Position numbers and translations under genes: made by a program
Shown here: positions 1-64,000 of the stretch, in pieces
Position numbering within the stretch: position 1 is the stretch's first letter
Layout: every line of letters begins with the position of its first letter
Assembly (NCBI GenBank): GCA_017459725.1
Contig: JAFUCL010000034.1
Location: forward strand, 1-64,000
Origin: Solobacterium sp.
Lineage (GTDB): Bacteria > Bacillota_I > Bacilli_A > Erysipelotrichales > Erysipelotrichaceae
Length of the DNA: 64,000 nt
Direction of reading: 5' to 3'
The notes under the pieces: model-generated
The model's input: the letters and a program-made list of their open reading frames with translations, nothing else
Told to the model about the DNA's origin: nothing
Database searches by the model: none

Positions 1-3
1 CGA

Positions 4-33
4 TTGGCATAACCAGCTGAACAGCATTATAAT
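4..33 (+). promoter_or_regulatory. Candidate promoter of a short RNA
   Basis: TTGGCA (4-9), an 18-nt spacer and TATAAT (28-33) face right into a region with no reading frame, about 65 nt before a hairpin terminator. It may drive a short RNA or belong to something outside the window. Seen by eye only. Confidence 0.4.
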
Positions 34-98
34 ATGTTCGCTGATCAGGTAGGGCTAGTACTTGATTAGCACTTTTCATATCTCCATTTTACCAATTC

Positions 99-140
99 AA
101 AAGAGGCTATAACAGCTTTTCAACTGTTACAGCCTCTTTT
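99..140. terminator. Bidirectional terminator behind rpsD
   Basis: The inverted repeat AAAAGAGGCTRTAACAG with its complement has a short A/T-rich loop and ends in T runs on both strands. It lies just past the rpsD stop on the minus strand and also fits the end of a rightward transcript starting near base 40. Confidence 0.85.
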
Positions 141-148
141 AATCCGGA

Positions 149-751
149 CTAACGGTTGTAGTATTCGACGATGAGCGCTTCGTTGATTTCCTGGTTCAGT
201 TCGCTGCGTTCCGGAAGGCGGAGATATGTGCCTTTCTTGTTCTCTTTGTCTACTTCGACAAATGCCGGTGCAGTGTAATTGGACTCGAGGGATTCAGCGA
301 TCGGCTTCATGCTGCGTGCTTCTTCACGAACTGCAATAACGGAACCCGGTTTGATTTCAGCGGAAGGGATGTCGAGCTTCTTTCCGTTGACTTCAATGTG
401 TCCGTGTGTAACCAGCTGACGGGCAGCCTTGCGAGTTCTTGCGAAACCCATACGGTATACGAGATTGTCAAGTCTGGATTCGAGCATGATCAGGAAGTTT
501 GTACCTGCCATACCTTCAAGCTTCTGAGCCTTTTCGAATGTGTTGTAGAACTGACGTTCATTAACACCATACATGTTGCGGACTCTCTGCTTTTCGCGGA
601 GCTGTGTTCCGTAACCGCTCAGCTTGATGCGCTTTGTGGGGCCATGCTGACCCGGAGCATAAGTTCTCTTCTTAAGCTCTTCGCCGGTTTCCAGGACAGA
701 GAAGCTTAAGCGCCGTGCTTTCTTCCAAACCGGACCTGTGTAACGTGCCAT
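149..751 (-). CDS. rpsD: 30S ribosomal protein uS4
   Basis: Primary-binding 16S rRNA protein that nucleates 30S body assembly; in Bacillota it usually represses its own mRNA. The 200 residues match the family's usual length. It opens [14 protein letters not shown] with the N-terminal domain, and an S4 RNA-binding domain lies at about 90-150 ([33 protein letters not shown]). It ends in the family-typical [10 protein letters not shown]. The ATG follows an AAGGAGG Shine-Dalgarno at 763-769 (minus strand). It is a single-gene unit with its own promoter (931-960), a roughly 170-nt structured leader and a terminator. Divergent from ezrA, as in the B. subtilis rpsD/ezrA neighbourhood. Confidence 0.98.
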
Positions 752-756
752 GTTTT

Positions 757-924
757 TGTTTCCTCCTTAAAATCTATGGCCGAGAAACAATAACAGGTGC
801 AGATCATCATGCGGGGTGTTGTTATAATTCCGTTTCACTTATTGCAGCAAGTTACTCCGGCTGCAGACACCGTCTGTTAACAACGCCTGATGCATAAACT
901 CTGCAAGCTGCCATCATTAGACGC
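757..924 (-). promoter_or_regulatory. Structured 5' leader of rpsD (candidate S4 autoregulatory RNA)
   Basis: From the predicted start near 924 to the Shine-Dalgarno, the minus-strand RNA has two perfect pairings: TGCAGC with GCTGCA around an 11-nt loop, nested inside GTTGTTA with TAACAAC. Such a long folded leader before rpsD fits the S4-binding leaders known in Bacillota. Assignment to that family is inference. Confidence 0.5.
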
Positions 925-930
925 TTGAAT

Positions 931-960
931 AATATATCAAAGAAATAACCCGCAAGTCAA
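931..960 (-). promoter_or_regulatory. rpsD promoter
   Basis: On the minus strand: TTGACT (960-955), 18 nt, TATATT (936-931). Predicted start near 924. Confidence 0.7.
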
Positions 961-1001
961 TATTATTAGCTATAAACAGCGTTTTAAACAGGTCTATTCT
1001 G

Positions 1002-1010
1002 TGCTAGAAT
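1002..1010 (+). promoter_or_regulatory. ezrA promoter, extended -10
   Basis: TGCTAGAAT is an extended -10 at 1002-1010 with a weak T-rich -35 (TTTAAA) near 983. The predicted start is about 20 nt before the ezrA ATG. Confidence 0.55.
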
Positions 1011-1038
1011 AACTAAGAATACGAGAGGTAGAGTTGCA

Positions 1039-2769
1039 ATGGATAAAGTGCTGAAAATATTATCTGACCTTCGGGTGATTATAGCGATAGCGATTCTTGT
1101 GGTTTTGCTGCTGATCTGGTTTATTGTGCAGAAAATCAAGGGAAATCAGTATAAGAAACAGCTGCAGGAGCTTGAGGTGCGGTATAACGCAATCAAGAGT
1201 GTGCCGCTTTCTTTCAAGCTGAACAAAGCTGTGGCAATCAGCAGGGTTGATCCGGATGCAATGCAGAAGGTTGCCAAGACAAAGGATGACTTTGACAAGG
1301 CAGAAGCAAACCTGAAGCAGATCTCCCAGACACTTGCGGATGCCGAGGATGAGATCCTTGTCGGCAAGCTCAGCAAAGCCCGCAATGATCTGAATGACCT
1401 CAGAACCAGCATCAGTCTCGGTGAACAGCAGGTCAATGCACTGGATAAATTCCTGGATGAGATCCTTGAAAAGGAAACAGCGCAGAGACAGGAAGTAACG
1501 GAACTGAAGAATTCCTTCCGTGAACTGAAAGCCGAAGCAAATACCAAGAGTTCCCAGCTGTCCTATGTATGGCCGACCGTACAGTCCAACTTCTCCGATA
1601 TCGAGAAGATGTTCAGTGCGTTCGAAGAATGGATGTATGCTTCTGATTTCGGCAAAGCAAGTGCTGAGCTCAGCAACATCAAATCCTCCATGGGCAGACT
1701 GACGGAAACAGTACACAATCTGCCGACTCTGCTGCAGGACGCAAGAGGCGTCGTTCCGAAGATGGCAGAAGTGCTGCACCAGGATTACAGTACCAACCGT
1801 GACCGCGGTGTATATCTGAAGCATCTCGAAGTTGAGAAGAATCTCAGCGCCATTACAGGCAACCTCAAGATGGATCTTGAAAACCTGAAAGCATGCGATC
1901 CGACCGGTGTCGCCGATCATCTTGCGGACTACAAGAAGCGCATTGCCCAGATGGACGCGGCTGTCAAGAAGGAATCCGACAGCTTCGATCAGCTGCAGCA
2001 GCTGCAGCAGGAGACCACCAAGCTCTTCACCGAAGCTTCTGCAAATGCTTCCTATGTACAGGATCAGTACGAGAAGATGAGCGTCAGATTCGGTCTTGAA
2101 GGTCTCGATGAAGAAATCGCGGCAGGCAAGGAATCTCTGGAGAAGATCACAAAGGACAAGCCTGATCTTGATGAGATGCTGACAAGCGGCAAGTATCCGT
2201 CCAGCGAACTGCTGATCCGTTTCCAGGAACTCGGACAGAACCTCACTGAAACAAACAATGCTTTCCGTGAGATGAAGACAAAGATCGACAGTGCAAGCGG
2301 TGATGAAGACCGTGCGAAGAAGCAGCTTGTCAAACTGCAGGTCATCATGAACCAGATGCAGGTCAGTATCCGCAAGTACAAGCTTCCTTCCATCAGTGCA
2401 CAGTATGAAGAGGATATGAGCAGGGCAAACAACTATATCCACAGTCTTGAAGGTCTGATTGGTGAAACACCGCTCAATGTCCAGCTTCTGAATACAACCC
2501 TGAAGGAAGCCATCGATTTCATCTATAAGCTGTACAACAATGTCAACAATGTCGTCGGAGCTGTTGTGATGGTTGAGAATACGATCGTATTCGGCAACCG
2601 TTACCGTTCGACATACGCTGACATCGACAGTGAACTCACACGTTCGGAACTCTGCTTCCGCAATGGTGAATATACAAAGGCTCTGACAACGGCAATCGCT
2701 ACGATTGAGAAGATTCATCCGGGCAACTACGAGAAGATGGTTAAGGAGAATGCCAAGGGTGGCGAATAG
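1039..2769 (+). CDS. ezrA: Septation ring formation regulator EzrA
   Basis: Membrane-anchored negative regulator of FtsZ ring assembly that also links division to PBP positioning in Bacillota. The 576-residue length is typical. One N-terminal transmembrane segment (about residues 12-32, very hydrophobic, ending FIVQKIKG) is followed by an almost continuous helical spectrin-like coiled coil to the C-terminus. The ATG is preceded by GAGAGGTAGAG. It is the first gene of an operon with the cysteine desulfurase and thiI, whose starts overlap upstream stops. This gene order is conserved in Bacillus and supports the call. Confidence 0.93.
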   Translation: MDKVLKILSDLRVIIAIAILVVLLLIWFIVQKIKGNQYKKQLQELEVRYNAIKSVPLSFKLNKAVAISRVDPDAMQKVAKTKDDFDKAEANLKQISQTLADAEDEILVGKLSKARNDLNDLRTSISLGEQQVNALDKFLDEILEKETAQRQEVTELKNSFRELKAEANTKSSQLSYVWPTVQSNFSDIEKMFSAFEEWMYASDFGKASAELSNIKSSMGRLTETVHNLPTLLQDARGVVPKMAEVLHQDYSTNRDRGVYLKHLEVEKNLSAITGNLKMDLENLKACDPTGVADHLADYKKRIAQMDAAVKKESDSFDQLQQLQQETTKLFTEASANASYVQDQYEKMSVRFGLEGLDEEIAAGKESLEKITKDKPDLDEMLTSGKYPSSELLIRFQELGQNLTETNNAFREMKTKIDSASGDEDRAKKQLVKLQVIMNQMQVSIRKYKLPSISAQYEEDMSRANNYIHSLEGLIGETPLNVQLLNTTLKEAIDFIYKLYNNVNNVVGAVVMVENTIVFGNRYRSTYADIDSELTRSELCFRNGEYTKALTTAIATIEKIHPGNYEKMVKENAKGGE

Positions 2770-3895
2770 AGTCTACTTCGACCATGCCAGTACGACGGAA
2801 GTTGATCCGGGAGTTTTGAAGGTCTATACGGAGCTGCTGCAGAAGTATTACGTAAACAGTGAGTCTCTGTATGACGAAGGCACTGAGATCAGCAGAATGA
2901 TGGAAAAAGCCCGGAGTGCAGCTGCCGGGCTTTTGGGTGTTCACGCCGATGAAATCATCTTCACATCAGGCGCGAGCGAAGCAAATTCCGAGGCAATCAA
3001 AGGCACCTGCTTTGCCTGTCCGGGAAAGAAGCATATTATTACGACGGCAATCGAGCATTCCTCGGTTATGAATGCATGCCGGCAGATGGAACAGGTATTC
3101 GGGTATGATGTGACATACCTGCCTGTTACAGAGGAAGGAACCGTACGGGTGCATGACGTGGAGAAGGCGCTGCGCGATGACACCGCGGTTGTTTCAATCA
3201 TGTATGTGAACAATGAAACGGGTGCCGTGAATCCGGTTGCTGAAATCAAGGAAATCGTCAAGAAGAAATCACATGCTTACTTCCATACGGATATCACCCA
3301 GGCCATCGGCAAGATTCCCGTTGATCTCGATATGGTGGATATGGCATCCATGTCTGCGCACAAGATACACGGCCTGAAGGGAAGCGGGGTTCTGGTCCGT
3401 AAGAAGCATGTACCGATGGTACCGCTGATCAGCGGCGGTGAGCAGGAATACGGCTACCGCGGAGGCACCAGCAATGCCGTCGTAAACATGGTCTTTGCAA
3501 GAACACTGCGCACGGCTCTGGAAAATGAAAAGAAGTACGGTGCATATATTAAGGATCTGCAGGCGCACCTCCTGAGCGGTCTTAAGACCATACCTGGTGT
3601 GCTGATCAACAGTCCGGAAAACAACTGCGGATGCGTCATCAACTTCTCTTATGAGGAGATACCGAGTGAGGTTATGCAGAATGCGCTGAACAGAGCAGGC
3701 TTCATGGTTTCCGCAAGGAGCACATGCGAGAGTCACAGTGACAATCCCAGCTATGTTCTGCAGGCAATGGGATTTTCCGACAAGCGTGCTTCCTCCTGCA
3801 TACGCATCAGTCTTGCGCATACCAATACAAAAGAAGAAGCAGACAGGTTTGTGTCTGCACTGAAGGAGATTATCAGTCACTATGGGAAGATATGA
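2759..3895 (+). CDS. Cysteine desulfurase (NifS/IscS family), sulfur donor for ThiI
   Basis: PLP enzyme converting cysteine to alanine and an enzyme-bound persulfide. Visible are the N-terminal VYFDHASTT motif, the PLP lysine K202 in SMSAHKIHGLKG, and the persulfide-forming C323 in SARSTCESHS. I chose GTG at 2759, ten nt after AAGGAG (2743-2748), which overlaps the ezrA stop by 11 nt; ATG at 2750 is the alternative. Length (378 aa) is normal. The 14-nt overlap with thiI makes it the likely dedicated sulfur donor for tRNA 4-thiouridine, like B. subtilis NifZ, rather than a general Fe-S desulfurase. That partner assignment is inference from context. Confidence 0.9.
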   Translation: MANRVYFDHASTTEVDPGVLKVYTELLQKYYVNSESLYDEGTEISRMMEKARSAAAGLLGVHADEIIFTSGASEANSEAIKGTCFACPGKKHIITTAIEHSSVMNACRQMEQVFGYDVTYLPVTEEGTVRVHDVEKALRDDTAVVSIMYVNNETGAVNPVAEIKEIVKKKSHAYFHTDITQAIGKIPVDLDMVDMASMSAHKIHGLKGSGVLVRKKHVPMVPLISGGEQEYGYRGGTSNAVVNMVFARTLRTALENEKKYGAYIKDLQAHLLSGLKTIPGVLINSPENNCGCVINFSYEEIPSEVMQNALNRAGFMVSARSTCESHSDNPSYVLQAMGFSDKRASSCIRISLAHTNTKEEADRFVSALKEIISHYGKI

Positions 3896-5069
3896 TACTG
3901 TACTGATCAGGTATGGGGAACTGAGTACAAAGGGCAAGAACCGTAAGGACTTTATACGGAAGCTGTATCAGAACATTCAGCGTATTCTTGCGGATTTCCC
4001 CAATCTTGCATACCGCCGCACACATGACAGAATCTACATCCGGCTTACCGATGAAGATCCTGATATTATCAGGGAGAGACTGCAGAAGGTATTCGGAATC
4101 AGTTCATTCTCGTTTACGGAGAAGGTTCCGAGTGATCTTGAGGAGATCAAGAAAACATGTCTTGCGATTGCACAGGAGAGCGGCAAAAAGACATTCAAGA
4201 TCATCACCAGAAGACATGACAAGACATTCCCGCTGAACAGTGACGGCATCAACAGAGCGGTTGCCGGAGAGATTCTGCGGAATACGGATCTGAAGGTGGA
4301 TGTGCATGAACCGGAACTGCCAATCCAGATTGAGGTACAGCAGAACGATACATACATTACATCGGAAAAGATACCCGGTGCCGGCGGTTATCCGGCAGGC
4401 ATCAACGGCAAGGTATTGTTAATGCTTTCGGGCGGTATCGATTCACCGGTGGCAGCGTATGAGCTGATCAAGAGAGGTCTTGAGGTGGAAGCGGTGCACT
4501 TTGCTTCACCGCCGTATACCTCGGAGAATGCACGGCAGAAGGTGATGGATCTTGCGTCAATGGTAAGCATTTACCAGGGCGAGATGAAGGTCCATATCAT
4601 CAACTTCACCGATCTGCAGCTGGAAATATACAAAACGGCAGGGGATCCCTATGCCATTACCCTGATGCGGCGCATGATGTTCAGAATCGCCCAGGAAGTG
4701 GCACAGCGTAACAACTGTTTGGCAATCGGAACCGGTGAAAGCATCGGCCAGGTGGCTTCCCAGACTCTGGAAAGCATTGCCTGCATCAACAGTGTTGTCT
4801 CCATCCCTGTGATACGTCCGCTCGTCTGCATGGACAAAGTCGAAATCATTGATCTGGCCAAGAAGATCGGCACCTATGAGACGTCTATTCAGCCGTTTGA
4901 AGACTGCTGCACAATCTTTGATCCGAAGAATCCCGTTACTAAGCCGACGATCAAGCGTGCGGAAGAGTATGAAGCCAGATTTGATTATGAATCCATGATT
5001 GCCGACTGTCTTGAAAACGAGATAATCAGTACGGCAGGACCCGAAACGGAAGCCGAAGAATTTCTTTAA
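3882..5069 (+). CDS. thiI: tRNA 4-thiouridine synthetase ThiI
   Basis: Adenylates U8 of tRNA and transfers sulfur from the desulfurase persulfide; in some bacteria also feeds thiamine thiazole synthesis. An N-terminal ferredoxin-like part opens with LIRYGELSTKGKNR. A THUMP domain lies at about 60-165, and the PP-loop ATP pyrophosphatase motif SGGIDSPVAAYEL at about 182-194. The conserved FEDCCTIF motif is near residue 345. The 395 residues show no C-terminal rhodanese domain, as is usual for Bacillota ThiI. The start overlaps the desulfurase end by 14 nt, indicating translational coupling. Confidence 0.95.
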   Translation: MGRYDTVLIRYGELSTKGKNRKDFIRKLYQNIQRILADFPNLAYRRTHDRIYIRLTDEDPDIIRERLQKVFGISSFSFTEKVPSDLEEIKKTCLAIAQESGKKTFKIITRRHDKTFPLNSDGINRAVAGEILRNTDLKVDVHEPELPIQIEVQQNDTYITSEKIPGAGGYPAGINGKVLLMLSGGIDSPVAAYELIKRGLEVEAVHFASPPYTSENARQKVMDLASMVSIYQGEMKVHIINFTDLQLEIYKTAGDPYAITLMRRMMFRIAQEVAQRNNCLAIGTGESIGQVASQTLESIACINSVVSIPVIRPLVCMDKVEIIDLAKKIGTYETSIQPFEDCCTIFDPKNPVTKPTIKRAEEYEARFDYESMIADCLENEIISTAGPETEAEEFL

Positions 5070-5084
5070 TACCGGAGGTGCTAT

Positions 5085-5330
5085 ATGGGCTTATTTCACA
5101 AGAGAAACCCGAAGATCAACAGCAGGTTCAGAGAACTGTTTGACAACGGTGTAAACGAAACGGAAAGTGAATTCCTTGACAGTATGAATGAAGTTGTCCG
5201 TATGGTTGAATACGATACGGAATATACGACAAACGACAAGCTGAAGATCTATGAACTGATGTCACAGCTGTGCAACTGTTCTTCTTCAGACCGTCATAAG
5301 TTTGCAAGAAAGCTTAAAAGAATTCTATAA
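5085..5330 (+). CDS. Small protein of unknown function after thiI
   Basis: 81-residue soluble, charged protein. A good GGAGGTG Shine-Dalgarno precedes the ATG, and a terminator immediately follows the stop, so it is very probably expressed as the last gene of the ezrA-desulfurase-thiI operon. It is predicted helical with an acidic middle and a basic C-terminus (ARKLKRIL). A Cys-x-Cys pair (LCNCSSS, near residues 68-70) is its only conspicuous motif. I do not recognise a family. Its position suggests, but does not show, a link to sulfur relay. Confidence 0.75.
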   Translation: MGLFHKRNPKINSRFRELFDNGVNETESEFLDSMNEVVRMVEYDTEYTTNDKLKIYELMSQLCNCSSSDRHKFARKLKRIL

Positions 5331-5354
5331 AAAAGGCCGCGTGGCCTTTTTATT
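5329..5354. terminator. Bidirectional terminator between convergent genes
   Basis: AAAAAGGCC-GCGT-GGCCTTTTT is a symmetric hairpin with U tracts on both strands. It serves the thiI operon and the convergent metallophosphoesterase gene, whose stop lies inside it. Confidence 0.9.
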
Positions 5355-6222
5355 TTGAAGTGTCTGTTATGGAGCGGTGTTCAAGCCGGTAGAGTACGAT
5401 TTCCGCATTGGCCAGGAAACGCACATCACGGATCTCCGTGCCCGTGCCGTTGGTGATATCCAGGGTGAAGGCACCGTTTACGGTATACTTGCCGCGGATA
5501 TATGTGGTGGCTCCGGGCGGTGTATACAGGGCTCCGAATCCCCAGTATGCCTGGCCGCCGTGACTGTGTCCGGCAAGTGCATATTTGGTAAGATCGGTAG
5601 GGAACTGGGCTGCTGTATCCGGCGTATGGCATACTGCAATTGCGTAGGATGTGCGCGATACATTGGCAAAGGCCGTGGTGATATCGGCATATCCGTTTAC
5701 ACCGTTGTCGACTCCGACCAGCACGATTGCCTGTGATCCCTGGTTGCGCAGGGAGATGCTGCGGTTGTTCAGCAGTTCGAATTCGCCGTCATACAGGGCT
5801 TCTTCCACGCGTTTGGTCAGGGTTACATCCTTGCGGTCCGCATCACCCATGACAGCGAATTTGCCAAGCGGCGCATTGATTCGCTTTAGACCCGTGGAGA
5901 TTTCCTTCTTCATGGCTTCATCCATGACCGTTACTTCATCCGCAACAAGATCTCCGCCGAATACCACAATATCCGGAGACAGACCGTTGATTGCCGTGAC
6001 AAGTCTGGAAAGCCTTGCACTGTCCATGAATGCACCGTAATCCAGATCGGAGAAGTACAGCACGGAAATATCATTCATCTGTTCGGGAATATATATGGAA
6101 GATAGGGTTTCATAACGTACGGTGAAGCGCTTCGGTGCCGAGAAGAAAGCATCATATGTCAATGCCGCAATCGTTACGGCAAGTATCAGTGAAATGGCGA
6201 TGATTTTCCTGAGAATCTTCAT
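5350..6222 (-). CDS. Membrane-anchored metallophosphoesterase-like protein with altered motifs
   Basis: 290 residues with an N-terminal membrane anchor (about 6-25) and an external calcineurin-like phosphoesterase domain related to the YkuE/YaeI group. The motifs are in order but altered. Motif I is D59-L-D61 where DxH is usual; motif II is GGD (D91); motif III is GDAD (126-129) instead of GNHD. Motif IV H199 (CHTPD) and motif V GHSH (218-221) are intact. Metal ligands could persist through the Asp replacements, but the catalytic motif III histidine is gone. The ATG at 6222 follows GGAAGA; the upstream open frame runs through the neighbour's promoter. Divergent from the HAD-like gene, 81 nt apart. 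Function unknown. Confidence 0.8.
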   Translation of the reverse strand: MKILRKIIAISLILAVTIAALTYDAFFSAPKRFTVRYETLSSIYIPEQMNDISVLYFSDLDYGAFMDSARLSRLVTAINGLSPDIVVFGGDLVADEVTVMDEAMKKEISTGLKRINAPLGKFAVMGDADRKDVTLTKRVEEALYDGEFELLNNRSISLRNQGSQAIVLVGVDNGVNGYADITTAFANVSRTSYAIAVCHTPDTAAQFPTDLTKYALAGHSHGGQAYWGFGALYTPPGATTYIRGKYTVNGAFTLDITNGTGTEIRDVRFLANAEIVLYRLEHRSITDTSK

Positions 6223-6246
6223 TTGTCTTCCTTTTCCATAAGCAAT

Positions 6247-6255
6247 ATCATAACA
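6247..6255 (-). promoter_or_regulatory. Promoter of the metallophosphoesterase-like gene
   Basis: Minus-strand extended -10 TGTTATGAT with no clear -35. It is back to back with the HAD gene promoter. Confidence 0.5.
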
Positions 6256-6275
6256 CAACAGGCAATGACCATATA

Positions 6276-6284
6276 TGTTATAAT
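6276..6284 (+). promoter_or_regulatory. Promoter of the HAD-like gene
   Basis: Extended -10 TGTTATAAT at 6276-6284. The predicted start near 6291 would leave a leader of about 13 nt that begins with the GGAGGTGG Shine-Dalgarno. Confidence 0.6.
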
Positions 6285-6303
6285 TCGGCGGGAGGTGGAA
6301 CTG

Positions 6304-7065
6304 ATGCTGTCTGATGCATGGCTGATTGCTGCTTCTGCTCTTCTTGATGACAAGGGGAAACCGCGCAGTGAAGCAATACTGTTTCTTGATGCGCTCCGCC
6401 AGTACAGAAAACCGTTTGCTGTACTGACGAATCAATCCGTATTTTCCAGGGATGCATTATGTGCCCGCTACAACGATGCCGGTTTTCATCTGAAACCGTC
6501 TTCTTTCTATACATCCATCATGGCTGCCATTGATTATGCGCACAGTCAGAAACCTGACGCAAAGACAGCCGGATATATCGGTTCACATGCAATGCGTGAT
6601 CTGCTCCGTTCCGCCGGGTATGCGGTTGATATGAACAAGGCAGACTGGGTCTTTGCCGGTACCGACCGCAATGCACAGTACAATGACTACTGCTATGCGC
6701 TGCGTCTGATCATGGGCGGTGCACAGCTGATTGCGGCTGATCTTGCACCTGCGGATCATATAGATGATACCGTGCTTATCGGTACGGGGGCCGTTGTCCG
6801 TATGCTGGAAGAAGCTTCAGGGATGAAGGCAATCAATGCCGGGTTCCCCTCAGAGATATTTGTCAGCAGGGCTCTCAAGTATCTCGGTACGGATGCGGAG
6901 GATACTGTATTTATCGGTACGGATCCTGCCGGTGAGATTGCGGCTGCTTCAAAGGCCGGCGTCAGAACGGCATGGATTACCGGACTCAATGAGGATGCCG
7001 ACGTCTTTGAAAGCGAAGTGCGTCCTACATATCTGTTTGAAAGTTTTACAGGTTTACTGCGCTGA
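6304..7065 (+). CDS. HAD-fold, NagD-like protein lacking catalytic residues (pseudo-phosphatase)
   Basis: 253 residues that can be followed along the whole NagD-type HAD fold (core plus C2-type cap), but every catalytic position is changed. The nucleophile motif DxDG is A9-A10-S11-A12. Motif II T42-N43 is kept. The motif III lysine (GKP in NagD) is F181. Motif IV GDxxxTD reads G205-T-D-P-A-G-E211. The frame is intact with a strong Shine-Dalgarno (GGAGGTGG) 7 nt before the ATG, so this is a maintained gene, not decay. I infer a binding or regulatory role rather than phosphatase activity. The stop overlaps the convergent hydrolase gene by 12 nt. Alignment was done by eye against E. coli NagD from memory. 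Confidence 0.8.
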   Translation: MLSDAWLIAASALLDDKGKPRSEAILFLDALRQYRKPFAVLTNQSVFSRDALCARYNDAGFHLKPSSFYTSIMAAIDYAHSQKPDAKTAGYIGSHAMRDLLRSAGYAVDMNKADWVFAGTDRNAQYNDYCYALRLIMGGAQLIAADLAPADHIDDTVLIGTGAVVRMLEEASGMKAINAGFPSEIFVSRALKYLGTDAEDTVFIGTDPAGEIAAASKAGVRTAWITGLNEDADVFESEVRPTYLFESFTGLLR

Positions 7066-7776
7066 GTTCTCCTGGCAGGCGTTGATCAGCCAGCGGATCA
7101 GCTCAACATGTTTTTCATCATGAACAAGTCTTTCCGGATGCCACTGCACCGCAAGGACCTGTTCTTTTTCTACGCCTTCAATGATGCCGTCTTCGCTGTA
7201 TGCGGAAACAGTCAGGGAAGGGGCAGGATCCTTGATGGCCTGGTGGTGATAGGAATTGACGGTATGCGTATCACCGAATATATCGTGCAGAACGGTATCT
7301 TCGCAGAATGTGCATGAATGGGCTGTCTCACCGGCTCCGCGGGGCGGATCCATGTTTCTCTGGTTGTGTTCAACCGTTGTGTGAAGGTCACTCGGGATAT
7401 CTTGATACAGGGTGCCGCCTTCAGCTACATTGATGACCTGAATGCCGCGGCAGATACCGAGCACAGGTTTATGGGCACGCCGGAAGGCATGGTACAGCAG
7501 CATGTCACTGGAATCGACATCAGCCTCCGGAAGAGAGCTGTGGGTATTCTCTTCACCGTAGTAGGCAGGATCAATGTCCTCACCGCCTGTGATCACAAGA
7601 CCGTCCAGGGCAGCCGCAATATCATCTGCTGTTTCTTCGGTAACGGTGCCGAGCATAACCGGAATGCCTCCGCCCAGCCCGACATACTGGAAATAACTTT
7701 CATTGTTATAGAATCTTCTGGTATCGGTATTGAATACACTGCACCGTTCGGTCAGACCAATCAGCATTTTTCTCAT
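7054..7776 (-). CDS. Gamma-glutamyl hydrolase, peptidase C26 / class-I glutamine amidotransferase-like (PuuD-like)
   Basis: 240-residue cytoplasmic hydrolase of the gamma-glutamyl-GABA hydrolase group. The nucleophile cysteine sits in GICRGIQVINVAEGG, and the His-Glu pair of the triad in VQWHPERL near the C-terminus. The opening MRKMLIGLTER and the DGLVITGGEDIDP segment are typical. GAGGTG lies 7 nt before the chosen ATG; the open frame extends 14 codons further up without a ribosome site. No polyamine or GABA genes lie nearby, so the substrate is unknown. Confidence 0.85.
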   Translation of the reverse strand: MRKMLIGLTERCSVFNTDTRRFYNNESYFQYVGLGGGIPVMLGTVTEETADDIAAALDGLVITGGEDIDPAYYGEENTHSSLPEADVDSSDMLLYHAFRRAHKPVLGICRGIQVINVAEGGTLYQDIPSDLHTTVEHNQRNMDPPRGAGETAHSCTFCEDTVLHDIFGDTHTVNSYHHQAIKDPAPSLTVSAYSEDGIIEGVEKEQVLAVQWHPERLVHDEKHVELIRWLINACQENSAQ

Positions 7777-7891
7777 ATAAATCACCTCGTTAAGCTGAAT
7801 TCTATCATATACGGGCATGTGTGTGGTACTCTGTCTGTTTGCCTGTTAATTTGTAAGATGGTAAGATGTTTTAGAACATCGTCGGAGGATT

Positions 7892-8611
7892 ATGCATCAG
7901 TATTTTGCGGATGAGCCGCTCACGGTCGGCTGTGAATATATATTCAATAAAGAACAGGCACATCATGCAGGCAACGTCCTGCATCTTTCACATGAGCGCA
8001 TCCGCCTGGTATACAAAGGACAGGGATACTATGCGGAAGGATACCCGAAGGATAAAGGGTTTGCGGCCATGGTGCTGGAAGAAGACAATGAACGCCGGGA
8101 ACTGCCGGTGAAGATCACGCTGGTACTGGCTTTGATCCGCAGGGAAAAGATGGAACTTGCCCTGCAGAAAGCAGCCGAACTCGGAGCTTCCCGTATTGTT
8201 CCGTTTGTATCTTCACGCTGTGTTGTGCAGGAGAAGCATGACAGACAGAGCCGGCAGAAGGAACGCTGGCAGACGATCCTGCGTGAAGCAAGTGCACAGT
8301 GCAAGCGGGACCTGATACCGGAACTGACCGATACGGTTAAATTCAAGGACTTGGGCAAATATGCTTCGGCGCTGAATCTTGCCGCATACGAGAATCATTT
8401 CTCCTCCGGCAGTTTTATTTCAGGGCATACGCTTCCCGGATCGGTAACATTGGTAATCGGTCCTGAAGGGGGATTCTCGGAAGAGGAAGTACGTGCTCTT
8501 GAAGAGATGGGATATGAACCGGTAACTTTCGGTCCGCGTATACTGCGTGCGGAAACAGCAGTATTCTACGGACTGAGCGTACTAGGTGAACTGGCGGAGA
8601 ATGCGCAATGA
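7892..8611 (+). CDS. rsmE: 16S rRNA m3U1498 methyltransferase RsmE
   Basis: SPOUT-class methyltransferase acting on the assembled 30S subunit. The N-terminal PUA-like domain begins MHQYFADE and HHAGNVLH. The C-terminal knotted SAM site carries LVIGPEGGFSEEEV and the FGPRILRAETA signature. The 239-residue length is typical. CGGAGG precedes the ATG. The stop overlaps mtaB by 4 nt (ATGA), and the rsmE-mtaB pair is conserved in Bacillota. Confidence 0.96.
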   Translation: MHQYFADEPLTVGCEYIFNKEQAHHAGNVLHLSHERIRLVYKGQGYYAEGYPKDKGFAAMVLEEDNERRELPVKITLVLALIRREKMELALQKAAELGASRIVPFVSSRCVVQEKHDRQSRQKERWQTILREASAQCKRDLIPELTDTVKFKDLGKYASALNLAAYENHFSSGSFISGHTLPGSVTLVIGPEGGFSEEEVRALEEMGYEPVTFGPRILRAETAVFYGLSVLGELAENAQ

Positions 8612-9900
8612 AATTCAATGTGATCAACCTTGGCTGCAAAGTCAATGCATATGAGGCGGAGAGCACGGCTGCTGCCCTGGAAGCGCGCGGATATACACGC
8701 TGCTCTGAAGATGAAGCGGCCGACTTTTCGGTTATCTATACCTGTGCGGTTACCAACATGGCTGCCCAGAAGAGCAGGAAAATACTGCATCGTCTGAAAA
8801 GACAGAATCCCGACGGATTTATTGTAGCGGCGGGATGCTACAGCCAGATCGAAGCAGATGCCATGCAGGAAGCTGCGATCCTTGCCGGTACCGGACACAA
8901 GGAGGAGATTCCCGCCCTTGTGGAACAGTACATACGGGAGCGTAAGCGGATTACGGCAGTTGATCCGGTTGATGAGGCTATCCCGTTTGAGAATATGCCG
9001 CTGGACCGCTTTGAAAGCCAGACCCGTGCATATCTGAAGATACAGGACGGATGCAACCAGTTCTGCAGCTACTGCGTGATTCCATATGCAAGAGGCAGGG
9101 AACGTTCCATGGCACCGCAGGAAGTGCTGGATACAGCTGTGCGTCTGTCGGAGAAGCACCGTGAAATCGTGCTTGCCGGAATCCATACGGGACGCTATGG
9201 CAGGGAATACGGTCTTACGCTGGCTGATCTTCTCGAGAAGCTGCTGGTCATACTGCCGGAGGATTTCAGAATCCGGATCTCATCCATTGAGATGACCGAG
9301 GTTGACAGCCATCTGATCTCCCTGATGAAGCAGGACAGCCGCATTGCCCGTCATCTGCACATACCGCTGCAGTCCGGATGCGATGCAACCCTGCAGAGAA
9401 TGCACAGACCGTATACAACAGCTGAATACCTGCAGAGGATCAAAGAAATCCGTGCGGAGATTCCGGGTATCTCTCTGTCAACCGATCTCATTGTGGGATT
9501 CCAGGGGGAAACGCCTGAGGAATTTGCGGATACCGCCGCATTCCTGAAGAAATGTGCTTTCTCCTTCCTGCATGTATTTCCGTTTTCACTGCGCAGCGGC
9601 ACGGAAGCTGAGCATATTCCGGGAACGGTTCATCCGCAGGAGAAGAAGGAAAGGGTTAAAATATGTACAGATCTGTCCGGACAGCTGTATGACAGCTATA
9701 AGTCCGGCATGATCGGGGCGTCCGTATCAGTGCTGATTGAAAAGAATGAAGGAGGCTATGCCTTCGGACATACATCGGAGTATCTTCCTGTTTACTGCAG
9801 AGGAAACGCAGCTGAGGGAACATTTATCAATGCACGCATCAGTGAACTGAAAGACCATACTTTGTATGCGGAGAGGATCACGGAATATGAAACTGAATGA
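8608..9900 (+). CDS. mtaB: tRNA t6A37 methylthiotransferase MtaB
   Basis: Radical-SAM enzyme converting t6A to ms2t6A at position 37 of ANN-decoding tRNAs. The N-terminal UPF0004 domain has LGCKVNAYE (Cys10) with further cluster cysteines in YTCAVTN and AAGCYSQ. The radical-SAM motif is CNQFCSYCVIPYARGRE, and a C-terminal TRAM domain follows. LGCKVNxYE is the MtaB hallmark that separates it from MiaB. 430 aa. Translationally coupled to rsmE, and overlaps murE by 14 nt. Confidence 0.95.
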   Translation: MKFNVINLGCKVNAYEAESTAAALEARGYTRCSEDEAADFSVIYTCAVTNMAAQKSRKILHRLKRQNPDGFIVAAGCYSQIEADAMQEAAILAGTGHKEEIPALVEQYIRERKRITAVDPVDEAIPFENMPLDRFESQTRAYLKIQDGCNQFCSYCVIPYARGRERSMAPQEVLDTAVRLSEKHREIVLAGIHTGRYGREYGLTLADLLEKLLVILPEDFRIRISSIEMTEVDSHLISLMKQDSRIARHLHIPLQSGCDATLQRMHRPYTTAEYLQRIKEIRAEIPGISLSTDLIVGFQGETPEEFADTAAFLKKCAFSFLHVFPFSLRSGTEAEHIPGTVHPQEKKERVKICTDLSGQLYDSYKSGMIGASVSVLIEKNEGGYAFGHTSEYLPVYCRGNAAEGTFINARISELKDHTLYAERITEYETE

Positions 9901-11359
9901 ATTGTTTGACAACGTACCGGAGATAGAGATACGCAGCCTGATGGCTGACAGCAGAAAGAAGAAGCCGGATTCCATTTTCTTCTGTGAAAAGGGCATGATG
10001 TTTGACGGACACCGCTTTGTGGAACAGGCCATAGAGAACGGCGCCAAAGTCATTGTGCATTCGGAACCGCTTGAGAATATTCATCCGGACATTACCTATA
10101 TCAAGGTAAAGAACGTCAACCAGGTATTCAACAAAGTGGCGGATGCTTTCTATGGGTATCCTTCCCATAAACTCAGAATGTTCGGTGTAACCGGCACCAA
10201 CGGCAAGAGCTCAACTGCCTGCATTATCCGGGATCTGATGAACCGCACCGGTACACCGGCCGGCTATATCGGCACCATTGCCATTGAGTACGGAAGTGTC
10301 AAGCTGCCGCCGCTGCTGACTACTCCTGATATAGACGATCTGCACGGTATATTGCATGAAATGGTAGATGCCGGCATGCAGTGCTGTGCGCTGGAAGCTT
10401 CCTCAATCGGAATCGACCAGGGCAGAATCGACAGTGTTGATTTTGACGTCGTGATCTTCACCAATCTGACCCATGACCATCTCGATTACCACGGAACCAT
10501 GGAAAACTACTTCCTGGCGAAAAAGAAGCTGTTTGACCGTCTGAAGAGCGATGCGGTTGCCATTACGAACGTGGATGATCCGTACGGTATGAAGATTGTG
10601 GCGGACTGTCCGGCCAGACTGATTACTTATGGAATTGACGGCGAGGCGGATTACAAAGTCACACGCTATCAGCTGCTGAAGGACAAGACTGTATTCACCC
10701 TGAACTGCCGCGGAACAGAGTACCAGCTGGAAACAAACCTGGTGGCCAAGTTCAATCTGTACAATCTGATTGCGGCAATTGCGGCACTGAATATGTCCGG
10801 TCTCGGTATTCCCGAAATCATGGACGGTATCCGGAAGATCAAGCAGATCGAGGGACGTGTGGAACGCATTGACTGCGGACAGCCGTTCAATATCATCGTT
10901 GACTTTGCGCATACACCCGACGGCATCGAACAGCTCTGCCGCTTCGGTACAGCCATTACGCCGAAGGGAAACCGCATTATAGCGATTACCGGTTCAGCAG
11001 GCAAACGCGACACGGCAAAACGTCCGGTATTCGGTGAACTGCTTGATAAGTATGCGGATATGATCATCCTTACCGAAGATGATCCGCGCAATGAGAAACC
11101 GGGCGATATCTGCAATGAAATCGCTTCGGGTATCAAAGAGAAGCCGTACCTGATCATCGAAGACCGGTATCAGGCAATCCGTCAGGCAATCGAAATAGCC
11201 GAACCGGATGATACGATTCTGATCCTTGGCAAGGGTGATGAGAAGTTCATCTACCGTGAATTCGGCAGAGAGCCGTATGAGGGTGATGATGTGATTGCGG
11301 CGGAAGTACTGAGAAAATACAGAGTGTTTACGGAAGAGGACAAATATGAAACGGAGTAA
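9887..11359 (+). CDS. murE: UDP-MurNAc-tripeptide ligase MurE
   Basis: Adds the third stem-peptide residue (meso-DAP or L-Lys) to UDP-MurNAc-L-Ala-D-Glu in the cytoplasm. Mur-ligase P-loop is GVTGTNGKSST, followed by central and C-terminal ligase domains (FAHTPDGIEQLC, ITGSAGKRD). The specificity loop reads EDDPRNE rather than the DNPR typical of DAP-adding enzymes, so the substrate cannot be assumed. ATG at 9887 follows GAGAGGAT and overlaps mtaB by 14 nt; the longer frame from 9866 has no support. 490 aa, normal length. Confidence 0.93.
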   Translation: MKLNELFDNVPEIEIRSLMADSRKKKPDSIFFCEKGMMFDGHRFVEQAIENGAKVIVHSEPLENIHPDITYIKVKNVNQVFNKVADAFYGYPSHKLRMFGVTGTNGKSSTACIIRDLMNRTGTPAGYIGTIAIEYGSVKLPPLLTTPDIDDLHGILHEMVDAGMQCCALEASSIGIDQGRIDSVDFDVVIFTNLTHDHLDYHGTMENYFLAKKKLFDRLKSDAVAITNVDDPYGMKIVADCPARLITYGIDGEADYKVTRYQLLKDKTVFTLNCRGTEYQLETNLVAKFNLYNLIAAIAALNMSGLGIPEIMDGIRKIKQIEGRVERIDCGQPFNIIVDFAHTPDGIEQLCRFGTAITPKGNRIIAITGSAGKRDTAKRPVFGELLDKYADMIILTEDDPRNEKPGDICNEIASGIKEKPYLIIEDRYQAIRQAIEIAEPDDTILILGKGDEKFIYREFGREPYEGDDVIAAEVLRKYRVFTEEDKYETE

Positions 11360-11981
11360 GTATATTGACAGCACGATCCTGAAGGCCGATGCGACCGAAG
11401 AGATGATCAGGAATCTGTGCCGGGAAGCGAAGAAACATGATTTTGCGGCAGTGTGTGTGAATCCCTGCTGGGTTTCCGTGGCTGCGGAAGAACTGGAAGG
11501 AACCGATGTGCATGTTGCCTGTGTGGCTGGATTCCCGCTGGGGCAGAACAGTTCCGTCATCAAGGCCGGAGAAGCGGCTGAAGCGGTGCACAATGGTGCG
11601 GATGAGATCGATATGGTGATCAACATCGGCAGACTCATCAGCGGTGATATCGACTATGTGCGTGATGAGATCAAGCTGATCAAGAAGACCATCGGAAACC
11701 GGATCCTGAAGGTCATTATCGAGTGCTGCCTGCTCAATGATGAACAGAAGATCGCTGCCTGCAAAGCTGCCGTGGAAGCAGGAGCCGATTATGTCAAAAC
11801 CAGCACCGGTTTCTCTGCCGGAGGCGCAACTGTTGAGGATGTGCGGCTCATGAAGGAAACGGTAGGAGACAAGGCTAAGGTGAAAGCAGCCGGCGGTATC
11901 CGTACGAAAGAGCAGATGGACCGGATGATCGAAGCAGGTGCCGAGCGGATCGGTACCAGCAGCGGTGCGTCACTTTTGTAA
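11346..11981 (+). CDS. deoC: Deoxyribose-phosphate aldolase
   Basis: Class I aldolase cleaving 2-deoxyribose-5-phosphate to acetaldehyde and glyceraldehyde-3-phosphate. The Schiff-base lysine lies in YVKTSTGFS and the second active-site lysine in KAAGGIR. DEIDMVINIG and GTSSGASLL are family signatures. 211 aa, typical. It overlaps the murE end by 14 nt, so it is transcribed with the cell-wall gene. With cdd downstream it fits nucleoside salvage. Confidence 0.96.
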   Translation: MKRSKYIDSTILKADATEEMIRNLCREAKKHDFAAVCVNPCWVSVAAEELEGTDVHVACVAGFPLGQNSSVIKAGEAAEAVHNGADEIDMVINIGRLISGDIDYVRDEIKLIKKTIGNRILKVIIECCLLNDEQKIAACKAAVEAGADYVKTSTGFSAGGATVEDVRLMKETVGDKAKVKAAGGIRTKEQMDRMIEAGAERIGTSSGASLL

Positions 11982-11988
11982 AAGACCG

Positions 11989-12017
11989 TTGCATTTTAAA
12001 ATGCGGTTTGTTAGAAT
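11989..12017 (+). promoter_or_regulatory. rpsU promoter
   Basis: TTGCAT (11989-11994), 17 nt, TAGAAT (12012-12017), with TG one base before the hexamer. The -35 lies in a palindrome (GCATTTTAAAATGC) that may also end deoC transcripts. Confidence 0.7.
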
Positions 12018-12051
12018 AACAGTGTTCATGTTCAGGAAGGGGTGAGATAGG

Positions 12052-12234
12052 ATGGCACGAGTAGTAGTAAAAGAAAACGAAAATCTCGATGATGCTCTGC
12101 GTCGTTTCAAGCGTCAGGTATCGCGTAACGGAACCCTTGCTGAAGCTCGCAAGAGAGAATATTATGTCAAGCCGGGTGTGAAGCGCAAGCTTAAGAGTGA
12201 AGCTGCACGCAAAGCACGCAAGCGTGGTAAGTAA
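12052..12234 (+). CDS. rpsU: 30S ribosomal protein bS21
   Basis: 60-residue basic protein of the 30S platform near the anti-Shine-Dalgarno region. It opens [20 protein letters not shown], typical of the family, and ends in Lys/Arg. It has an AAGGGGTGAG ribosome site, its own promoter and its own terminator, so it is expressed apart from deoC and phoH. Confidence 0.97.
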
Positions 12235-12258
12235 AAGAAGCCTTGGTGCTTCTTTTTT
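12234..12258 (+). terminator. rpsU terminator
   Basis: AGAAGC-CTTGGT-GCTTCT hairpin followed by TTTTT. Confidence 0.85.
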
Positions 12259-12305
12259 CGTATATCTTGTTTTACAATGAATTTTGTTGATACAGGAGGT
12301 TCAAG

Positions 12306-13280
12306 TTGGATAATAACAGAACTATCAGACTGGAAGGCATGACAGATCTTCAGGCTATGAGTATGATCGGTCCGGAAGACCGTAATCTGATCGTGCTTTC
12401 ACAGTGTTTCGGAAAGGTCATTACGTTCCGGGACAGTACATTCACTGTACAGGACTGTGACCAGAATGTATATGAGCAGATTCATGAGGTGCTGCTTGCG
12501 CTGTATGAAGTCGCAAGGAAGAACCAGCCGGTGACGGAGCAGGATGTCACATATGCATGCAGACTTGTTGCCAGCGGTGAAACCGTGCACTTTGATGAGT
12601 TCAGCAGTGAGGTCATCGGCAGGACCCTGACCGGCAAGGCAATTGCACCTAAGACCAAGGGACAGCTCAAATTTGTGCGTGCCATGGAGGATTATCCGGT
12701 TGTATTCGCAATCGGTCCGGCCGGAACAGGAAAGACATTCCTGGCTGTAATCAAAGCTGTATCGGCTCTTAAAAAAGGTGATGTCAAACGCATCGTACTG
12801 ACAAGACCTGCAGTGGAAGCAGGCGAAAGCCTTGGTTTCCTGCCGGGTGATATGAAGGAAAAGGTCGATCCGTATCTGACCCCGCTCTATGATGCCCTGC
12901 ATGATATGCTCGGCGTTGAGCAGACGGATAAACTGATCGAGAAGGGAACGATCGAAATTGCGCCGCTTGCGTACATGAGAGGCCGCACGCTGGATGATTC
13001 CTTCGTGATTCTCGATGAAGCGCAGAATACAACACCTGCACAGATGAAGATGTTCCTGACAAGACTCGGCTACCACAGCCATATGGTCATCACCGGTGAT
13101 GTCACCCAGATTGACCTGAAGAGCGGCACCCGGTGCGGACTGCTCGATGCCAGTGATATCCTGCGCGGCATTGATGAGATCCGCATCATGGAACTGACCA
13201 GTGATGATGTAGTCAGACATCCGCTGGTGCAGAAGATTATCGAGCGTTACAGTGCAGCATCCGAGACAAAGCAGAAATGA
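12306..13280 (+). CDS. phoH: PhoH-family ATPase
   Basis: PhoH-like NTPase usually encoded beside ybeY and linked to RNA metabolism; exact role unsettled. 324 aa. Walker A is IGPAGTGKTFLA and Walker B FVILDEAQNT, followed by TRLGYHSHMVITGD typical of the family. I chose the TTG at 12306 because AGGAGGT lies 6 nt before it; the next ATG, 11 codons in, has no ribosome site. It has its own terminator. Confidence 0.94.
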   Translation: MDNNRTIRLEGMTDLQAMSMIGPEDRNLIVLSQCFGKVITFRDSTFTVQDCDQNVYEQIHEVLLALYEVARKNQPVTEQDVTYACRLVASGETVHFDEFSSEVIGRTLTGKAIAPKTKGQLKFVRAMEDYPVVFAIGPAGTGKTFLAVIKAVSALKKGDVKRIVLTRPAVEAGESLGFLPGDMKEKVDPYLTPLYDALHDMLGVEQTDKLIEKGTIEIAPLAYMRGRTLDDSFVILDEAQNTTPAQMKMFLTRLGYHSHMVITGDVTQIDLKSGTRCGLLDASDILRGIDEIRIMELTSDDVVRHPLVQKIIERYSAASETKQK

Positions 13281-13302
13281 CAGCGGTATCCGCTGTCTTT
13301 TT
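13279..13302 (+). terminator. phoH terminator
   Basis: GACAGCGG-TAT-CCGCTGTC then TTTTT, beginning at the phoH stop codon. Confidence 0.9.
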
Positions 13303-13335
13303 CATGCGGTCTGACCGTGGGAGAAGGCAATTCAG

Positions 13336-13344
13336 TGGTATAAT
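13336..13344 (+). promoter_or_regulatory. ybeY promoter placed for a leaderless mRNA
   Basis: Extended -10 TGGTATAAT; the hexamer ends 6 nt before the ybeY ATG at 13351, so transcription should start at or next to the A of the ATG. No Shine-Dalgarno is present. Confidence 0.6.
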
Positions 13345-13350
13345 CAGAGC

Positions 13351-13803
13351 ATGATTATACAGATGATTAACAGAACCTCTGCCTCCACAGAGGAATATGA
13401 AGCTTTGTTCGCCAGGATTGCCAAGAATGCGGAGAAGGAGCTGAAGCTTCCGAAAGACCTGGAAGTCAGCGTTACTTTTGTGCGCTCCAGAGCAATTCAT
13501 ATCATTAACAGGGATTACCGCGGCATTGACCGGATCACGGATGTCATTACATTTGCGGCAAGAGATGACCTTGAAGCACTCGTTCCGGAAGAGATGCAGG
13601 ATCTCGGTGATATCTTTATCAATATCGACTATGCAAAGAAACAGGCAGCTGCCTACGGGCATTCACTGACACGTGAAGTCGGCTTCCTGTTTACACATGG
13701 TCTGCTCCACTGCCTCGGATATGATCACATGAGTGAGGCGGATGAGAAGGAAATGTTTGCCATGCAGGACCGGATTCTGGATCCGGTTGTCAGACGGGTA
13801 TGA
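13351..13803 (+). CDS. ybeY: Endoribonuclease YbeY (rRNA maturation)
   Basis: Zinc-dependent endoribonuclease needed for 16S rRNA 3' processing and ribosome quality control. The metal motif HGLLHCLGYDH (HxxxHxxxxxH) and the upstream ITDVITFAARDD segment are diagnostic. 150 aa. The first ATG fits the B. subtilis protein start, so the second ATG (13363) is less likely. No ribosome-binding site precedes either; see the promoter entry for the leaderless argument. The stop overlaps dgkA by 4 nt. Confidence 0.95.
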   Translation: MIIQMINRTSASTEEYEALFARIAKNAEKELKLPKDLEVSVTFVRSRAIHIINRDYRGIDRITDVITFAARDDLEALVPEEMQDLGDIFINIDYAKKQAAAYGHSLTREVGFLFTHGLLHCLGYDHMSEADEKEMFAMQDRILDPVVRRV

Positions 13804-14144
13804 AAGAGAAGTTTCTGCCTGCCTTCCGCGGTGTTATTGACGGATTCAGGGACAGGGGAATACACACACAATATATACTGGCATTGCTGGCGGTGACTGC
13901 CGGTCTTTTGCTTAAGCTGAGCAGTACGGAATGGACTGCGGTCGTACTGAGCTGCGGTATGGTGATTTCCAGTGAGATCCTGAATACATGCGTCGAGAGG
14001 ATATGTGATATGATTACCGGCGAGTTTGATGAGCGGGTGAAGCTGATCAAGGATATGGCGGCCGGTGCGGTGCTGGTCAGTTCCATGGCGGCACTGATCA
14101 CAGCGCTGATCATACTGGTGTGTCATATCGGAGGAGGCATGTAA
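13800..14144 (+). CDS. dgkA: Undecaprenol / diacylglycerol kinase DgkA
   Basis: Small integral-membrane lipid kinase; in Gram-positives it mainly phosphorylates undecaprenol for the wall carrier pool. 114 aa with three hydrophobic helices (about 27-45, 48-66, 88-108). Signature SSEILNTCVERICDMI contains the conserved Glu and Asn-Thr. The ATGA overlap with ybeY implies coupled translation. Confidence 0.93.
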   Translation: MKEKFLPAFRGVIDGFRDRGIHTQYILALLAVTAGLLLKLSSTEWTAVVLSCGMVISSEILNTCVERICDMITGEFDERVKLIKDMAAGAVLVSSMAALITALIILVCHIGGGM

Positions 14145-14145
14145 T

Positions 14146-14544
14146 ATGGACAAAGAGGAACTGATTGAAAAGGCGTTTGATGCGATGAAGAATGCCTATG
14201 CGCCGTACTCCGGATATCATGTCGGAGCATGTTTATTAACTAAACAGGGGAATTTGTATTTGGGTGCGAACATAGAGAATGCATCCTTCGGTGCAACCAG
14301 CTGCGCTGAGCGCAACGCTGTCTTTTCGGCATACTCAAACGGTGTCCGCAGAGATGAGATCGAAGCACTGGCAATTGTCAGTGACGGTCCGCGTATTGCC
14401 ACACCGTGCGGTATCTGCCGGCAGGTTTTATCCGAACTCCTCAATCCAGACACACCAATCTATCTCTCAAACGGAAAAGAACAGATGACAACAAATGCGG
14501 CGGAACTGCTGCCGCTTGCGTTTGCACCGGAGGATGTATTATGA
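14146..14544 (+). CDS. cdd: Cytidine deaminase
   Basis: Homotetrameric zinc enzyme deaminating cytidine and deoxycytidine for pyrimidine salvage. The catalytic Glu and first zinc Cys lie in CAERNAVFSA, the other two Cys in PCGICRQVL. 132 aa, normal. It is preceded by a GGAGG within the dgkA end. ATGA overlap with era. Confidence 0.97.
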   Translation: MDKEELIEKAFDAMKNAYAPYSGYHVGACLLTKQGNLYLGANIENASFGATSCAERNAVFSAYSNGVRRDEIEALAIVSDGPRIATPCGICRQVLSELLNPDTPIYLSNGKEQMTTNAAELLPLAFAPEDVL

Positions 14545-15428
14545 AGAGCGGATTTGTAGCCCTGGCAGGAAGACCGAATGCCGGCAAAAGCACCCTGATC
14601 AACGGCCTGATGCAGGAAAAGATAGCAATTGTTTCCAGCAAACCGCAGACGACCCGCAGTGAAATCCGCGGTATTCTGAACACGGAAAATGCCCAGATCA
14701 TCTTTACCGATACCCCGGGTATCCACAAACCCAACCACCGTCTTGACAGCCGCATGAACAAACAGGCGGCAAGTGTAATACAGGGTGTGGACCTGATCTA
14801 CCTGGTTGTGGACGGCAGTGTTCCCTATGCAAAGGGCGATGCCTACGTGCTCAAAATGGTTGAACAGACAGGTCTTCCCGTATTCCTGATTCTCAATAAA
14901 GTGGACAAGCTGTCCAAGGAGCAGATCCTTAAGAATCTGCAGTCCTGGCAGAAGCGTTTTGATTTCGCCGAATACTTTCCGATTTCAGCTTTGAAGCAGG
15001 ATGATTTCGAAGATCTCATCCGTACAACGGAAAAGTATCTGCCGGAAGGTGAAGCAATGTATCCGACGGATATGACAACGGATGAGTCCGAGAATTTCCG
15101 GATTGCCGAGATCATCCGCGAGAAGATCCTTCTCATGGCTGAAGAGGAAGTTCCCCATGCCGCAGCTGTGCTGGTTGAGGAAAAGACTTTCAAACCTGGA
15201 AGCTGCCATATCATGGCGGTGATTCTGGTTGAGAAGCAGGGTCAGAAGGGAATTCTGATCGGCAAGCAGGGCAGCATGCTGAAAAAGATCGGCACGGCAG
15301 CCCGTCTGGAACTGGAAGAGCTGCTCGGCAGAAAGGTATATCTGGATCTCTTTGTCAGAGTTGAAGAAGAATGGCGTGACCGCGACAGACGCATCACGGA
15401 ATACGGATACGGGATAACGGATGAATGA
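14541..15428 (+). CDS. era: GTPase Era
   Basis: Ras-like GTPase binding the 16S rRNA 3' end during 30S assembly. G1 is AGRPNAGKST, G3 is DTPGIHKPNHRL and G4 is NKVDKL. The C-terminal KH domain has the GQKGILIGKQGSMLKKIG signature. ATG at 14541 follows CCGGAGGAT. The longer open frame inside cdd is a shadow extension. 295 aa. Overlaps recO by 8 nt. Confidence 0.97.
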   Translation: MKSGFVALAGRPNAGKSTLINGLMQEKIAIVSSKPQTTRSEIRGILNTENAQIIFTDTPGIHKPNHRLDSRMNKQAASVIQGVDLIYLVVDGSVPYAKGDAYVLKMVEQTGLPVFLILNKVDKLSKEQILKNLQSWQKRFDFAEYFPISALKQDDFEDLIRTTEKYLPEGEAMYPTDMTTDESENFRIAEIIREKILLMAEEEVPHAAAVLVEEKTFKPGSCHIMAVILVEKQGQKGILIGKQGSMLKKIGTAARLELEELLGRKVYLDLFVRVEEEWRDRDRRITEYGYGITDE

Positions 15429-16173
15429 GCGCATACACGGATTTGTACTGAAACAGTCCGAATACAAGGAACACTCTGTGCTGCTTACAGTGATGAGTGA
15501 AGAATTCGGCAAAATATCATTTACAGCCAGCGGTGTCAGGAAGATGACCAGCAAAAATGCCGGCAGTATTCTGCCCTATACAAAGGGAGAGTTTTTGTTT
15601 GACTTCAAAGAGGGAAAGACACTGTTCAGACTGAAGACCGCACATACCCTGGAGCTGTACAGAAACATGCGTTCCGACCTTACGCTGAGTGCAGCAGCAG
15701 GGGTGATTGCCGAACTGGCAGATATCATGAATCCCGAAATCGGAGCCGGATCAACGGCACAGCTGTCTTACAAGATGATGGACAGTGCTTTTAAGCTGCT
15801 CAATGAAGGCAGACGGCCCTCGCTGGTGATTGCGCTGTATCTGGCAGGACTGCTGAATGAAGCAGGTCTCGCCCCGGATGTGGATGAATGCGTCAGCTGC
15901 GGCAGTCTGCAGGTCAGTGCCGTCAGTGTACAGGAGGGCGGTTTTCTCTGCGGCGCCTGTGCAGCGGCGACCCATACACCGCTGAGCACGGTGCGTTTTC
16001 TGCGTTCATTCCGGCTGGTGAACAAAGCGGGTTTTGAACACTTTGATACGATTGAGCCGCTGATTGAGGATGATCATGAAATACTGAAGCTTCTGATCGC
16101 TTTCCTGCGCAGGCACGGAGGCTTTGAAATACGCTCATATGCCCTTTATAATCAGTTTCTGACCATTGAATGA
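15421..16173 (+). CDS. recO: DNA repair protein RecO
   Basis: Recombination mediator that, with RecR, loads RecA on SSB-coated DNA. The N-terminal OB-fold begins [19 protein letters not shown]. The helical domain carries a zinc site (CVSCGS and CGACA). 250 aa, typical. The era-recO order and 8-nt overlap are characteristic of Bacillota. Confidence 0.94.
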
Positions 16174-16194
16174 GGTGTCTGAATCTGCTATACT
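16166..16194 (+). promoter_or_regulatory. glyS promoter
   Basis: TTGAAT (16166-16171), 17 nt, TATACT (16189-16194), with TG one base before the -10. The -35 overlaps the recO stop. Confidence 0.75.
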
Positions 16195-16228
16195 TTTAGC
16201 GCTATTATGCTCAGAAAGGATCATCTTT

Positions 16229-17602
16229 ATGGAAAAAACGTTTGAAATGATAGTAGCCCATGCAAAAAATACAGGTTTTGTATTTCAGGGATCGGAAATT
16301 TACGGCGGTCTCAGCAATACATGGGATTTCGGTCCGTACGGCGTCGCGCTGAAGGATCATATTAAGAGAGCATGGCAGAAAAAATTCATTCAGGAAGATC
16401 CCAACAATGTAGAGCTTCAGGCAGCAATCCTGATGAATCCGAAGGTATGGGAAGCATCCGGCCATCTGAAGAGCTTCTCCGATCCGCTGATGGACTGCCG
16501 CAACTGCAAGACAAGACATCGTGCTGACCATCTGATTGAGGAATTCTCTCATGGTGAGGAAACCGGTGAAGGCTGGACCAACGAACAGATGGAAGCTTAT
16601 ATCAAGGAGCATAATATTGCATGCCCGAACTGCGGTTCCCATGACTTTACTCCGATCCGTCAGTTCAATCTGATGTTCAAGACATTCCAGGGAACACTGG
16701 AAGATGCCAAGAGCACGATTTATCTCAGGCCTGAAACAGCACAGGGTATGTTTGTTGATTTCAAGAACATCCAGCGTGCTTACCGTAAGAAGCTCCCGTT
16801 CGGAATCGGCCAGATTGGTAAATCCTTCCGCAACGAGATTACACCGGGCAACTTCATTTTCCGTACAAGAGAATTTGAACAGATGGAAATGGAATTCTTC
16901 TGCAAACCCGGTACGGATGATGACTGGTTCCCTTACTGGAGACAGTTCTGCATGGACTGGATCGTCAGCCTCGGAGGCAATCCCGAGAACCTGCGTTTCC
17001 GTGACCATGAGAAGGAAGAACTGAGCTTCTATTCCAAGGCTACAACTGATATCGAATACAAATTCCCGTGGGGCTGGGGTGAGCTCTGGGGCATCGCTGA
17101 CCGTACTGACTATGACCTGACACAGCATCAGGTGACATCCGGCAAGGATATGAGCTATCTCGATCCGACAACAAATGAGAAGTACATTCCGTATGTTGTT
17201 GAACCGGCGGTCGGTGTTGAACGTCTGTTCTTCATGTTCTTTACGGATGCATATGATGAGGAAATCCTCGAAAACGGCGACAAGCGTGTTGTCATGCATT
17301 TCCATCCTGTACTGGCACCTGTGAAGGCTGCGGTTCTGCCGCTGCGCAAATCACACGGTGAACTGGCACGGAAGATTGCGAAGGACCTCTCATATGACTT
17401 TGAGACGGACTATGACGAAGCCGGCTCAATCGGCAAGCGTTACCGCCGTCAGGATGAAATCGGCACACCGTTCTGCATCACTGTGGATGAGCAGTCCATG
17501 GAAGACGGCACCGTTACCATCCGTTACCGCGATACAATGGCGCAGGAGCGTCTGACGGTCGAGGAAGTAAGAAGCCGTATCTGCGGAGCAATCCGCTTCT
17601 AG
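16229..17602 (+). CDS. glyS: Glycyl-tRNA synthetase, single-chain (alpha2) type
   Basis: Class II synthetase charging tRNA-Gly. 457 aa, so the eukaryote/Mollicute-like dimer rather than the GlyQ+GlyS tetramer. Motif 2 region [21 protein letters not shown] and motif 3 [10 protein letters not shown] are visible, with a Cys-x2-Cys pair in MDCRNCKT and another in CPNCGS. The C-terminal anticodon-binding domain ends the protein. ATG at 16229 follows AGAAAGGAT. The in-frame extension to 16166 overlaps recO and the promoter and is rejected. Confidence 0.96.
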
Positions 17603-17612
17603 AAAGGGGTAT

Positions 17613-19373
17613 ATGGTCAGGATCAGTGAGGAGGAAATCAATGCGGTCAGAAGCCGGGCTGATATCGTCGATGTCATCGGCAGGTATCTGCAGGTGCAGC
17701 GGAAGGGTAAATCCTACGTTGCCATCTGTCCGTTTCATGATGACCACTCACCGTCCATGTCCATTTCTCCCGATAAACAGATATACAAATGTTTTGTATG
17801 CGGTGAAGGCGGCAACGTATTCACCTTTGTGCAGAACTACGAGAAGATCAGTTTTCCGGAAGCAGTCGGAAGAGTTGCTTCCCTGATCGGGTATCCGCTG
17901 TCGGTTGTTCCGGACAGTGAGGCGAAACCCCAGGATCCGCGCAAAAGCAAACTGTACCGCATCATGGATGAAACGATACGGTATACGATGTATGAACTGA
18001 ATGCGGCTGATGCACTGCCGGAGAGAGAGTATCTTGAAAACCGCGGTCTGAATGCCGAAATCAGGGAAAAGTTCCAGATCGGATACAATCCCTATGAGGA
18101 TAAACTGTACCGGTTTCTGAAAGCCAAGGGGTATGCGGATGCGGACATGGTGTCCTGCAATGTGATCCGTACCGGTGAAAGCGGCATCCACGATGTGTTT
18201 TCCGGCAGAATCACGTTTCCGATCCATGATTCCTACGGCAATCCGATTGCCTTCTCGGCAAGAACGCTGAATCCGCAGAATGCCTCGAAATACATCAACA
18301 CGAATGATACCGAGATCTTTGAAAAAGGCACCGTCGTATACAACTACCACCGGGCAAAGGGAACAGCCCGTAAGGAAGGCTGTGTATATGTCACCGAAGG
18401 TGTGACCGATGTAATCGCTTTTGCGAGAGCCGGTATAGACAACTGTGTCTGTACGCTCGGCACTTCCTGCACGAAGCAGCAGATCCGTCTGCTGAAGTCA
18501 CTCGCACCGCTGATCGTATTCTGCTACGACGGCGATGATCCCGGCCAGGCTGCTACATACAGAGCGGCACAGATGGCGATGAGTGAAGGCTGCAGGATTG
18601 CGGTCATTGACAACCGGACAGGCAAGGATCCCGATGAGATCGTACGTGATGCCGGAGCTCAGGGACTCAAGGAACTGACTTCGAAGCAGATCACCTGGAT
18701 GGAATTCGTACTGGGTTATCTGCGCCGGCATACCAATATGGACAATTATGCGGAGAAGAAGGAATTCACGCAGAAAGTCCTTGCCGAGATTGACCGTCTC
18801 GATGATGAGATCGACCGGCAGTATTTCACGGATGAACTGGCAAAGATCAGCGGTTTCCGGCTGACCTATGAACCGAAGCAGAAGGAAGTAACGGTAACGG
18901 CCAGAAAGCCGGTGGCACTGGATGCGCCGGATGGTCTTACCAAAGCAGAAGAGCTGATCCTGGCACAGATGCTTGCCCATCCGGAAGCTGTCAGAAGCTT
19001 TGCGGAGAATCTGGGATATCTCACCGATCCCGTACGCAACAGAGCAGCGATGCTGATCGTGGAGCGCGGCAGGGACGGCAGACGGATTGATCTTGCGGAA
19101 ATCTGCGACAGTGCTGACGATGCTGAGGTGCGCAATCTGCTGACGGAACTCGGTTCTTCCTGGGTATATGAGCTTGCCTATGATGAGAGAGTTCTGCAGG
19201 GCGCTATGCGCAAAGTACTGATTCATATAAAAACCATGCAGTCTTCTGCTTTCCGGGAACAGCTGAAACAGCCGATGAACGATGAAAGCAGAAAACTGAT
19301 TCTTGATGAGTATAAGGAATGCCTGAGAGACCTACGGAGGTATATAGATGAAGAAAACAATGAACACGAGTGA
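17613..19373 (+). CDS. dnaG: DNA primase DnaG
   Basis: Makes RNA primers at the replication fork. The N-terminal zinc ribbon is [10 protein letters not shown] with CFVCGEGG. The RNA polymerase core has a TOPRIM domain ([13 protein letters not shown], then [11 protein letters not shown] with the metal Asp pair), followed by a C-terminal DnaB-interacting helical domain. 586 aa, normal. The start follows AGAAAGGGG. It is transcribed after glyS and overlaps rpoD by 26 nt, the Bacillota macromolecular-synthesis arrangement. Confidence 0.97.
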
Positions 19374-20910
19374 TGAAGAAACAGCTGTATCTGATGCTGC
19401 AGCGGTCTCCTGCAGAGGTCCGCGAGCAAGATTCCATGCCATGAGAAAGCAGGTTGATCTGCGTCTTGAAGAGAGTATGGATGAAGCAGGATATACGTCT
19501 TTTATCAAAACGCAGGCATACCGCAGCAGCCGTACTGCCCTGGGAAGGGAACTCAGGGAAAAGCTTGCGGCTGATCCGTCTGTACCGGATAAAAAGGAAC
19601 TGGCGGAAATGCTGAAACCTTATACTTCAGTAAAAAAGAGCAATAAAAAAACGGAGGGAACTGTGTCCGAAAAAGTCGAAGAAGTAAAAGCTGAGGAAGA
19701 ATACCACGGCGAAAAAAAGAATAAGACAGCCATTGATATCTATAAGAGAGAAGGAAAATCCAAGGAACTGAAAACCCTGGATGAACTGAAGGAAGACTTC
19801 CGCAAGGTATTTGCGGCAGACGGTGCTATCTATCAGAAGGATATCCTTTCTTCTCTTGAACATCTTGATCTGAATGATGAAGATCTGGACGGTCTCTGGG
19901 AATGGTTCGATAAGGAATCCATCCGCATTTCCGAAGATGATGATATCGAAGAGCTTGAAGCAGATGACATCGATCTGGGAGATGAAGATGCCGAAGGGGA
20001 TGAAGAAAAGGATGATACCGAAACCGAGTCCCTTGACTATCTCACCGCCGGTTATTCCACACACAACACATCTATTCAGCTGAACGATCCGGTCAAGATG
20101 TACCTTAAGGAAATCGGCCGTGTTCCGCTTCTGAAAGCAAGTGATGAAATGGAGATTGCCAAGCGTATTGAGGCAGGGGATGAAGAAGCCAAGAACATTC
20201 TGATTTCCAGCAACCTGCGTCTGGTCGTCTCAATTGCCAAGAAATATGTAGGCCGCGGCATGCTGTTCCTTGATCTGATCCAGGAAGGCAACATGGGTCT
20301 TGTCAAAGCCGTAGAGAAATTCGATTATACAAAGGGATTCAAATTCAGTACATATGCGACATGGTGGATCCGTCAGGCAATCACCAGAGCCATTGCCGAC
20401 CAGGCGCGTACGATCCGTATTCCCGTGCATATGGTTGAAACGATCAATAAGCTTACCCGTATTCAGCGTCAGCTGGTGCAGGAGCTTGGCAGAGATCCGA
20501 CAGCTGAGGAAATCAGTGCCCGTATGGAAGGTATCTCTCCCGAAAAGGTAAGAGAGATCCAGAAGATTGCGCTTGAACCTGTTTCGCTGGAAACTCCTAT
20601 TGGTGAAGAGGATGACTCCCATCTCGGTGACTTCATCGAAGACAAGGAAGCGATGAGCCCTGACCAGTATGCAAACAACCAGCTGCTGAAGGACGAAATC
20701 AACAACGTGCTGAGCGGACTGACAGAGCGTGAGGAAAAGGTTCTGAGACTGCGTTTCGGACTCTATGACGGCAGAACCAGAACACTTGAGGAAGTCGGCA
20801 AGGAATTCAATGTCACCCGTGAGCGTATCCGTCAGATTGAAGCAAAAGCACTCAGAAAGCTGAAGCATCCGACCCGCTCCAAGCGTCTGAAGGATTTCTT
20901 CGACAAGTAA
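19348..20910 (+). CDS. rpoD: Primary sigma factor RpoD/SigA with N-terminal extension
   Basis: Housekeeping sigma-70. Region 1.1-like segment ([10 protein letters not shown]...) begins near 147. Region 1.2 ([17 protein letters not shown]), 2.3-2.4 ([18 protein letters not shown]), 3 and 4.2 ([20 protein letters not shown]) are complete. At 520 aa it is far longer than B. subtilis SigA (371): residues 1 to about 105 are an extra charged helical segment. ATG 19348 has GGAGG 8 nt upstream. A second site, GGAGGG followed 4 nt later by GTG at 19663, would make a standard 415-aa sigma. Both forms may be made. Confidence 0.95.
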
Positions 20911-20912
20911 GC

Positions 20913-21572
20913 ATGAACAAGCGGATGCTGGCAATTGCCGGTGCAGTCGAAAAAGGACTGGTAGCGGCAGATATCGGTACAGATCACGCACAGCTTCCGA
21001 TTCTTCTGGTAAAAAACGGCATATGTCCCAAGGTGTACGCATGTGATGTGCGCAGGGGACCGCTGGCTATGGCAGAAGAGAATATCCGCAGAGAAGAACT
21101 GACAGACAGGATCCCCGTGATCCTGTCTGATGGTTTCAGGGAAGTGCCGGATGACTGTGAATGTGCCGTGATCGCCGGAATGGGATACTATACAGCGGTC
21201 GGCATACTGGAAGATGCAGAGGACAGACTTGGTAATCTGAAGCAGATCATTGTGCAGGTCAACAATGATGAATACCGCTTCCGGGCCTGGCTCAGCAGCA
21301 AACACTACTCAATCCGCAGTGAACTGCTGATCTATGAAAACGGCAAGGACTATGCGGCGGTGGTATTTGACACAAAGACGCATGAACCGTACTCATATGA
21401 GGAGCAGCTGCTTGGACCGTGTCTCATCAGTACACAGACACCTGCATTCACTGCATACTGCAGCAGAAAGGCGGAGCATATAAAAAAGATCATCGCCCTG
21501 CGCGGGGAAGATGCACAGAACGCTGATCTGTTACGTGATCTGGAAATCTTTGAGAAGTATACAAAAAAATGA
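20913..21572 (+). CDS. trmK: tRNA (adenine22-N1)-methyltransferase TrmK
   Basis: SAM-dependent methyltransferase making m1A22 in bacterial tRNAs. The Rossmann motif is VAADIGTDHAQLPILL, then ACDVRRGPLAMAEENI and VIAGMGYYTAVGIL. 219 aa, close to the family's usual size. It starts 2 nt after the rpoD stop with a poor ribosome site, so translation is probably coupled. The rpoD-trmK order matches B. subtilis (yqfN). Confidence 0.9.
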   Translation: MNKRMLAIAGAVEKGLVAADIGTDHAQLPILLVKNGICPKVYACDVRRGPLAMAEENIRREELTDRIPVILSDGFREVPDDCECAVIAGMGYYTAVGILEDAEDRLGNLKQIIVQVNNDEYRFRAWLSSKHYSIRSELLIYENGKDYAAVVFDTKTHEPYSYEEQLLGPCLISTQTPAFTAYCSRKAEHIKKIIALRGEDAQNADLLRDLEIFEKYTKK

Positions 21573-21592
21573 GCGGATGCTCATTTTCTTTC
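21564..21592. terminator. Bidirectional terminator trmK / rpsT
   Basis: AAAATGAGC-GGAT-GCTCATTTT with T runs on both sides, overlapping the trmK stop and abutting the rpsT stop. Confidence 0.88.
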
Positions 21593-21593
21593 G

Positions 21594-21860
21594 TTATTTC
21601 TCAATGGAGTTAACGGCCTTGGAAAGTCTGGACTTCTGGCGGGCAACGTAATTCTTCTTCTTGATGCCGTCTGTGACAGCCTTATCAAGAACGGAATTTG
21701 CATCGTTGTATGCCTTCACTGCAGCTTCAGCGTCATTGGCTTCAATTGCAGTCAGGACTTTCTTGATAGCAGATTTGACTTCTGTCTTTTTGCTAACATT
21801 CAGGGCCTGTCTCTTAGCATTGGTGATTGCACGCTTTTTCTGCGACTTGATATTTGCCAT
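21594..21860 (-). CDS. rpsT: 30S ribosomal protein bS20
   Basis: 88-residue helical basic protein of the 30S body. It opens MANIKSQKKRAITNAKR and has a Lys/Arg-rich C-terminal half. AGGAGGTG precedes the ATG at 21860; the longer frame upstream includes the promoter and is rejected. Monocistronic, with its own promoter and a shared terminator. Confidence 0.97.
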   Translation of the reverse strand: MANIKSQKKRAITNAKRQALNVSKKTEVKSAIKKVLTAIEANDAEAAVKAYNDANSVLDKAVTDGIKKKNYVARQKSRLSKAVNSIEK

Positions 21861-21894
21861 GGAAACACCTCCTATCGATCTGTCGAACGTATGC

Positions 21895-21923
21895 ATTATA
21901 GCAAAGCAAATCTGAAAATGCAA
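21895..21923 (-). promoter_or_regulatory. rpsT promoter
   Basis: Minus strand TTGCAT (21923-21918), 17 nt, TATAAT (21900-21895). Its -35 overlaps that of the divergent fmt promoter. Confidence 0.85.
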
Positions 21924-21940
21924 TGAAGATAAGGTATAAT
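21912..21940 (+). promoter_or_regulatory. fmt promoter
   Basis: CTGAAA (21912-21917), 17 nt, TATAAT (21935-21940). It shares DNA with the rpsT promoter, so the two may exclude each other. Confidence 0.65.
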
Positions 21941-21967
21941 AAACAGGATTGAAGGGATGTGATTACG

Positions 21968-22906
21968 ATGAGCAGTAAGAAAATCGTATTTATAGGAACA
22001 CCTGAATTTGCGTGTGCAATTCTGAGAGCATTAAAAGAGAACGACTACAACGTCATAGCGGTTGTATCACAGCCGGATAAACCTGTAGGCCGCAAACATA
22101 TACTTGAGAAAACCCCGGTGCATGCCCTGGCGGATGAATACGGGATTCCGGTGCTGCAGCCGGTGAATATGCGCAAGGAAGCCGACAGCATCATCGCCCT
22201 CGGTGCCGATCTGATCATCACATGCGCATACGGACAGTTTGTTCCGGAGAAGATACTGAAGGCGCCTGAGTACGGATGCCTGAACATACATCCGAGTCTT
22301 CTGCCGAAGTACAGAGGCGGTGCGCCTGTGCACAGGGCGGTCTGGAATGGCGATACGGTAACGGGTGTCTGCCTGATGGAAATGGTCAAGGAAATGGATG
22401 CCGGTAAGGTATACGCAAGATGCGAAACACCGATCGATCCTGATGATACTACCGAGACATTGAACCTGAAGCTTGAACGGGATGCCTGTGAACTGATGCT
22501 GAAGAGTCTGCCGGCTTACTTCAACGGTGAGCTGGAAGGTGTGCCGCAGGATCCGGAGGGAGTCGTGCTGGCTCCGAACATCTCCAAGGAAGATGAGCAG
22601 ATTCACTTTGCACAGGAAGATGTGCATCAGGCATACAATCATCTGCGTGCTTTGATTGACTGGCCGGTTTCCTATGGTCTCATTGAAGGAAAACGTGTAA
22701 AATTCTACCGTGCCGAAAAGAAAGTATGTGATATTACAGAGAAACCCGGCACAGTGCTCGGCTTTAATAAGAAAGCAATGGAAATCGCCTGCACAGGCGG
22801 TATTCTGCGGATTCTGGAACTGCAGATGGAAGGCAAGAGCAAGATGTCTGCGGAAGCATTTGCCAACGGTGCCGGCAGGTCACTGACCGGTAAGATATTT
22901 GAATAA
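21968..22906 (+). CDS. fmt: Methionyl-tRNA formyltransferase
   Basis: Transfers formyl from 10-formyl-THF to initiator Met-tRNA. N-terminal formyltransferase domain has FIGTPEFA, the [17 protein letters not shown] motif and a C-terminal OB-like domain. 312 aa. ATG 21968 has AAGGGA 10 nt upstream; the GTG at 21959 is too close to that site. Unusually not next to def or rsmB here, but followed by lepA. Confidence 0.95.
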
Positions 22907-22917
22907 GGGAAACAGCG

Positions 22918-24709
<1,792 letters not shown>

Positions 24710-24732
<23 letters not shown>

Positions 24733-25828
24733 AGCGGAAGGACATCTGTATGTCCATGTTCCGTTCTGCAGAACGATCTGCGGATACTGTGATTTCTGCC
24801 GGGTGGTGTACCGCCGTGAGACAGCAGAGCAATGGCTTCATGCCCTGCAGTTTGAACTGAATCACAGGGATGATATACCGGCTGTTCCCGAAACGATCTA
24901 TATCGGCGGCGGCACTCCGACATCGCTGGATGCTGATCTGTTTGCACGTCTTCTTGAACTGACCGGCACGTATGCCAAAGAATGCACGGAATATACCGTG
25001 GAAGTGAATCCGGAGACACTGGATGAAACCAAAGCCGCATTGCTGCGGAAAGCCGGTGTTAACAGAGTGAGTATGGGATTTCAGTCCTCGGATCCCAAAG
25101 AACTGGCGTTTATGAACCGTCACCATACACTGGATACCGTGCGCAGGGCTGCACAGATGCTGAGAGATAACGGCATTGACAATCTTTCCCTGGATCTGAT
25201 TTATGGATTACCCGGACAGGACGCTGCCTCACTTGACCGCAGCATCGCCGATGCACTGTCCATTCAGCCCAAACACATGTCGCTCTACAGTCTGACGATC
25301 GAGGAAAACAGTATATTCGGTAAGAAGGGCGTAGAGCCGTGTGATGAAGAGCTGGAAGCAGACCTGTATGAACTGGTTTGTGCGAGGATGCAGGAAGCCG
25401 GCTTTGAACGGTATGAAATAGCGAATTTTGCACGTTACGGATACTATTCAAGGCATAATACGGCATACTGGGAATACCGTGATTTCTGCGGTGTTTCCGC
25501 CGGTGCCAGCGGCAAATCCGGGCATATGCGGTACGATGTTGAACGCAGTCTTGCGGCGTATCTGAAGAATCCGCTTGCCAGAACAGAGATACCGCTGAGC
25601 GTGGAGGATGTCTGCTTTGAAACGGTGATGATGTCGCTGCGCATGAAGAAAGGTCTTAAGCGCTCTCTGTTCCTTGAAAGAACAGGCAGGAATCTCGATG
25701 ATATATATGGAAATGTCATCCGGGAATTATGCATGCAGGGGCTGCTTATGGATGATGGTGAGAGGATTTTCTGCACTGAGCGCGGAGCGAGTCTGCTCAA
25801 TGATGTGCTTGAATCGTTTTTACCGTAA
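24710..25828 (+). CDS. hemW: HemW-like radical SAM protein (heme chaperone family)
   Basis: Coproporphyrinogen-dehydrogenase-like protein; characterised members bind and insert heme rather than oxidise porphyrin. The cluster motif is C20-x3-C24-x2-C27 with YCDF, plus an extra Cys30 three residues on (true HemN has it two residues on). IGGGTPTSL and EVNPETL follow. 372 aa from ATG 24710; 24713 is equally possible, as neither has a ribosome site. The start lies inside the lepA end, suggesting coupling. The lepA-hemW order is common in Bacillota. Confidence 0.88.
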
Positions 25829-25833
25829 AACAC

Positions 25834-25862
25834 TTGCGGATGTGTTCGTGCAGTGATACTAT
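25834..25862 (+). promoter_or_regulatory. rpsO promoter
   Basis: TTGCGG (25834-25839), 17 nt, TACTAT (25857-25862) with TG one base upstream (TGATACTAT). Confidence 0.65.
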
Positions 25863-25868
25863 TTAATA

Positions 25869-25943
25869 GCTTTCCGCCTGGGAGATTCGAATCCTCATCG
25901 GTCATCTCGGACGAAAAGGACTAAGCAATTGGAGGAAAAAGAA
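25869..25943 (+). promoter_or_regulatory. rpsO leader, possible S15-responsive structure
   Basis: About 75 nt with a perfect GATTCGAATC palindrome and outer TCCG/CGGA pairing ahead of the GGAGG. S15 is known to bind its own leader in several bacteria; this match is by position and structure only. Confidence 0.3.
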
Positions 25944-26210
25944 ATGCTTGAAAAGGAAGTAAAACAGAACATTGTCAAGGATTTCGGTCGCAAGGACAAG
26001 GACACAGGTTCCGCTGAAGTCCAGATCGCAATTCTCACAGAACAGATCAACCGTCTGACGGAACATCTGAAGCAGAACAAGAAGGACTATTCCAGTTCCC
26101 GTGGTCTGATGAAGATGGTCGGCCGCAGAAGACGTCTGCTTGACTATCTGAAGAAAAAGGACATCAACCGTTATCGTGATGTCATCCTGAAACTCGGTCT
26201 GAGAAAGTAA
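25944..26210 (+). CDS. rpsO: 30S ribosomal protein uS15
   Basis: 88-residue helical protein binding the 16S central domain. Contains [23 protein letters not shown] and the [15 protein letters not shown]-type core, ending ILKLGLRK. The ATG at 25944 is preceded by GGAGG; the in-frame TTG 15 nt upstream overlaps that site and is rejected. Confidence 0.97.
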
Positions 26211-26214
26211 GGTT

Positions 26215-26239
26215 AAGCCGGATTCGTCCGGCTTTTTTT
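26215..26239 (+). terminator. rpsO terminator
   Basis: AAGCCGGA-TTCG-TCCGGCTT followed by TTTTT. Confidence 0.92.
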
Positions 26240-26278
26240 GTGCCGGGAAACAGATTATAATTTCAGTGCGGAGGTGGC

Positions 26279-26980
26279 ATGGGATATATAGAATTCCGGA
26301 ATGTCGGAAAAATCTACCACATGGGTGAAGTTGATATAACAGCTCTGGACGGAGTTGATTTTTCCATTGAAAAAGGACAGTTCGTGATCGTGGCAGGTGC
26401 CAGCGGTGCCGGCAAGAGTACGATTCTGAATATACTCGGCGGCATGGATACGGCTACATCCGGTGAAATCGAGGTTGATGGCACACGCATCGACCGGTTT
26501 GATGAGAAACAGCTGACGGAATACCGCCGTTATGATATCGGCTTTGTCTTTCAGTTCTATAACCTTGTCCAGAACCTGACGGCACGTGAGAATGTTGAAC
26601 TGGCAACCGAAATATGCAGGAATCCCCTGGATGCGGTGGAGGTGCTGCGGGAAGTCGGTCTGGAGGACAGAATCAACAATTTTCCTTCCCAGCTCAGCGG
26701 CGGAGAACAGCAGCGGGTTGCCATTGCCCGTGCACTCGCCAAGAATCCGAAGCTTCTGCTCTGTGATGAGCCGACAGGAGCTCTGGACTATGTGACCGGC
26801 AAACAGATCCTGGCACTGCTGCAGGATACCTGCAGGAAGCAGGGAATGACCGTCGTGATCATCACGCATAACCTGGCCCTGTGCCCGATGGGAGACCTGG
26901 TGCTGCGGGTGAAAAGCGGCAGGATCAGATCTGTGGAGTATAATGAACATCCCGTGGATATCGCGGAGATTGAATGGTGA
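26279..26980 (+). CDS. ABC transporter ATP-binding protein (MacB/LolD type)
   Basis: ATPase partner of the large FtsX-like permease just downstream. Walker A is [12 protein letters not shown], signature [15 protein letters not shown], Walker [12 protein letters not shown] and the His switch VIITHN. 233 aa, typical. The start is preceded by GGAGGTGGC and a TATAAT only 17 nt before the ATG (26256-26261), giving a very short leader. It probably drives a mechanotransmission or export machine for a lipid, peptide or envelope substrate; the substrate is unknown. Confidence 0.93.
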
Positions 26981-26983
26981 GCT

Positions 26984-29900
26984 ATGACTAAAACAGCGCT
27001 GCTTGATATCAGAAGATTGATTCGGAGTACCAAAGGGCGCTTTTTTTCGCTGCTTTCAATAGTGGCACTGGGAGTGGCATTCTTTGTCGGTATCTCGGCA
27101 ACCGCTCCGATCATGGCCTATTCGGTGGGAACATATAATAATGAACTGAATCTCAAGGATGTAACGATCTATTCTTCCTTTGGCTTTGATGAAGAGGATA
27201 TTGAGGCAATCCGCAGTATGGAGGATGTCAAGGCTGCGGAAGGTGCCATGTTTGTGGATGTATACGGTATATCCGGCATGGATTCACAGATCACCCGTGT
27301 GCATTCCTATGATATGAACGGCACAATCAACCGTGTCAGACTGAAAAGCGGCCGGATGCCCGAAAACAAATATGAAGCACTGGCGGAAAACGGCACCGAT
27401 CTCATCCAGGGCTTTGCGCTGGGTTCAAAGGTAAAGCTGGAGAGACCGGACGGTGATCTTGAGGATTATCTGAGTATTGATGAGGCGGAGATTGTCGGTA
27501 CGATCGATACACCGGTATATCTGAATGAAACCAAGGAAAACAGCACCCTCAGCAACCAGTACATCCGTACCTACCTGTATGTACTGCCGGAAGCGTTTGA
27601 GCCGGAATTCTTCCTGGAAGTGAATGTTGTACTGAAGGACAGTGCGGAGTATGCGCATTTCAGCGATGCGTATTTTGAGTATGAAAAGACAATCACGGAG
27701 AAAATAAAGACATTGGCTGAAACCCAGGCGGATCACCGCCGTGAGGAAGTCATCACCGATGCCTGGGCGCAGTACAATGACGGTCTTAAGGAATACGAGG
27801 ACGGTAAAAAGGAATTTGACGAGAAGATCGCCGATGCGGAAGCAGAAATCGCCGACGGTGAGAAGGAGCTGGAAGAAGGCAGGAAGGAGCTTGCGGACGG
27901 TATACGTGAGCTGCAGGATGCCCAGGCAACCCTTGACCGCGAAACAGCCGACGGACGGAAGAAGATACAGGATGCCCGTGATCAGATTCAGGGCGGATTC
28001 AATGAGGTCTACAGCGGCACCCAGGCTGTCTATGAGGCAGAGTCGCATCTTCCTGAGATCAATGAAGGCATTGCACAGTGCGATGAAGGACTGGCGCAGA
28101 TCGATGCGGCCATAACAGCACTTGAAGCAGCCCAGGAAGGTCTTGCGGCAATCGATACAGCCCTGGCAGATACGGAAGCGGCGGAGGAAAGACTGAAGCA
28201 GGCACTGGAAATACTGGAAGCTCTGCCGTATCCGGATGAAACACCGCTGGAGGATATCATTGCGGATGCCAAGGAGATCAGCGATGCACTGGAAGATCTC
28301 GGCATTGAGGCCGGAAACATCGGTGAGATGCGTGAAGAAATCCGTAATCGAATTGAATCCATGACTGCCGAGGAACTGGCCGAATACCTGAAAAATCTGC
28401 GGGATGGCAATTACAGCGAGACGATCAGAAGAATCATAGAAGAGAATGAGGAGAGCGGAGCGTATGGTGAAGCGCTTCTTGATCTGATTGATTCACTGCC
28501 GTATGCGGATGATACACAGATCGAAAGCATTGCCGGATATGCGGAGCAGCTGATGAAGATGGCGGAAGAGCTGGGCGGGGAAATCAATACACTCGGTGAT
28601 CTCAAGAATGCTGTTCAGGCAGCCATCGACAATCTGCCGGAAGTAAGGGAAACACTGGTCCAGCAGCGTGATGACATCCTGAAACAGCTCAAGGAAAACG
28701 GCATGGATCCGGAGCAGATACCGCAGGAAATCGAAAACCTGAAGAACCAGCGCACAGAAATAGAGAATACCAAGGCATCTCTGCTGGATATGATTGCCCA
28801 GATCGACAGCGGCAAAAGCACTCTCTCAGTGATCTTTGCAGAACTGCAGCGTGCATATGATGAAACCGTCAATGCCCTGAATGAACTCGAAGAGAAAGCG
28901 GCTGAAGCACAGAAGCAGATCAACGACGGCTGGGCAGAGACTGAAGATGCACGTAAGAAGATCGCCGACGGCGAAAAGGAACTCGAAGATGCCAAGCAGG
29001 AACTCGCAGATGCGAAAACCGACGGTGAACAGGAGCTCTCTGATGCCTGGGCGGATCTTGAAAAAGCAAAGCAGGATATAGAAGAGCTGGAAGAGGGAAG
29101 CTGGACGGTTCTTGACCGTTCGAAACACTATGCCAGTGAAACATACAGAGAGACCGTCAATCAGATGAAGGCGATTGCGGCAATTTTCCCTGTATTCTTC
29201 CTGCTTGTGGCAGCGCTTGTCTGCCTGACCACAATGACAAGACTTGTGGATGAACACCGCGGGGAGATCGGTGTATACAGAGCTCTCGGCTTTTCCAGAC
29301 TCCAGTGTGCGATGAAATACCTGCTGTATGCCGGTGCGGCAACAGCCCTTGGTGAAGCCATCGGTGCAGTCCTGGGTATACTTGTCTTCCCGCCGGTCAT
29401 TTACCATACCTGGCGCATGATGTACGTCCTGCCGGAATACAGAATGACGATCCCGTGGGGAACGATTATCCTGACGGATACCGCTTTCCTGGGGGTTATG
29501 CTGGCAGCGACTTGGAGCAGCTGCAAAGAAGACATGCGTGAAGTTCCGGCTCAGCTGATGCGTCCGAAACCGCCCAAACTCGGCCGCAGCACCATCCTGG
29601 AAAAGATATCGTTCGTATGGAATATGCTGCCGTTCGGGTGGAAGGTAACCGTCCGTAATCTGGTGCGTTATAAGAAGCGTTTCTTTATGACGGTATGCGG
29701 TGTGGCAGGCTGCTGTGCACTGCTGGTAACGGGTTTCGGTATCCGTGACTCAATCAACGGTATGGTGGATATCCAGTTCGATCAGATCCTGCAGTATGAC
29801 GGTATGGTGCGCCTTGAGGACAGCCTCAGCAGAAGTGCAAAGATGAAGTTTGCGCAGAAGATTGATTCCCGTGAGGACGTCTCCTCGGCATCGCTGATCT

Positions 29901-30772
29901 GTGCATACAGTGCAATAGCTGTCACGGATGGAGAACTGGAGGAAACCGTGCAGACCGAGGTATACCTCAATGCGGAGGATGTCACACAGTTCTATGATCT
30001 GCGGATGCGGGAAACCGGTGAAAAACTGCATCTCGATGATGAAGGGGTCATCATCAATGAACGTCTGAGTGAAAACCTGGATCTTGCGGTCGGTGACACG
30101 TTTACCCTGGAAAGCGATAACGGTCTGAAGCGGAGTGTCAGGGTTGCCGGCATTACCGAAATGTACATTCAGCACTATGCATTTATGACCCAGGCATATT
30201 ATCAGAAGGTCTTCGGGTATACGCCGGCTGAGAATACACTGTTTATTACGGTCAACGGTGACTCCCAGGTCAACCGTGCTTTACAGGAAGAACTTGTGGA
30301 TATGCCGGAAACCGAAGGCATTGAGTTCTATGATGCACGTCTCGACAACTTCAATACGATGGTGAAGGGACTGGATATGATCGTGTGGGTGATTATCGTA
30401 TCCTCCATGGCGCTAGCCATTGTTGTCCTGACCAATCTGATCAATGTCAATATCAGTGAGCGGCAGCGTGAGATTGCAACGCTGAAGGTTCTCGGATTCA
30501 GACGCCGGGAAGTACAGAGCTACATATACAAGGAAAACAACATCATGACTCTGATCGGATCCTTTGCGGGTATTCCGATCGGACAATTGCTGCATCATTA
30601 CATCATGGGTCTGGTGGAGATGGACTATGTCATTTTCGGCAGGACCGTCTTCTTCCGCAGCATTGTCATGGCAGTCATACTCACCAATCTGTTCGGTCTG
30701 TTTGTGAATATGCTGATGCGCAGGAAACTGACGGATATTAAGATGGTAGAGTCACTTAAGAGCGTAGAATAG
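26984..30772 (+). CDS. Large FtsX-like ABC permease with extracellular coiled coil
   Basis: 1262-residue permease of the MacB/FtsX superfamily. TM1 is at about 21-43, followed by a small external domain. A long helical coiled-coil insertion spans about 240-730, with two blocks of DG/DA-spaced heptads (about 262-320 and 640-705). A FtsX transmembrane module follows (about 725-860), a second external domain (about 910-1110), and a final FtsX module ending near 1250. Such giant permeases with a coiled-coil spike occur in Bacillota with unknown cargo. Three nt separate it from its ATPase gene. A hairpin after the stop lacks a U tract. Confidence 0.88.
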   Translation: MTKTALLDIRRLIRSTKGRFFSLLSIVALGVAFFVGISATAPIMAYSVGTYNNELNLKDVTIYSSFGFDEEDIEAIRSMEDVKAAEGAMFVDVYGISGMDSQITRVHSYDMNGTINRVRLKSGRMPENKYEALAENGTDLIQGFALGSKVKLERPDGDLEDYLSIDEAEIVGTIDTPVYLNETKENSTLSNQYIRTYLYVLPEAFEPEFFLEVNVVLKDSAEYAHFSDAYFEYEKTITEKIKTLAETQADHRREEVITDAWAQYNDGLKEYEDGKKEFDEKIADAEAEIADGEKELEEGRKELADGIRELQDAQATLDRETADGRKKIQDARDQIQGGFNEVYSGTQAVYEAESHLPEINEGIAQCDEGLAQIDAAITALEAAQEGLAAIDTALADTEAAEERLKQALEILEALPYPDETPLEDIIADAKEISDALEDLGIEAGNIGEMREEIRNRIESMTAEELAEYLKNLRDGNYSETIRRIIEENEESGAYGEALLDLIDSLPYADDTQIESIAGYAEQLMKMAEELGGEINTLGDLKNAVQAAIDNLPEVRETLVQQRDDILKQLKENGMDPEQIPQEIENLKNQRTEIENTKASLLDMIAQIDSGKSTLSVIFAELQRAYDETVNALNELEEKAAEAQKQINDGWAETEDARKKIADGEKELEDAKQELADAKTDGEQELSDAWADLEKAKQDIEELEEGSWTVLDRSKHYASETYRETVNQMKAIAAIFPVFFLLVAALVCLTTMTRLVDEHRGEIGVYRALGFSRLQCAMKYLLYAGAATALGEAIGAVLGILVFPPVIYHTWRMMYVLPEYRMTIPWGTIILTDTAFLGVMLAATWSSCKEDMREVPAQLMRPKPPKLGRSTILEKISFVWNMLPFGWKVTVRNLVRYKKRFFMTVCGVAGCCALLVTGFGIRDSINGMVDIQFDQILQYDGMVRLEDSLSRSAKMKFAQKIDSREDVSSASLICAYSAIAVTDGELEETVQTEVYLNAEDVTQFYDLRMRETGEKLHLDDEGVIINERLSENLDLAVGDTFTLESDNGLKRSVRVAGITEMYIQHYAFMTQAYYQKVFGYTPAENTLFITVNGDSQVNRALQEELVDMPETEGIEFYDARLDNFNTMVKGLDMIVWVIIVSSMALAIVVLTNLINVNISERQREIATLKVLGFRRREVQSYIYKENNIMTLIGSFAGIPIGQLLHHYIMGLVEMDYVIFGRTVFFRSIVMAVILTNLFGLFVNMLMRRKLTDIKMVESLKSVE

Positions 30773-30833
30773 CAACTCTGTCTTTTTTGCAGAGTGAAAG
30801 AATGTCATAATAAAAGAAAGAGGAGGCTCTTAT

Positions 30834-31211
30834 ATGCACGAATTCAAAATCTACCGCTGTGCAAAATGCGGAAAGACAGTAGCAATGCTGAAGAAATCGG
30901 GATGCCCGACCATGTGCTGCGGTGAACCGATGGAGGAACTGGTTCCCAACACTGTAGAAGCAAGTGAGGAAAAGCACATTCCCGCTGTTACCAGGGAAGG
31001 CAACAAGCTTTCGGTTCAGGTCGGTACTGAAGAACATCCGATGCTTCCGGAACATCACATTGCATTCATTGCACTGGAAACGGAAAAGGGATTCAGAATT
31101 GTCTATCTGGAACCGGGAGAAAAGCCTGTGGCTGATTTCCTGAACGAGGAGAAAGTAAATGCTGTATACGCATACTGCAATCTCCACGGTCTCTGGAAGA
31201 CAAAAGCATAA
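30834..31211 (+). CDS. Desulfoferrodoxin / superoxide reductase
   Basis: Reduces superoxide to peroxide without making O2, a defence used by anaerobes. The N-terminal desulforedoxin Fe(Cys)4 site is C9, C12, C28 and C29. The catalytic center II ligands are H48 (EEKHIP), H68 (EHPM), H74 (PEHHI), C115 and H118 (YCNLHGLW). 125 aa, a 2Fe-SOR. K47 before H48 is the usual catalytic lysine. An extra Cys24 lies near the first site. GAGGAGG precedes the ATG, and a strong terminator follows. Confidence 0.93.
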   Translation: MHEFKIYRCAKCGKTVAMLKKSGCPTMCCGEPMEELVPNTVEASEEKHIPAVTREGNKLSVQVGTEEHPMLPEHHIAFIALETEKGFRIVYLEPGEKPVADFLNEEKVNAVYAYCNLHGLWKTKA

Positions 31212-31223
31212 CGGTATAATCTG

Positions 31224-31253
31224 ACAGATCTGCATATGCGGATCTGTTTTTTT
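31224..31253 (+). terminator. Terminator of the superoxide reductase gene
   Basis: ACAGATC-(TGCATATGCG)-GATCTGT followed by a run of T. Confidence 0.88.
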
Positions 31254-31272
31254 CTGCTTTCTTGTTCATTCA

Positions 31273-31301
31273 GCGACAAACGTGATTTCCTGTGATAGAA
31301 T
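31273..31301 (+). promoter_or_regulatory. pnp promoter
   Basis: GCGACA (31273-31278), 17 nt, extended -10 TGATAGAAT ending 31301; leader about 47 nt. Confidence 0.6.
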
Positions 31302-31354
31302 AGACACGTTGAAAATTTAAATAGGACATTTAGTAGAGGTTAGAAGTAGACAAG

Positions 31355-33610
31355 ATGGAAAAGTTTAAAAGAAGTTGGAATTTCCACGGCCGCACACTGA
31401 CAGTCGAAAACGGTGAGCTGGCCAAACAGGCAGGCGGATCTGTACTGATCCGCTACAACGATACTGTGGTACTTTCCGCAGCAACCGCAAATCACGAAGC
31501 AAAAGACACGGATTTCTTTCCGCTGACTGTTGTTTACAACGAAAAGATGTATGCAAAGGGTGAGATCCCGGGCGGCTTCCTCAGAAGAGAAGGCAGACCG
31601 AGTGAACACGCTACACTGACTGCACGTCTGATTGACCGTCCGATCCGTCCGCTGTTTGCGGAAGGTTTCCGGAACGAAGTGCAGATCGTCAATACAGCAC
31701 TTTCCCTGGATCCGGATGCCAGCATTGAAATGGCAGCTATGTTCGGTTCTTCACTGGCACTCTGTGTTTCCGATATTCCGTTCAACGGTCCGATCGCAGG
31801 TGTTGTCGTAGGCAAGGTTGACGGTGAATATGTCATCAACCCGGGTGTAGAGGAACTCGAAAGAGCAACCATCAACCTGACAGTTGCCGGTACAAAGGAT
31901 GCCATCAACATGGTTGAAGCAGGCGCTTCCGAAGTTACTGAAGAAGAAATGCTGGAAGCTCTGGCCATCGGTCATGATGCCATCAAGGAACTCTGCGCAA
32001 TCCAGGAAGAAGTCATCACTGCATGCGCAAAGGAAAAGATGGAAGTTGTTCTCTATGAGATCAACCCGGTCATCCGTGAGTATATTGATGCACACGGACG
32101 CAAGGATATTGAAGAAGCAGTATCTATCAAGGGCAAGCTGGAGAGATACGGACGTATCGATGAACTGATTGCCCAGATGGAAAAGGAAGTTGCTGAAAAC
32201 CTGCCCTGGGAAGATGACAAGGCCAAGGAAAAAGCAATCAAGCAGGCTCATGAATACGGTGTTGAGATCGAAGCAGGTGAAGTACGCCGTCTGATCTCCG
32301 AAGAGAAGATCCGTCCGGATGGAAGAAAGCTCGATGAACTGAGACCTCTGGATAGCCAGGTAGACCTGCTGCCGAGAGCGCACGGTTCCGCTCTGTTCAC
32401 CCGCGGTGAGACACAGGTTCTCTCCATTACAACTCTTGGTTCCCTTGATGACAACCAGCTGATCGATGATCTTTCACCGGTCTCTGAGAAATACTTTATG
32501 CACCAGTACAACTTCCCGCCGTTCTCCGTCGGTGAAGTAGGCCGTATGGGCAATCCGGGCAGACGTGAAATCGGTCACGGTGCTCTCGGTGAGCGTGCTC
32601 TGAAGCAGGTTCTTCCGTCAATTGAAGAATTCCCGTACACGATCCGTACGGTTGCTGAAGTTCTTGAATCCAACGGTTCCAGCTCCCAGGCAAGTATCTG
32701 TGCAGGCACAATGTCTCTGATGGCTGCCGGTGTTCCGATCAAGGCTATGGTTGCCGGTGTGGCAATGGGTCTGATCACTACCGGAAACAGCTATTCCATC
32801 CTGACGGATATTCAGGGTATGGAAGACCACTACGGCGATATGGACTTCAAGGTTGCCGGTACGAGAAAAGGTATCACAGCCCTGCAGATGGATATCAAGG
32901 TTGCCGGTATCACACAGGAAATCCTGCGTGAAGCACTGGCCCAGGCGCATAAGGGAAGAATGGAAATCCTGGACAACATGGAAACGGCCATCAGCGCGCC
33001 GAGAGATCATGTTTCCGAGTATGCTCCGAAGGTTGTCAGCTTCAAGATTCCGGTTGACAAGATCCGTGATGTCATCGGTACAGGCGGAAAGACAATCAAC
33101 CAGATTATCGCTGACTGCGACAATGTTAAGATCAATGTCGAGGATGACGGTTCCGTGGCTATCTATCATACCAAGCAGGATATGATTGACAAGGCACACA
33201 AGATTATTGAGGATCTCACCCGTACTGCTCAGGTAGGTGATGTCTTCGATGCAGTTGTCACCGAAATCCGTGAGAGCTTCGCATTTGTAAACCTGTTCAC
33301 GGGTACCGATGCGCTGCTGCATGTTTCCGAGATTTCCTGGACGAGAACCGAGAACATCAATACAGCGCTTCATATAGGCGATCATATTCAGGTCAAAGTC
33401 ATCAACGTTGATGAAGGCACCGGCAAGGTCAAGGTTTCCGCAAGAGAATGCACACCGAAACCGGAAGGATATGTTGAACCGAAAAAGACACCACGCAATG
33501 CATCCCGCGGTAATTCCAACAAGCGTTTCGGAAACAGAAATGATTCCGGCGAGAAGACGGAAAGCGGCAATGTAGAGAAGAGAGTCTTTAGAAAGAAGGA
33601 AGAGGCGTAA
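31355..33610 (+). CDS. pnp: Polynucleotide phosphorylase
   Basis: 3'-5' phosphorolytic exoribonuclease of mRNA turnover. Two RNase PH domains are present, the second with [19 protein letters not shown] and [10 protein letters not shown]. They are followed by a KH domain ([13 protein letters not shown]) and an S1 domain ([11 protein letters not shown]). 751 aa, ending in a basic, Asn/Arg-rich tail. The ATG at 31355 has only a weak AGAGG site. The terminator hairpin is built across the stop codon. Confidence 0.97.
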
Positions 33611-33622
33611 TGCCTCTTTTTT
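33600..33622 (+). terminator. pnp terminator across the stop codon
   Basis: GAGGC-GTAAT-GCCTC then TTTTTT; the TAA stop forms part of the loop. Confidence 0.88.
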
Positions 33623-33640
33623 CAGCAGGGAACAGATAGT

Positions 33641-34300
33641 ATGAGAATGCGCAAAAAGAAGTGGGCAGATCCGTATCTGGAAGAACATGCGGACTATGCC
33701 CTGCAGGATGCAGAAAAATACAAAGGCAAATGGAAAGAACTGTTCGGCTGTGAGAAGCTTCATGTAGAGATCGGCACCGGCAAAGGCGATTACCTGAACG
33801 AGATGGCACGCATGTATCCGCAGGACGGCTGGGTCGGTATTGAGAAGGAACACAACGTTGCGGCTGTCGCATGCCGTAAAGCACTGGAAGCGGAAGATGC
33901 GGATCTTACGGTGAAACGCATGATCATCGGTGATGCCGAGAATATGCGTGAATGGTTTGCGGATCATGAGATCGATGTGATACATCTGAATTTCTCCGAT
34001 CCCTGGCCGAAAAAATACACCCATAAGAGAAGACTCTCCAGCAGTAAATTCCTGGATATGTACAAGGATCTGCTGGCGGAAGACGGTGTGATCAGAATGA
34101 AAACAGACAATAAGAATCTGTTTGAGGACTCCGTGGTGTATTTCCAGGAGGGGGGATTCTTCATTGCCGAGCTTTCGGTGGATTACCGCAGAAATGATCA
34201 CAGTGAAGATGCCGTGACCGAATATGAACGCAGGTTCATGGAAGAGGGACAGCCGATATACTTTCTGCTTGCCCGCAGGAAGCACACACCTGCAGAATGA
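33641..34300 (+). CDS. trmB: tRNA (guanine46-N7)-methyltransferase TrmB
   Basis: Makes m7G46 in the tRNA variable loop. The SAM motif is HVEIGTGKGDYL, followed by VGIEKEHNVA and the catalytic LNFSDPWPKKYTHKRR signature. 219 aa, normal. It starts MRMRKKKW from ATG 33641 after a weak AGGGAAC; ATG 33647 is an alternative. Confidence 0.96.
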   Translation: MRMRKKKWADPYLEEHADYALQDAEKYKGKWKELFGCEKLHVEIGTGKGDYLNEMARMYPQDGWVGIEKEHNVAAVACRKALEAEDADLTVKRMIIGDAENMREWFADHEIDVIHLNFSDPWPKKYTHKRRLSSSKFLDMYKDLLAEDGVIRMKTDNKNLFEDSVVYFQEGGFFIAELSVDYRRNDHSEDAVTEYERRFMEEGQPIYFLLARRKHTPAE

Positions 34301-34305
34301 AAGTG

Positions 34306-34314
34306 TGATAAAAT
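34306..34314 (+). promoter_or_regulatory. Promoter of the lipoprotein gene at 34332
   Basis: Extended -10 TGATAAAAT; predicted leader about 11 nt. It lies just past the trmB stop. Confidence 0.5.
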
Positions 34315-34331
34315 TGTTTGCGGGAGCACGG

Positions 34332-35141
34332 ATGAAAAAGATTGCTGTATGTATGATGACAATCCTGCTTGCGGGTTGTGCCAGGTATGAAGGTACTCTG
34401 TCTGCGCGGCTGAATGAGAAGCTGGCTGCTGTGCAGGAACTCGAAGCACAAAGACCGGCGTACAATCATGCGTATTACAAATACTATGTTGAGCCGTCGG
34501 TAGGCAGAATCAGTACTGATATTACCAGTAATGTGTTTTCATATAACGGCACGCAGTTTGTCATGAACCTCAATGTGCCCGGTATCATATCCGATGCATA
34601 CTACAAGGATGCGCCGGTTGTGCAGTCAGGTCTGAAGCTGACCGAAGAAGCAGCCTCTGCAGAGGGAACCTTCCGGGATGCGGAAGGACGCGAACATCCG
34701 TTCCATACGGTGCTCTACAACGTTGATCCTTACATCATTGTTCTGATGAGTACGGACCGTCTGGAATTCTATTCCGTATGCACACCGGGTGAAGCACCCG
34801 ATATTGCCGCGGAGATGCTCAGGACAGCCCGAAACGTGACGATCAATGAAGAAGAAGTAAGAACCGCGTTCTCGAACCAGCAGGTGATTGAATACCGCAA
34901 AAAGAAACTTGAACTGTTCCAGTATATTGCGCCGGAAAACGGTGTCATTGATGAACTGTTTGTGGACTACAATACCTCACTGGGTCAGACCTATGAGTGG
35001 AACAGCATTTCCGGTGATGAAATCAATGTGCCGGCGCAGGAGGAAACAGCCGCACCGGAGACACCCGAAGAAACAGCGGAACCGGAAGCACCTGAAGAGA
35101 CAGGGGAACCGGCGGAAGACAAGACTTCGGAAGACAGCTAA
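34332..35141 (+). CDS. Lipoprotein of unknown function
   Basis: 269 aa. Signal peptide with lipobox LLAGC (lipid-modified Cys16), so anchored on the outer face of the membrane. The mature part is a mixed alpha/beta domain (about 25-225) I do not recognise. It is followed by an acidic, Pro/Glu/Ala-rich low-complexity tail with repeated PEETAEPE-like units. ATG 34332 has GGGAG upstream and its own extended -10 promoter; the longer frame inside trmB is rejected. Confidence 0.82.
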   Translation: MKKIAVCMMTILLAGCARYEGTLSARLNEKLAAVQELEAQRPAYNHAYYKYYVEPSVGRISTDITSNVFSYNGTQFVMNLNVPGIISDAYYKDAPVVQSGLKLTEEAASAEGTFRDAEGREHPFHTVLYNVDPYIIVLMSTDRLEFYSVCTPGEAPDIAAEMLRTARNVTINEEEVRTAFSNQQVIEYRKKKLELFQYIAPENGVIDELFVDYNTSLGQTYEWNSISGDEINVPAQEETAAPETPEETAEPEAPEETGEPAEDKTSEDS

Positions 35142-35146
35142 ATTAC

Positions 35147-35175
35147 TTAACAAGACAGTTGTTTTGGCATAAAAT
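35147..35175 (+). promoter_or_regulatory. Promoter of the 35204 gene (and possibly murC)
   Basis: TTAACA (35147-35152), 17 nt, TAAAAT (35170-35175). Confidence 0.75.
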
Positions 35176-35203
35176 ATTGTGTAAAGCAGAAAGGATGATT
35201 TGC

Positions 35204-36139
35204 ATGCTGAATAAATTAAAGAATCTCTTATTTGATGAAGAAGAGGTTATTGATGAAGACGATCTCGAAGAAGAAATTCCTGTTCAGAAGAAGGAAGCCA
35301 GACCGGCAGCGCCCGTAAAGCCTGCAGCTGAAGAAAAACGTGCTTCCATGAGCAGAATTGATGTTACACAGTCGTTTGAGACTCCTGTATCTGCACGTAC
35401 GGAAGCAGCACAGACAGACTCCCGTCAGGAATCCGTCTTCAAGCAGCCGACTGTACAGCGTGCAGATCCGAAACCTCTGCCGCAGGAGCCTGTTGTTCAG
35501 GAAAGCAGAAAGACAATCGGTCTTACCGTTGATGAACTCTCCGGCACAAAACCTGCTAAACCGGCTGTAAAACCGGCCGCACCGACAGCTCCCAAGGCAC
35601 CTGCAGCTTCCGCTAAGAGCAGAAAGCAGGCACAGGTATATGACTTCTCACCGGTCATCAGCCCGATCTTTGGTGTAGATGAAAAGGATGTCGATGCTGT
35701 TCAGACAAGCGGCAAAACAGGCCGTCCGGCAACTTCCAAGACAGAGAATGTCTCCAGTGTTATTTCACCGATGTACGGTATGGATATTGATGCACAGCCC
35801 AGCAATATTCAGACCACAGTAGAAAAGTCCAACAAGATGGAAGAGCTCGCAGCAAGTCCTGCTACAAAAGAAGCAGAAGACGAGATTCCTGAGTTCTCTC
35901 TGGATGATATCCTGAAGATCCGTGATGAATCATTCAAGGAAAACACTGTGAAAGCAGCAGCTCCGGCAGAACAGCCGAGTCTGTTTGCGGAAGAAGACAC
36001 CGGCAATGATGTCAACGATCTGCTCGATACACTGGACAGTCTTGATATTCCGGTCAGTGAACCGGCACCTGAAGAGATTGATCAGACAACAGTCTTCAGC
36101 AATGATGATATTTCCTTCCCGTCCCTGAAGGATGAGTAA
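35204..36139 (+). CDS. Disordered protein with repeated ISPxxG motifs, coupled to murC
   Basis: 311 aa, no signal peptide or membrane segment. It has a short N-terminal helix (MLNKLKNLLF), an acidic stretch, then a long Pro/Ala/Lys-rich disordered region. Two near-identical linear motifs, VISPIFGVD (151-159) and VISPMYGMD (186-194), stand about 35 residues apart. A C-terminal acidic part has two short amphipathic segments (FSLDDILKI, VNDLLDTLDSLDI). ATG 35204 follows AGAAAGG. It overlaps murC by 8 nt, hinting at a cell-wall or division role. I do not recognise the family; the motifs look like docking peptides for a partner. Confidence 0.8.
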   Translation: MLNKLKNLLFDEEEVIDEDDLEEEIPVQKKEARPAAPVKPAAEEKRASMSRIDVTQSFETPVSARTEAAQTDSRQESVFKQPTVQRADPKPLPQEPVVQESRKTIGLTVDELSGTKPAKPAVKPAAPTAPKAPAASAKSRKQAQVYDFSPVISPIFGVDEKDVDAVQTSGKTGRPATSKTENVSSVISPMYGMDIDAQPSNIQTTVEKSNKMEELAASPATKEAEDEIPEFSLDDILKIRDESFKENTVKAAAPAEQPSLFAEEDTGNDVNDLLDTLDSLDIPVSEPAPEEIDQTTVFSNDDISFPSLKDE

Positions 36140-37460
36140 CCTGAATATGCATGAATATTACTTTATAGGCATCAAGGGAACCGGTATGGCAGCACTTGCC
36201 TGCATGCTCAGCGACCTGGGCTATGCGGTAAGCGGCAGTGATCAGGAAAAGCACTTCTTCACCGAAGAGGGGCTTGTTGAGCGCGGCATACCCATCTACC
36301 CCTTTGATCCGGGCAATATTCATGATCATATGAACGTTATTATCGGGAATGCCTTCCTGGAAGACTTCCCGGAAGTAATCGCAGCAAGAAATAACCATAC
36401 ATGTGAATGCGCCCGGTACCATGAATTTGTCGGGCGTTTTCTTACCTCATACAGCACTATTGCAATAGCAGGCAGTCATGGCAAAACAACGACGACGGGA
36501 CTGATGGCTGCAATGATGAACCGCATGGGCAATACAGGCTGGCTGATTGGTGACGGCAGCGGTCACATTGATAAGGACACTAAGTATTTCTGTCTGGAAG
36601 CTGATGAATTCCGCAGACATTTCTGTGCATACCATCCGGATTATGCAGTTGTTACCAACGTAGATATCGACCACGTGGACTATTTCAAGGATGAGGCTGA
36701 CTACCGTTCGGCATATGAGGAATTCTCACGTAACGTAAAGAAAGCAATGTTCCTGTATGGCGAAGACGCACAGGCAAGAATGCTTGATCTGAATCCGGAT
36801 ATCGATCATTACTGGTACGGTATCGAGGATACGGATGATCTGCAGGCAGTCAATATCTCTGAGCGCAGTGACGGTATGTCATTCGATGCTGTCTTCAAGG
36901 GAAAGAATATCGGTCATTTCGAGCTTCCGTTTGTAGGAAGGCATATGCTGCTGAATTCACTGGCGGTCATCGGCATCGGTATTCTGGAAGGCATGACTGC
37001 AGATGATATTGAAGCAGGTCTTGCTTCATTCAGCGGTGTCAAACGGAGATTTGTCATTGAGCAGATCGATGACAACATCTATATCGATGACTATGCACAT
37101 CATCCTACGGAAGTAGGTGTCACAATTGACACTGCGCGAAAGAGATATCCTGACCGAAAGCTGGTCGCTATCTTCAAACCGCACCGTGCTTCCAGGGTTC
37201 TGTATTTTGCGGATGACTTCGCTGCCCAGCTCAAAAAGGCGGATGCCGTGTATCTCTGTGAGTTTACATCCATCGATGACAAGCAGGACGGTACTGATAT
37301 TGATATTACATATCTGCAGAAGCGTATTCCGGGATCGGCAGTGCTTCCTGAAACGGAAGAGGGTGCTGCAATCCTTGCCAAAGAGAAGCCGGCTGTATTC
37401 CTGTTCATGAGCAGCAAGGATATCTACTGGCTTGCGGAAATGCTCAAGAAAACCGTCTGA
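36132..37460 (+). CDS. murC: UDP-N-acetylmuramate--L-alanine ligase MurC
   Basis: First Mur ligase of peptidoglycan synthesis. The N-terminal Rossmann glycine motif is FIGIKGTGMAALA. ATP loop AGSHGKTTTT, then the central domain with NVDIDHVDYF and the C-terminal YIDDYAHHPTEV motif. 442 aa, normal. The start overlaps the previous gene by 8 nt, with GAAGGATGAG spanning the junction. A strong terminator follows. Confidence 0.96.
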   Translation: MSNLNMHEYYFIGIKGTGMAALACMLSDLGYAVSGSDQEKHFFTEEGLVERGIPIYPFDPGNIHDHMNVIIGNAFLEDFPEVIAARNNHTCECARYHEFVGRFLTSYSTIAIAGSHGKTTTTGLMAAMMNRMGNTGWLIGDGSGHIDKDTKYFCLEADEFRRHFCAYHPDYAVVTNVDIDHVDYFKDEADYRSAYEEFSRNVKKAMFLYGEDAQARMLDLNPDIDHYWYGIEDTDDLQAVNISERSDGMSFDAVFKGKNIGHFELPFVGRHMLLNSLAVIGIGILEGMTADDIEAGLASFSGVKRRFVIEQIDDNIYIDDYAHHPTEVGVTIDTARKRYPDRKLVAIFKPHRASRVLYFADDFAAQLKKADAVYLCEFTSIDDKQDGTDIDITYLQKRIPGSAVLPETEEGAAILAKEKPAVFLFMSSKDIYWLAEMLKKTV

Positions 37461-37478
37461 TAAGTCTGATATTATATG

Positions 37479-37506
37479 AATGCCGGTAAGCACCGGCATT
37501 TTTTCA
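37479..37506 (+). terminator. murC terminator
   Basis: AATGCCGGT-AAGC-ACCGGCATT followed by TTTT. Confidence 0.93.
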
Positions 37507-37563
37507 TTTATCAATACCAGCGGTTTACTGTACATCTTTCAGGCAGTATTTAAAGCGATTTCA

Positions 37564-37602
37564 TGAAGTTTAAGTGAAGTTTAAGAAGGTACACAGTTAA
37601 GC
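37564..37602 (+). promoter_or_regulatory. Tandem 11-bp direct repeats upstream of the DUF948 gene
   Basis: TGAAGTTTAAG occurs twice head to tail (37564-37574, 37575-37585), with a partial third copy AGTTAAG at 37596-37602, ending 14 bp before the -35. The 11-bp phasing suits an OmpR/PhoB-type activator; which regulator is unknown. Confidence 0.45.
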
Positions 37603-37615
37603 GCTAACATATTTA

Positions 37616-37644
37616 TTGAAAATTGTTTCATTCATCTTTATAAT
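37616..37644 (+). promoter_or_regulatory. Promoter of the DUF948-LEA-like operon
   Basis: TTGAAA (37616-37621), 17 nt, TATAAT (37639-37644). Confidence 0.85.
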
Positions 37645-37666
37645 TTAGGTGACGAGGTGATTGTAT

Positions 37667-38146
37667 ATGCTTGATAAACTGTTTTTGAGTCTGAGCAGTG
37701 TTGCGTCCGGTCTGCTGCCAATCGTAGGTGCAGTTGCATTGGTATTTCTTTGTATTCTGCTGAAGAAGGCATGGGCTCTGATTGATGAACTGACCAAAAC
37801 CGTCAGCGGTCTCGATCCGACACTGAAGAAGGTCGATGAGAGTATCGAAAAACTGCAGTCTCCGCTGGATACAGTGGTCAATCTGTCCAAGACGATTGAT
37901 GATGTTTCTGCCAATACAAAGAGCGGCATCAGTAAAGCTTCCAATTCTGCCGGTGAAGGCATCGGCAAGGTACGTACAGCTGTGACGGATACGCTGCAGA
38001 ACATTCAGAATGCAATTAAATCCAAGAAGGATCAGATTACGGGTGAACAGCATACGGAAACGGCTGTTCCGGTTGATACCGTTAAAATTACCGAAGTGGT
38101 GGACGCTGCTGAGGCAGCTCCGGAAGAGGAGAAGGCAAATGACTGA
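37667..38146 (+). CDS. DUF948-like membrane protein (YtxG-like)
   Basis: 159 aa. An N-terminal transmembrane segment (about 14-35) is followed by an amphipathic helical region (LIDELTKTVSGLDPTLKKVDES) characteristic of DUF948, and a Glu/Ala-rich tail. ATG 37667 sits 7 nt after GAGGTGA; the TTG 6 nt earlier is too close. Position between murC and ccpA matches B. subtilis ytxG in the ytxGHJ operon, a SigB/SigH-linked stress operon there. Overlaps the next gene by 8 nt. Role unknown. Confidence 0.78.
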   Translation: MLDKLFLSLSSVASGLLPIVGAVALVFLCILLKKAWALIDELTKTVSGLDPTLKKVDESIEKLQSPLDTVVNLSKTIDDVSANTKSGISKASNSAGEGIGKVRTAVTDTLQNIQNAIKSKKDQITGEQHTETAVPVDTVKITEVVDAAEAAPEEEKAND

Positions 38147-39167
38147 GGACGATAAGAAACTGCTGGAAGAGAATATCCGTGAAGTAGCTGAAGGATTCAG
38201 AGATGCGGCGGAAGATGTCCGTGCAAAGATGAATCTTGTGGCCAGTGATCTGGAAGGCAATACGGCTGAATTCCTTGATGAGCATGAAGAACGTGATATC
38301 ATGGATGATAATTCCGAACCGATCGATTCCATCGAAAAGACCGTTGCGGACCTGAAGAAGAAAGTTCAGGAAATCAGTGCGGAAGCCAAGAAGGAAGCGG
38401 AAAAGGCTGCTGAGAATATCACTGATGAATTAAAGGAAGACGCTGAAGCTGTCAAGGAACATGCTGAGGATGTTAAGGAAGCGGCAGCTGAGATCAAGGA
38501 AGATATTAAAGAAGATATCAAGGATGCGGTTGATGATGATGTAGACCGCGGTCTTGAAGTGCCCGGATTTGTAAGTACGGACAGTTTTGAGGACGAAAAG
38601 GAAGACCTGATTGATACAGCGCTTGATGCTGTGGATGACTCCATTGATGTGCTTAAGAAGAAGACGGAAGAACTCCGTTCCAATGTCAGAAACAGAGCTG
38701 AAACCATGGCAGAAGACGCCAAGGATAAGACTTCTGAATTCACCCGCAATATGAAGGCGAAGCTGGATGATGTCGACGTTGCCAAGACAGTTGATTTCAT
38801 CAAGGCCAATGCAGTCAAGGCGGTTGATGTTGCCAGAGCGAAGTTTGAAGAACTGAAGGCAAATGAAAGCGTTCAGCGCACACTCAGCGGCGTCAATGAC
38901 AAGGCGAAAGATATTACGGAATCCGTTAAGAAGTCCTATGAGTCCAATGTTCCTGAAGAGAAGCGTCAGGAGATCAGCCGTACACTGAACCGTGCTGCTG
39001 AAACAATCCAGGATAGCACTAAAAACCTGAATGAAGCCGTCAATGACTTTATGGAAAAGCCGGATGTTCAGGATGCTCTTATTAAAGTCAAGACAACGGC
39101 ACTTGATCTTGCTGAAAAGGTGACGGAATCCCTGCAGAAGCTGCTGGGACAGAAAGACGACGAATGA
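38139..39167 (+). CDS. LEA-like / apolipoprotein-like helical repeat protein
   Basis: 342 aa, almost entirely charged amphipathic helix (Lys, Glu, Asp, Ala) with 11-residue periodicity, e.g. KEDAEAVKEHAEDVKEAAAE and AKDKTSEFTRNMKAKL. No membrane segment or catalytic motif. It resembles group 3 LEA or YtxH-type proteins, which protect membranes or proteins under desiccation or stress. GAGGAGAAGG precedes the ATG at 38139. Cotranscribed with the DUF948 protein (8-nt overlap), in the place held by ytxH in Bacillus. The longer frame from 38010 is an antecedent shadow. Confidence 0.78.
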   Translation: MTEDDKKLLEENIREVAEGFRDAAEDVRAKMNLVASDLEGNTAEFLDEHEERDIMDDNSEPIDSIEKTVADLKKKVQEISAEAKKEAEKAAENITDELKEDAEAVKEHAEDVKEAAAEIKEDIKEDIKDAVDDDVDRGLEVPGFVSTDSFEDEKEDLIDTALDAVDDSIDVLKKKTEELRSNVRNRAETMAEDAKDKTSEFTRNMKAKLDDVDVAKTVDFIKANAVKAVDVARAKFEELKANESVQRTLSGVNDKAKDITESVKKSYESNVPEEKRQEISRTLNRAAETIQDSTKNLNEAVNDFMEKPDVQDALIKVKTTALDLAEKVTESLQKLLGQKDDE

Positions 39168-39189
39168 TTTCTTAGGAAGGGGAAGATCG

Positions 39190-40182
39190 ATGAAAAGAGT
39201 TACGATATATGACGTTGCGAAGGAGGCAGGTGTATCACTTGCAACAGTGTCACGTGTCATCAACGGAAGCAACGTAGTTAAAGGTCCTACCCGTGAACGT
39301 GTCCAGGAAGCGATAGAAAAACTTGGATATAAGCCGAATGCGATTGCACAGGGACTGGCGCTGCAGAAGACGACTACGATTGCGCTGGTTGTTCCGGAAG
39401 CGAGTTTTGTATATACCGGTCAGATTATCAACGGACTGATTGATGTTGCAAAAATCTATAACTACAACATTATGCTGCATACCATTACGGAAGGAATCAC
39501 GGACATCAAGGATATCATTGAGGATATCATCAAATCCAACGTGGACGGTGTTGTTATCTACAATGATAAGCTGATGATGATTGAGATGCAGGAGCTGTCC
39601 AAATACAATATTCCGATTGTGGTAATCGGCAATCAGATCGAAGCTGACAATATCTGCTGTGTATATGTGGATATTGAAAAGGCAATCAATGAGCTGACTT
39701 CCAAGTATCTTGAGGAGAACAAGACTAAGATTGCGATTATCGAAGACCGTAAGAACCCGTATTCCTGTTCTTTGATGGTGAAGGGTGCAGAGGCTGCATT
39801 CAGACGCAAAGGACTGGAATTTGACGGATTCCTGCAGATTCCCGCTGATACACGCACATCTTATGCATTCCTCAGCAACTGGATGAAGGATCACAAGTAT
39901 GATCTGATGATCGGACATCGTGATTCCCAGGCCATGGCGATTCTGAATGCGGCTAAAGAGAGCGGCATTTCGGTTCCGGATGAGATGGAAATCGTATGTG
40001 TCATCGATACGAAGTACAATGCGATGATGCGTCCGCAGATATCCAGTTTCTCGATTCCGTCGTATGATCTCGGGGCAGTATCCATGCGTGTCATGACCAA
40101 GATGCTGCAGAATGATGAGACGGTGGATCCGAAGATTGAACTTAGCTATCTGTTCACACCGAGGCAGACAACAAAGAATTGA
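39190..40182 (+). CDS. ccpA: LacI-family regulator, catabolite control protein A
   Basis: 330 aa. N-terminal HTH: VTIYDVAKEAGVSLATVSRVINGSNVVK, split as HTH plus hinge helix (KPNAIAQGLA). A periplasmic-binding-like effector domain follows. In Bacillota CcpA with HPr-Ser-P binds cre sites to control carbon metabolism. The call rests on full-length similarity and on the murC-ytxGH-ccpA neighbourhood; another LacI regulator is possible. AGGAAGGGGAAG precedes the ATG. The tyrS promoter overlaps its stop. Confidence 0.82.
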   Translation: MKRVTIYDVAKEAGVSLATVSRVINGSNVVKGPTRERVQEAIEKLGYKPNAIAQGLALQKTTTIALVVPEASFVYTGQIINGLIDVAKIYNYNIMLHTITEGITDIKDIIEDIIKSNVDGVVIYNDKLMMIEMQELSKYNIPIVVIGNQIEADNICCVYVDIEKAINELTSKYLEENKTKIAIIEDRKNPYSCSLMVKGAEAAFRRKGLEFDGFLQIPADTRTSYAFLSNWMKDHKYDLMIGHRDSQAMAILNAAKESGISVPDEMEIVCVIDTKYNAMMRPQISSFSIPSYDLGAVSMRVMTKMLQNDETVDPKIELSYLFTPRQTTKN

Positions 40183-40206
40183 CATTGTTTTGCAAAATGG
40201 TAATAT
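40179..40206 (+). promoter_or_regulatory. tyrS T-box promoter
   Basis: TTGACA (40179-40184), 16 nt, TAATAT (40201-40206). The perfect -35 overlaps the ccpA stop codon. Confidence 0.8.
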
Positions 40207-40212
40207 TCCATT

Positions 40213-40430
40213 AGCTGAGAACGGAACAAGTAACTGCAGTGGAGCCGCAAAGAGAAGACCCGGTCGGTGCAAGGGTAAGGAAAACTGCTGTGAATACATC
40301 CGGGAGCTCCCTGTCTCAAAAGGCCGGGCGTGTTCCCCTGCGTTAAAGGGATTGGTAAGAGCACGGACTTTTTGTCTGTGAACTAAGGTGGTACCGCGCT
40401 GAGGCGTCCTTAGAAATAGGGACGCTTTTT
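40213..40430 (+). promoter_or_regulatory. T-box riboswitch, tyrosine-specific
   Basis: Contains the T-box core AAGGTGGTACCGCG (40385-40398) followed by a GCGTCC...GGGACGC hairpin and T run. Stem I ends with GAATACATC, placing a UAC (Tyr) specifier codon at 40295-40297. Uncharged tRNA-Tyr would stabilise the antiterminator and allow tyrS expression. The downstream tyrS gene confirms specificity. Confidence 0.95.
40404..40430 (+). terminator. T-box regulated terminator
   Basis: GCGTCC-TTAGAAATA-GGGACGC then TTTTT, the conditional terminator of the T-box leader. Confidence 0.92.
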
Positions 40431-40454
40431 ATATGCGTCCGGAGGAGAGAAAGA

Positions 40455-41705
40455 ATGGAATTCATTGATGAACTCAGATGGCGCGGTCTTGTAAAAGACT
40501 GCACCGACGTAGAAGGCCTGACGGAACAGCTGAAGAAACAGACCGTTATTTACTGCGGTTTTGATCCGACAGCTGATTCACTGCATGTAGGTCATCTGCA
40601 GCAGATCATTCTTCTGCGCAGATACCAGAATGCGGGACACAGACCGATTGCACTTTGCGGCGGTTTTACAGGCATGATCGGTGATCCGCGTCCGACCACT
40701 GAAAGAAAGCTTCTGACGCATGAAGAGGTTCTGCACAATGCCGACTGCATCCGTGACCAGCTTGCGCACTTCCTGAGCTTTGAAGGCGACAATGCGGCCA
40801 TTATGGAGAACAACAACAACTGGCTTGGCAGTATGACGCTGCTGGACTTCCTGCGTGACTACGGCAAGCTGTTCAATGTCAGCTACATGCTGCAGAAGGA
40901 TACGATCAAGAAGAGACTTGAAACAGGTATCTCCTACACCGAGTTCTCCTATACCATCCTGCAGGCAATTGACTGGCTGTTCCTCTACAAGAGACACAAT
41001 TGCCAGATTCAGATCGGCGGGTCCGACCAGTGGGGCAACCTCACCACAGGCATTGAACTGATCCGCAAGCAGATCGGTGATGAAGCGGTTGTCTTCGGTA
41101 TCACATCACCGCTGATCACCAAGAGTGACGGTTCCAAGTTCGGCAAGTCCGAAGGAAAGAACATCTGGCTTGATCCGAAGCGTACAAATGCATATGAGTT
41201 CTACCAGTTCTGGCTGAATACCCAGGATGCGGATATCATCGATTACCTGAAGAGACTCAGTCTCAGAAGTCCGGAAGAGATCATGGAACTCGAAAAGCAG
41301 ATGCAGGAACATCCCGAACAGAGAGCTGCCCAGAAAGCACTCGCTGCTGAACTGACCGAGATGGTGCATGGTAAAGAAGGACTTGAAAAAGCTCTCAAGA
41401 TTACGGAAACACTGTTCAGCGGTTCTATCCGTGATCTGACTGCACAGGAACTGCGTGAAGGTCTTGCGGATGCCGAGAAGATTGAAATCGAAGACGGTAC
41501 ATCCGTGATCGATACACTGGTTGCGGCAGGTATCAGCCGTTCCAAGGGCGACGCAAGAAAACTGATTCAGCAGGGATCCGTACAGGTCAATGGTGACCGT
41601 ATCACTGCCATTGATACCCTCATGAAGAAAGATGAAGCTTTCGACAGTGAATTCTCGATTCTGAAGAAGGGCAAAAAGAACTATTACGTTGTAACCTTCA
41701 AGTAA
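40455..41705 (+). CDS. tyrS: Tyrosyl-tRNA synthetase
   Basis: Class I synthetase. HIGH-like motif HVGHLQQ in GFDPTADSLHVGHL, KMSKS-like motif KFGKSEGK, and a C-terminal S4-type RNA-binding domain (GISRSKGDARKLIQQGSVQVNG). 416 aa, typical bacterial TyrRS. GGAGGAGAGA precedes the ATG. Controlled by the T-box leader. Ends in a strong terminator. Confidence 0.97.
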   Translation: MEFIDELRWRGLVKDCTDVEGLTEQLKKQTVIYCGFDPTADSLHVGHLQQIILLRRYQNAGHRPIALCGGFTGMIGDPRPTTERKLLTHEEVLHNADCIRDQLAHFLSFEGDNAAIMENNNNWLGSMTLLDFLRDYGKLFNVSYMLQKDTIKKRLETGISYTEFSYTILQAIDWLFLYKRHNCQIQIGGSDQWGNLTTGIELIRKQIGDEAVVFGITSPLITKSDGSKFGKSEGKNIWLDPKRTNAYEFYQFWLNTQDADIIDYLKRLSLRSPEEIMELEKQMQEHPEQRAAQKALAAELTEMVHGKEGLEKALKITETLFSGSIRDLTAQELREGLADAEKIEIEDGTSVIDTLVAAGISRSKGDARKLIQQGSVQVNGDRITAIDTLMKKDEAFDSEFSILKKGKKNYYVVTFK

Positions 41706-41712
41706 TTCGTTT

Positions 41713-41742
41713 AAAGAAGTATCCTGCGGGATACTTCTTTTT
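41713..41742 (+). terminator. tyrS terminator
   Basis: AAGAAGTATCC-TGC-GGGATACTTCTT with T run. Confidence 0.93.
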
Positions 41743-41756
41743 GTGATTGTTTTATA

Positions 41757-41765
41757 TGCTATAAT
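41757..41765 (+). promoter_or_regulatory. Promoter of lipoprotein-murJ-rsuA unit
   Basis: Extended -10 TGCTATAAT; hexamer ends 15 nt before the ATG, leader about 9 nt with AGAGGT inside. Confidence 0.6.
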
Positions 41766-41780
41766 TTTTCAGAGGTAATT

Positions 41781-42365
41781 ATGAGAAAACTGTTTGTACT
41801 GATCTGTGCACTGAGTATACTGACCGGCTGTGTAAAGAAGGCTCCGGATGCGGCAGCCGCGTCTCAGACTGCATATGAAGGTTACTATAAAGCGATAGAA
41901 GAAAACACGAAATACGAGTCCGCAACGCCGTATTATACGGTCAGCGGTGAGATGGCAGGACAGCCTGACGGGACATACCGGTATTACATTATTCTCGATC
42001 AGGCGCAGATTGCCATGTATGATATAGCGATGCTGGCGGTGGAGAACGGTACACCGTATGCGGAAGCACACAAGATGATGCCGAATATCGGTATTTATGA
42101 TTCTGCCGAGTTCAATATGATCCCGTATCAGACCTACGCAGACGGCGGGTATGTAAAGGGAATCGTCATCAGCGGCGAAAGCGCGGAGACTTCCGTGGAT
42201 CTGGAGCTGATGGTTGAATGGACCGACAAGAATCACGAACAGTACAGAAGACAGTTCCTGCATTATGTCATCGATGCAGAAAAAGGAATGTATAATCCGG
42301 ATGCTGCGGAAGAAGAAGTGACTGAAGAGACCGAGGAAGGCAGCGGAGCACAGAACGAAGGATGA
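41781..42365 (+). CDS. Lipoprotein of unknown function upstream of murJ
   Basis: 194 aa. Signal peptide with lipobox LTGC (Cys17). The mature domain (about 30-170) has Tyr-rich mixed strands (TYRYYIILDQAQIAMYDI) and an acidic Glu/Thr tail. No recognised family. The stop overlaps the flippase start by 4 nt, so the two are made together; an accessory role in envelope assembly is a guess from context. Confidence 0.8.
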   Translation: MRKLFVLICALSILTGCVKKAPDAAAASQTAYEGYYKAIEENTKYESATPYYTVSGEMAGQPDGTYRYYIILDQAQIAMYDIAMLAVENGTPYAEAHKMMPNIGIYDSAEFNMIPYQTYADGGYVKGIVISGESAETSVDLELMVEWTDKNHEQYRRQFLHYVIDAEKGMYNPDAAEEEVTEETEEGSGAQNEG

Positions 42366-43996
42366 GCAATCGGAAAGGGTTTACCGCGAATAACCGCGAT
42401 ACCGGTGCAGTTGTATCTCTGACCGGTATTTTTCTGTATTTTCTGCTGAACTTCATTGCTTCAGTGATTCTCGGCAGAAATGCAGGCATCAGCATGTATG
42501 CATTTACGGCTGTCGGGGAAGCGATTGCACTGTATATCTATATTGTCTGCGCCATGATCATTCCGGCAGCCTCTGCCAGGGTTATTATCCGTTACGCTGA
42601 CCGCGGCGATGTCAAAACGGTAGGTGAGCTGCGCCGGCGTATTCCGCGCACATGTGCCGTGATCGGCACGGGTCTTGGTGCGGTGATTGCGGCAGCGGCA
42701 GGCACGCTTGCGGAAAGAGCCGTATCAGGCAGTATTCTGTATGCTTCTCCGCTGAAGACTTCGCTGTATCTTATAGCTCTCTGTGCCATTCTGCAGTTCA
42801 TGCTGGCAGGGCTGAGAGGTTTTTACCAGGCATTCAAATCACCGGGATTTACGGCCAGACTGCTCTCGCTGGAGCAGCTGATCAGATTCCTGGTCGGCAC
42901 AGTGACATCGCTGATTGCAGTGCGGCTTATGCATGCGGACGGCAGTGTCATCATGATCTGTTTTGCGGCCGGACATCTTATTTCCTGCGCGGCTACGTTT
43001 ATTTTGTATCTTCGTTATGACAAGGAACATATCGCACCGTTCCTGCGGGAAGAAAGACTTGCGGAGGGAACACCGCAGAGCAGCAGCCGGCTTGCCTCGG
43101 AGATTGCAAGATACGTGCTTCCGTATGTTATCTGTCTGGTGATGTTCGGGGCAGTGATCCTGACGGATATGGTATCCTTTTCCGGTCTTGCGGTTGCCAA
43201 CGGTATGAACAGTGAAAAGGCGTTTGTGCTGTTCGGTATACGCTGGATCGATACGCTGCTGCTGTTTGTGCTTCCGGTGGTATTTGTATTTGTGGTCTTC
43301 CGCAGACGTTCGTATGTCAGTCAGATTCTATATCATACGGATGACCGTACATGGCTGCACACCTTCATTCCGGAGATGACCGAAACCCTGGCACTGCTGT
43401 TACTGCCGCTGATGATGATCTCGTTCTCACTGGCAGGACAGCTGTTTACGTCCGTATACGGACAGGCCAGCAGCAGTTACGGCGAGATGATATTTCTCTG
43501 GTTTGCGCCGGTGCCGTTCTTTATGTTAATGGCAGTGATCACAACGGCAGTCATGCTGAATACAAGACTGAAGAAAGAGGCTTTCTTCTATCTGCTGATC
43601 GGTATTCTCTTCAAGTGTCTGATCATGTTCCTGGGCTTCGGCAGACTCGGCTATCAGGTATCTGTGATTTCCTCACTGGCTGCGTATATTGTAGTGTATT
43701 ACCTTAATATGGCCAAGATGCACAACCGGTTTGCATTGTCGTTCGGTCCTACGTTCAAACGGATCCTGCGCATTATTCTCGCATGTCTTGCCATGAACGG
43801 TATTATTGCCGGACTGAAGCTTGTAAATGCTACGGCGGAGATTGTGGATGCGGCTGATGCGGCATGGCTCACGTTTGGATATATAGCTGCAGCATTGATC
43901 GGATACGGATGGCTGACGACGATGTTGATGCTGCCGGACAGGATTCTGCACAGCGGATGGCTGCGGCTGATCGGAGTCGGAAAGGGCAAGTCATGA
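42362..43996 (+). CDS. murJ: MurJ/YtgP-like lipid II flippase (MOP superfamily)
   Basis: Polytopic membrane protein of 544 aa with about 12-14 hydrophobic helices, of the MviN/polysaccharide-transport type. B. subtilis YtgP (MurJ) translocates lipid II, and it too lies next to an RsuA-like pseudouridine synthase gene. No charged catalytic motif is expected. A SpoVB-like or exopolysaccharide flippase is the alternative. Start overlaps the lipoprotein stop by 4 nt, and its own stop overlaps rsuA by 4 nt. Confidence 0.75.
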   Translation: MSNRKGFTANNRDTGAVVSLTGIFLYFLLNFIASVILGRNAGISMYAFTAVGEAIALYIYIVCAMIIPAASARVIIRYADRGDVKTVGELRRRIPRTCAVIGTGLGAVIAAAAGTLAERAVSGSILYASPLKTSLYLIALCAILQFMLAGLRGFYQAFKSPGFTARLLSLEQLIRFLVGTVTSLIAVRLMHADGSVIMICFAAGHLISCAATFILYLRYDKEHIAPFLREERLAEGTPQSSSRLASEIARYVLPYVICLVMFGAVILTDMVSFSGLAVANGMNSEKAFVLFGIRWIDTLLLFVLPVVFVFVVFRRRSYVSQILYHTDDRTWLHTFIPEMTETLALLLLPLMMISFSLAGQLFTSVYGQASSSYGEMIFLWFAPVPFFMLMAVITTAVMLNTRLKKEAFFYLLIGILFKCLIMFLGFGRLGYQVSVISSLAAYIVVYYLNMAKMHNRFALSFGPTFKRILRIILACLAMNGIIAGLKLVNATAEIVDAADAAWLTFGYIAAALIGYGWLTTMLMLPDRILHSGWLRLIGVGKGKS

Positions 43997-44700
43997 TGCG
44001 GATTGATAAGCTTCTGAGTGAACTTGGTATCTGCACCCGCACGGAAGCGAAGAAACTGATGAAGCAGGGAAGACTCACCGTCAACGGGGAAGTCCGTAAG
44101 GATCCCTCCGATAAGATCAATCCTGAAACGGATAACGTCTGCCTGGACGGGGAACCTGTCATTTATTCGGAATATGTGTATTACATGCTGAATAAACCCG
44201 CCGGTGTGATTACGGCAACGGAAGGCAGTGAGATGACGGTCATGGATCTGATTGCAGATCAAAGACGCGGTCTGTATCCGGTCGGAAGACTTGACAAAGA
44301 TACCGAAGGTCTTCTGCTGATCACCAACAACGGACCGCTCGGACATGAACTGCTTTCACCGAAGAAGCATGTTGATAAGGAATACCTGGCAGAACTCGCA
44401 AAACCTCTGCAGGAGGATACGGCTGATCGTTTCCGGGAAGGCATTACACTGGAAGACGGTACGTTATGCAGACCGGCGGAACTGATTGCCGTCAATGAAA
44501 AAACCTGCAGGCTGATCATCAGCGAAGGCAGGTTTCATCAGGTAAAGAGAATGTTTGAAGCTGTGGGCAATGAAGTTGTATATCTCAAACGCCTGCGGAT
44601 GAAGAATCTGCAGCTGGATGAGAATCTGATGCCCGGTGAATACAGGGAACTGACAGAAGCGGAAATACAGGATCTTCTGTCCGGTACGTCACAGGATTGA
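43993..44700 (+). CDS. rsuA: 16S rRNA pseudouridine516 synthase RsuA-like
   Basis: N-terminal S4 domain (MRIDKLLSELGICTRTEAKKL) and pseudouridine synthase core with the catalytic Asp in VGRLDKDTEGLLL. 235 aa, the RsuA size class. RluB/E/F-type specificity cannot be excluded by eye. ATG 43993 (or 43996) overlaps the flippase stop. Its end overlaps the convergent ispH by 12 nt. Confidence 0.9.
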   Translation: MMRIDKLLSELGICTRTEAKKLMKQGRLTVNGEVRKDPSDKINPETDNVCLDGEPVIYSEYVYYMLNKPAGVITATEGSEMTVMDLIADQRRGLYPVGRLDKDTEGLLLITNNGPLGHELLSPKKHVDKEYLAELAKPLQEDTADRFREGITLEDGTLCRPAELIAVNEKTCRLIISEGRFHQVKRMFEAVGNEVVYLKRLRMKNLQLDENLMPGEYRELTEAEIQDLLSGTSQD

Positions 44701-45594
44701 TGAATGCGTATCGGCTGACAGGTCGAACACGGATGTTTCCGCATAATGCTCAAGAACTGCTATCACCCCGTCCGTAAGGGCAGTGGGTGTGGAGGATCCG
44801 CTGGTAACAGCGATCCTTTTTTTGTCTCTGATCATTTCTTCCGTAAGATCGGCACTGCTTTCAATCATCAGACAGTCAGGTATACCCGATTCCGTACCGA
44901 TGCGGCGCAGCTGGTTGGAATTGTTGGAGCGCGGATCACCGACAACGATCAGCAGATCCGTGTCCTTCAGATTCATAACGGCTTCCTGACGCACCCGTGT
45001 AGCATTGCAGATTTCCGGTGCAGCGGAAGCATCCGGGAATCTCTGCATGCAGGCATTGATCAGTTTGCAGGTTTCCAGCACACTCAGGGTTGTCTGACAG
45101 GTGATCAGGATGTTTTCAAGCTGGGGAAGGGACTCGACATCTTCCACACAGGTAACAAGATGCACGCGCGGGGAGATACTGATCGTTCCTTCAGCTTCCG
45201 GATGGTTCTTCTTGCCGATATACACCACATCACCGTGTGTGACATGTTCACGCACCAGCTTATGTGTCTTTTCAACGTCCGGACATGTCGCATCCACAAC
45301 CGTCAGTCCTTTTTCCCGTGCTTTGCGGAATACTTCATCTCCGGCTCCGTGTGCAGTGATGATGACAATGCCGCTGTTGATCTGATCAAGCAGCTCCAGA
45401 CGTGTTTTGGCAGGATCTTCCAGACAGATCATTCCTAGGGATTCAAACTCCCGTACAACGAATTCGTTGTGGACGATCATGCCGAGCATATATACAGGTA
45501 CTCCCGGGTTTTCCGTGATTGTCTGACGTGCTGTACGGATTGCTCTGACGACACCCTGACAGTATCCACGGGGGGTTACTTTGATGATTTCCAC
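44689..45594 (-). CDS. ispH: 4-hydroxy-3-methylbut-2-enyl diphosphate reductase IspH
   Basis: Last MEP-pathway enzyme, a 4Fe-4S reductase giving IPP and DMAPP. Cluster cysteines lie in PRGYCQGVVRA, VDATCPDVEKTH and EICNATRVRQ. Substrate motifs include GMIVHNEFVV, GKKNHPEAEG and GDPRSNNSNQL. 301 aa. GTG start at 45594, with GGAGGT 8 nt upstream; the nearby ATG is out of frame. Divergent from the DEAD helicase gene. Confidence 0.96.
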   Translation of the reverse strand: MEIIKVTPRGYCQGVVRAIRTARQTITENPGVPVYMLGMIVHNEFVVREFESLGMICLEDPAKTRLELLDQINSGIVIITAHGAGDEVFRKAREKGLTVVDATCPDVEKTHKLVREHVTHGDVVYIGKKNHPEAEGTISISPRVHLVTCVEDVESLPQLENILITCQTTLSVLETCKLINACMQRFPDASAAPEICNATRVRQEAVMNLKDTDLLIVVGDPRSNNSNQLRRIGTESGIPDCLMIESSADLTEEMIRDKKRIAVTSGSSTPTALTDGVIAVLEHYAETSVFDLSADTHSSIL

Positions 45595-45657
45595 GTTGCA
45601 TTACCTCCAAATCAGAAAATCAAGTATAATGTCTATGCTTATAGTATAGGTGATGTT

Positions 45658-47025
45658 ATGAAAAGATTTGAAGATTTTAACCTTAAGGAAAATACTCTGA
45701 AACTGATTGAGATGAACGGTTTCAAAGAACCGACACCGATTCAGGAACAGGTGATTCCCGGTGTTCTGAAAAACAAGGACCTGATCGGTCTCAGTCAGAC
45801 CGGTACCGGTAAGACGCATGCATATCTGATTCCCGTGATGGAAATGCTGGATCCTGCATCCGATGATACCTTTGCGGTGATAACGGCACCGACCCGTGAA
45901 CTTGCTGTGCAGATCTATGAAAAGGCTGCAGAGATGAGTGAAATTAATCCGGACATCCGTGTCAGACTGTATGTCGGCGGCAAGGACCGTGCAAGGGATA
46001 TCAAACAGCTGCAGACATCACAGCCGCATATTGTTGTCGGTACACCCGGCAGAATCAAGGATCTGTTTCTGGAAGAAGGAGCTCTTCGTATAGACAAAGC
46101 GAAGATGCTGATTGTCGATGAAGCAGACATGACTCTGGAATACGGATTCCTGGATGACATTGATGCATTTGCCGGACGTATGGGAGATGACCTGCAGATG
46201 CTTGCATTCAGTGCGACCATGCCGGATCAGCTCAAGCCGTTCCTGAAGAAGTACATGCATCATCCGCTCACTGTGCGTGTGGAAAGCGGAGAGCGATTCA
46301 GTCCTGAAATCACGCATATCCTGGTGCCTTGCTATCACCACACATATGCTGAAACGATCCAGTCCATACTGCCCGGTTTCCAGCCGTATGTATGTCTGAT
46401 CTTTGCCAATACACGTGAACAGGCGTCTGAGATTGCCGAATACCTCAGGGGAAGAAATCTCAGTGTTACCGAAATACACGGCAACCTGGAGAGCAGACAG
46501 CGCCGCAAAGCCATGAAAGAGCTGCAGAGCGGCAGAAGCACATTCGTCGTGGCTACAGACCTTGCGGCCCGCGGTATCGACATTGACATGGTGACACACG
46601 TCATCTCCTGCGGTTTCCCGAATGAACTGGAATACTACATCCATCGTGCGGGCAGAACCGGAAGAGCGGGCACAAAGGGAACATGCTTTGCACTCTATCA
46701 CGAGGAAGATGATGCGGCCATCCGTTCACTTATGAAACAGGGTATCCGCTTTGAACACCGCAGATGCAGAGCAGGCAAATGGCAGACCCTCAGACCTTAC
46801 GGCACCAAGAGAAAGAAACCGGATGATGAGATGAAGGTCGAAATCGCCAAGATGATGACCAAGAAGAACACCAAAGTCAAACCGGGATATAAGAAAAAGC
46901 GTGCCAAGGCTATTGAAGAGCTGCACCGCAAAAAGAAAAGAGACTATATCAGAGCCAAGATCCGTGAAGAGAAGAAGGCTATGTACAAAGAACGTCAGCG
47001 TGAAAAGAACAGGGGTGAATCATGA
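45658..47025 (+). CDS. DEAD-box RNA helicase (CshB-like)
   Basis: RNA helicase with Q motif (GFKEPTPIQEQ), motif I SQTGTGKTHA, Ia PTRELAVQ, II DEAD, III SAT and VI HRAGRTGRAG. The C-terminal tail is very basic (KKNTKVKPGYKKKRAK). 455 aa. ATG 45658 has AGGTGAT; the longer frame runs through ispH and is rejected. Next to ispH and nfo as B. subtilis cshB is. Likely roles are cold adaptation, ribosome assembly and RNA decay. Confidence 0.9.
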   Translation: MKRFEDFNLKENTLKLIEMNGFKEPTPIQEQVIPGVLKNKDLIGLSQTGTGKTHAYLIPVMEMLDPASDDTFAVITAPTRELAVQIYEKAAEMSEINPDIRVRLYVGGKDRARDIKQLQTSQPHIVVGTPGRIKDLFLEEGALRIDKAKMLIVDEADMTLEYGFLDDIDAFAGRMGDDLQMLAFSATMPDQLKPFLKKYMHHPLTVRVESGERFSPEITHILVPCYHHTYAETIQSILPGFQPYVCLIFANTREQASEIAEYLRGRNLSVTEIHGNLESRQRRKAMKELQSGRSTFVVATDLAARGIDIDMVTHVISCGFPNELEYYIHRAGRTGRAGTKGTCFALYHEEDDAAIRSLMKQGIRFEHRRCRAGKWQTLRPYGTKRKKPDDEMKVEIAKMMTKKNTKVKPGYKKKRAKAIEELHRKKKRDYIRAKIREEKKAMYKERQREKNRGES

Positions 47026-47900
47026 TCCTTGGCTGTCACGTACGCATGAATGCACCTGATTATGTGTTCAGAAGTGTACAGGAAGCGCTGGACTACGGCG
47101 CCAATGCCCTCATGCTGTATACAGGTGCACCGCAGAATACCAAGCGTGTACCGACAGAGAAACTGAAGATCAGCGAAGGTCTGGATCTGCTCAAAGAGAA
47201 CGGGATTGCACCGGAGCGGATCATCGTGCACGCGCCGTATCTGATCAATCCGGCCAATTCAGTCAAACCTGAAGTGGCAGAACTGGCTGTGGAATTCCTG
47301 CAGAGTGAGATCAAGCGTACGGCTGCCATCGGAGCTTCTTATATCGTGCTGCATCCGGGTTCATATACCACGACTGATCTTGAGACCGGTATTCAGACCG
47401 TAATCGAGCAGCTGAACAGAATCACCGATATCCCTGAAGGAATTATTATCTGCCTTGAAACAATGGCAGGAAAGGGCAGTGAGGTCGGTTCACACCCGGA
47501 AGAGCTGGCACAGATCATAGAAGGTCTGCACAGTCCGGAACATTACGGTATCTGTCTTGATACCTGTCATATGAATGATGCCGGATATGATATCAGTGAC
47601 TTTGACGGTATTCTGGACAGAATCGATTCTGTACTGGGACTTGAAAATCTGAAAGTCATTCATCTGAATGATTCCAAGAATCCGTGCGGAGCCCGCAAGG
47701 ACAGACACGAGAACATCGGCTTCGGCACCATCGGATTTGACAATCTGTATGCGGTTGCCATGAATAAACGTACGGAGGGAATTGCCAAGATTCTGGAAAC
47801 ACCATATGTCGACGGAGAACCGCCGTACAAACAGGAAATTGCAATGCTGAGAAGCGGAACATTTGATCCGCAGGCCCTTACGAAAAAAGCAGGCAGCTGA
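47022..47900 (+). CDS. nfo: Endonuclease IV
   Basis: AP endonuclease of base excision repair with a TIM barrel and three zinc ions. Visible metal-site motifs are HAPYLINPAN, LHPGSYTT, CLETMAGKG, CLDTCHMNDAGYD, HLNDSKNPCGARKDRHENIG. 292 aa. ATGA overlap with the helicase gene. The stop abuts the convergent ispG stop inside a shared hairpin. Confidence 0.96.
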   Translation: MILGCHVRMNAPDYVFRSVQEALDYGANALMLYTGAPQNTKRVPTEKLKISEGLDLLKENGIAPERIIVHAPYLINPANSVKPEVAELAVEFLQSEIKRTAAIGASYIVLHPGSYTTTDLETGIQTVIEQLNRITDIPEGIIICLETMAGKGSEVGSHPEELAQIIEGLHSPEHYGICLDTCHMNDAGYDISDFDGILDRIDSVLGLENLKVIHLNDSKNPCGARKDRHENIGFGTIGFDNLYAVAMNKRTEGIAKILETPYVDGEPPYKQEIAMLRSGTFDPQALTKKAGS

Positions 47901-47918
47901 TCAGTTGCCTGCATTTCT
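47884..47918. terminator. Hairpin shared by nfo and ispG across both stop codons
   Basis: GCAGGCA-GCTGATCAGT-TGCCTGC; the abutting stops form the central TGATCA. The minus strand has a T6 tail (ispG); the plus strand has a weaker ATTTCTT. Confidence 0.85.
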
Positions 47919-48977
47919 TCTTTCTGCAAGGATTGCTTCGATTTCGTTTTTCAGGGATGCTGCAAGTTCATTCTGCGGAACCGTGCGGACGATTTCACCG
48001 TGACGGAAGAGAATGCCTGAATCACTGCCGCCGGCGATGCCTACATCAGCACGTGATGCTTCCTGGATGCCGTTTACGGGGCAGCCCATGACTGCAACCG
48101 TTATATCGGAGTGAATACCGGCCAGGTAGTCCTCCATCTCACGGACAATCGGCAGCATATCGTACTGAATGCGTCCGCATGTCGGGCAGGCAATCAGATC
48201 CGGTACATCATCATACAGGTTGAAGCATTTCAGCAGTTTCTTGGCAATGATCAGTTCATCTTTCGGAGGTGCGGAAACACTGACGCGGATTGTATCACCG
48301 ATACCGTCATAGAGAAGTGTTCCCAGCGCTGCGGAAGATTTAACTGCGCTTTCCGTAAAGCCGCCGGCTTCGGTAACGCCGAGGTGCAGAGGATATCTGT
48401 AGTGCTCTGCAGCAGCTTTGTACACATTGATTGTGAGCAGGGGATCGCTTGATTTGAAGGAAAGGCAGATATCTTCAAAGCCGAGATCCTCCAGGATCTT
48501 AACGTGACGGTCGGCACTGGCAATCATGGCTTCAGGGCACGGTCCGCCGTACTGTTCCAGGAACTGTTTCTCCAGGGAACCGGAATTGATGCCAATCCGG
48601 ATCGGTACATGTCTTTCCTGGCATGCCCGTACAACTGCTTCGGTATGCTCTGCGGAGCCGATATTGCCGGGATTGATTCTTACCGCATCCACACCGCCTT
48701 CGAGTGAAATAAGGGCAAGTCTGTAGTTGAAATGGATATCCGCTACAAGGGGAACGGAAGTGCGTGCTTTGATATCGGCAATGGCACGTGCATCAGCTTC
48801 ATCGAGCACTGCTGTTCTGACAATTTCACAGCCGTGTTCAGCCAGTTCGTTGATCTGGGCAACTGAAGCATCGACGTCTTTTGCCGGAACGTTGGTCATC
48901 GACTGCAGGACGCATCTGTTCTGTCCGCCGATCTGTATACCGCCTACAAATATAGGTCTTGTTTCTGTTCTTTTCAT
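47901..48977 (-). CDS. ispG: HMBPP synthase IspG
   Basis: 4Fe-4S enzyme converting MEcPP to HMBPP in the MEP pathway. TIM-barrel part with SMTNVPAKDVDASVAQI and ADIHFNYRLAL. The cluster domain has CPTCGRIQYD and MGCPVNGIQEASRADVGIAGG. 358 aa. GGGAGAAAC precedes the ATG. Together with ispH it shows the organism uses the MEP route. Confidence 0.96.
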   Translation of the reverse strand: MKRTETRPIFVGGIQIGGQNRCVLQSMTNVPAKDVDASVAQINELAEHGCEIVRTAVLDEADARAIADIKARTSVPLVADIHFNYRLALISLEGGVDAVRINPGNIGSAEHTEAVVRACQERHVPIRIGINSGSLEKQFLEQYGGPCPEAMIASADRHVKILEDLGFEDICLSFKSSDPLLTINVYKAAAEHYRYPLHLGVTEAGGFTESAVKSSAALGTLLYDGIGDTIRVSVSAPPKDELIIAKKLLKCFNLYDDVPDLIACPTCGRIQYDMLPIVREMEDYLAGIHSDITVAVMGCPVNGIQEASRADVGIAGGSDSGILFRHGEIVRTVPQNELAASLKNEIEAILAERRNAGN

Positions 48978-49048
48978 ATGTTTCTCCCTGCATAATATAT
49001 TAGCTCAATCCGTTGATAAATGCATCCGGACATGCCTGTGAATAGTTC

Positions 49049-49077
49049 TTGGAAATTATTTGGTCTTATGTTATACT
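49049..49077 (+). promoter_or_regulatory. rpmG promoter
   Basis: TTGGAA (49049-49054), 17 nt, TATACT (49072-49077) with TG one base upstream. Confidence 0.8.
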
Positions 49078-49105
49078 CGTTTATGCGAAACAGGAGGGTT
49101 CAGGA

Positions 49106-49258
49106 ATGCCAAGAGAGAATATCACATTCAAGTGCTCTGAATGCGGTGAAGAAAACTACATCGGCACAAGAAATAAGCGGAAGCATACTGAAAAGATGGA
49201 AATCAAAAAGTACTGCCCGAGATGCAATAAGAAGACTGTGCATAAGGAGAAAAAATAA
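49106..49258 (+). CDS. rpmG: 50S ribosomal protein bL33, zinc-binding form
   Basis: 50 aa. Zinc ribbon C10-x2-C13 and C37-x2-C40, so the zinc-containing (C+) paralogue that Bacillota replace under zinc limitation with a C- form. ATG 49106 follows CAGGAGGG. The frame to 49049 includes the promoter and is rejected. Terminator overlaps the stop. Confidence 0.96.
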
Positions 49259-49278
49259 CCATTCGTGGTTATTTTTTG
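49250..49278 (+). terminator. rpmG terminator across the stop codon
   Basis: AAAAATAACCA-TTCG-TGGTTATTTTT; includes the TAA stop. Confidence 0.9.
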
Positions 49279-49287
49279 TAGGTACAT

Positions 49288-49908
49288 ATGAGAGTGGATA
49301 CTCTGCCGATCGGCAAATATGAAGAGAACATATATGTTCTGCATGAAGACAGGCACGTACTGATCATTGATCCCGGTATGTATGCGAAGCGTATTGCCGA
49401 GAAGATTGAAAAAGATGAGACAGTCGATGCAATCATCCTGACCCATGGCCATGATGACCATACAGGGGCTGTGGATGATCTTGTGGATCTGTATCACTGC
49501 GATGTGTATATACATCCGGCTGATAAACTGCTTGCGACAATGCGCGGTTCAGCGTTCAGCGGCGGCAGTGAAACACCGATCTATTCTCCCGTAAAGGATC
49601 TCGTGGAAGGTGAAACGGATATCGGAACCTTTCATCTGGAAATCTACAGCACACCCGGTCATACAGCCGGAAGTATAATGATCCGGTATAAGAATATTCT
49701 GTTTACCGGAGATACACTGTTTGCGGGAACCGTAGGAAGAACAGATCTGTTTTCCGGTGATGAGACCATGATGATGCATTCACTCGGAAAGATACGCAGT
49801 ATGCGTGCCGATCTTACGGTATATCCGGGACACGGTCCTTCCACAACAATTGCCCAGGAGAGACTGGTGAATCCATATCTGCACATGATCAATGCGGCTT
49901 ATGACTGA
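49288..49908 (+). CDS. MBL-fold hydrolase, glyoxalase II-like (YqgX-like)
   Basis: 206 aa. Metal motif THGHDDHTGAV, then PGHTAGS, FTGDTLFAGTVGRTD and PGHGPST. It resembles B. subtilis YqgX, which lies near comG, as here. Substrate unknown; hydroxyacylglutathione-type or bacillithiol-linked thioesters are possible. AGGT lies 5 nt before the ATG. Its terminator starts in the last codons. Confidence 0.88.
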   Translation: MRVDTLPIGKYEENIYVLHEDRHVLIIDPGMYAKRIAEKIEKDETVDAIILTHGHDDHTGAVDDLVDLYHCDVYIHPADKLLATMRGSAFSGGSETPIYSPVKDLVEGETDIGTFHLEIYSTPGHTAGSIMIRYKNILFTGDTLFAGTVGRTDLFSGDETMMMHSLGKIRSMRADLTVYPGHGPSTTIAQERLVNPYLHMINAAYD

Positions 49909-49922
49909 GCCGCATTTTTTTA
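49891..49922 (+). terminator. MBL hydrolase terminator
   Basis: AATGCGGCT-TATGACTG-AGCCGCATT then T7; the stop codon lies in the loop and the comGG stop sits at its far edge. Confidence 0.9.
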
Positions 49923-50252
49923 TCGGATAACACTGTAATCATAGACGCTGCTGTGGTCCGCATTCAGAGCAATGATGATTTGTTCAGGAACGTCTCCACC
50001 TGTATGAACGATGATCTCTGAGCCCATACAGTTCCAGGAAGCAGGGCAGCTGCGCTCTTCCTCGGGTTCAGACAGCCAGCATTTCACTTCCAGCAGGATT
50101 CTGTTTTCCTCCGCAAGACATGAATTGATGTCCTCAAGACGGGACAGGGCATCCATACGGTTTCGGCAGTTGATCAGCTGTACCGATATCAGTGCGGCGA
50201 TTTCCAGAAACAGGATGAAGTAATAGGCAGAGATGAAGCCTTTCTTATTCAT
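49920..50252 (-). CDS. comGG: ComGG-like minor pseudopilin
   Basis: 110 aa, last gene of the comG operon. Opens MNKKGFISAYYFILFLE: a prepilin-like leader ending in Gly and a hydrophobic helix without Glu at +5, as is usual for ComGG. The rest is poorly conserved, with three Cys. Named by position and N-terminus. Overlaps comGF by 8 nt. Confidence 0.7.
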   Translation of the reverse strand: MNKKGFISAYYFILFLEIAALISVQLINCRNRMDALSRLEDINSCLAEENRILLEVKCWLSEPEEERSCPASWNCMGSEIIVHTGGDVPEQIIIALNADHSSVYDYSVIR

Positions 50253-50640
50253 GGACGAGCGCTCGTGTATATTCTTTTTCTTTTCTTGTGTAGCGGACAT
50301 AGATAATACCTGCCTGTTCATAGAAGTTCACAGTATCTGTTTCGGTCAGGAAGATAACGGTTCCCGGCTTCATGATCAGCTTATTGTTGATATTGCACAG
50401 CTGCCAGTCCTGTTCGTGGTATGTGAAGGCAAGCGTACCGTTATCGATATGGTAATTGTCCGAGACAATCAGTATATGCCGAAGCTGGGCCAGGGCGGTT
50501 TCATCCTGTATATCGGCCGGGAAGATGACGGCATTGTACAGCAGTCCGGCAATGGTCAGGGTGACCGGCAGTGCTGTCAGAATAACCAGCATGGCTGCCG
50601 CAAACTGCTCAATGATCATTCCGCTTCTTCGTGCCCGCAT
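50245..50640 (-). CDS. comGF: ComGF-like pseudopilin
   Basis: 131 aa from ATG 50640. Leader MRARRSG then MIIEQFAAAMLVIL, a prepilin-type helix with Glu at +4 rather than +5. AGGAAGGA lies about 12 nt upstream. ATG 50619 (ATGA with the comGE stop) would remove the leader. The C-terminal beta region is typical of ComGF. Identified mostly by position. Confidence 0.68.
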   Translation of the reverse strand: MRARRSGMIIEQFAAAMLVILTALPVTLTIAGLLYNAVIFPADIQDETALAQLRHILIVSDNYHIDNGTLAFTYHEQDWQLCNINNKLIMKPGTVIFLTETDTVNFYEQAGIIYVRYTRKEKEYTRALVHE

Positions 50641-50825
50641 ACAACCGTGCATCCTTCCTGCAGTGCCTGCGTATAGGTCTTTTCCGCTTCGTCAATCTGC
50701 CGCTCCGTTAAGTCTTTGATAGATAGGGAAGTGCGTACCAGCATCAAGCAGAGTGAAGCAGAGATACTCAACAGTAGCAGTCCGATCAAAGCATCCGGCA
50801 GGATAAATCCCTTATTGCAGGACAA
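50616..50825 (-). CDS. comGE: ComGE-like minor pseudopilin
   Basis: 69 aa, short for the family. MSCNKGFILPDALIGLLLL: prepilin cleavage after Gly, with an acidic residue (Asp) at +5. TTG start at 50825, supported by GGAGG 8 nt upstream. Overlaps comGD and comGF. Confidence 0.68.
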   Translation of the reverse strand: MSCNKGFILPDALIGLLLLSISASLCLMLVRTSLSIKDLTERQIDEAEKTYTQALQEGCTVVCGHEEAE

Positions 50826-51141
50826 GACGGCCGCCTCCGAGTTCTATGATGATGTCTCTGCCTCTGAATGTGATGGGAAGAGTTCTCGCTTTGTTTACGT
50901 TGCCGGCTTCATTGAATGTGACCGTGGGTATCTCAGGATGATCCGGATCGCTGCATTCCGTACGCACGCTTTCATGGATTGCCTGCATCTGGGCGGCCAG
51001 ATACCGGTCAGGGAAGCTGAGAGCTGAATAATCGGTATGCGGCATATGCGTCAGGGTGAGCAGGGTCATGACGGACAGGAGACATACACACATGCATGTT
51101 TCCGCCAGGGTGAAGCCTTTACTGCGCCGATGCCTGTCCAT
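50812..51141 (-). CDS. comGD: ComGD-like pseudopilin
   Basis: 109 aa. Prepilin signature SKGFTLAETCMCVCLL (cleavage after Gly, Glu at +5), followed by a hydrophobic helix with two Cys. ATG 51141 lies inside the end of comGC, suggesting coupling; the longer frame is rejected. Confidence 0.78.
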   Translation of the reverse strand: MDRHRRSKGFTLAETCMCVCLLSVMTLLTLTHMPHTDYSALSFPDRYLAAQMQAIHESVRTECSDPDHPEIPTVTFNEAGNVNKARTLPITFRGRDIIIELGGGRLVLQ

Positions 51142-51421
51142 TGGTAACCGCAATCCGTCTGCCGCCGCTGCAGACAGCCTGTTCCTCACTAAGATATCCG
51201 GCACTGATCAGATCCGCCACCGAACCGGGATTCTCATCATGTTCCAGCCTGTACTGCAGAACGGCAGCGTCAACCACCTTGACCTGTGCGTTGCATCCTT
51301 TTTCTTCGACTACGGAGAGAACCTTCTGGATATTCGGTATGGTCAGCAGAAACAGTATGGAGACAATGGTTATTACAACAACCATTTCAAGAAGCGTAAA
51401 ACCTTGTTTCAATTTATTCAT
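51119..51421 (-). CDS. comGC: Major competence pseudopilin ComGC
   Basis: 100 aa. Classic type IV prepilin N-terminus KQGFTLLEMVVVITIVSIL with Glu at +5. Two cysteines (EEKGCNAQ and QAVCSGG) fit the intramolecular disulfide known in B. subtilis ComGC. AAAAGGAG precedes the ATG. Builds the DNA-uptake pilus after cleavage by a prepilin peptidase, which is not in this window. Confidence 0.92.
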   Translation of the reverse strand: MNKLKQGFTLLEMVVVITIVSILFLLTIPNIQKVLSVVEEKGCNAQVKVVDAAVLQYRLEHDENPGSVADLISAGYLSEEQAVCSGGRRIAVTNGQASAQ

Positions 51422-51434
51422 AACAACTCCTTTT

Positions 51435-52508
51435 CTAAATCTGTGTAAGCATTGAAAGAGGAAGAAGCAGCACCTGATACACAATGATCAGAATGGCACC
51501 GATGAGAATGTAGGCACCTGCCTGCATGACTCCCGCGAGACGTTTAAGACGGATGGCAATGCGGTCAGCGCTGATCTTCAGATAGCTTTCCAGAATCTCT
51601 TCTGATTCCGATGTATAGACGGCAATCCGGAACAGCCGTACCAGCAGGGAATCCATGAAGGGCTGATCTACGGCATTCTCAAATGAAGTGCCTGAATACA
51701 GTGCATTGTCGATCTGCTTTGCGGCATACCGTATCAGCGCTCTGTCCGGCAAACCGCCGATCACTGCCAGTGTTTCTTTGGTCGAGAGACCTGTACGGAT
51801 GCATTCCAGGTAATAGCGTATGAATTCTGCGGATACACTCTGTGTCCAGAGGTTTCCGGAGAGATGTTTCTCCAGGAAAAGAAACAGGCGTATTCTACGT
51901 TCATCGTTTCTGAGCAGTACAAAGGATGCACATGCTGTAACAGCGATCAGCACCGTCAGGATCAACAGACAGTCCGTAAGCACTTCGACTGTGCGGAAGG
52001 AATCTGTGTTATCCGTATAAGCGGAAAAGATGCCCCGCAGAGACGGCAGACAGACACTGCTGAAGAGGAATACACCTGCACATGTACCGGCAAGCAGAAG
52101 GCCCGGATACAGCATGTTCTTCAGGATGATGCTGCGGTTATCATCGCGGTATGCTGCCAGCTTTACCGAGAGGGCAATGCTATCGCGGAAGGAAGTGATG
52201 CGGATGAATGACTTCAGGAAACGCCGGTAACGGGAAGGCGCAAAGGGGACAAAGAATTCCTCGGGACGCTGTCCTTTCTGCAGCCGGTGCTCAATGATGC
52301 GGAAGGCATTGCGGTTGCGGGATGAGGCAAGCAGACGCATTGTTTCCGGAAGGGAGAAGCCTGCCTGCAGAAGTCTGGATATGCTTTCATAGTCGATGCG
52401 GTCAAGGGAGATCCGCCGCCGCTTCTTCCGGCGCAATCGTGCCTTCTTTGACAGCCGCTTCAATACGCCTGCGGAGGGAAATGAAGTTTCCGCTGTGCCT
52501 GTGCTCAT
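51435..52508 (-). CDS. comGB: Competence pilus membrane protein ComGB
   Basis: GspF/PilC-type platform protein of the pilus assembly machine. About 357 aa with three transmembrane segments (near 130-155, 185-205 and 330-355). The start is uncertain: ATG 52508 would overlap comGA by 107 nt with GGAGGTGA 12 nt upstream, while TTG 52436 after AAGAAGG gives a 35-nt overlap and drops a Lys/Arg-rich head. Confidence 0.85.
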   Translation of the reverse strand: MSTGTAETSFPSAGVLKRLSKKARLRRKKRRRISLDRIDYESISRLLQAGFSLPETMRLLASSRNRNAFRIIEHRLQKGQRPEEFFVPFAPSRYRRFLKSFIRITSFRDSIALSVKLAAYRDDNRSIILKNMLYPGLLLAGTCAGVFLFSSVCLPSLRGIFSAYTDNTDSFRTVEVLTDCLLILTVLIAVTACASFVLLRNDERRIRLFLFLEKHLSGNLWTQSVSAEFIRYYLECIRTGLSTKETLAVIGGLPDRALIRYAAKQIDNALYSGTSFENAVDQPFMDSLLVRLFRIAVYTSESEEILESYLKISADRIAIRLKRLAGVMQAGAYILIGAILIIVYQVLLLPLSMLTQI

Positions 52509-53379
52509 TGAAATAAAGCGTCACCTCCTGTGCATCCATAATTTCGTACAGACATACAGTTTCTTTCTTAATACCCGGATATAAGCGCTGGCATGACATG
52601 CCGGTCAGCACTTCGCGCAGCTGACTTTCGGATACACCGAGATCCTTCATACGCTCAATGGTTCCGCTGCAGTCCGAAGCATGTATGGTCGATAAGACCA
52701 GGTGTCCGGTCAGGGCACACCGGACAGCCATTTCCGCAGCCGTATCATCACGGATCTCACCGATCATGATGATGTCGGGATCGTGCCGCATAAGCTGCTT
52801 GATGCCTTCCGCGTACCCGAAGTTCTGCCGTTCATTGATCTGCAGCTGCACATACCGTTCTGAATACACCTCAACCGGATCTTCAAGAGTAAAGATCTTC
52901 TTGTTTTCCGCTTCGTTGAGAATGGTATAAAGGGTTGTGGTTTTGCCGCTTCCGGTCGGTCCGGAAAACAGAACCAGTCCGTCACGCACTGTACAGAGAT
53001 GTTTCATCCAGGATCTTTGCGAAGGACTGTCCGTGAGATCATCTATACGGAGTGTGTGATGGTTGTTCAGAATGCGCAGAACGCCGCTGGCGAGCCTGTA
53101 GCCGCTGATGATTGCCATACGGAGGGAAAGTTTCCTGCCATCCACAACTGCTTCAAAACGGCCTGTCTGCGGCTGCAGAATACGTGATACATCCAGGTCT
53201 GCGCGGTACAGCAGATACCGGAAGAAACGGATATCAGCACCGAGGTTTTCTACCCGGCACATCTTTCCTCGTACACGCATGGATACTTCCACCTGATCAT
53301 CCGCACGCACATCCAGGTGGATGTCAGTCACACCGTATTCAAGAGCGATCCGCAGGCAGAGAATAAGAATATCTTCCAT
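52402..53379 (-). CDS. comGA: Competence ATPase ComGA
   Basis: GspE/PilB-type secretion ATPase powering pilus assembly; 325 aa, the shortened form typical of ComGA. Walker A is FSGPTGSGKTTTLY, the Asp box FTLEDPVEV, Walker B DIIMIGEIRD and the His box ALTGHLVLSTIHA. ATG 53379 follows AAGGGAG; the longer frame upstream crosses the intergenic region. First gene of comGA-GG. I see no clear ComK box or ComX box upstream. Confidence 0.93.
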   Translation of the reverse strand: MEDILILCLRIALEYGVTDIHLDVRADDQVEVSMRVRGKMCRVENLGADIRFFRYLLYRADLDVSRILQPQTGRFEAVVDGRKLSLRMAIISGYRLASGVLRILNNHHTLRIDDLTDSPSQRSWMKHLCTVRDGLVLFSGPTGSGKTTTLYTILNEAENKKIFTLEDPVEVYSERYVQLQINERQNFGYAEGIKQLMRHDPDIIMIGEIRDDTAAEMAVRCALTGHLVLSTIHASDCSGTIERMKDLGVSESQLREVLTGMSCQRLYPGIKKETVCLYEIMDAQEVTLYFNEHRHSGNFISLRRRIEAAVKEGTIAPEEAAADLP

Positions 53380-53473
53380 GAGTGCTCCCTTCACACTGAA
53401 TATTGTCCGGATACATGGAGATTCCCCGCCGAAAACACAGAATTTATGCATGTACAGGGTAATGGTGTTCACG

Positions 53474-53501
53474 TTGACAAACAGTTGCAATCCAATAAAA
53501 T
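53474..53501 (+). promoter_or_regulatory. efp promoter
   Basis: TTGACA (53474-53479), 16 nt, TAAAAT (53496-53501); consensus -35. Confidence 0.8.
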
Positions 53502-53524
53502 ATATTGAGTAGGAGTGTGAAAAC

Positions 53525-54082
53525 ATGATTATCGTTAATGAACTGAAACCGGGCACATCATTTGAATATGATGGCAATCTGTATAATGTACTCGATATTG
53601 ACCACAATAAAACCGCTATGCGTCAGATGATCATCAAGATCAAAGTCAAGAATCTCCGGACTGGTGTTATCAATGAAATGTCCTTTACCGGCGGTGACAA
53701 GGTAGAACAGGCGCATATCGACCGCAAGGAAATGCAGTACCTCTATGACAGCGGGGAAGCACTGGTATTCATGGATGTTGAAGACTATGACCAGATTGAG
53801 ATCCCTAAGAGCCGTCTTGAATGGGAAATGCAGTTCATGAAACCGAATGACATTGTCTCCGTTACAATGTATGAAGGTGAAATCCTCGGTGTAACGCTGC
53901 CGGATAAAGTAACACTTCAGATCGTTGAATGCGAACAGGCAGTCAAAGGCGACACTGCCACATCCGCCAACAAAAATGCGGTTCTTGAGACAGGACTTCA
54001 GATCAAGGTGCCTCTGTTCATCCAGAACGAGGAAATGGTTGTTGTCTCAACCGCAGACGGCAAGTATTCCGGAAGAGCCTGA
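53525..54082 (+). CDS. efp: Elongation factor P with unusual loop
   Basis: Relieves ribosome stalling at polyproline. 185 aa with the three-domain layout; the C-terminal ends VVSTADGKYSGRA. The beta3-loop that carries the modified residue reads DHNKTAMRQM (26-35): Met32 stands where B. subtilis has Lys32 in PGKG, and Arg33 follows. The known Lys modifications cannot act at position 32. AGGAGTG precedes the ATG. Divergent from comG. Confidence 0.95.
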   Translation: MIIVNELKPGTSFEYDGNLYNVLDIDHNKTAMRQMIIKIKVKNLRTGVINEMSFTGGDKVEQAHIDRKEMQYLYDSGEALVFMDVEDYDQIEIPKSRLEWEMQFMKPNDIVSVTMYEGEILGVTLPDKVTLQIVECEQAVKGDTATSANKNAVLETGLQIKVPLFIQNEEMVVVSTADGKYSGRA

Positions 54083-54088
54083 GTTAAG

Positions 54089-54116
54089 TAAAATGTGCTG
54101 CAGACAGCACATTTTC
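54089..54116 (+). terminator. efp terminator
   Basis: AAAATGTGCTG-CAGA-CAGCACATTTT then CT. Confidence 0.88.
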
Positions 54117-54147
54117 TATGTACATTAATTGATTTAGGGAGAGAGAC

Positions 54148-55146
54148 ATGGACGAAGAAAACACAGAAGAAACTGAGGAATCGGTATCTTTTCAGCCGGA
54201 TTCAGGCAGTGAACAGCCTGTCAGAAAGAAAGGACGCCGCAGAAGAAGAAAAAAGCCTGCACAGACCGACGGAACACCCGTAAAGGAAACGGTACCGGAA
54301 ACGGAAAGCACAGTGGAAGAGCAGAGTGCTGAAGGAGAACAGCCGGCAGCACCGCAGAAGAAGAACCGCAGAAGAAGACGCCGCAAACCGGCAGCTGCCA
54401 GGACACCGTCTTCAGATGAAATAACGCAGGAAGAACAGCCTGCCGAACCGATGCCGGATACGGAAGAGGATGATCTCAGCCGCACCCAGCAGATCACCAC
54501 ATTTGCAGGACTTGCGGAAGACAATACACTTCCGGAGAATATGACTGAAGAAAAACCGGTGAAGAGCAGTCTGATCGATCGTCTGCTGAGACCGGTCTCG
54601 GTCATTGAGCGCAGTGCCCGGGAAAACACGGTATTAAGTGTATTGGGTATTGCATGCGCAATTGGTGTATCCGTGCTTCCGTTTGTATACAAAGCTGCAG
54701 GACTGCTGAATGAAGAAGCATTCTCCTACGTAAGAATGACCTTCTCGGATGCGAGCCTGCTGTGGTTTAAACTGACACTGTTCCTGTTTGCCGGCATTGC
54801 AGCTGCAGACTGGATCCTCACATTGCTTGTGCGCAAAGCCGATTTCGGAAGACTGGTGCGCGGTGAAGGGGCTGCGGCACCTGCCTGTGCGGCTGCGTTC
54901 CTGCTTGCGGGTCTTGTCAATCTTGTCAGCTTCCCGGCGGGAGTTGTCTGTGTCTGCGCTGCCTTTGTGTATACAACGATGCTGCAGAGTGAAGCAGTGC
55001 GCAGAGCAGGGGATGTCAGTGATGAGCGTCTGCCGGTATTGATGCTGGTAAGAACACTTATCGCAGCAGGGATATTCATGCTGATCTTCAGTCTGTTTGA
55101 TACGGATCTGCTGATGATCATGAGAGCACTGTTTCCATTTGAATAA
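54148..55146 (+). CDS. Membrane protein with Arg-rich disordered N-terminus
   Basis: 332 aa. Residues 1-150 are disordered, acidic and Pro-rich but carry two poly-Arg blocks, RKKGRRRRRKK (26-36) and KKNRRRRRRK (71-80). The second half has about five transmembrane helices (roughly 165-190, 205-230, 245-265, 270-290, 305-330). GGGAGAGAG precedes the ATG. A cytoplasmic nucleic-acid or acidic-partner binding head on a membrane platform is a reasonable reading; no family recognised. Own terminator. Confidence 0.75.
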   Translation: MDEENTEETEESVSFQPDSGSEQPVRKKGRRRRRKKPAQTDGTPVKETVPETESTVEEQSAEGEQPAAPQKKNRRRRRRKPAAARTPSSDEITQEEQPAEPMPDTEEDDLSRTQQITTFAGLAEDNTLPENMTEEKPVKSSLIDRLLRPVSVIERSARENTVLSVLGIACAIGVSVLPFVYKAAGLLNEEAFSYVRMTFSDASLLWFKLTLFLFAGIAAADWILTLLVRKADFGRLVRGEGAAAPACAAAFLLAGLVNLVSFPAGVVCVCAAFVYTTMLQSEAVRRAGDVSDERLPVLMLVRTLIAAGIFMLIFSLFDTDLLMIMRALFPFE

Positions 55147-55153
55147 CTGACAG

Positions 55154-55188
55154 AGCGGAATTCACATAGCGAATTCTGCTTTTTTTTG
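55154..55188 (+). terminator. Terminator after the Arg-rich membrane protein gene
   Basis: GCGGAATTC-(7 nt)-GAATTCTGC, one G-T pair, then T8. Confidence 0.88.
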
Positions 55189-55231
55189 TAACAATACTGG
55201 TTACAGTATATTCAAACGTAAAACACTGCAG

Positions 55232-55237
55232 TATACT
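55232..55237 (+). promoter_or_regulatory. Candidate -10 of the ribU transcript
   Basis: TATACT at 55232-55237, about 15 nt before the FMN aptamer; -35 poor. Confidence 0.4.
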
Positions 55238-55251
55238 AAATGTGGTAAAAC

Positions 55252-55380
55252 TCAGGGCAAGGTGAAATTCCTGACCGGCGGTAAACCCCGCGAGGCTGTG
55301 CAAACAGGCAGAATCGGTGCAATTCCGATGGCGACAGTAAAGTCTGGATGGAAGAGTAGATACCTCTTTTCTGTTATACG
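55252..55380 (+). promoter_or_regulatory. FMN riboswitch (RFN element)
   Basis: Highly conserved RFN blocks in order: CAGGGCAAGGTGAAATTCC, TGACCGGCGGTAAA, CCCCGCGA, a GGTGCAATTCC arm, GACAGTAAAGTCTGGATG and GAAGA. FMN binding should end transcription before ribU. Confidence 0.97.
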
Positions 55381-55387
55381 TAAACCC

Positions 55388-55415
55388 GGAGGTTTTTATC
55401 GAGGCCTCTTTTTTG
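55388..55415 (+). terminator. Probable riboswitch-controlled terminator
   Basis: GGAGG...CCTCT hairpin followed by TTTTT between aptamer and ribU; stem short (5 bp). Confidence 0.6.
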
Positions 55416-55438
55416 TTGAGGCAGGAGGAGAAAACCAC

Positions 55439-56029
55439 ATGAAGAAGTTTGACGTTAAGACACTCGCTAAAATCGCTATTCTCGGAGCATTGTCATTTGT
55501 ACTGATGATGATCGAATTCCCGCTTCCTTTTATCCCGCCGTTCTACAAGCTGGATTTCAGTGAAGTTGCTGTGCTGCTGGGCGGATTTGCAATCGGCTGG
55601 CTGCCGGCTGTATGTATCGAAGCACTGAAGATTGTGCTGAATCTGCTGTTTACCGGTTCGTCGACTGCGTATGTCGGTGAGATTGCCAATTTCTGCATCG
55701 GCTGTGCATTCTGCATTCCCGCGTCTCTGATCTATGCACATGAAAAGTCCAGAAACAATGCCCTGAAGGGACTGGTGATCGGTACGCTCTGCATGTGCCT
55801 GGCAGGTCTCATTCTCAACTATGCAGTGTTGCTGCCGGCTTATTCATACTTCTATAAGATGCCGATGGATGCACTGATCGGTATGGGTTCCGCACTGATT
55901 CCGCTGATTACCAACAGGCTGACATTTGTGCTGTTTGCGACCACACCGTTTAACCTCATCAAGGGTATTCTGGTGGGACTCGTTACGTTCCTGCTGTATA
56001 AGCACGTATCGCCGCTTCTTCATAAATGA
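55439..56029 (+). CDS. ribU: Riboflavin ECF transporter S component RibU
   Basis: Membrane substrate-binding subunit for riboflavin uptake, used with the shared EcfAA'T module encoded elsewhere. 196 aa, six hydrophobic helices. KLDFSEVAVLLGGFAIGWLPA is characteristic. AGGAGG precedes ATG 55439. Control by the FMN riboswitch settles the substrate. No rib biosynthesis genes are adjacent. Confidence 0.95.
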   Translation: MKKFDVKTLAKIAILGALSFVLMMIEFPLPFIPPFYKLDFSEVAVLLGGFAIGWLPAVCIEALKIVLNLLFTGSSTAYVGEIANFCIGCAFCIPASLIYAHEKSRNNALKGLVIGTLCMCLAGLILNYAVLLPAYSYFYKMPMDALIGMGSALIPLITNRLTFVLFATTPFNLIKGILVGLVTFLLYKHVSPLLHK

Positions 56030-56071
56030 TTCCGGGATGGGTCTGTAACTGACTTCATTTCCGGTATCGTA

Positions 56072-56080
56072 TGTTATAAT
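56072..56080 (+). promoter_or_regulatory. Promoter of the 56107-cmk-der unit
   Basis: Extended -10 TGTTATAAT; leader about 20 nt with ATGGAG. Confidence 0.6.
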
Positions 56081-56106
56081 GTTTTGGTTAATGGAGAAAT
56101 CAGATT

Positions 56107-57081
56107 ATGACCAGATATTCACGGACTTCAAAGTATGAAGATTTACGCAATAAACTCCAGAATGACAATGAGGGTGAAATTTCCACACCCAGTCTTTCTG
56201 CATTTGAAAAACGGCTGAACAGCATCAATGCCAATAATTTCAAGGCACCCTCATCATATACAGAGGATGATCACGATCCCATCCATGCAAGACGGCGGGA
56301 ATATACGGAACAGCCGAAGCAGACTTCATTTGTCCAGGAAAAGGATGATGAAGACAGTGTTTCACTGAATACGCTGCCCCGTACGGATCACTTCGGAAGT
56401 GATTTCAGAAATGAATATCTGGATGAATACATTGATGAAGTCAGAAAGTACAATGCGGACAAAGGCTATGCATACAGCACTGATCCGCGTCTGAATATTC
56501 TGCACAGCATTCAGAACAACCAGAAGAAGACACCGCCCACCAAACCGTATCCGGATGAAGACAACCGTGTTACCACGGAGATTCCTTCTATGTCGGGACT
56601 GCAGGGCAGATTCGGCCGTCAGGAAGATACCAGACAGAACGTCAGGGAACGCAAAGAAGAGACGGCGGATATTCCGTTCTTCAGCAATGAACGTGCTAAA
56701 ACCCAGGATTTCCCGTCCGTTGATCTGCCGGAGGAAGATACATATCACACCGGTACGATGACGAAAGAGGATATTGCGGCGGAAGTGCAGAATCTGATCC
56801 GTGAGCAGAATCCCGATACGGCACCCGATTTTGAAAAAACGGATGATCGTGAACTGAACTATCACTTCGCAGCTGAAAGAAATGCCAGACAGCAGCTTCT
56901 TAACGAAACATCACAGATGCGGGCACAGCTCGATGACTATGAAGACAATCTGTCCGAAGTCAACGATAAGATGAAGCGCACCAACCAGACACTGAATATT
57001 ATTCTGATTGTACTGATTGTCGCTCTCGGTGCCGTGCTTGCGGTTGTACTGTACTGGATTATCAGTCTGAAAGGATTCTGA
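56107..57081 (+). CDS. Tail-anchored protein of unknown function
   Basis: 324 aa. Long hydrophilic, largely disordered cytoplasmic part opens with a basic-acidic TRYSRTSKYEDLRNKL. It has a short coiled coil at about 260-295 (LLNETSQMRAQLDDYEDNL...) and a single C-terminal transmembrane segment (about 297-320) ending SLKGF. No signal peptide. Two nt before cmk, so same operon. Topology resembles division or wall scaffold proteins, but I recognise no family. Confidence 0.78.
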   Translation: MTRYSRTSKYEDLRNKLQNDNEGEISTPSLSAFEKRLNSINANNFKAPSSYTEDDHDPIHARRREYTEQPKQTSFVQEKDDEDSVSLNTLPRTDHFGSDFRNEYLDEYIDEVRKYNADKGYAYSTDPRLNILHSIQNNQKKTPPTKPYPDEDNRVTTEIPSMSGLQGRFGRQEDTRQNVRERKEETADIPFFSNERAKTQDFPSVDLPEEDTYHTGTMTKEDIAAEVQNLIREQNPDTAPDFEKTDDRELNYHFAAERNARQQLLNETSQMRAQLDDYEDNLSEVNDKMKRTNQTLNIILIVLIVALGAVLAVVLYWIISLKGF

Positions 57082-57083
57082 GT

Positions 57084-57752
57084 ATGAAGAAGATCAATAT
57101 TGCAATAGACGGCCCCAGTGCTGCAGGCAAGAGCACGGTTTCCAAAAGAGTGGCAGCTGCCCTGGGATATGTGCATCTTGATACAGGTGCCATGTACCGC
57201 AGCACAGCATGCAAGGCTCTGAGATGCGGAATTGCGCTTGATGATGAGCAGGCTGTCTGTGAAATGCTGAAAAATACCGAGATCGTGCTGACACCGGACG
57301 GCAAAGTATTGCTTGACGGAGAGGATGTTACATCCGCAATCCGCGAAGACGCTGTCAGTATGGCTGCCAGCAATGTTTCCAAGCATCCGCAGGTCAGAAG
57401 TGATCTCGTAGCCCGTCAGCAGAAGATGGCAGAGGACAAGGGATTTGTCATGGACGGCCGTGATATCGGTACGGTTGTGCTGAAGGATGCCGAACTGAAA
57501 ATCTATCTGACTGCCTCCGTTGAAGCAAGAGCACAGCGCAGATATGACCAGAATGCCAGAGCAGGACTGGAACTGCAGCCGCTGGAAACAATCATGAAAG
57601 AGATTGCGGAACGTGATTATCAGGATATGCACCGTGAGGTATCACCGCTGCGCAAAGCAGATGATGCCATTGAGATTGATTCTTCCAATATGACCATTGA
57701 AGAAGAAGTTGATCAGATCCTGAAGCTTGCAGAGTCAAGGATGGAAGGGTGA
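57084..57752 (+). CDS. cmk: Cytidylate kinase
   Basis: Phosphorylates CMP/dCMP. P-loop [24 protein letters not shown], and [11 protein letters not shown] motifs. 222 aa. cmk-der adjacency is common in Bacillota. The start follows the upstream stop by 2 nt. Confidence 0.96.
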
Positions 57753-57756
57753 TACT

Positions 57757-59070
57757 GTGAGTTACGGAATTATCGCAATCGTTGGCAGGCCGAATGTCGG
57801 CAAGTCAACGATTTTTAACAGAATGGCCGGTGAGAGGCTTTCCATTGTGGAAGATACACCGGGTGTGACAAGAGACAGACTCTATGCAAAGTGTGCATGG
57901 CTGGACAAGGATCTGCGTCTGATTGACACCGGCGGTATTCAGCTGGCTGATCAGCCGTACCAGGAAGAGATCCGTGCGCAGGTGCAGATTGCCGTGGAAG
58001 AAGCAGATGTTATTCTGTTCCTTACCAGTGCCAAGACCGGTGTAACAGATGACGATCAGTATATTGCCGGTATTCTGCAGCGTTCAGGCAAACCGGTTGT
58101 GCTTGGAGTCAATATGGTTGATGACCAGGATAAACTGGCTGCCATATATGAATTCTATGCGCTTGGTGTCGGTGATCCGATTGCCTGCAGCGGCGTGCAC
58201 GGTATCGGTATCGGTGATCTGCTGGACGCATGTGTTGCGGCAATTCCCGAAAAGCCGGCGGTTGAAGAAGAAGCAGGCATCCGCATCGCTGTCATCGGCG
58301 AACCGAATGTCGGCAAATCCTCCCTTGTAAATGCAATCCTCGGTGAACAGCGTGCCATTGTTTCCAATGAACAGGGCACAACCCGTGATGCCGTGGATAC
58401 TCCGTTTGAGTATGAAGGCAGACCGTATGTCATTGTGGATACGGCCGGTATACGTAAACGGGGAAGGGTGTTTGAATCGGTAGAGAAGTATTCGGTTTTA
58501 AGAGCCATGGCTGCCATTGAACGCTCGGATGTGGCACTGTTTGTCATTGATGCGGAAGCAGGTATACGTGAGCAGGACAAGCATGTGGCAGGATATGCCA
58601 ATGATGCCGGCAAACCGATTATCATCGTCGTCAACAAGTGGGATGCCATTGAGAAGGATGAGCATACCATGGTGACATATACGGAAAAGATCCGGAATGA
58701 GTTTGCTTATCTCTCGTATGCGCCGGTTATGTTTGTATCTGCCAAGACGGGTCAGCGTGTGAATACGATTCTGGACAGGGTAAACATGGTCTATGAGAAT
58801 GCCTGCCGCAGGATTGCGACCAACGTTCTCAATGAAGTGATTGCGGATACCCAGATGACCACACCGGCTCCTGCCCGCAACGGCAAGCGTCTGCGCATCT
58901 ACTATGCAACACAGGTAGGGGTGAATCCGCCGAAGTTCATGCTGTCGGTGAATGATCCCAAGCTGATGCATTTCTCATACCAGCGTTTCCTGGAAAACCA
59001 GCTGCGAGCGGCATTTGACTTCGAAGGCACACCGATCCAGATTGTCACCAGAAAGAAAATCAGTGAATGA
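57757..59070 (+). CDS. der: GTPase Der (EngA)
   Basis: Tandem-GTPase 50S assembly factor. G1 motifs GRPNVGKST and [10 protein letters not shown]3 DTGG and DTAG, G4 NMVD and NKWD, then the C-terminal KH-like domain. 437 aa. GTG start 57757, with GGAAGGGTGAT just upstream; the in-frame TTG within cmk is rejected. Confidence 0.96.
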
Positions 59071-59071
59071 G

Positions 59072-59098
59072 TAAAGGGCTGCTTCGGCAGCCTTTTGT
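59072..59098 (+). terminator. der terminator
   Basis: AAGGGCTGC-TTCG-GCAGCCTTTT. Confidence 0.9.
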
Positions 59099-59105
59099 TA
59101 TGGGC

Positions 59106-59134
59106 AAAAAGAAAAGCTGCTTTTCAGCAGCTCT
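59106..59134 (-). terminator. PBP gene terminator
   Basis: Minus strand AGCTGC-TGAAAA-GCAGCT followed by TTTCTTTTT. Confidence 0.85.
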
Positions 59135-59141
59135 TCAGGTG

Positions 59142-61859
59142 TTATTCGTTCTCGTGGAAGACGCCGTTTTCATCCCACCAGCCGTTGTCCCAGTTCGGTT
59201 CTGCGACCGGTTTGTATGCTGCAACCGTACATGCATTCTGTTCGGTTCCGGAAACACCGCCGCATACTCTGACTTCACCCCAGAGGTCAGCAACCCAACC
59301 CTGGAAGTATCCGGTTTCACTGCCGATTTCACCGGCCTCATAACCGTCTGTATAGACATGTGCGTAGTAGTATTTTCCTTCAGCACCGCGCAGCCAGTTC
59401 AAATCAACAATACATGCTCCCCATTCATCAATGTTGTTTCCCCATTGATCGTGCAGGGATATGTTCTTCGAACCGCCGGCACATGTACTGTCATTGGAAC
59501 CCCAGGAAACAGTCATATTGCCGTACTGGTCATAGGTAGCCGCAAGACCGAAGGAGGAGCTTTCGCTTTCCATTTCCGCTCTGATCTTGTTGTAGTCCGC
59601 AGCGCTGACAAGCGGCTGTGATTCAAGTCCTGCTTTGGATACTTCGGAAGTGATTCCGGCTCCGCCCGGCATCCAGTTCTCTACCTGAACATGCGGGAAG
59701 GAACCGTATACATATGTGGATTCAACCACATCGGCAGGTTTCTGCACACCCTGAGGGAGATCACCGTTCATGGTAGCTTCCTCAATATCAAGCAGGAGCT
59801 TATTGATGTTGCCCGGAATCTGCAGGCGTTCCTTCGCACTGGTGAAGTAGGTCTGCTTATCTGCGACGGCCATATCATAGCCGACCCATACTGCATTGGT
59901 GTAATGGCTGGTACTGGATACCATCCATTTGTCTTTCATTGCACCTTCGGGAATACCGTAGGACAGACCGTCTTTGCCCCAGTCGGTTGTACCGGTCTTG
60001 GCATAGACAGGGTAATCACGTTTGAGTATCTGCATCCAGTTGAAGTAAGGACCGCTGACGTTGTTTTCCATCAGCTGGCAGGTCAGATAGGCACTTCCCG
60101 AACTGAGCACTTTCTTGTTCTGGTTCTGCGGATAGTATTCCGTACCGTCCGTCATAACGATCTTGGAAACCGTATGCGGCTCATTGTACACACCGCCGTT
60201 GATAATCATGGCGTGGGCACCGGCCAGTTCCTTTACGGTTGTCTCGAACCAGGTACCGCCGATGGCAAAGCTGAGATGGAAGTTGTCATTGGTGATACGG
60301 CTGAAACCGATGTTCTGCATGTATGAGACAACTTTTTCTTTGCCGACCTTGTCGACGACACGCTGCAGTGTGAGAATAGCCGGAATATTCAGGGAGTAGG
60401 CAACTGCATCCTTCAGCTTGATATCGCCCGCATATTTGCCGGTCGCATTGACCAGCACCATACTCTCCATAGGATAGGTGATCGGTTTGTCGATCAGGAT
60501 TTCATCCATGGAATAGCCCAGATGTTCAAAGGCAAGGGCATAGGAGAGCACCGGTTTGACAGAGGAACCAGGCTGTTTGTAGTTCATGGTAGCACGGTTC
60601 AGCAGACGGGCACCGTCATAGTTGCGGCCGCCGCCGATACCGACAATGGCACCGTTGCGGTTGTCCATTGCAATCATAGCTGTCTGCATCAGTTCATCCG
60701 GGAACGGAATGTCGCGTTCATCACGCTGGATGGCATCGATTTCCGACTGGATCGTCTGATTCAGATATGTATAGATTTCCATACCGCGGAAGGAAGGATC
60801 TGCACCGGTCAGAGCCTGTGCTTCTTCGATTGCCGCATCAATATAGGACTGGTATTCGGAATCTTCAGCTATGTCACGGTTCTCACCGACCAGAAGGTCT
60901 TCAACTTTAACAGCCTGGGCCAGAATCTTTTCTTCTTCGGTGATATATCCGTGGTAGTTCATCATGCGCAGAACTTCGTTGCGCCGTTCTGTCGCTGCAT
61001 CAAGGTAATAGTAGGGGTTGTAGCCGTTCGGCAGGTTGATGATACCCGCCAGCATGGCTGATTCCGGAAGATTGAGGGCATTGCAGTCCTTTCCGAAATA
61101 ATAGAGGGAAGCTTTCTGAACACCGCGGACATGACCGCCGAAGTTCAGTCTGTTCATATACAGCTGGAATATTTCTTTCTTGTTCAGCAGCTGTTCCAGT
61201 TTAATGGCCAGCCAGATCTGCTGTACTTTATAATCAATGCTTTTCTTGCGCTCAACCGAGGAGTCGCCGGCATCGGTGGTAAAGTAGGTATTCTTGACCA
61301 GCTGCATCGTAAATGTTGAACCGCCCTGACCGAAGTCATGGTTCTTCAGGTTTTCAATCGCCGCTTTGGTAAAGCGGGGGATATCAAAACCGAAATGACT
61401 GAAGAAGCGGGAATCCTCGATGGACAGGAAGGCATCAACCAGACTTTCCGGACAGCTGTCATACGTGATATTCTCACGCAGATAGACGCCGATTTCCGTA
61501 ATCATGTTTCCCTGATCATCGTAGATCCTTGAGGATTCCTCACTGATAAAGTCAGATACCTTAAGCTCGGGGGCATCTTTCAGCATACCGTTTACGATAT
61601 TGAGACCGACTGCGCCGACCGCGATCATCGCAACCAGCAGCAGAACCACAATCGTCGTACGGACCTTCAGCCAGAAGTATCTGCGCCGTGCTTTCTTGGC
61701 AGCCTTTTCACGCTTGTATGTTTCACTGGGATCCTCGTGTACGATGTTGTATACCTTGGTTTCCTCGCCCTTGAGAGCAGTGGTGTTATGAGGCACCGCA
61801 TGTTCCACAGGCTGTTTCAGTTTTTTTGTTTGTTCATTCAGCTTGTCTTTTTCTTCCAT
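59142..61859 (-). CDS. Class A penicillin-binding protein with Cys-containing C-terminal domain
   Basis: Bifunctional peptidoglycan synthase, 905 aa. Cytoplasmic head, transmembrane segment at about 65-90, GT51 glycosyltransferase (EDSRFFSHFGFD, GGSTFTMQLVKN), then transpeptidase with catalytic SSVK in KQPGSSVKPVL, SLN and KTGTT. Beyond about residue 750 lies an extra domain rich in Trp, Tyr and Gly with four Cys (793, 816, 866, 877), part of it FN3-like (GNMTVSWGSN). GGAGAG precedes the ATG. PBP1A/2A group. Confidence 0.93.
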   Translation of the reverse strand: MEEKDKLNEQTKKLKQPVEHAVPHNTTALKGEETKVYNIVHEDPSETYKREKAAKKARRRYFWLKVRTTIVVLLLVAMIAVGAVGLNIVNGMLKDAPELKVSDFISEESSRIYDDQGNMITEIGVYLRENITYDSCPESLVDAFLSIEDSRFFSHFGFDIPRFTKAAIENLKNHDFGQGGSTFTMQLVKNTYFTTDAGDSSVERKKSIDYKVQQIWLAIKLEQLLNKKEIFQLYMNRLNFGGHVRGVQKASLYYFGKDCNALNLPESAMLAGIINLPNGYNPYYYLDAATERRNEVLRMMNYHGYITEEEKILAQAVKVEDLLVGENRDIAEDSEYQSYIDAAIEEAQALTGADPSFRGMEIYTYLNQTIQSEIDAIQRDERDIPFPDELMQTAMIAMDNRNGAIVGIGGGRNYDGARLLNRATMNYKQPGSSVKPVLSYALAFEHLGYSMDEILIDKPITYPMESMVLVNATGKYAGDIKLKDAVAYSLNIPAILTLQRVVDKVGKEKVVSYMQNIGFSRITNDNFHLSFAIGGTWFETTVKELAGAHAMIINGGVYNEPHTVSKIVMTDGTEYYPQNQNKKVLSSGSAYLTCQLMENNVSGPYFNWMQILKRDYPVYAKTGTTDWGKDGLSYGIPEGAMKDKWMVSSTSHYTNAVWVGYDMAVADKQTYFTSAKERLQIPGNINKLLLDIEEATMNGDLPQGVQKPADVVESTYVYGSFPHVQVENWMPGGAGITSEVSKAGLESQPLVSAADYNKIRAEMESESSSFGLAATYDQYGNMTVSWGSNDSTCAGGSKNISLHDQWGNNIDEWGACIVDLNWLRGAEGKYYYAHVYTDGYEAGEIGSETGYFQGWVADLWGEVRVCGGVSGTEQNACTVAAYKPVAEPNWDNGWWDENGVFHENE

Positions 61860-61882
61860 AATTCACTCTCCGCAGAATGCCA

Positions 61883-61902
61883 CAATATATTACCATATAT
61901 TG
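61883..61902. promoter_or_regulatory. Inverted repeat over the PBP promoter
   Basis: CAATATAT-TACC-ATATATTG, perfect 8-bp arms with a 4-nt spacer, covering the minus-strand extended -10. Could be an operator. Confidence 0.4.
61887..61895 (-). promoter_or_regulatory. PBP gene promoter
   Basis: Minus strand extended -10 TGGTAATAT; leader about 20 nt. Confidence 0.5.
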
Positions 61903-62012
61903 GCCGGAAATCCTATTGTTTGAACCGTACAGACAGATTATTAAGAATAATAACTGCCCTGATATCTTATGGGATGATAAGGGGAAAAGCAGAATCCGCA
62001 CTGTGCCATTCA

Positions 62013-62021
62013 TGATAAAAT
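62013..62021 (+). promoter_or_regulatory. dnaE promoter placed for a leaderless mRNA
   Basis: Extended -10 TGATAAAAT; hexamer ends 6 nt before the dnaE ATG and no Shine-Dalgarno is present, the same geometry as ybeY. Confidence 0.6.
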
Positions 62022-62027
62022 GTCTGT

Positions 62028-64000
62028 ATGACAGTTCATCTGCATGTCCGGAGTGCCAATTCACTCCTTGAAAGCACGGTCAGAATCAATGAATACACTG
62101 CATATGCTGCCAAACAGGGTGCTGTATATGCGGCTTTGACCGATCACAATGTGCTGCACGGTGCTGCAGCTTTTCTGCATGCCTGCCGCAGTAACGGACT
62201 AAAACCCATCATCGGCATGGAAACGGACTGTATGTATCACGATCAGATCATACCGTTTCTTCTGCTGGCCAAGGACAATGCCGGATACCGGGAACTGATT
62301 CGTCTCAGCAGTCTGATCAATGACGGCCGCGGATACTGCCTCATGGAAGAGATGAAACAGTATTCTTCGCACTGCTTTATCATCGCTTACGGTGAAGGCG
62401 GCTGGTTTGACAGTGAGCTGATTGCGGAAGATGCCGGTGCTGTGGCAGAGAAGATCCGTATCATGCGCAGTGAACTGGGCGAATTTGATGTTGCACTGTC
62501 GTATCAGGAAGCTTCGTTGTGGAAAATGAAGAATGATCTGCTGCGGCGTATCTGTGCAAGACTCTCCGTGCATACCTGTGCACTGAATAAAATCTATTAT
62601 TTAAAGAAGGAAGATGCGGCTGCTTACCGTATTGTCTGCGGAATCCGCACCCAGAAGACCCTGCAGGATCAGACCCTGCCGAAAGTAACCGGACGGTATT
62701 ACCTGACCAATGAAGAGATGGCATCCCTGTATACGGAAGAAGATCTGCGCCGTACGGATGAGATTGCGGAAGGGTGTCTCGCTGACTTTGAACTGACGCC
62801 GACATCACTGCCTGCTTTTCCCGTTCCTTCAGAGCTCACCAGTGAACAGTACCTGACCCAGCTGTGCCTTGCAGGATTACGCAAACGCACCGGCGGACAT
62901 CCATCGGCTGCGTATGCGTCCAGGCTGAAATACGAGCTCTCCGTGATTGCCCAGATGCACTTTGAGGACTATTTCCTTATTGTGTATGACTTTATCCGCT
63001 ATGCCCGCACAAAGGATATCTATATCGGACCGGGCAGAGGCAGTGCGGCCGGTTCGCTGGTGGCATACTGTCTCGGCATTACGCAGGTGGATCCTTTGAA
63101 ATACCATCTGCTGTTTGAACGTTTCCTGAATCCCGAACGTGTCTCCATGCCGGATATTGATACCGATATCCCCGACAACCGCCGCCAGGAGGTTATTTCA
63201 TACGTATATGAGAAGTACGGTGAAGACCATGTGGCCAATATCGTGACGTTCGGAACGCTTGGCGCAAGACAGGTGATCCGTGATGTCGGCAAGGTGATGA
63301 ATATACCGCAGAGAGACATTGATCTTCTCAGCAAGACCATTCCCGCCGCACCCGGCATGACGCTGGCAGCTGCCATGAAGCAGAGCACGAGACTCCGTGA
63401 GCTCGTGAATGCCGAACCGAAATACAAAACGCTGTTTGAGGAATCCATGAAGCTGGAAGGTCTGCCAAGACACGCCTCCGTGCATGCGGCAGGCATTGCC
63501 CTGAGCCGTCTGCCTCTGCAAGACATCATCCCGACCATGCGTCTGAATGAAGGCATACGCACAAGCCAGTTCACGGCGGAATACCTGGAAGAGCGCGGTC
63601 TTATCAAGATGGATTTCCTTGGTCTGCGCAATCTGACGATCATTGATGATATTGTCACCCAGATCAAAGCGGAGAATCCGGAATTCCAGATCATGGCAAT
63701 TCCCCTGGATGACAGGGAAACATACCGTGTCTTTGAACAGTGCGATACAACCGGTATATTCCAGTTTGAGTCTGAAGGTATGAAGAACCTGATCCGGAAG
63801 ATGAAGCCATCATGTTTTGAAGATGTCGTTGCTGCACTGGCATTGTTCCGTCCTGCCTCCATGGAGAGCATTCCGCTCTATCTTGAAAACAAAGCAAACC
63901 CCGCTGCCATCAAGTATCCGGCAGAGGTGCTGAAACCGGTTCTTGCGGAAACATACGGTGTGATGGTGTATCAGGAACAGGCTATGATCACGGCCGAACT
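62028..64000 (+). CDS. dnaE: DNA polymerase III alpha subunit DnaE (partial, cut by window end)
   Basis: Replicative polymerase; in Bacillota DnaE extends primers beside PolC. Only the first 657 residues lie in the window. The PHP domain opens MTVHLHVRSANSLLE with LTDHNVLHG. The polymerase active site has GPGRGSAAGSLVAYCLG, two catalytic Asp in MPDIDTDIPDNRR (usual PDIDxDF, here Ile for Phe) and the third in KMDFLGLRNL. The ATG fits the B. subtilis DnaE start. No ribosome site precedes it. Confidence 0.95.
   Translation, partial: MTVHLHVRSANSLLESTVRINEYTAYAAKQGAVYAALTDHNVLHGAAAFLHACRSNGLKPIIGMETDCMYHDQIIPFLLLAKDNAGYRELIRLSSLINDGRGYCLMEEMKQYSSHCFIIAYGEGGWFDSELIAEDAGAVAEKIRIMRSELGEFDVALSYQEASLWKMKNDLLRRICARLSVHTCALNKIYYLKKEDAAAYRIVCGIRTQKTLQDQTLPKVTGRYYLTNEEMASLYTEEDLRRTDEIAEGCLADFELTPTSLPAFPVPSELTSEQYLTQLCLAGLRKRTGGHPSAAYASRLKYELSVIAQMHFEDYFLIVYDFIRYARTKDIYIGPGRGSAAGSLVAYCLGITQVDPLKYHLLFERFLNPERVSMPDIDTDIPDNRRQEVISYVYEKYGEDHVANIVTFGTLGARQVIRDVGKVMNIPQRDIDLLSKTIPAAPGMTLAAAMKQSTRLRELVNAEPKYKTLFEESMKLEGLPRHASVHAAGIALSRLPLQDIIPTMRLNEGIRTSQFTAEYLEERGLIKMDFLGLRNLTIIDDIVTQIKAENPEFQIMAIPLDDRETYRVFEQCDTTGIFQFESEGMKNLIRKMKPSCFEDVVAALALFRPASMESIPLYLENKANPAAIKYPAEVLKPVLAETYGVMVYQEQAMITAE

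Follow-up and report, generated by a model that had tools for sequence, protein, structure and literature searches.

A divergently transcribed pair of altered phosphatase genes in Solobacterium and its relatives: a metallophosphoesterase-fold protein linked to a probable HAD-IIA pseudophosphatase

We describe two adjacent, divergently transcribed genes of Solobacterium sp., one for a membrane-anchored protein of the metallophosphoesterase (MPE) fold and one for a HAD-IIA protein, both of which carry altered active sites and are retained together across a genus. Both lie in the 64,000-nucleotide stretch of DNA analysed here (the window; contig JAFUCL010000034.1). We lean towards the reading that together they make up a single linked module, two former phosphatases that today bind rather than hydrolyse. 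The features to which we refer are as follows.

5350..6222, minus strand: membrane-anchored MPE-fold protein with an altered active site, 290 aa (P0001)
6130..6219, minus strand: N-terminal helix, residues 2-31, presumably a membrane anchor or uncleaved signal (a helix in the AlphaFold2 model; hydrophobic run preceded by Lys/Arg)
6034..6051, minus strand: MPE motif I, SDLDYG from residue 58, His to Asp at 61
5935..5958, minus strand: MPE motif II, GGDLVADE from residue 89
5833..5853, minus strand: MPE motif III, VMGDADR from residue 124, N127 to D, H128 to A, D129 kept
5617..5634, minus strand: MPE motif IV, VCHTPD from residue 197, H199 kept
5551..5574, minus strand: MPE motif V, AGHSHGGQ from residue 217, H219 and H221 kept
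6223..6303, no strand: intergenic region, 81 bp, with back-to-back extended -10-like sites
6304..7065, plus strand: predicted HAD-IIA pseudophosphatase, 253 aa (P0002)
6310..6351, plus strand: former HAD motif I, where the DLDGT of sister genera aligns with AASAL and the nucleophile Asp is replaced by Ala9
7054..7818, minus strand: what we take to be a peptidase C26-like gene, often the third gene of the neighbourhood, next to the HAD

A probably exported protein of the metallophosphoesterase fold

A first-pass annotation of this DNA had proposed that the gene at 5350-6222(-) reads DLD in place of DxH and GDAD in place of GNHD, with the remaining metal ligands intact, and translation and alignment bear this out (D91, H199, H219 and H221 are present in motifs II, IV and V). 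By sequence the protein is hard to place: PF00149 scores 16.5 bits, below its cut-off of 21.5, a family scan of the same genome returned ten PF00149 matches that did not include it, and phmmer against PDB sequences gave chance matches only, so that a fold search was needed. The AlphaFold2 model (pLDDT 96.6) has Mre11 among its nearest solved structures (Z 18.9, rmsd 2.7 over 202 residues) and also matches GpdQ (Z 16.9, rmsd 2.5, 192 residues) and Rv0805 (Z 15.8, rmsd 2.8, 181 residues); the Longicatena orthologue was modelled with a pLDDT of 95.8. As modelled, the product clearly has the MPE fold despite its sub-threshold Pfam score.

No twin arginine was found in the N-terminus and a search for TatC gave no match in the window's own genome (94.2% complete), which together point to Sec export and an extracytoplasmic domain; TatC was detected in only 16 of 272 genomes of the family. 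An intact GNHD motif occurs in 6 of 13 genomes with TatC and in 23 of 144 without it (Fisher p 0.016, relatedness being ignored), a link that we treat as a lead only. Some MPE relatives have Pro/Glu/Thr-rich C-terminal tails, for instance in genome G014, and the long tails of this kind on the orthologues L049:4803-5846 and L125 are consistent with surface exposure.

The altered site across the genus and the family

Most of the named relatives of the locus belong to Solobacterium sp. or are Erysipelotrichaceae MAGs, and Bulleidia extructa W1219 is also among them. Solobacterium and its relatives are described as being placed in Bulleidia by GTDB (PMC12786226), and we infer that the window's genus, here g1, is Bulleidia in GTDB's sense, whose members live in the gut and the mouth; our g1 sample comprised 70 genomes, including the window's own. 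An MPE homologue was found in 249 of 272 family genomes. One locus was taken from each of 160 genomes, with closer homologues favoured, and 157 of these, from 48 genera, were scored, L055, L259 and L268 having been excluded for bad or partial alignment rows. The excluded L055 reads SDIYYG/GDQD/GHSL. The orthologues L289 and L291 (genomes G142 and G145, genus g23), which were read outside the counts, are altered further, with GKTMGG/GKSLGG at motif V and GEND/GNKD at motif III.

The N127-H128 pair is intact in 29 of the 157 family orthologues, representing 13 genera, and in none of the 63 scored from g1, a uniformity that excludes chance as the source of the altered site. Residue 127 is Asp in 61 of the 63 and Asn, followed by Ser128, in the other two; residue 61 is Asp in 42, Glu in 14, Lys in 3, His in 2, Tyr in 1 and Gln in 1; and residue 128 is variable, the general-acid His being gone in 62 of the 63 rows (the exception, from G076, has D127). 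To the question of whether DLD/GDAD marks a conserved subfamily, which the first-pass annotation had raised, the alignment of homologues answers in favour, with one correction: the altered motifs do define a conserved subfamily, and the exact motif is only one of many states. Other positions scarcely vary, with D59 and D91 each present in 157/157 family MPEs, D129 in 156/157, and H199 and H219 in 155/155 and 148/154 readable rows, respectively; within g1, D59, D91 and D129 are invariant and H199 (61/61) and H219 (60/60) are found in every readable row. It is scarcely credible that such states arose as sequencing or annotation artefacts: most of the genomes are indeed draft assemblies, but like states are found in the named isolates Bulleidia extructa, Longicatena caecimuris and Amedibacillus dolichus.

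Residues 61, 127 and 221

In an MPE, metal 1 is held by D59, H61, D91 and H221 and metal 2 by D91, N127, H199 and H219, with H128 as the general acid. By this standard assignment, the orthologues would keep the metal-2 set, with Asn exchanged for Asp or Glu, while the metal-1 set and the acid vary. Across the family MPEs, H221 is retained in 48 of 54 proteins that combine D127 with Asp or Glu at 61, and is replaced by Leu, Arg or Met in 29 of 29 that combine D127 with a non-acidic residue 61 (K, H, Y, Q, T, S or C). H221 also accompanies N127 in 31/31 and E127 in 38/39, and Lys61 is paired with Leu221 in 10/10. Lys61/Leu221 orthologues include L201 and L191, as well as L245 and L256 (Longicatena, Amedibacillus, genus g18), and other g18 proteins have Tyr61/Arg221; in either combination a positively charged side chain may stand in for metal 1.

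On a quick maximum-likelihood tree the intact/altered trait requires at least six changes, or seven if only losses are allowed, and the loss of H221 requires 12. When branch-independent pairs were compared, loss of H221 went in the same direction as D127 with a non-acidic residue 61 in 5.5 of 7 pairs on average and in the opposite direction in 0 (median sign-test p 0.031). For D127 alone the figure was 3.1 of 7 (p 0.25), and the test of acidic 61 within D127 rows had only 4 pairs (p 0.125), so that, after allowing for descent, the apparent coupling of the three residues is suggestive and not proven.

These states bear directly on a less probable alternative, namely that the MPE is still an enzyme whose acidic ligands have retuned it to hard metals (Ca2+, Mg2+, Mn2+), and that only the HAD protein is dead. 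Sec export would place metallation outside the cell, and the scarcity of TatC noted above fits this; acidic 61 accompanies H221 in most D127 proteins; and YfcE, which carries GNCD, is described as hydrolysing bis-pNPP (PMC4320098), so loss of the motif III His need not end activity. Moreover, the window's copy still has residues that could plausibly hold two metals (D59, D61, D91, D127, H199, H219 and H221), which together with the YfcE precedent of Cys for His leaves the retuned enzyme some probability. Against it stand the near-universal absence of the general acid in g1 and the invariable loss of H221 from D127 lineages with non-acidic 61, which indicates that metal site 1 has been dismantled repeatedly while the gene was kept. 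For these same two reasons we consider it the likelier case that the MPE has a non-catalytic, binding role; metal binding has probably been kept, and some activity may remain.

We also considered an ancient duplication, in which canonical and altered paralogues arose and one was lost, and rejected it: where a genome has a second MPE copy, that copy is far from the window's MPE or its orthologues (about 25-35%), the motifs of most such copies are canonical or nearly so, and the seven that served as outgroup fall outside the orthologue clade, all of which fits vertical change better, with the proviso that this grouping depends on the chosen outgroup and on a rapidly built tree in which many forks are open. 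Locus L124 (G196, genus g37) has a second, partial copy with GEYD, which reflects either a recent duplication or an assembly variant.

The HAD-IIA partner

The neighbouring gene had been called an altered HAD phosphatase, and this was confirmed: the product of 6304-7065(+) lacks DxDGT. It exceeds the Pfam cut-offs for PF13344 (53.4 against 27) and PF13242 (33.8 against 22) and falls below that of TIGR01460 (60.6 against 100.15), and its best PDB match, 1yv9 (E 2.7e-20), covers nearly the whole length. The rows compared were assembled by dropping the broken gene of G075, adding that of G041 and re-extracting those of G042 and G071. Among the g1 proteins the nucleophile Asp is present in 0 of 63 and the motif III Lys in 0 of 63; the first motif IV Asp survives in 16/63 and the motif II Thr/Ser in 58/63, and 35 columns remain conserved at 80% or more. 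HAD proteins from seven other genera (g5, g11, g12, g29, g37, g42 and g59) have the nucleophile in 16/16 and the Lys in 15/15 readable rows; in six of these 16 rows the two genes of the locus stand 1.2-3.0 kb apart, and a seventh, that of G269, is 2.7 kb distant. Canonical motifs are found in five HAD-IIA paralogues that g1 genomes carry at other loci, so that the inactivation is specific to the pair locus. Having lost both the nucleophile and the Lys, the g1 protein could not use the phosphoaspartate mechanism and is almost certainly inactive as a phosphatase.

Linkage and genomic context

The HAD-like gene does accompany the MPE, as had been anticipated: both are present in 63 of the 70 g1 genomes, and they are adjacent and divergent in 63 of 64 g1 loci (the exception is L022). 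Of the other seven genomes, G045 has the MPE only, G041 has the HAD only, on a contig that ends beside it, and five (G013, G017, G034, G060 and G067) have neither gene. In G060, G067 and G017, thiI and the 81-aa gene that follows it lie on contigs that continue without the pair. Joint absence from draft genomes may partly reflect assembly gaps, G013 and G034 being the less certain cases. In the window the 81-aa gene (5085-5330, plus strand) belongs to an unnamed small family with no Pfam match over cut-off; it is conserved beside thiI at many g1 loci and, weakly, in G269.

The pair is also divergent in seven other genera, with a spacing of 1.2-3.0 kb in g29, g12 and g42. A position on the thiI side is shared by the window, g1 subclade A (at loci with the needed flank) and genera g59 and g37. 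In much of g1 subclade B the pair adjoins genes that, from their sequences, we take to encode DnaE, a response regulator, a histidine kinase and a methyltransferase, and in Bulleidia extructa it occupies a third context.

Back-to-back extended -10 promoters had been proposed between the two genes, and such sites are present in the window's gap, TGTTATAAT at 6276-6284 on the plus strand and TGTTATGAT at 6247-6255 on the minus strand. The pattern recurs more widely: TGnTAnnnT occurs on both strands in 35 of 59 g1 gaps against 1.2 expected from mononucleotide shuffles, related loci not being independent. A generic sigma-70 scan of the g1 gaps did not flag the extended -10 sites and gave no promoter excess.

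The earlier suggestion that the two proteins may work as a pair holds as genetic linkage only. Alternatively, the genes might be neighbours merely through a shared promoter and history, with independent non-catalytic or moonlighting roles. That the predicted compartments differ, that G045 has lost the HAD alone and that over a kilobase separates the genes in g29, g12 and g42 would all be expected of such independence. However, the linkage survives three genomic contexts, three genomes that keep the thiI flank lack both genes, and the HAD is inactivated only in a clade whose MPE is altered too, and we regard independent roles as improbable.

Selection

For the MPE, dN/dS is 0.020-0.084 (16 pairs) and for the HAD 0.016-0.092 (17 pairs), the pairs being limited to dS below 0.7; beyond that limit the values rise, with dS close to saturation. 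By these ratios both genes are under strong purifying selection, and neither is decaying. Residues 61, 128 and 221 are variable and the HAD of G075 is broken, as one would expect if two unneeded phosphatase genes were decaying neutrally, but the low dN/dS of both genes, the invariance of D59, D91, H199 and H219 in g1 and the retention of both genes in the 1.4-1.5 Mb genomes G012 and G023 make such decay very improbable. The G075 gene itself (L019) is in two stretches with one internal stop and is either a pseudogene or an assembly error.

Relation to known systems

The window's MPE shares its fold and motif order with proteins of the YkuE/YaeI/LpxG type; unlike them it is without DxH and GNHD, and it lies far under the cut-offs of its best NCBIfam models (LpxG 81.5 against 350; YaeI 51.3 against 188). 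LpxG is described as Mn2+-dependent, with an N-terminal transmembrane helix (PMC4807358), and the window's protein has a predicted N-terminal anchor as well. B. subtilis YkuE is described as a Tat substrate (PMC5449189), whereas no Tat motif was seen here. The HAD is similar over nearly its whole length to the HAD-IIA phosphatases NagD, YutF and TIGR01457, but in g1 it differs from them in having no nucleophile Asp, no Lys and a degraded GDxxxTD.

Inactive or binding forms of the MPE fold have precedents. Vps29 of the retromer uses the fold as a binding scaffold, although it is eukaryotic and soluble and has no HAD link. The B subunits of eukaryotic DNA polymerases are described as regulatory subunits with a catalytically inactive calcineurin-like phosphodiesterase fold (PMC4996933); unlike the window's protein they are eukaryotic and intracellular, have an OB domain and lack a HAD partner. 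Pseudophosphatases likewise are treated as a recognised class (PMC10211241). Within the open-licence PMC literature we found no report of this MPE/HAD pair or of inactive MPEs in Erysipelotrichaceae, nor of any conserved, divergently transcribed pseudophosphatase pair from two unrelated folds. Inactive MPE-fold proteins and pseudophosphatases are thus already known, and it is the linked pair from two unrelated folds that we did not find described.

Proposed explanation and significance

How might the favoured module of two binding proteins work? A bidirectional promoter would drive both genes together. In the cytosol the HAD would retain a phosphate-binding pocket, its motif II Thr/Ser being mostly kept, and the extracytoplasmic MPE would retain a metal site (D59, D91, D127, H199 and H219); with pocket and site both kept, the two proteins might each bind a phosphorylated ligand on opposite sides of the membrane. 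Since the predicted compartments differ, direct contact between them is unlikely. The ligand is perhaps a cell-envelope intermediate, for which the pair would serve as sensor, carrier or scaffold, but a shared envelope phospho-ligand is conjecture on our part. A passage in PMC12786226 describes most tag teichoic-acid genes as missing from B. extructa, with only a TagD-like domain kept, which fits a changed envelope and proves nothing.

The order of events can be sketched from related genera. In g59 (GDxD, L221) and g37 (GEYD) the MPE is altered and the HAD canonical, and in g5 both are canonical, which is most simply read as a change in the MPE first, after which the HAD would have been inactivated in the g1 ancestor; the MPE alteration is family-wide and would be the older of the two. 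More tentatively, and with considerable doubt, we speculate that a module of two phosphatases, placed on opposite sides of the membrane, was converted as a unit into a non-catalytic transmembrane pair that senses a phospho-ligand. Such a conversion would have run through an ordered rewiring of the MPE from two metals to one, sometimes with Lys or Arg in place of metal 1 (K61/L221, Y61/R221), and would have been repeated in several Erysipelotrichaceae lineages.

With both phosphatases altered in one genus and canonical partners in related genera, the family offers a natural before-and-after series, and the coupled states of residues 61, 127 and 221 offer a direct test of the way in which a two-metal hydrolase can lose one of its metals and yet be retained in a different role. 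The labels "metallophosphoesterase" and "HAD hydrolase" are probably misleading in these gut bacteria. That the two genes have lost catalytic parts and yet are retained jointly and intact suggests binding or sensing, not cutting.

Follow-up and report, generated by a model that had tools for sequence, protein, structure and literature searches.

A NagD/YutF-type HAD-IIA protein without catalytic residues, probably retained as a pseudophosphatase throughout a Solobacterium-like genus

Introduction

The Bacillus subtilis protein YutF (structure 3pdw) and the Escherichia coli protein UmpH/NagD (2c4n) are 5'-nucleotidases of the HAD-IIA type. Such proteins have a Rossmannoid HAD core with a C2 cap between motifs II and III, a DxD nucleophile and acid/base pair, a motif II Thr or Ser, a motif III Lys and the motif IV acidic pair GDxxxxD. 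In YutF, the catalytic set consists of Asp10, Asp12, Thr43, Lys181, Asp206 and Asp211 (PMC5132288). The protein described here is encoded in the window, by which we mean the whole stretch of 64,000 nucleotides of Solobacterium sp. DNA that was analysed. It shares with YutF and NagD the fold, the order of the C2 cap and the positions of the four motif loops; however, its nucleophile, acid/base, Lys and motif IV acids have been replaced and its identity to them is 23–25%.

Pseudophosphatases described so far are mostly eukaryotic Cys-based enzymes, and the fold of MTMR13 is Cys-based and not a HAD fold. Like the window protein, STYX and MTMR13 have a phosphatase fold without catalytic residues and a gene that has been kept; however, they are eukaryotic proteins whose partners are known, and the fold of STYX is Cys-based and not HAD (PMC10211241). 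The open-access papers that we searched contained no case of a HAD-IIA pseudoenzyme established throughout a genus of bacteria.

The gene is divergent from one encoding a calcineurin-like metallophosphoesterase of the LpxG/YaeI type, for which the expected motif set is D-x-H, GD, GNH[DE], H and GHxH. The neighbour matches this type at the level of the fold and retains D, D, H and H ligands, but the motif I His and the motif III Asn-His are altered across the genus, so that the full set is not present.

Results

The features of the locus are collected in Table 1. The HAD reading frame is intact, and its ribosome site is placed 8 nt 5' of the ATG. The strong promoter that had been claimed for the gene is not supported: an extended -10 element is readable by eye, but the number of promoters detected by a consensus scan did not exceed that in shuffled sequence. 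On the other side, the convergent Peptidase_C26 gene has its last 12 bp in common with the HAD gene, and it adjoins the HAD/phosphoesterase pair in many genomes of the genus.

Table 1. Coordinates of the features discussed, in positions of the window
Feature	Position	Strand	Remarks
Probable HAD-IIA pseudophosphatase gene	6304..7065	+	253 aa, ATG start, open frame
Former motif I, DLDGT to AASAL, residues 9–13	6328..6342	+	alignment columns
Motif II Thr42-Asn43, retained in window copy	6427..6432	+	alignment columns
Former motif III Lys, now Phe181	6844..6846	+	alignment columns
Former motif IV, GDNLETD to GTDPAGE, residues 205–211	6916..6936	+	alignment columns
Extended -10-like TGTTATAAT (6276–6284) and ribosome site GGGAGG (6290–6295)	6276..6295	+	by eye
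Divergent intergenic region, HAD gene/phosphoesterase	6223..6303		81 bp
Calcineurin-like metallophosphoesterase (LpxG/YaeI-like)	5350..6222	-	290 aa, N-terminal helix 2–31
Convergent Peptidase_C26/gamma-glutamyl-GABA hydrolase-like gene	7054..7782	-	Pfam and gene-neighbourhood comparison

Two Pfam domains, Hydrolase_6 (PF13344, 3e-14) and Hydrolase_like (PF13242, 3e-8), were recognized in the window protein above cut-off. The curated family scores were not reached: TIGR01457 gave an E-value of 2e-29 but 102.7 bits, less than half of its cut-off of 247.65, and TIGR01460 gave 60.6 bits against a cut-off of 100.15. An AlphaFold2 model built on the alignment of the genus was a confident NagD fold (mean pLDDT 93.4) with the HAD core and the C2 cap in its usual place. 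Its best Foldseek matches were NagD 2c4n and YutF 3pdw, with TM scores of 0.88–0.89 (0.89 for 2c4n), the structural match to 2c4n, 3pdw and 1ydf covered the whole length, and VIA-align returned full-length Z scores of about 32–33 against NagD/YutF-type structures. The NagD-like alignment over the whole protein, originally made by eye, is borne out.

When aligned with 25 intact relatives, the window protein differs from them by the changes D9 to A9, L10 to A10, D11 to S11, G12 to A12, T13 to L13 and Lys to F181, and the positions of the YutF catalytic set are occupied by A9, S11, T42, F181, T206 and E211. Only the motif II Thr is thus as expected; the acidic pair of motif IV is gone from the window copy, although some copies of the genus retain some of these acids. 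Every residue call of the original prediction (AASA at 9–12, Phe181, GTDPAGE and the retained Thr-Asn) proved exact. Misalignment is excluded as an explanation, since the columns are shared with the 25 intact relatives and the structural match extends over the full length. The window protein has a HAD-IIA (NagD/YutF) fold without the catalytic residues. Judged from these residues, neither the formation of an aspartyl-phosphate nor the usual coordination of the catalytic Mg2+ is open to it, and it would have to act by binding.

The loss is not peculiar to the window copy. Among 70 species genomes of Solobacterium-like Erysipelotrichaceae, a sample that includes the window genome, the HAD gene is present in 64, as 63 full-length copies and one broken copy (in G247). 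The nucleophile Asp (position 9) and the motif III Lys (position 181) are found in 0/63 of the full-length copies, as compared with 25/25 of the copies read from other genera of the family, all of which have the complete catalytic set; one further outside copy, from G120, was omitted from these counts because the start-codon rule had trimmed its start (the raw frame reads LDLDGTMY). Motif II has a Thr or Ser in 58 of the 63 genus copies and its Asn in 10. In the maximum-likelihood tree, which like that of the phosphoesterase is unrooted, a single branch with a support of 100/100 separates all 63 genus copies, as one clade, from the rest; their identity to the window copy is 26–44%. Relatives with an intact DxD, which would have spoken for misalignment or local decay, are from other genera, and the loss of catalytic residues is a fixed state of the whole genus and not local decay. 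Database records matching the genus copies are labelled Solobacterium sp. or Erysipelotrichaceae bacterium, several of them coming from rumen or gut samples.

HAD-IIA proteins are present in 37 of 59 genera of the family. Intact orthologues in G044, G048, G085, G145 and G017 have the same divergent gene order with a gap of 56–81 bp and 31–36% identity to the window copy but, unlike it, have complete DLDGT, TNN, GKP and GDNLETD motifs. Only two genomes of the genus, G196 and G222, showed an additional HAD-IIA gene apart from this one, its motif I being intact, and a search of the window genome for a second PF13344 match above cut-off found none. A prozyme-like role as partner of an active HAD-IIA paralogue was rejected on these grounds.

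The genus copies fall into two halves in the tree, the subclade of the window (n=31) and the other subclade (n=32). In the subclade of the window, the nucleophile site is occupied by S, T, M or C (Ser in 16/31), the D11 site mostly by Ser with D11 retained in 8/31, and the motif III Lys site never by Lys (0/31) but by F, W, M, I or L, mostly the first three; the last motif IV position is Glu in 28/31 and the cap Arg is retained in 9/31. In the substrate-specificity loop, columns N146 and D148 have likewise changed in the window copy and its subclade. In the other subclade, the nucleophile site is mostly Gln, an Asp or Glu is present at the D11 site in 30/32, Arg replaces the Lys in 22/32, the last motif IV Asp is kept in 29/32 and R149 is present in 21/32; most of these copies have a GxDFxxDI loop.

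Selection maintains the gene, as had been suggested from its open frame. In 24 sister pairs within the genus, dN/dS of the HAD gene determined by a counting method was 0.03–0.33, single values being rough as dS exceeds 1 in several pairs. For these pairs, the nearby genes (the phosphoesterase, PuuD, rsmE and thiI) gave comparable values. A decaying pseudogene was rejected on these values together with the 63 open copies. Of 57 columns that are invariant in the active relatives, the 10 belonging to catalytic motifs still show the original residue in 23% of the genus copies, compared with 51% for the other 47 (p 0.006 by a permutation that ignores relatedness). Constraint has not only been lost: L13 (95%), I40 (85%), D77 (77%), P84 (82%), D146 (80%) and G250 (92%) are conserved in the genus at positions where active relatives have a different or variable residue, which points to new constraint. 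Further conserved segments are YTSxMAAxD at 69–77, G..Y at 119–129, IGxG[SA] at 159–163 and GL[LI]R at the C terminus. As the HAD protein has diverged faster than the phosphoesterase, the identities of which within the genus are about 41–58%, the constraint on it is the weaker of the two. With the catalytic residues gone, the fold predicted to be kept and purifying selection evident, the protein has the properties of a pseudophosphatase.

The gene is nevertheless dispensable. In G181 (L176 5846–7546) it is cleanly missing from its place, with PuuD on one side and the retained phosphoesterase on the other; in G102 both genes are absent, with no match to either within 1.5 kb after thiI; and in G247 (L125) the copy is split into two frames, which is either a real loss or an assembly error. 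The HAD gene is therefore not essential.

The divergent phosphoesterase has also departed from its family, which the original prediction had missed. In the window it has DLD in place of DxH and GDAD in place of GNHD, and throughout the genus DxH has become DxD/E and GNH has become GDx, with D, D, H and the first His of GHxH retained. Of 57 tabulated genus copies, two have the motif I His and 55 an Asp, Glu, Lys or Gln, and motif III NH is altered in all 57, with Asn in two and His in none; the copy in G154, which lies outside this table, retains the motif III His. Since Asp is able to bind metal, the protein may represent an enzyme that has been altered and not inactivated. The scores of the window copy against the family lie below cut-off. 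The AlphaFold2 model (pLDDT 90.2) starts with a helix of 30 residues, and Foldseek gave weak matches to it, led by proteins of the metallophosphoesterase fold such as Mre11. Some copies of the genus (L111, L095, L091, L114, L090 and others) end in a long, acidic C-terminal tail rich in Pro and Thr. The N-terminal helix, together with acidic tails like those of surface or secreted proteins, suggests that the phosphoesterase is extracytoplasmic; the HAD protein has no signal of this kind.

The two genes are divergently adjacent for essentially every HAD copy of the genus with enough contig, the gap being 35–93 bp in the 57 genus genomes in which it was measured. Both are present in 63 of the 70 genomes, although counts of joint absence carry little weight, as G195 also lacks thiI and is perhaps incomplete and the contig of G218 stops before the phosphoesterase. 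Outside the genus, the phosphoesterase is intact in G030, G044, G078, G097 and G120. Its motif III has been lost in G131 and in G017, G066, G048, G085 and G145, in the last five of which, those covered by the motif table, the HAD protein is intact. An intact HAD gene also stands beside a strongly altered phosphoesterase (SDLYYG, GEHD, GDSLGG) in G033 (L048), where the change is possibly an independent loss.

Discussion

In this study, we revisited a HAD-like gene that had been predicted to encode a protein stripped of its catalytic residues. We propose, with a probability of about 80%, that the NagD/YutF-type HAD-IIA 5'-nucleotidase of this genus lost catalysis once and has since been kept as a pseudophosphatase. 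The loss would date to the stem lineage of the genus, and the protein would have kept an enzyme-like fold and would act through binding. The two halves of the genus have diverged, that of the window occupying the site of the former Lys by hydrophobic or aromatic side chains and the other having mostly an Arg there and the GxDFxxDI loop; judging from the sequence, the pocket would be filled. What the protein binds is a more tentative matter. A cytosolic scaffold or allosteric partner, in which the conserved surfaces of cap, hinge and C terminus bind either a protein or some ligand other than a phosphate, seems to us the most attractive role, though we would put it at a little short of an even chance.

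It had been suggested that the protein is a sensor of a sugar phosphate or nucleotide phosphate, which would mean that the old pocket binds such a ligand without hydrolysing it and signals to a partner. The motif II Thr/Ser and the cap motifs are conserved, and most copies of the other subclade have the Arg in place of Lys, an acid at D11, the last motif IV Asp and R149, so that the idea could apply there. It is unlikely for the window copy because its half has lost the phosphate-binding Lys, D11, the last Asp, the residues of the specificity loop and, for the most part, the cap Arg and the Asn of motif II. Overall, we consider a sensor improbable. A changed enzyme, in which catalysis has shifted to other residues and to a different reaction, would have precedents, since some pseudoenzymes turn out to catalyse other reactions (review PMC10211241). 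It is a reservation about our main proposal, too, that residues could have migrated and that the Ser found at position 9 in about half of the subclade of the window may be reactive. However, no polar residue has become fixed in place of the nucleophile in the genus (S, T, M, C, A, E, Q and I all occur), and the subclade of the window shows no conservation of the acidic metal cluster, which makes a changed enzyme very improbable. Still less credit is due to the view that the gene is on its way out, its constraint relaxed after loss of the substrate pathway and its remnants open by chance. Fast protein divergence, the losses in G181 and G102 and the broken copy in G247 would fit, but the number of full-length copies, dN/dS values similar to those of rsmE, PuuD and thiI and the newly conserved residues largely refute it, and with it the possibility of a lineage-specific decaying copy.

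The relation to the divergent phosphoesterase deserves more consideration. The two altered phosphatases might work in one pathway or complex, in favour of which are their tight adjacency, their joint presence and their joint absence from G102, and the loss of canonical residues in both. As the phosphoesterase is altered in five genomes in which the HAD protein is intact, the loss in the pair looks stepwise, although with unrooted trees it is not fixed which changed first. The adjacency is also found in genera with an intact HAD gene and may be due to no more than a promoter region shared by the two genes; the phosphoesterase family, with members in 58 of 59 genera, is more widespread than the HAD protein and persists alone in G181; its N-terminal helix and acidic tails suggest a place outside the membrane; and the counts of co-occurrence are weakened by shared ancestry. 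We therefore regard a functional pair as possible but doubtful, and are equally hesitant about the wider idea that both proteins lost canonical catalysis stepwise and jointly became a non-catalytic module of the whole genus. On the same evidence, the suggestion that the HAD protein regulates its neighbour stays conjectural: the pair is indeed strictly conserved, but the same arrangement exists with both genes intact (G044), the phosphoesterase outlives the deletion of the HAD gene, and its N-terminal helix suggests an extracytoplasmic domain.

Returning to the pseudophosphatase, its retention in some 60 species implies a job without the original catalysis, and the hydrolase label given to the window protein by Pfam should be corrected. 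Since the enzyme in its intact form, intermediate stages of the neighbour and over 60 dead orthologues are all available at one gene location, the transition from enzyme to non-enzyme is directly testable at this locus. The most diverged HAD copies are those of G075 (L043) and G031 (L044), which have small genomes of about 1.4–1.5 Mb and in which YTSxMAA and the cap motifs are eroded.
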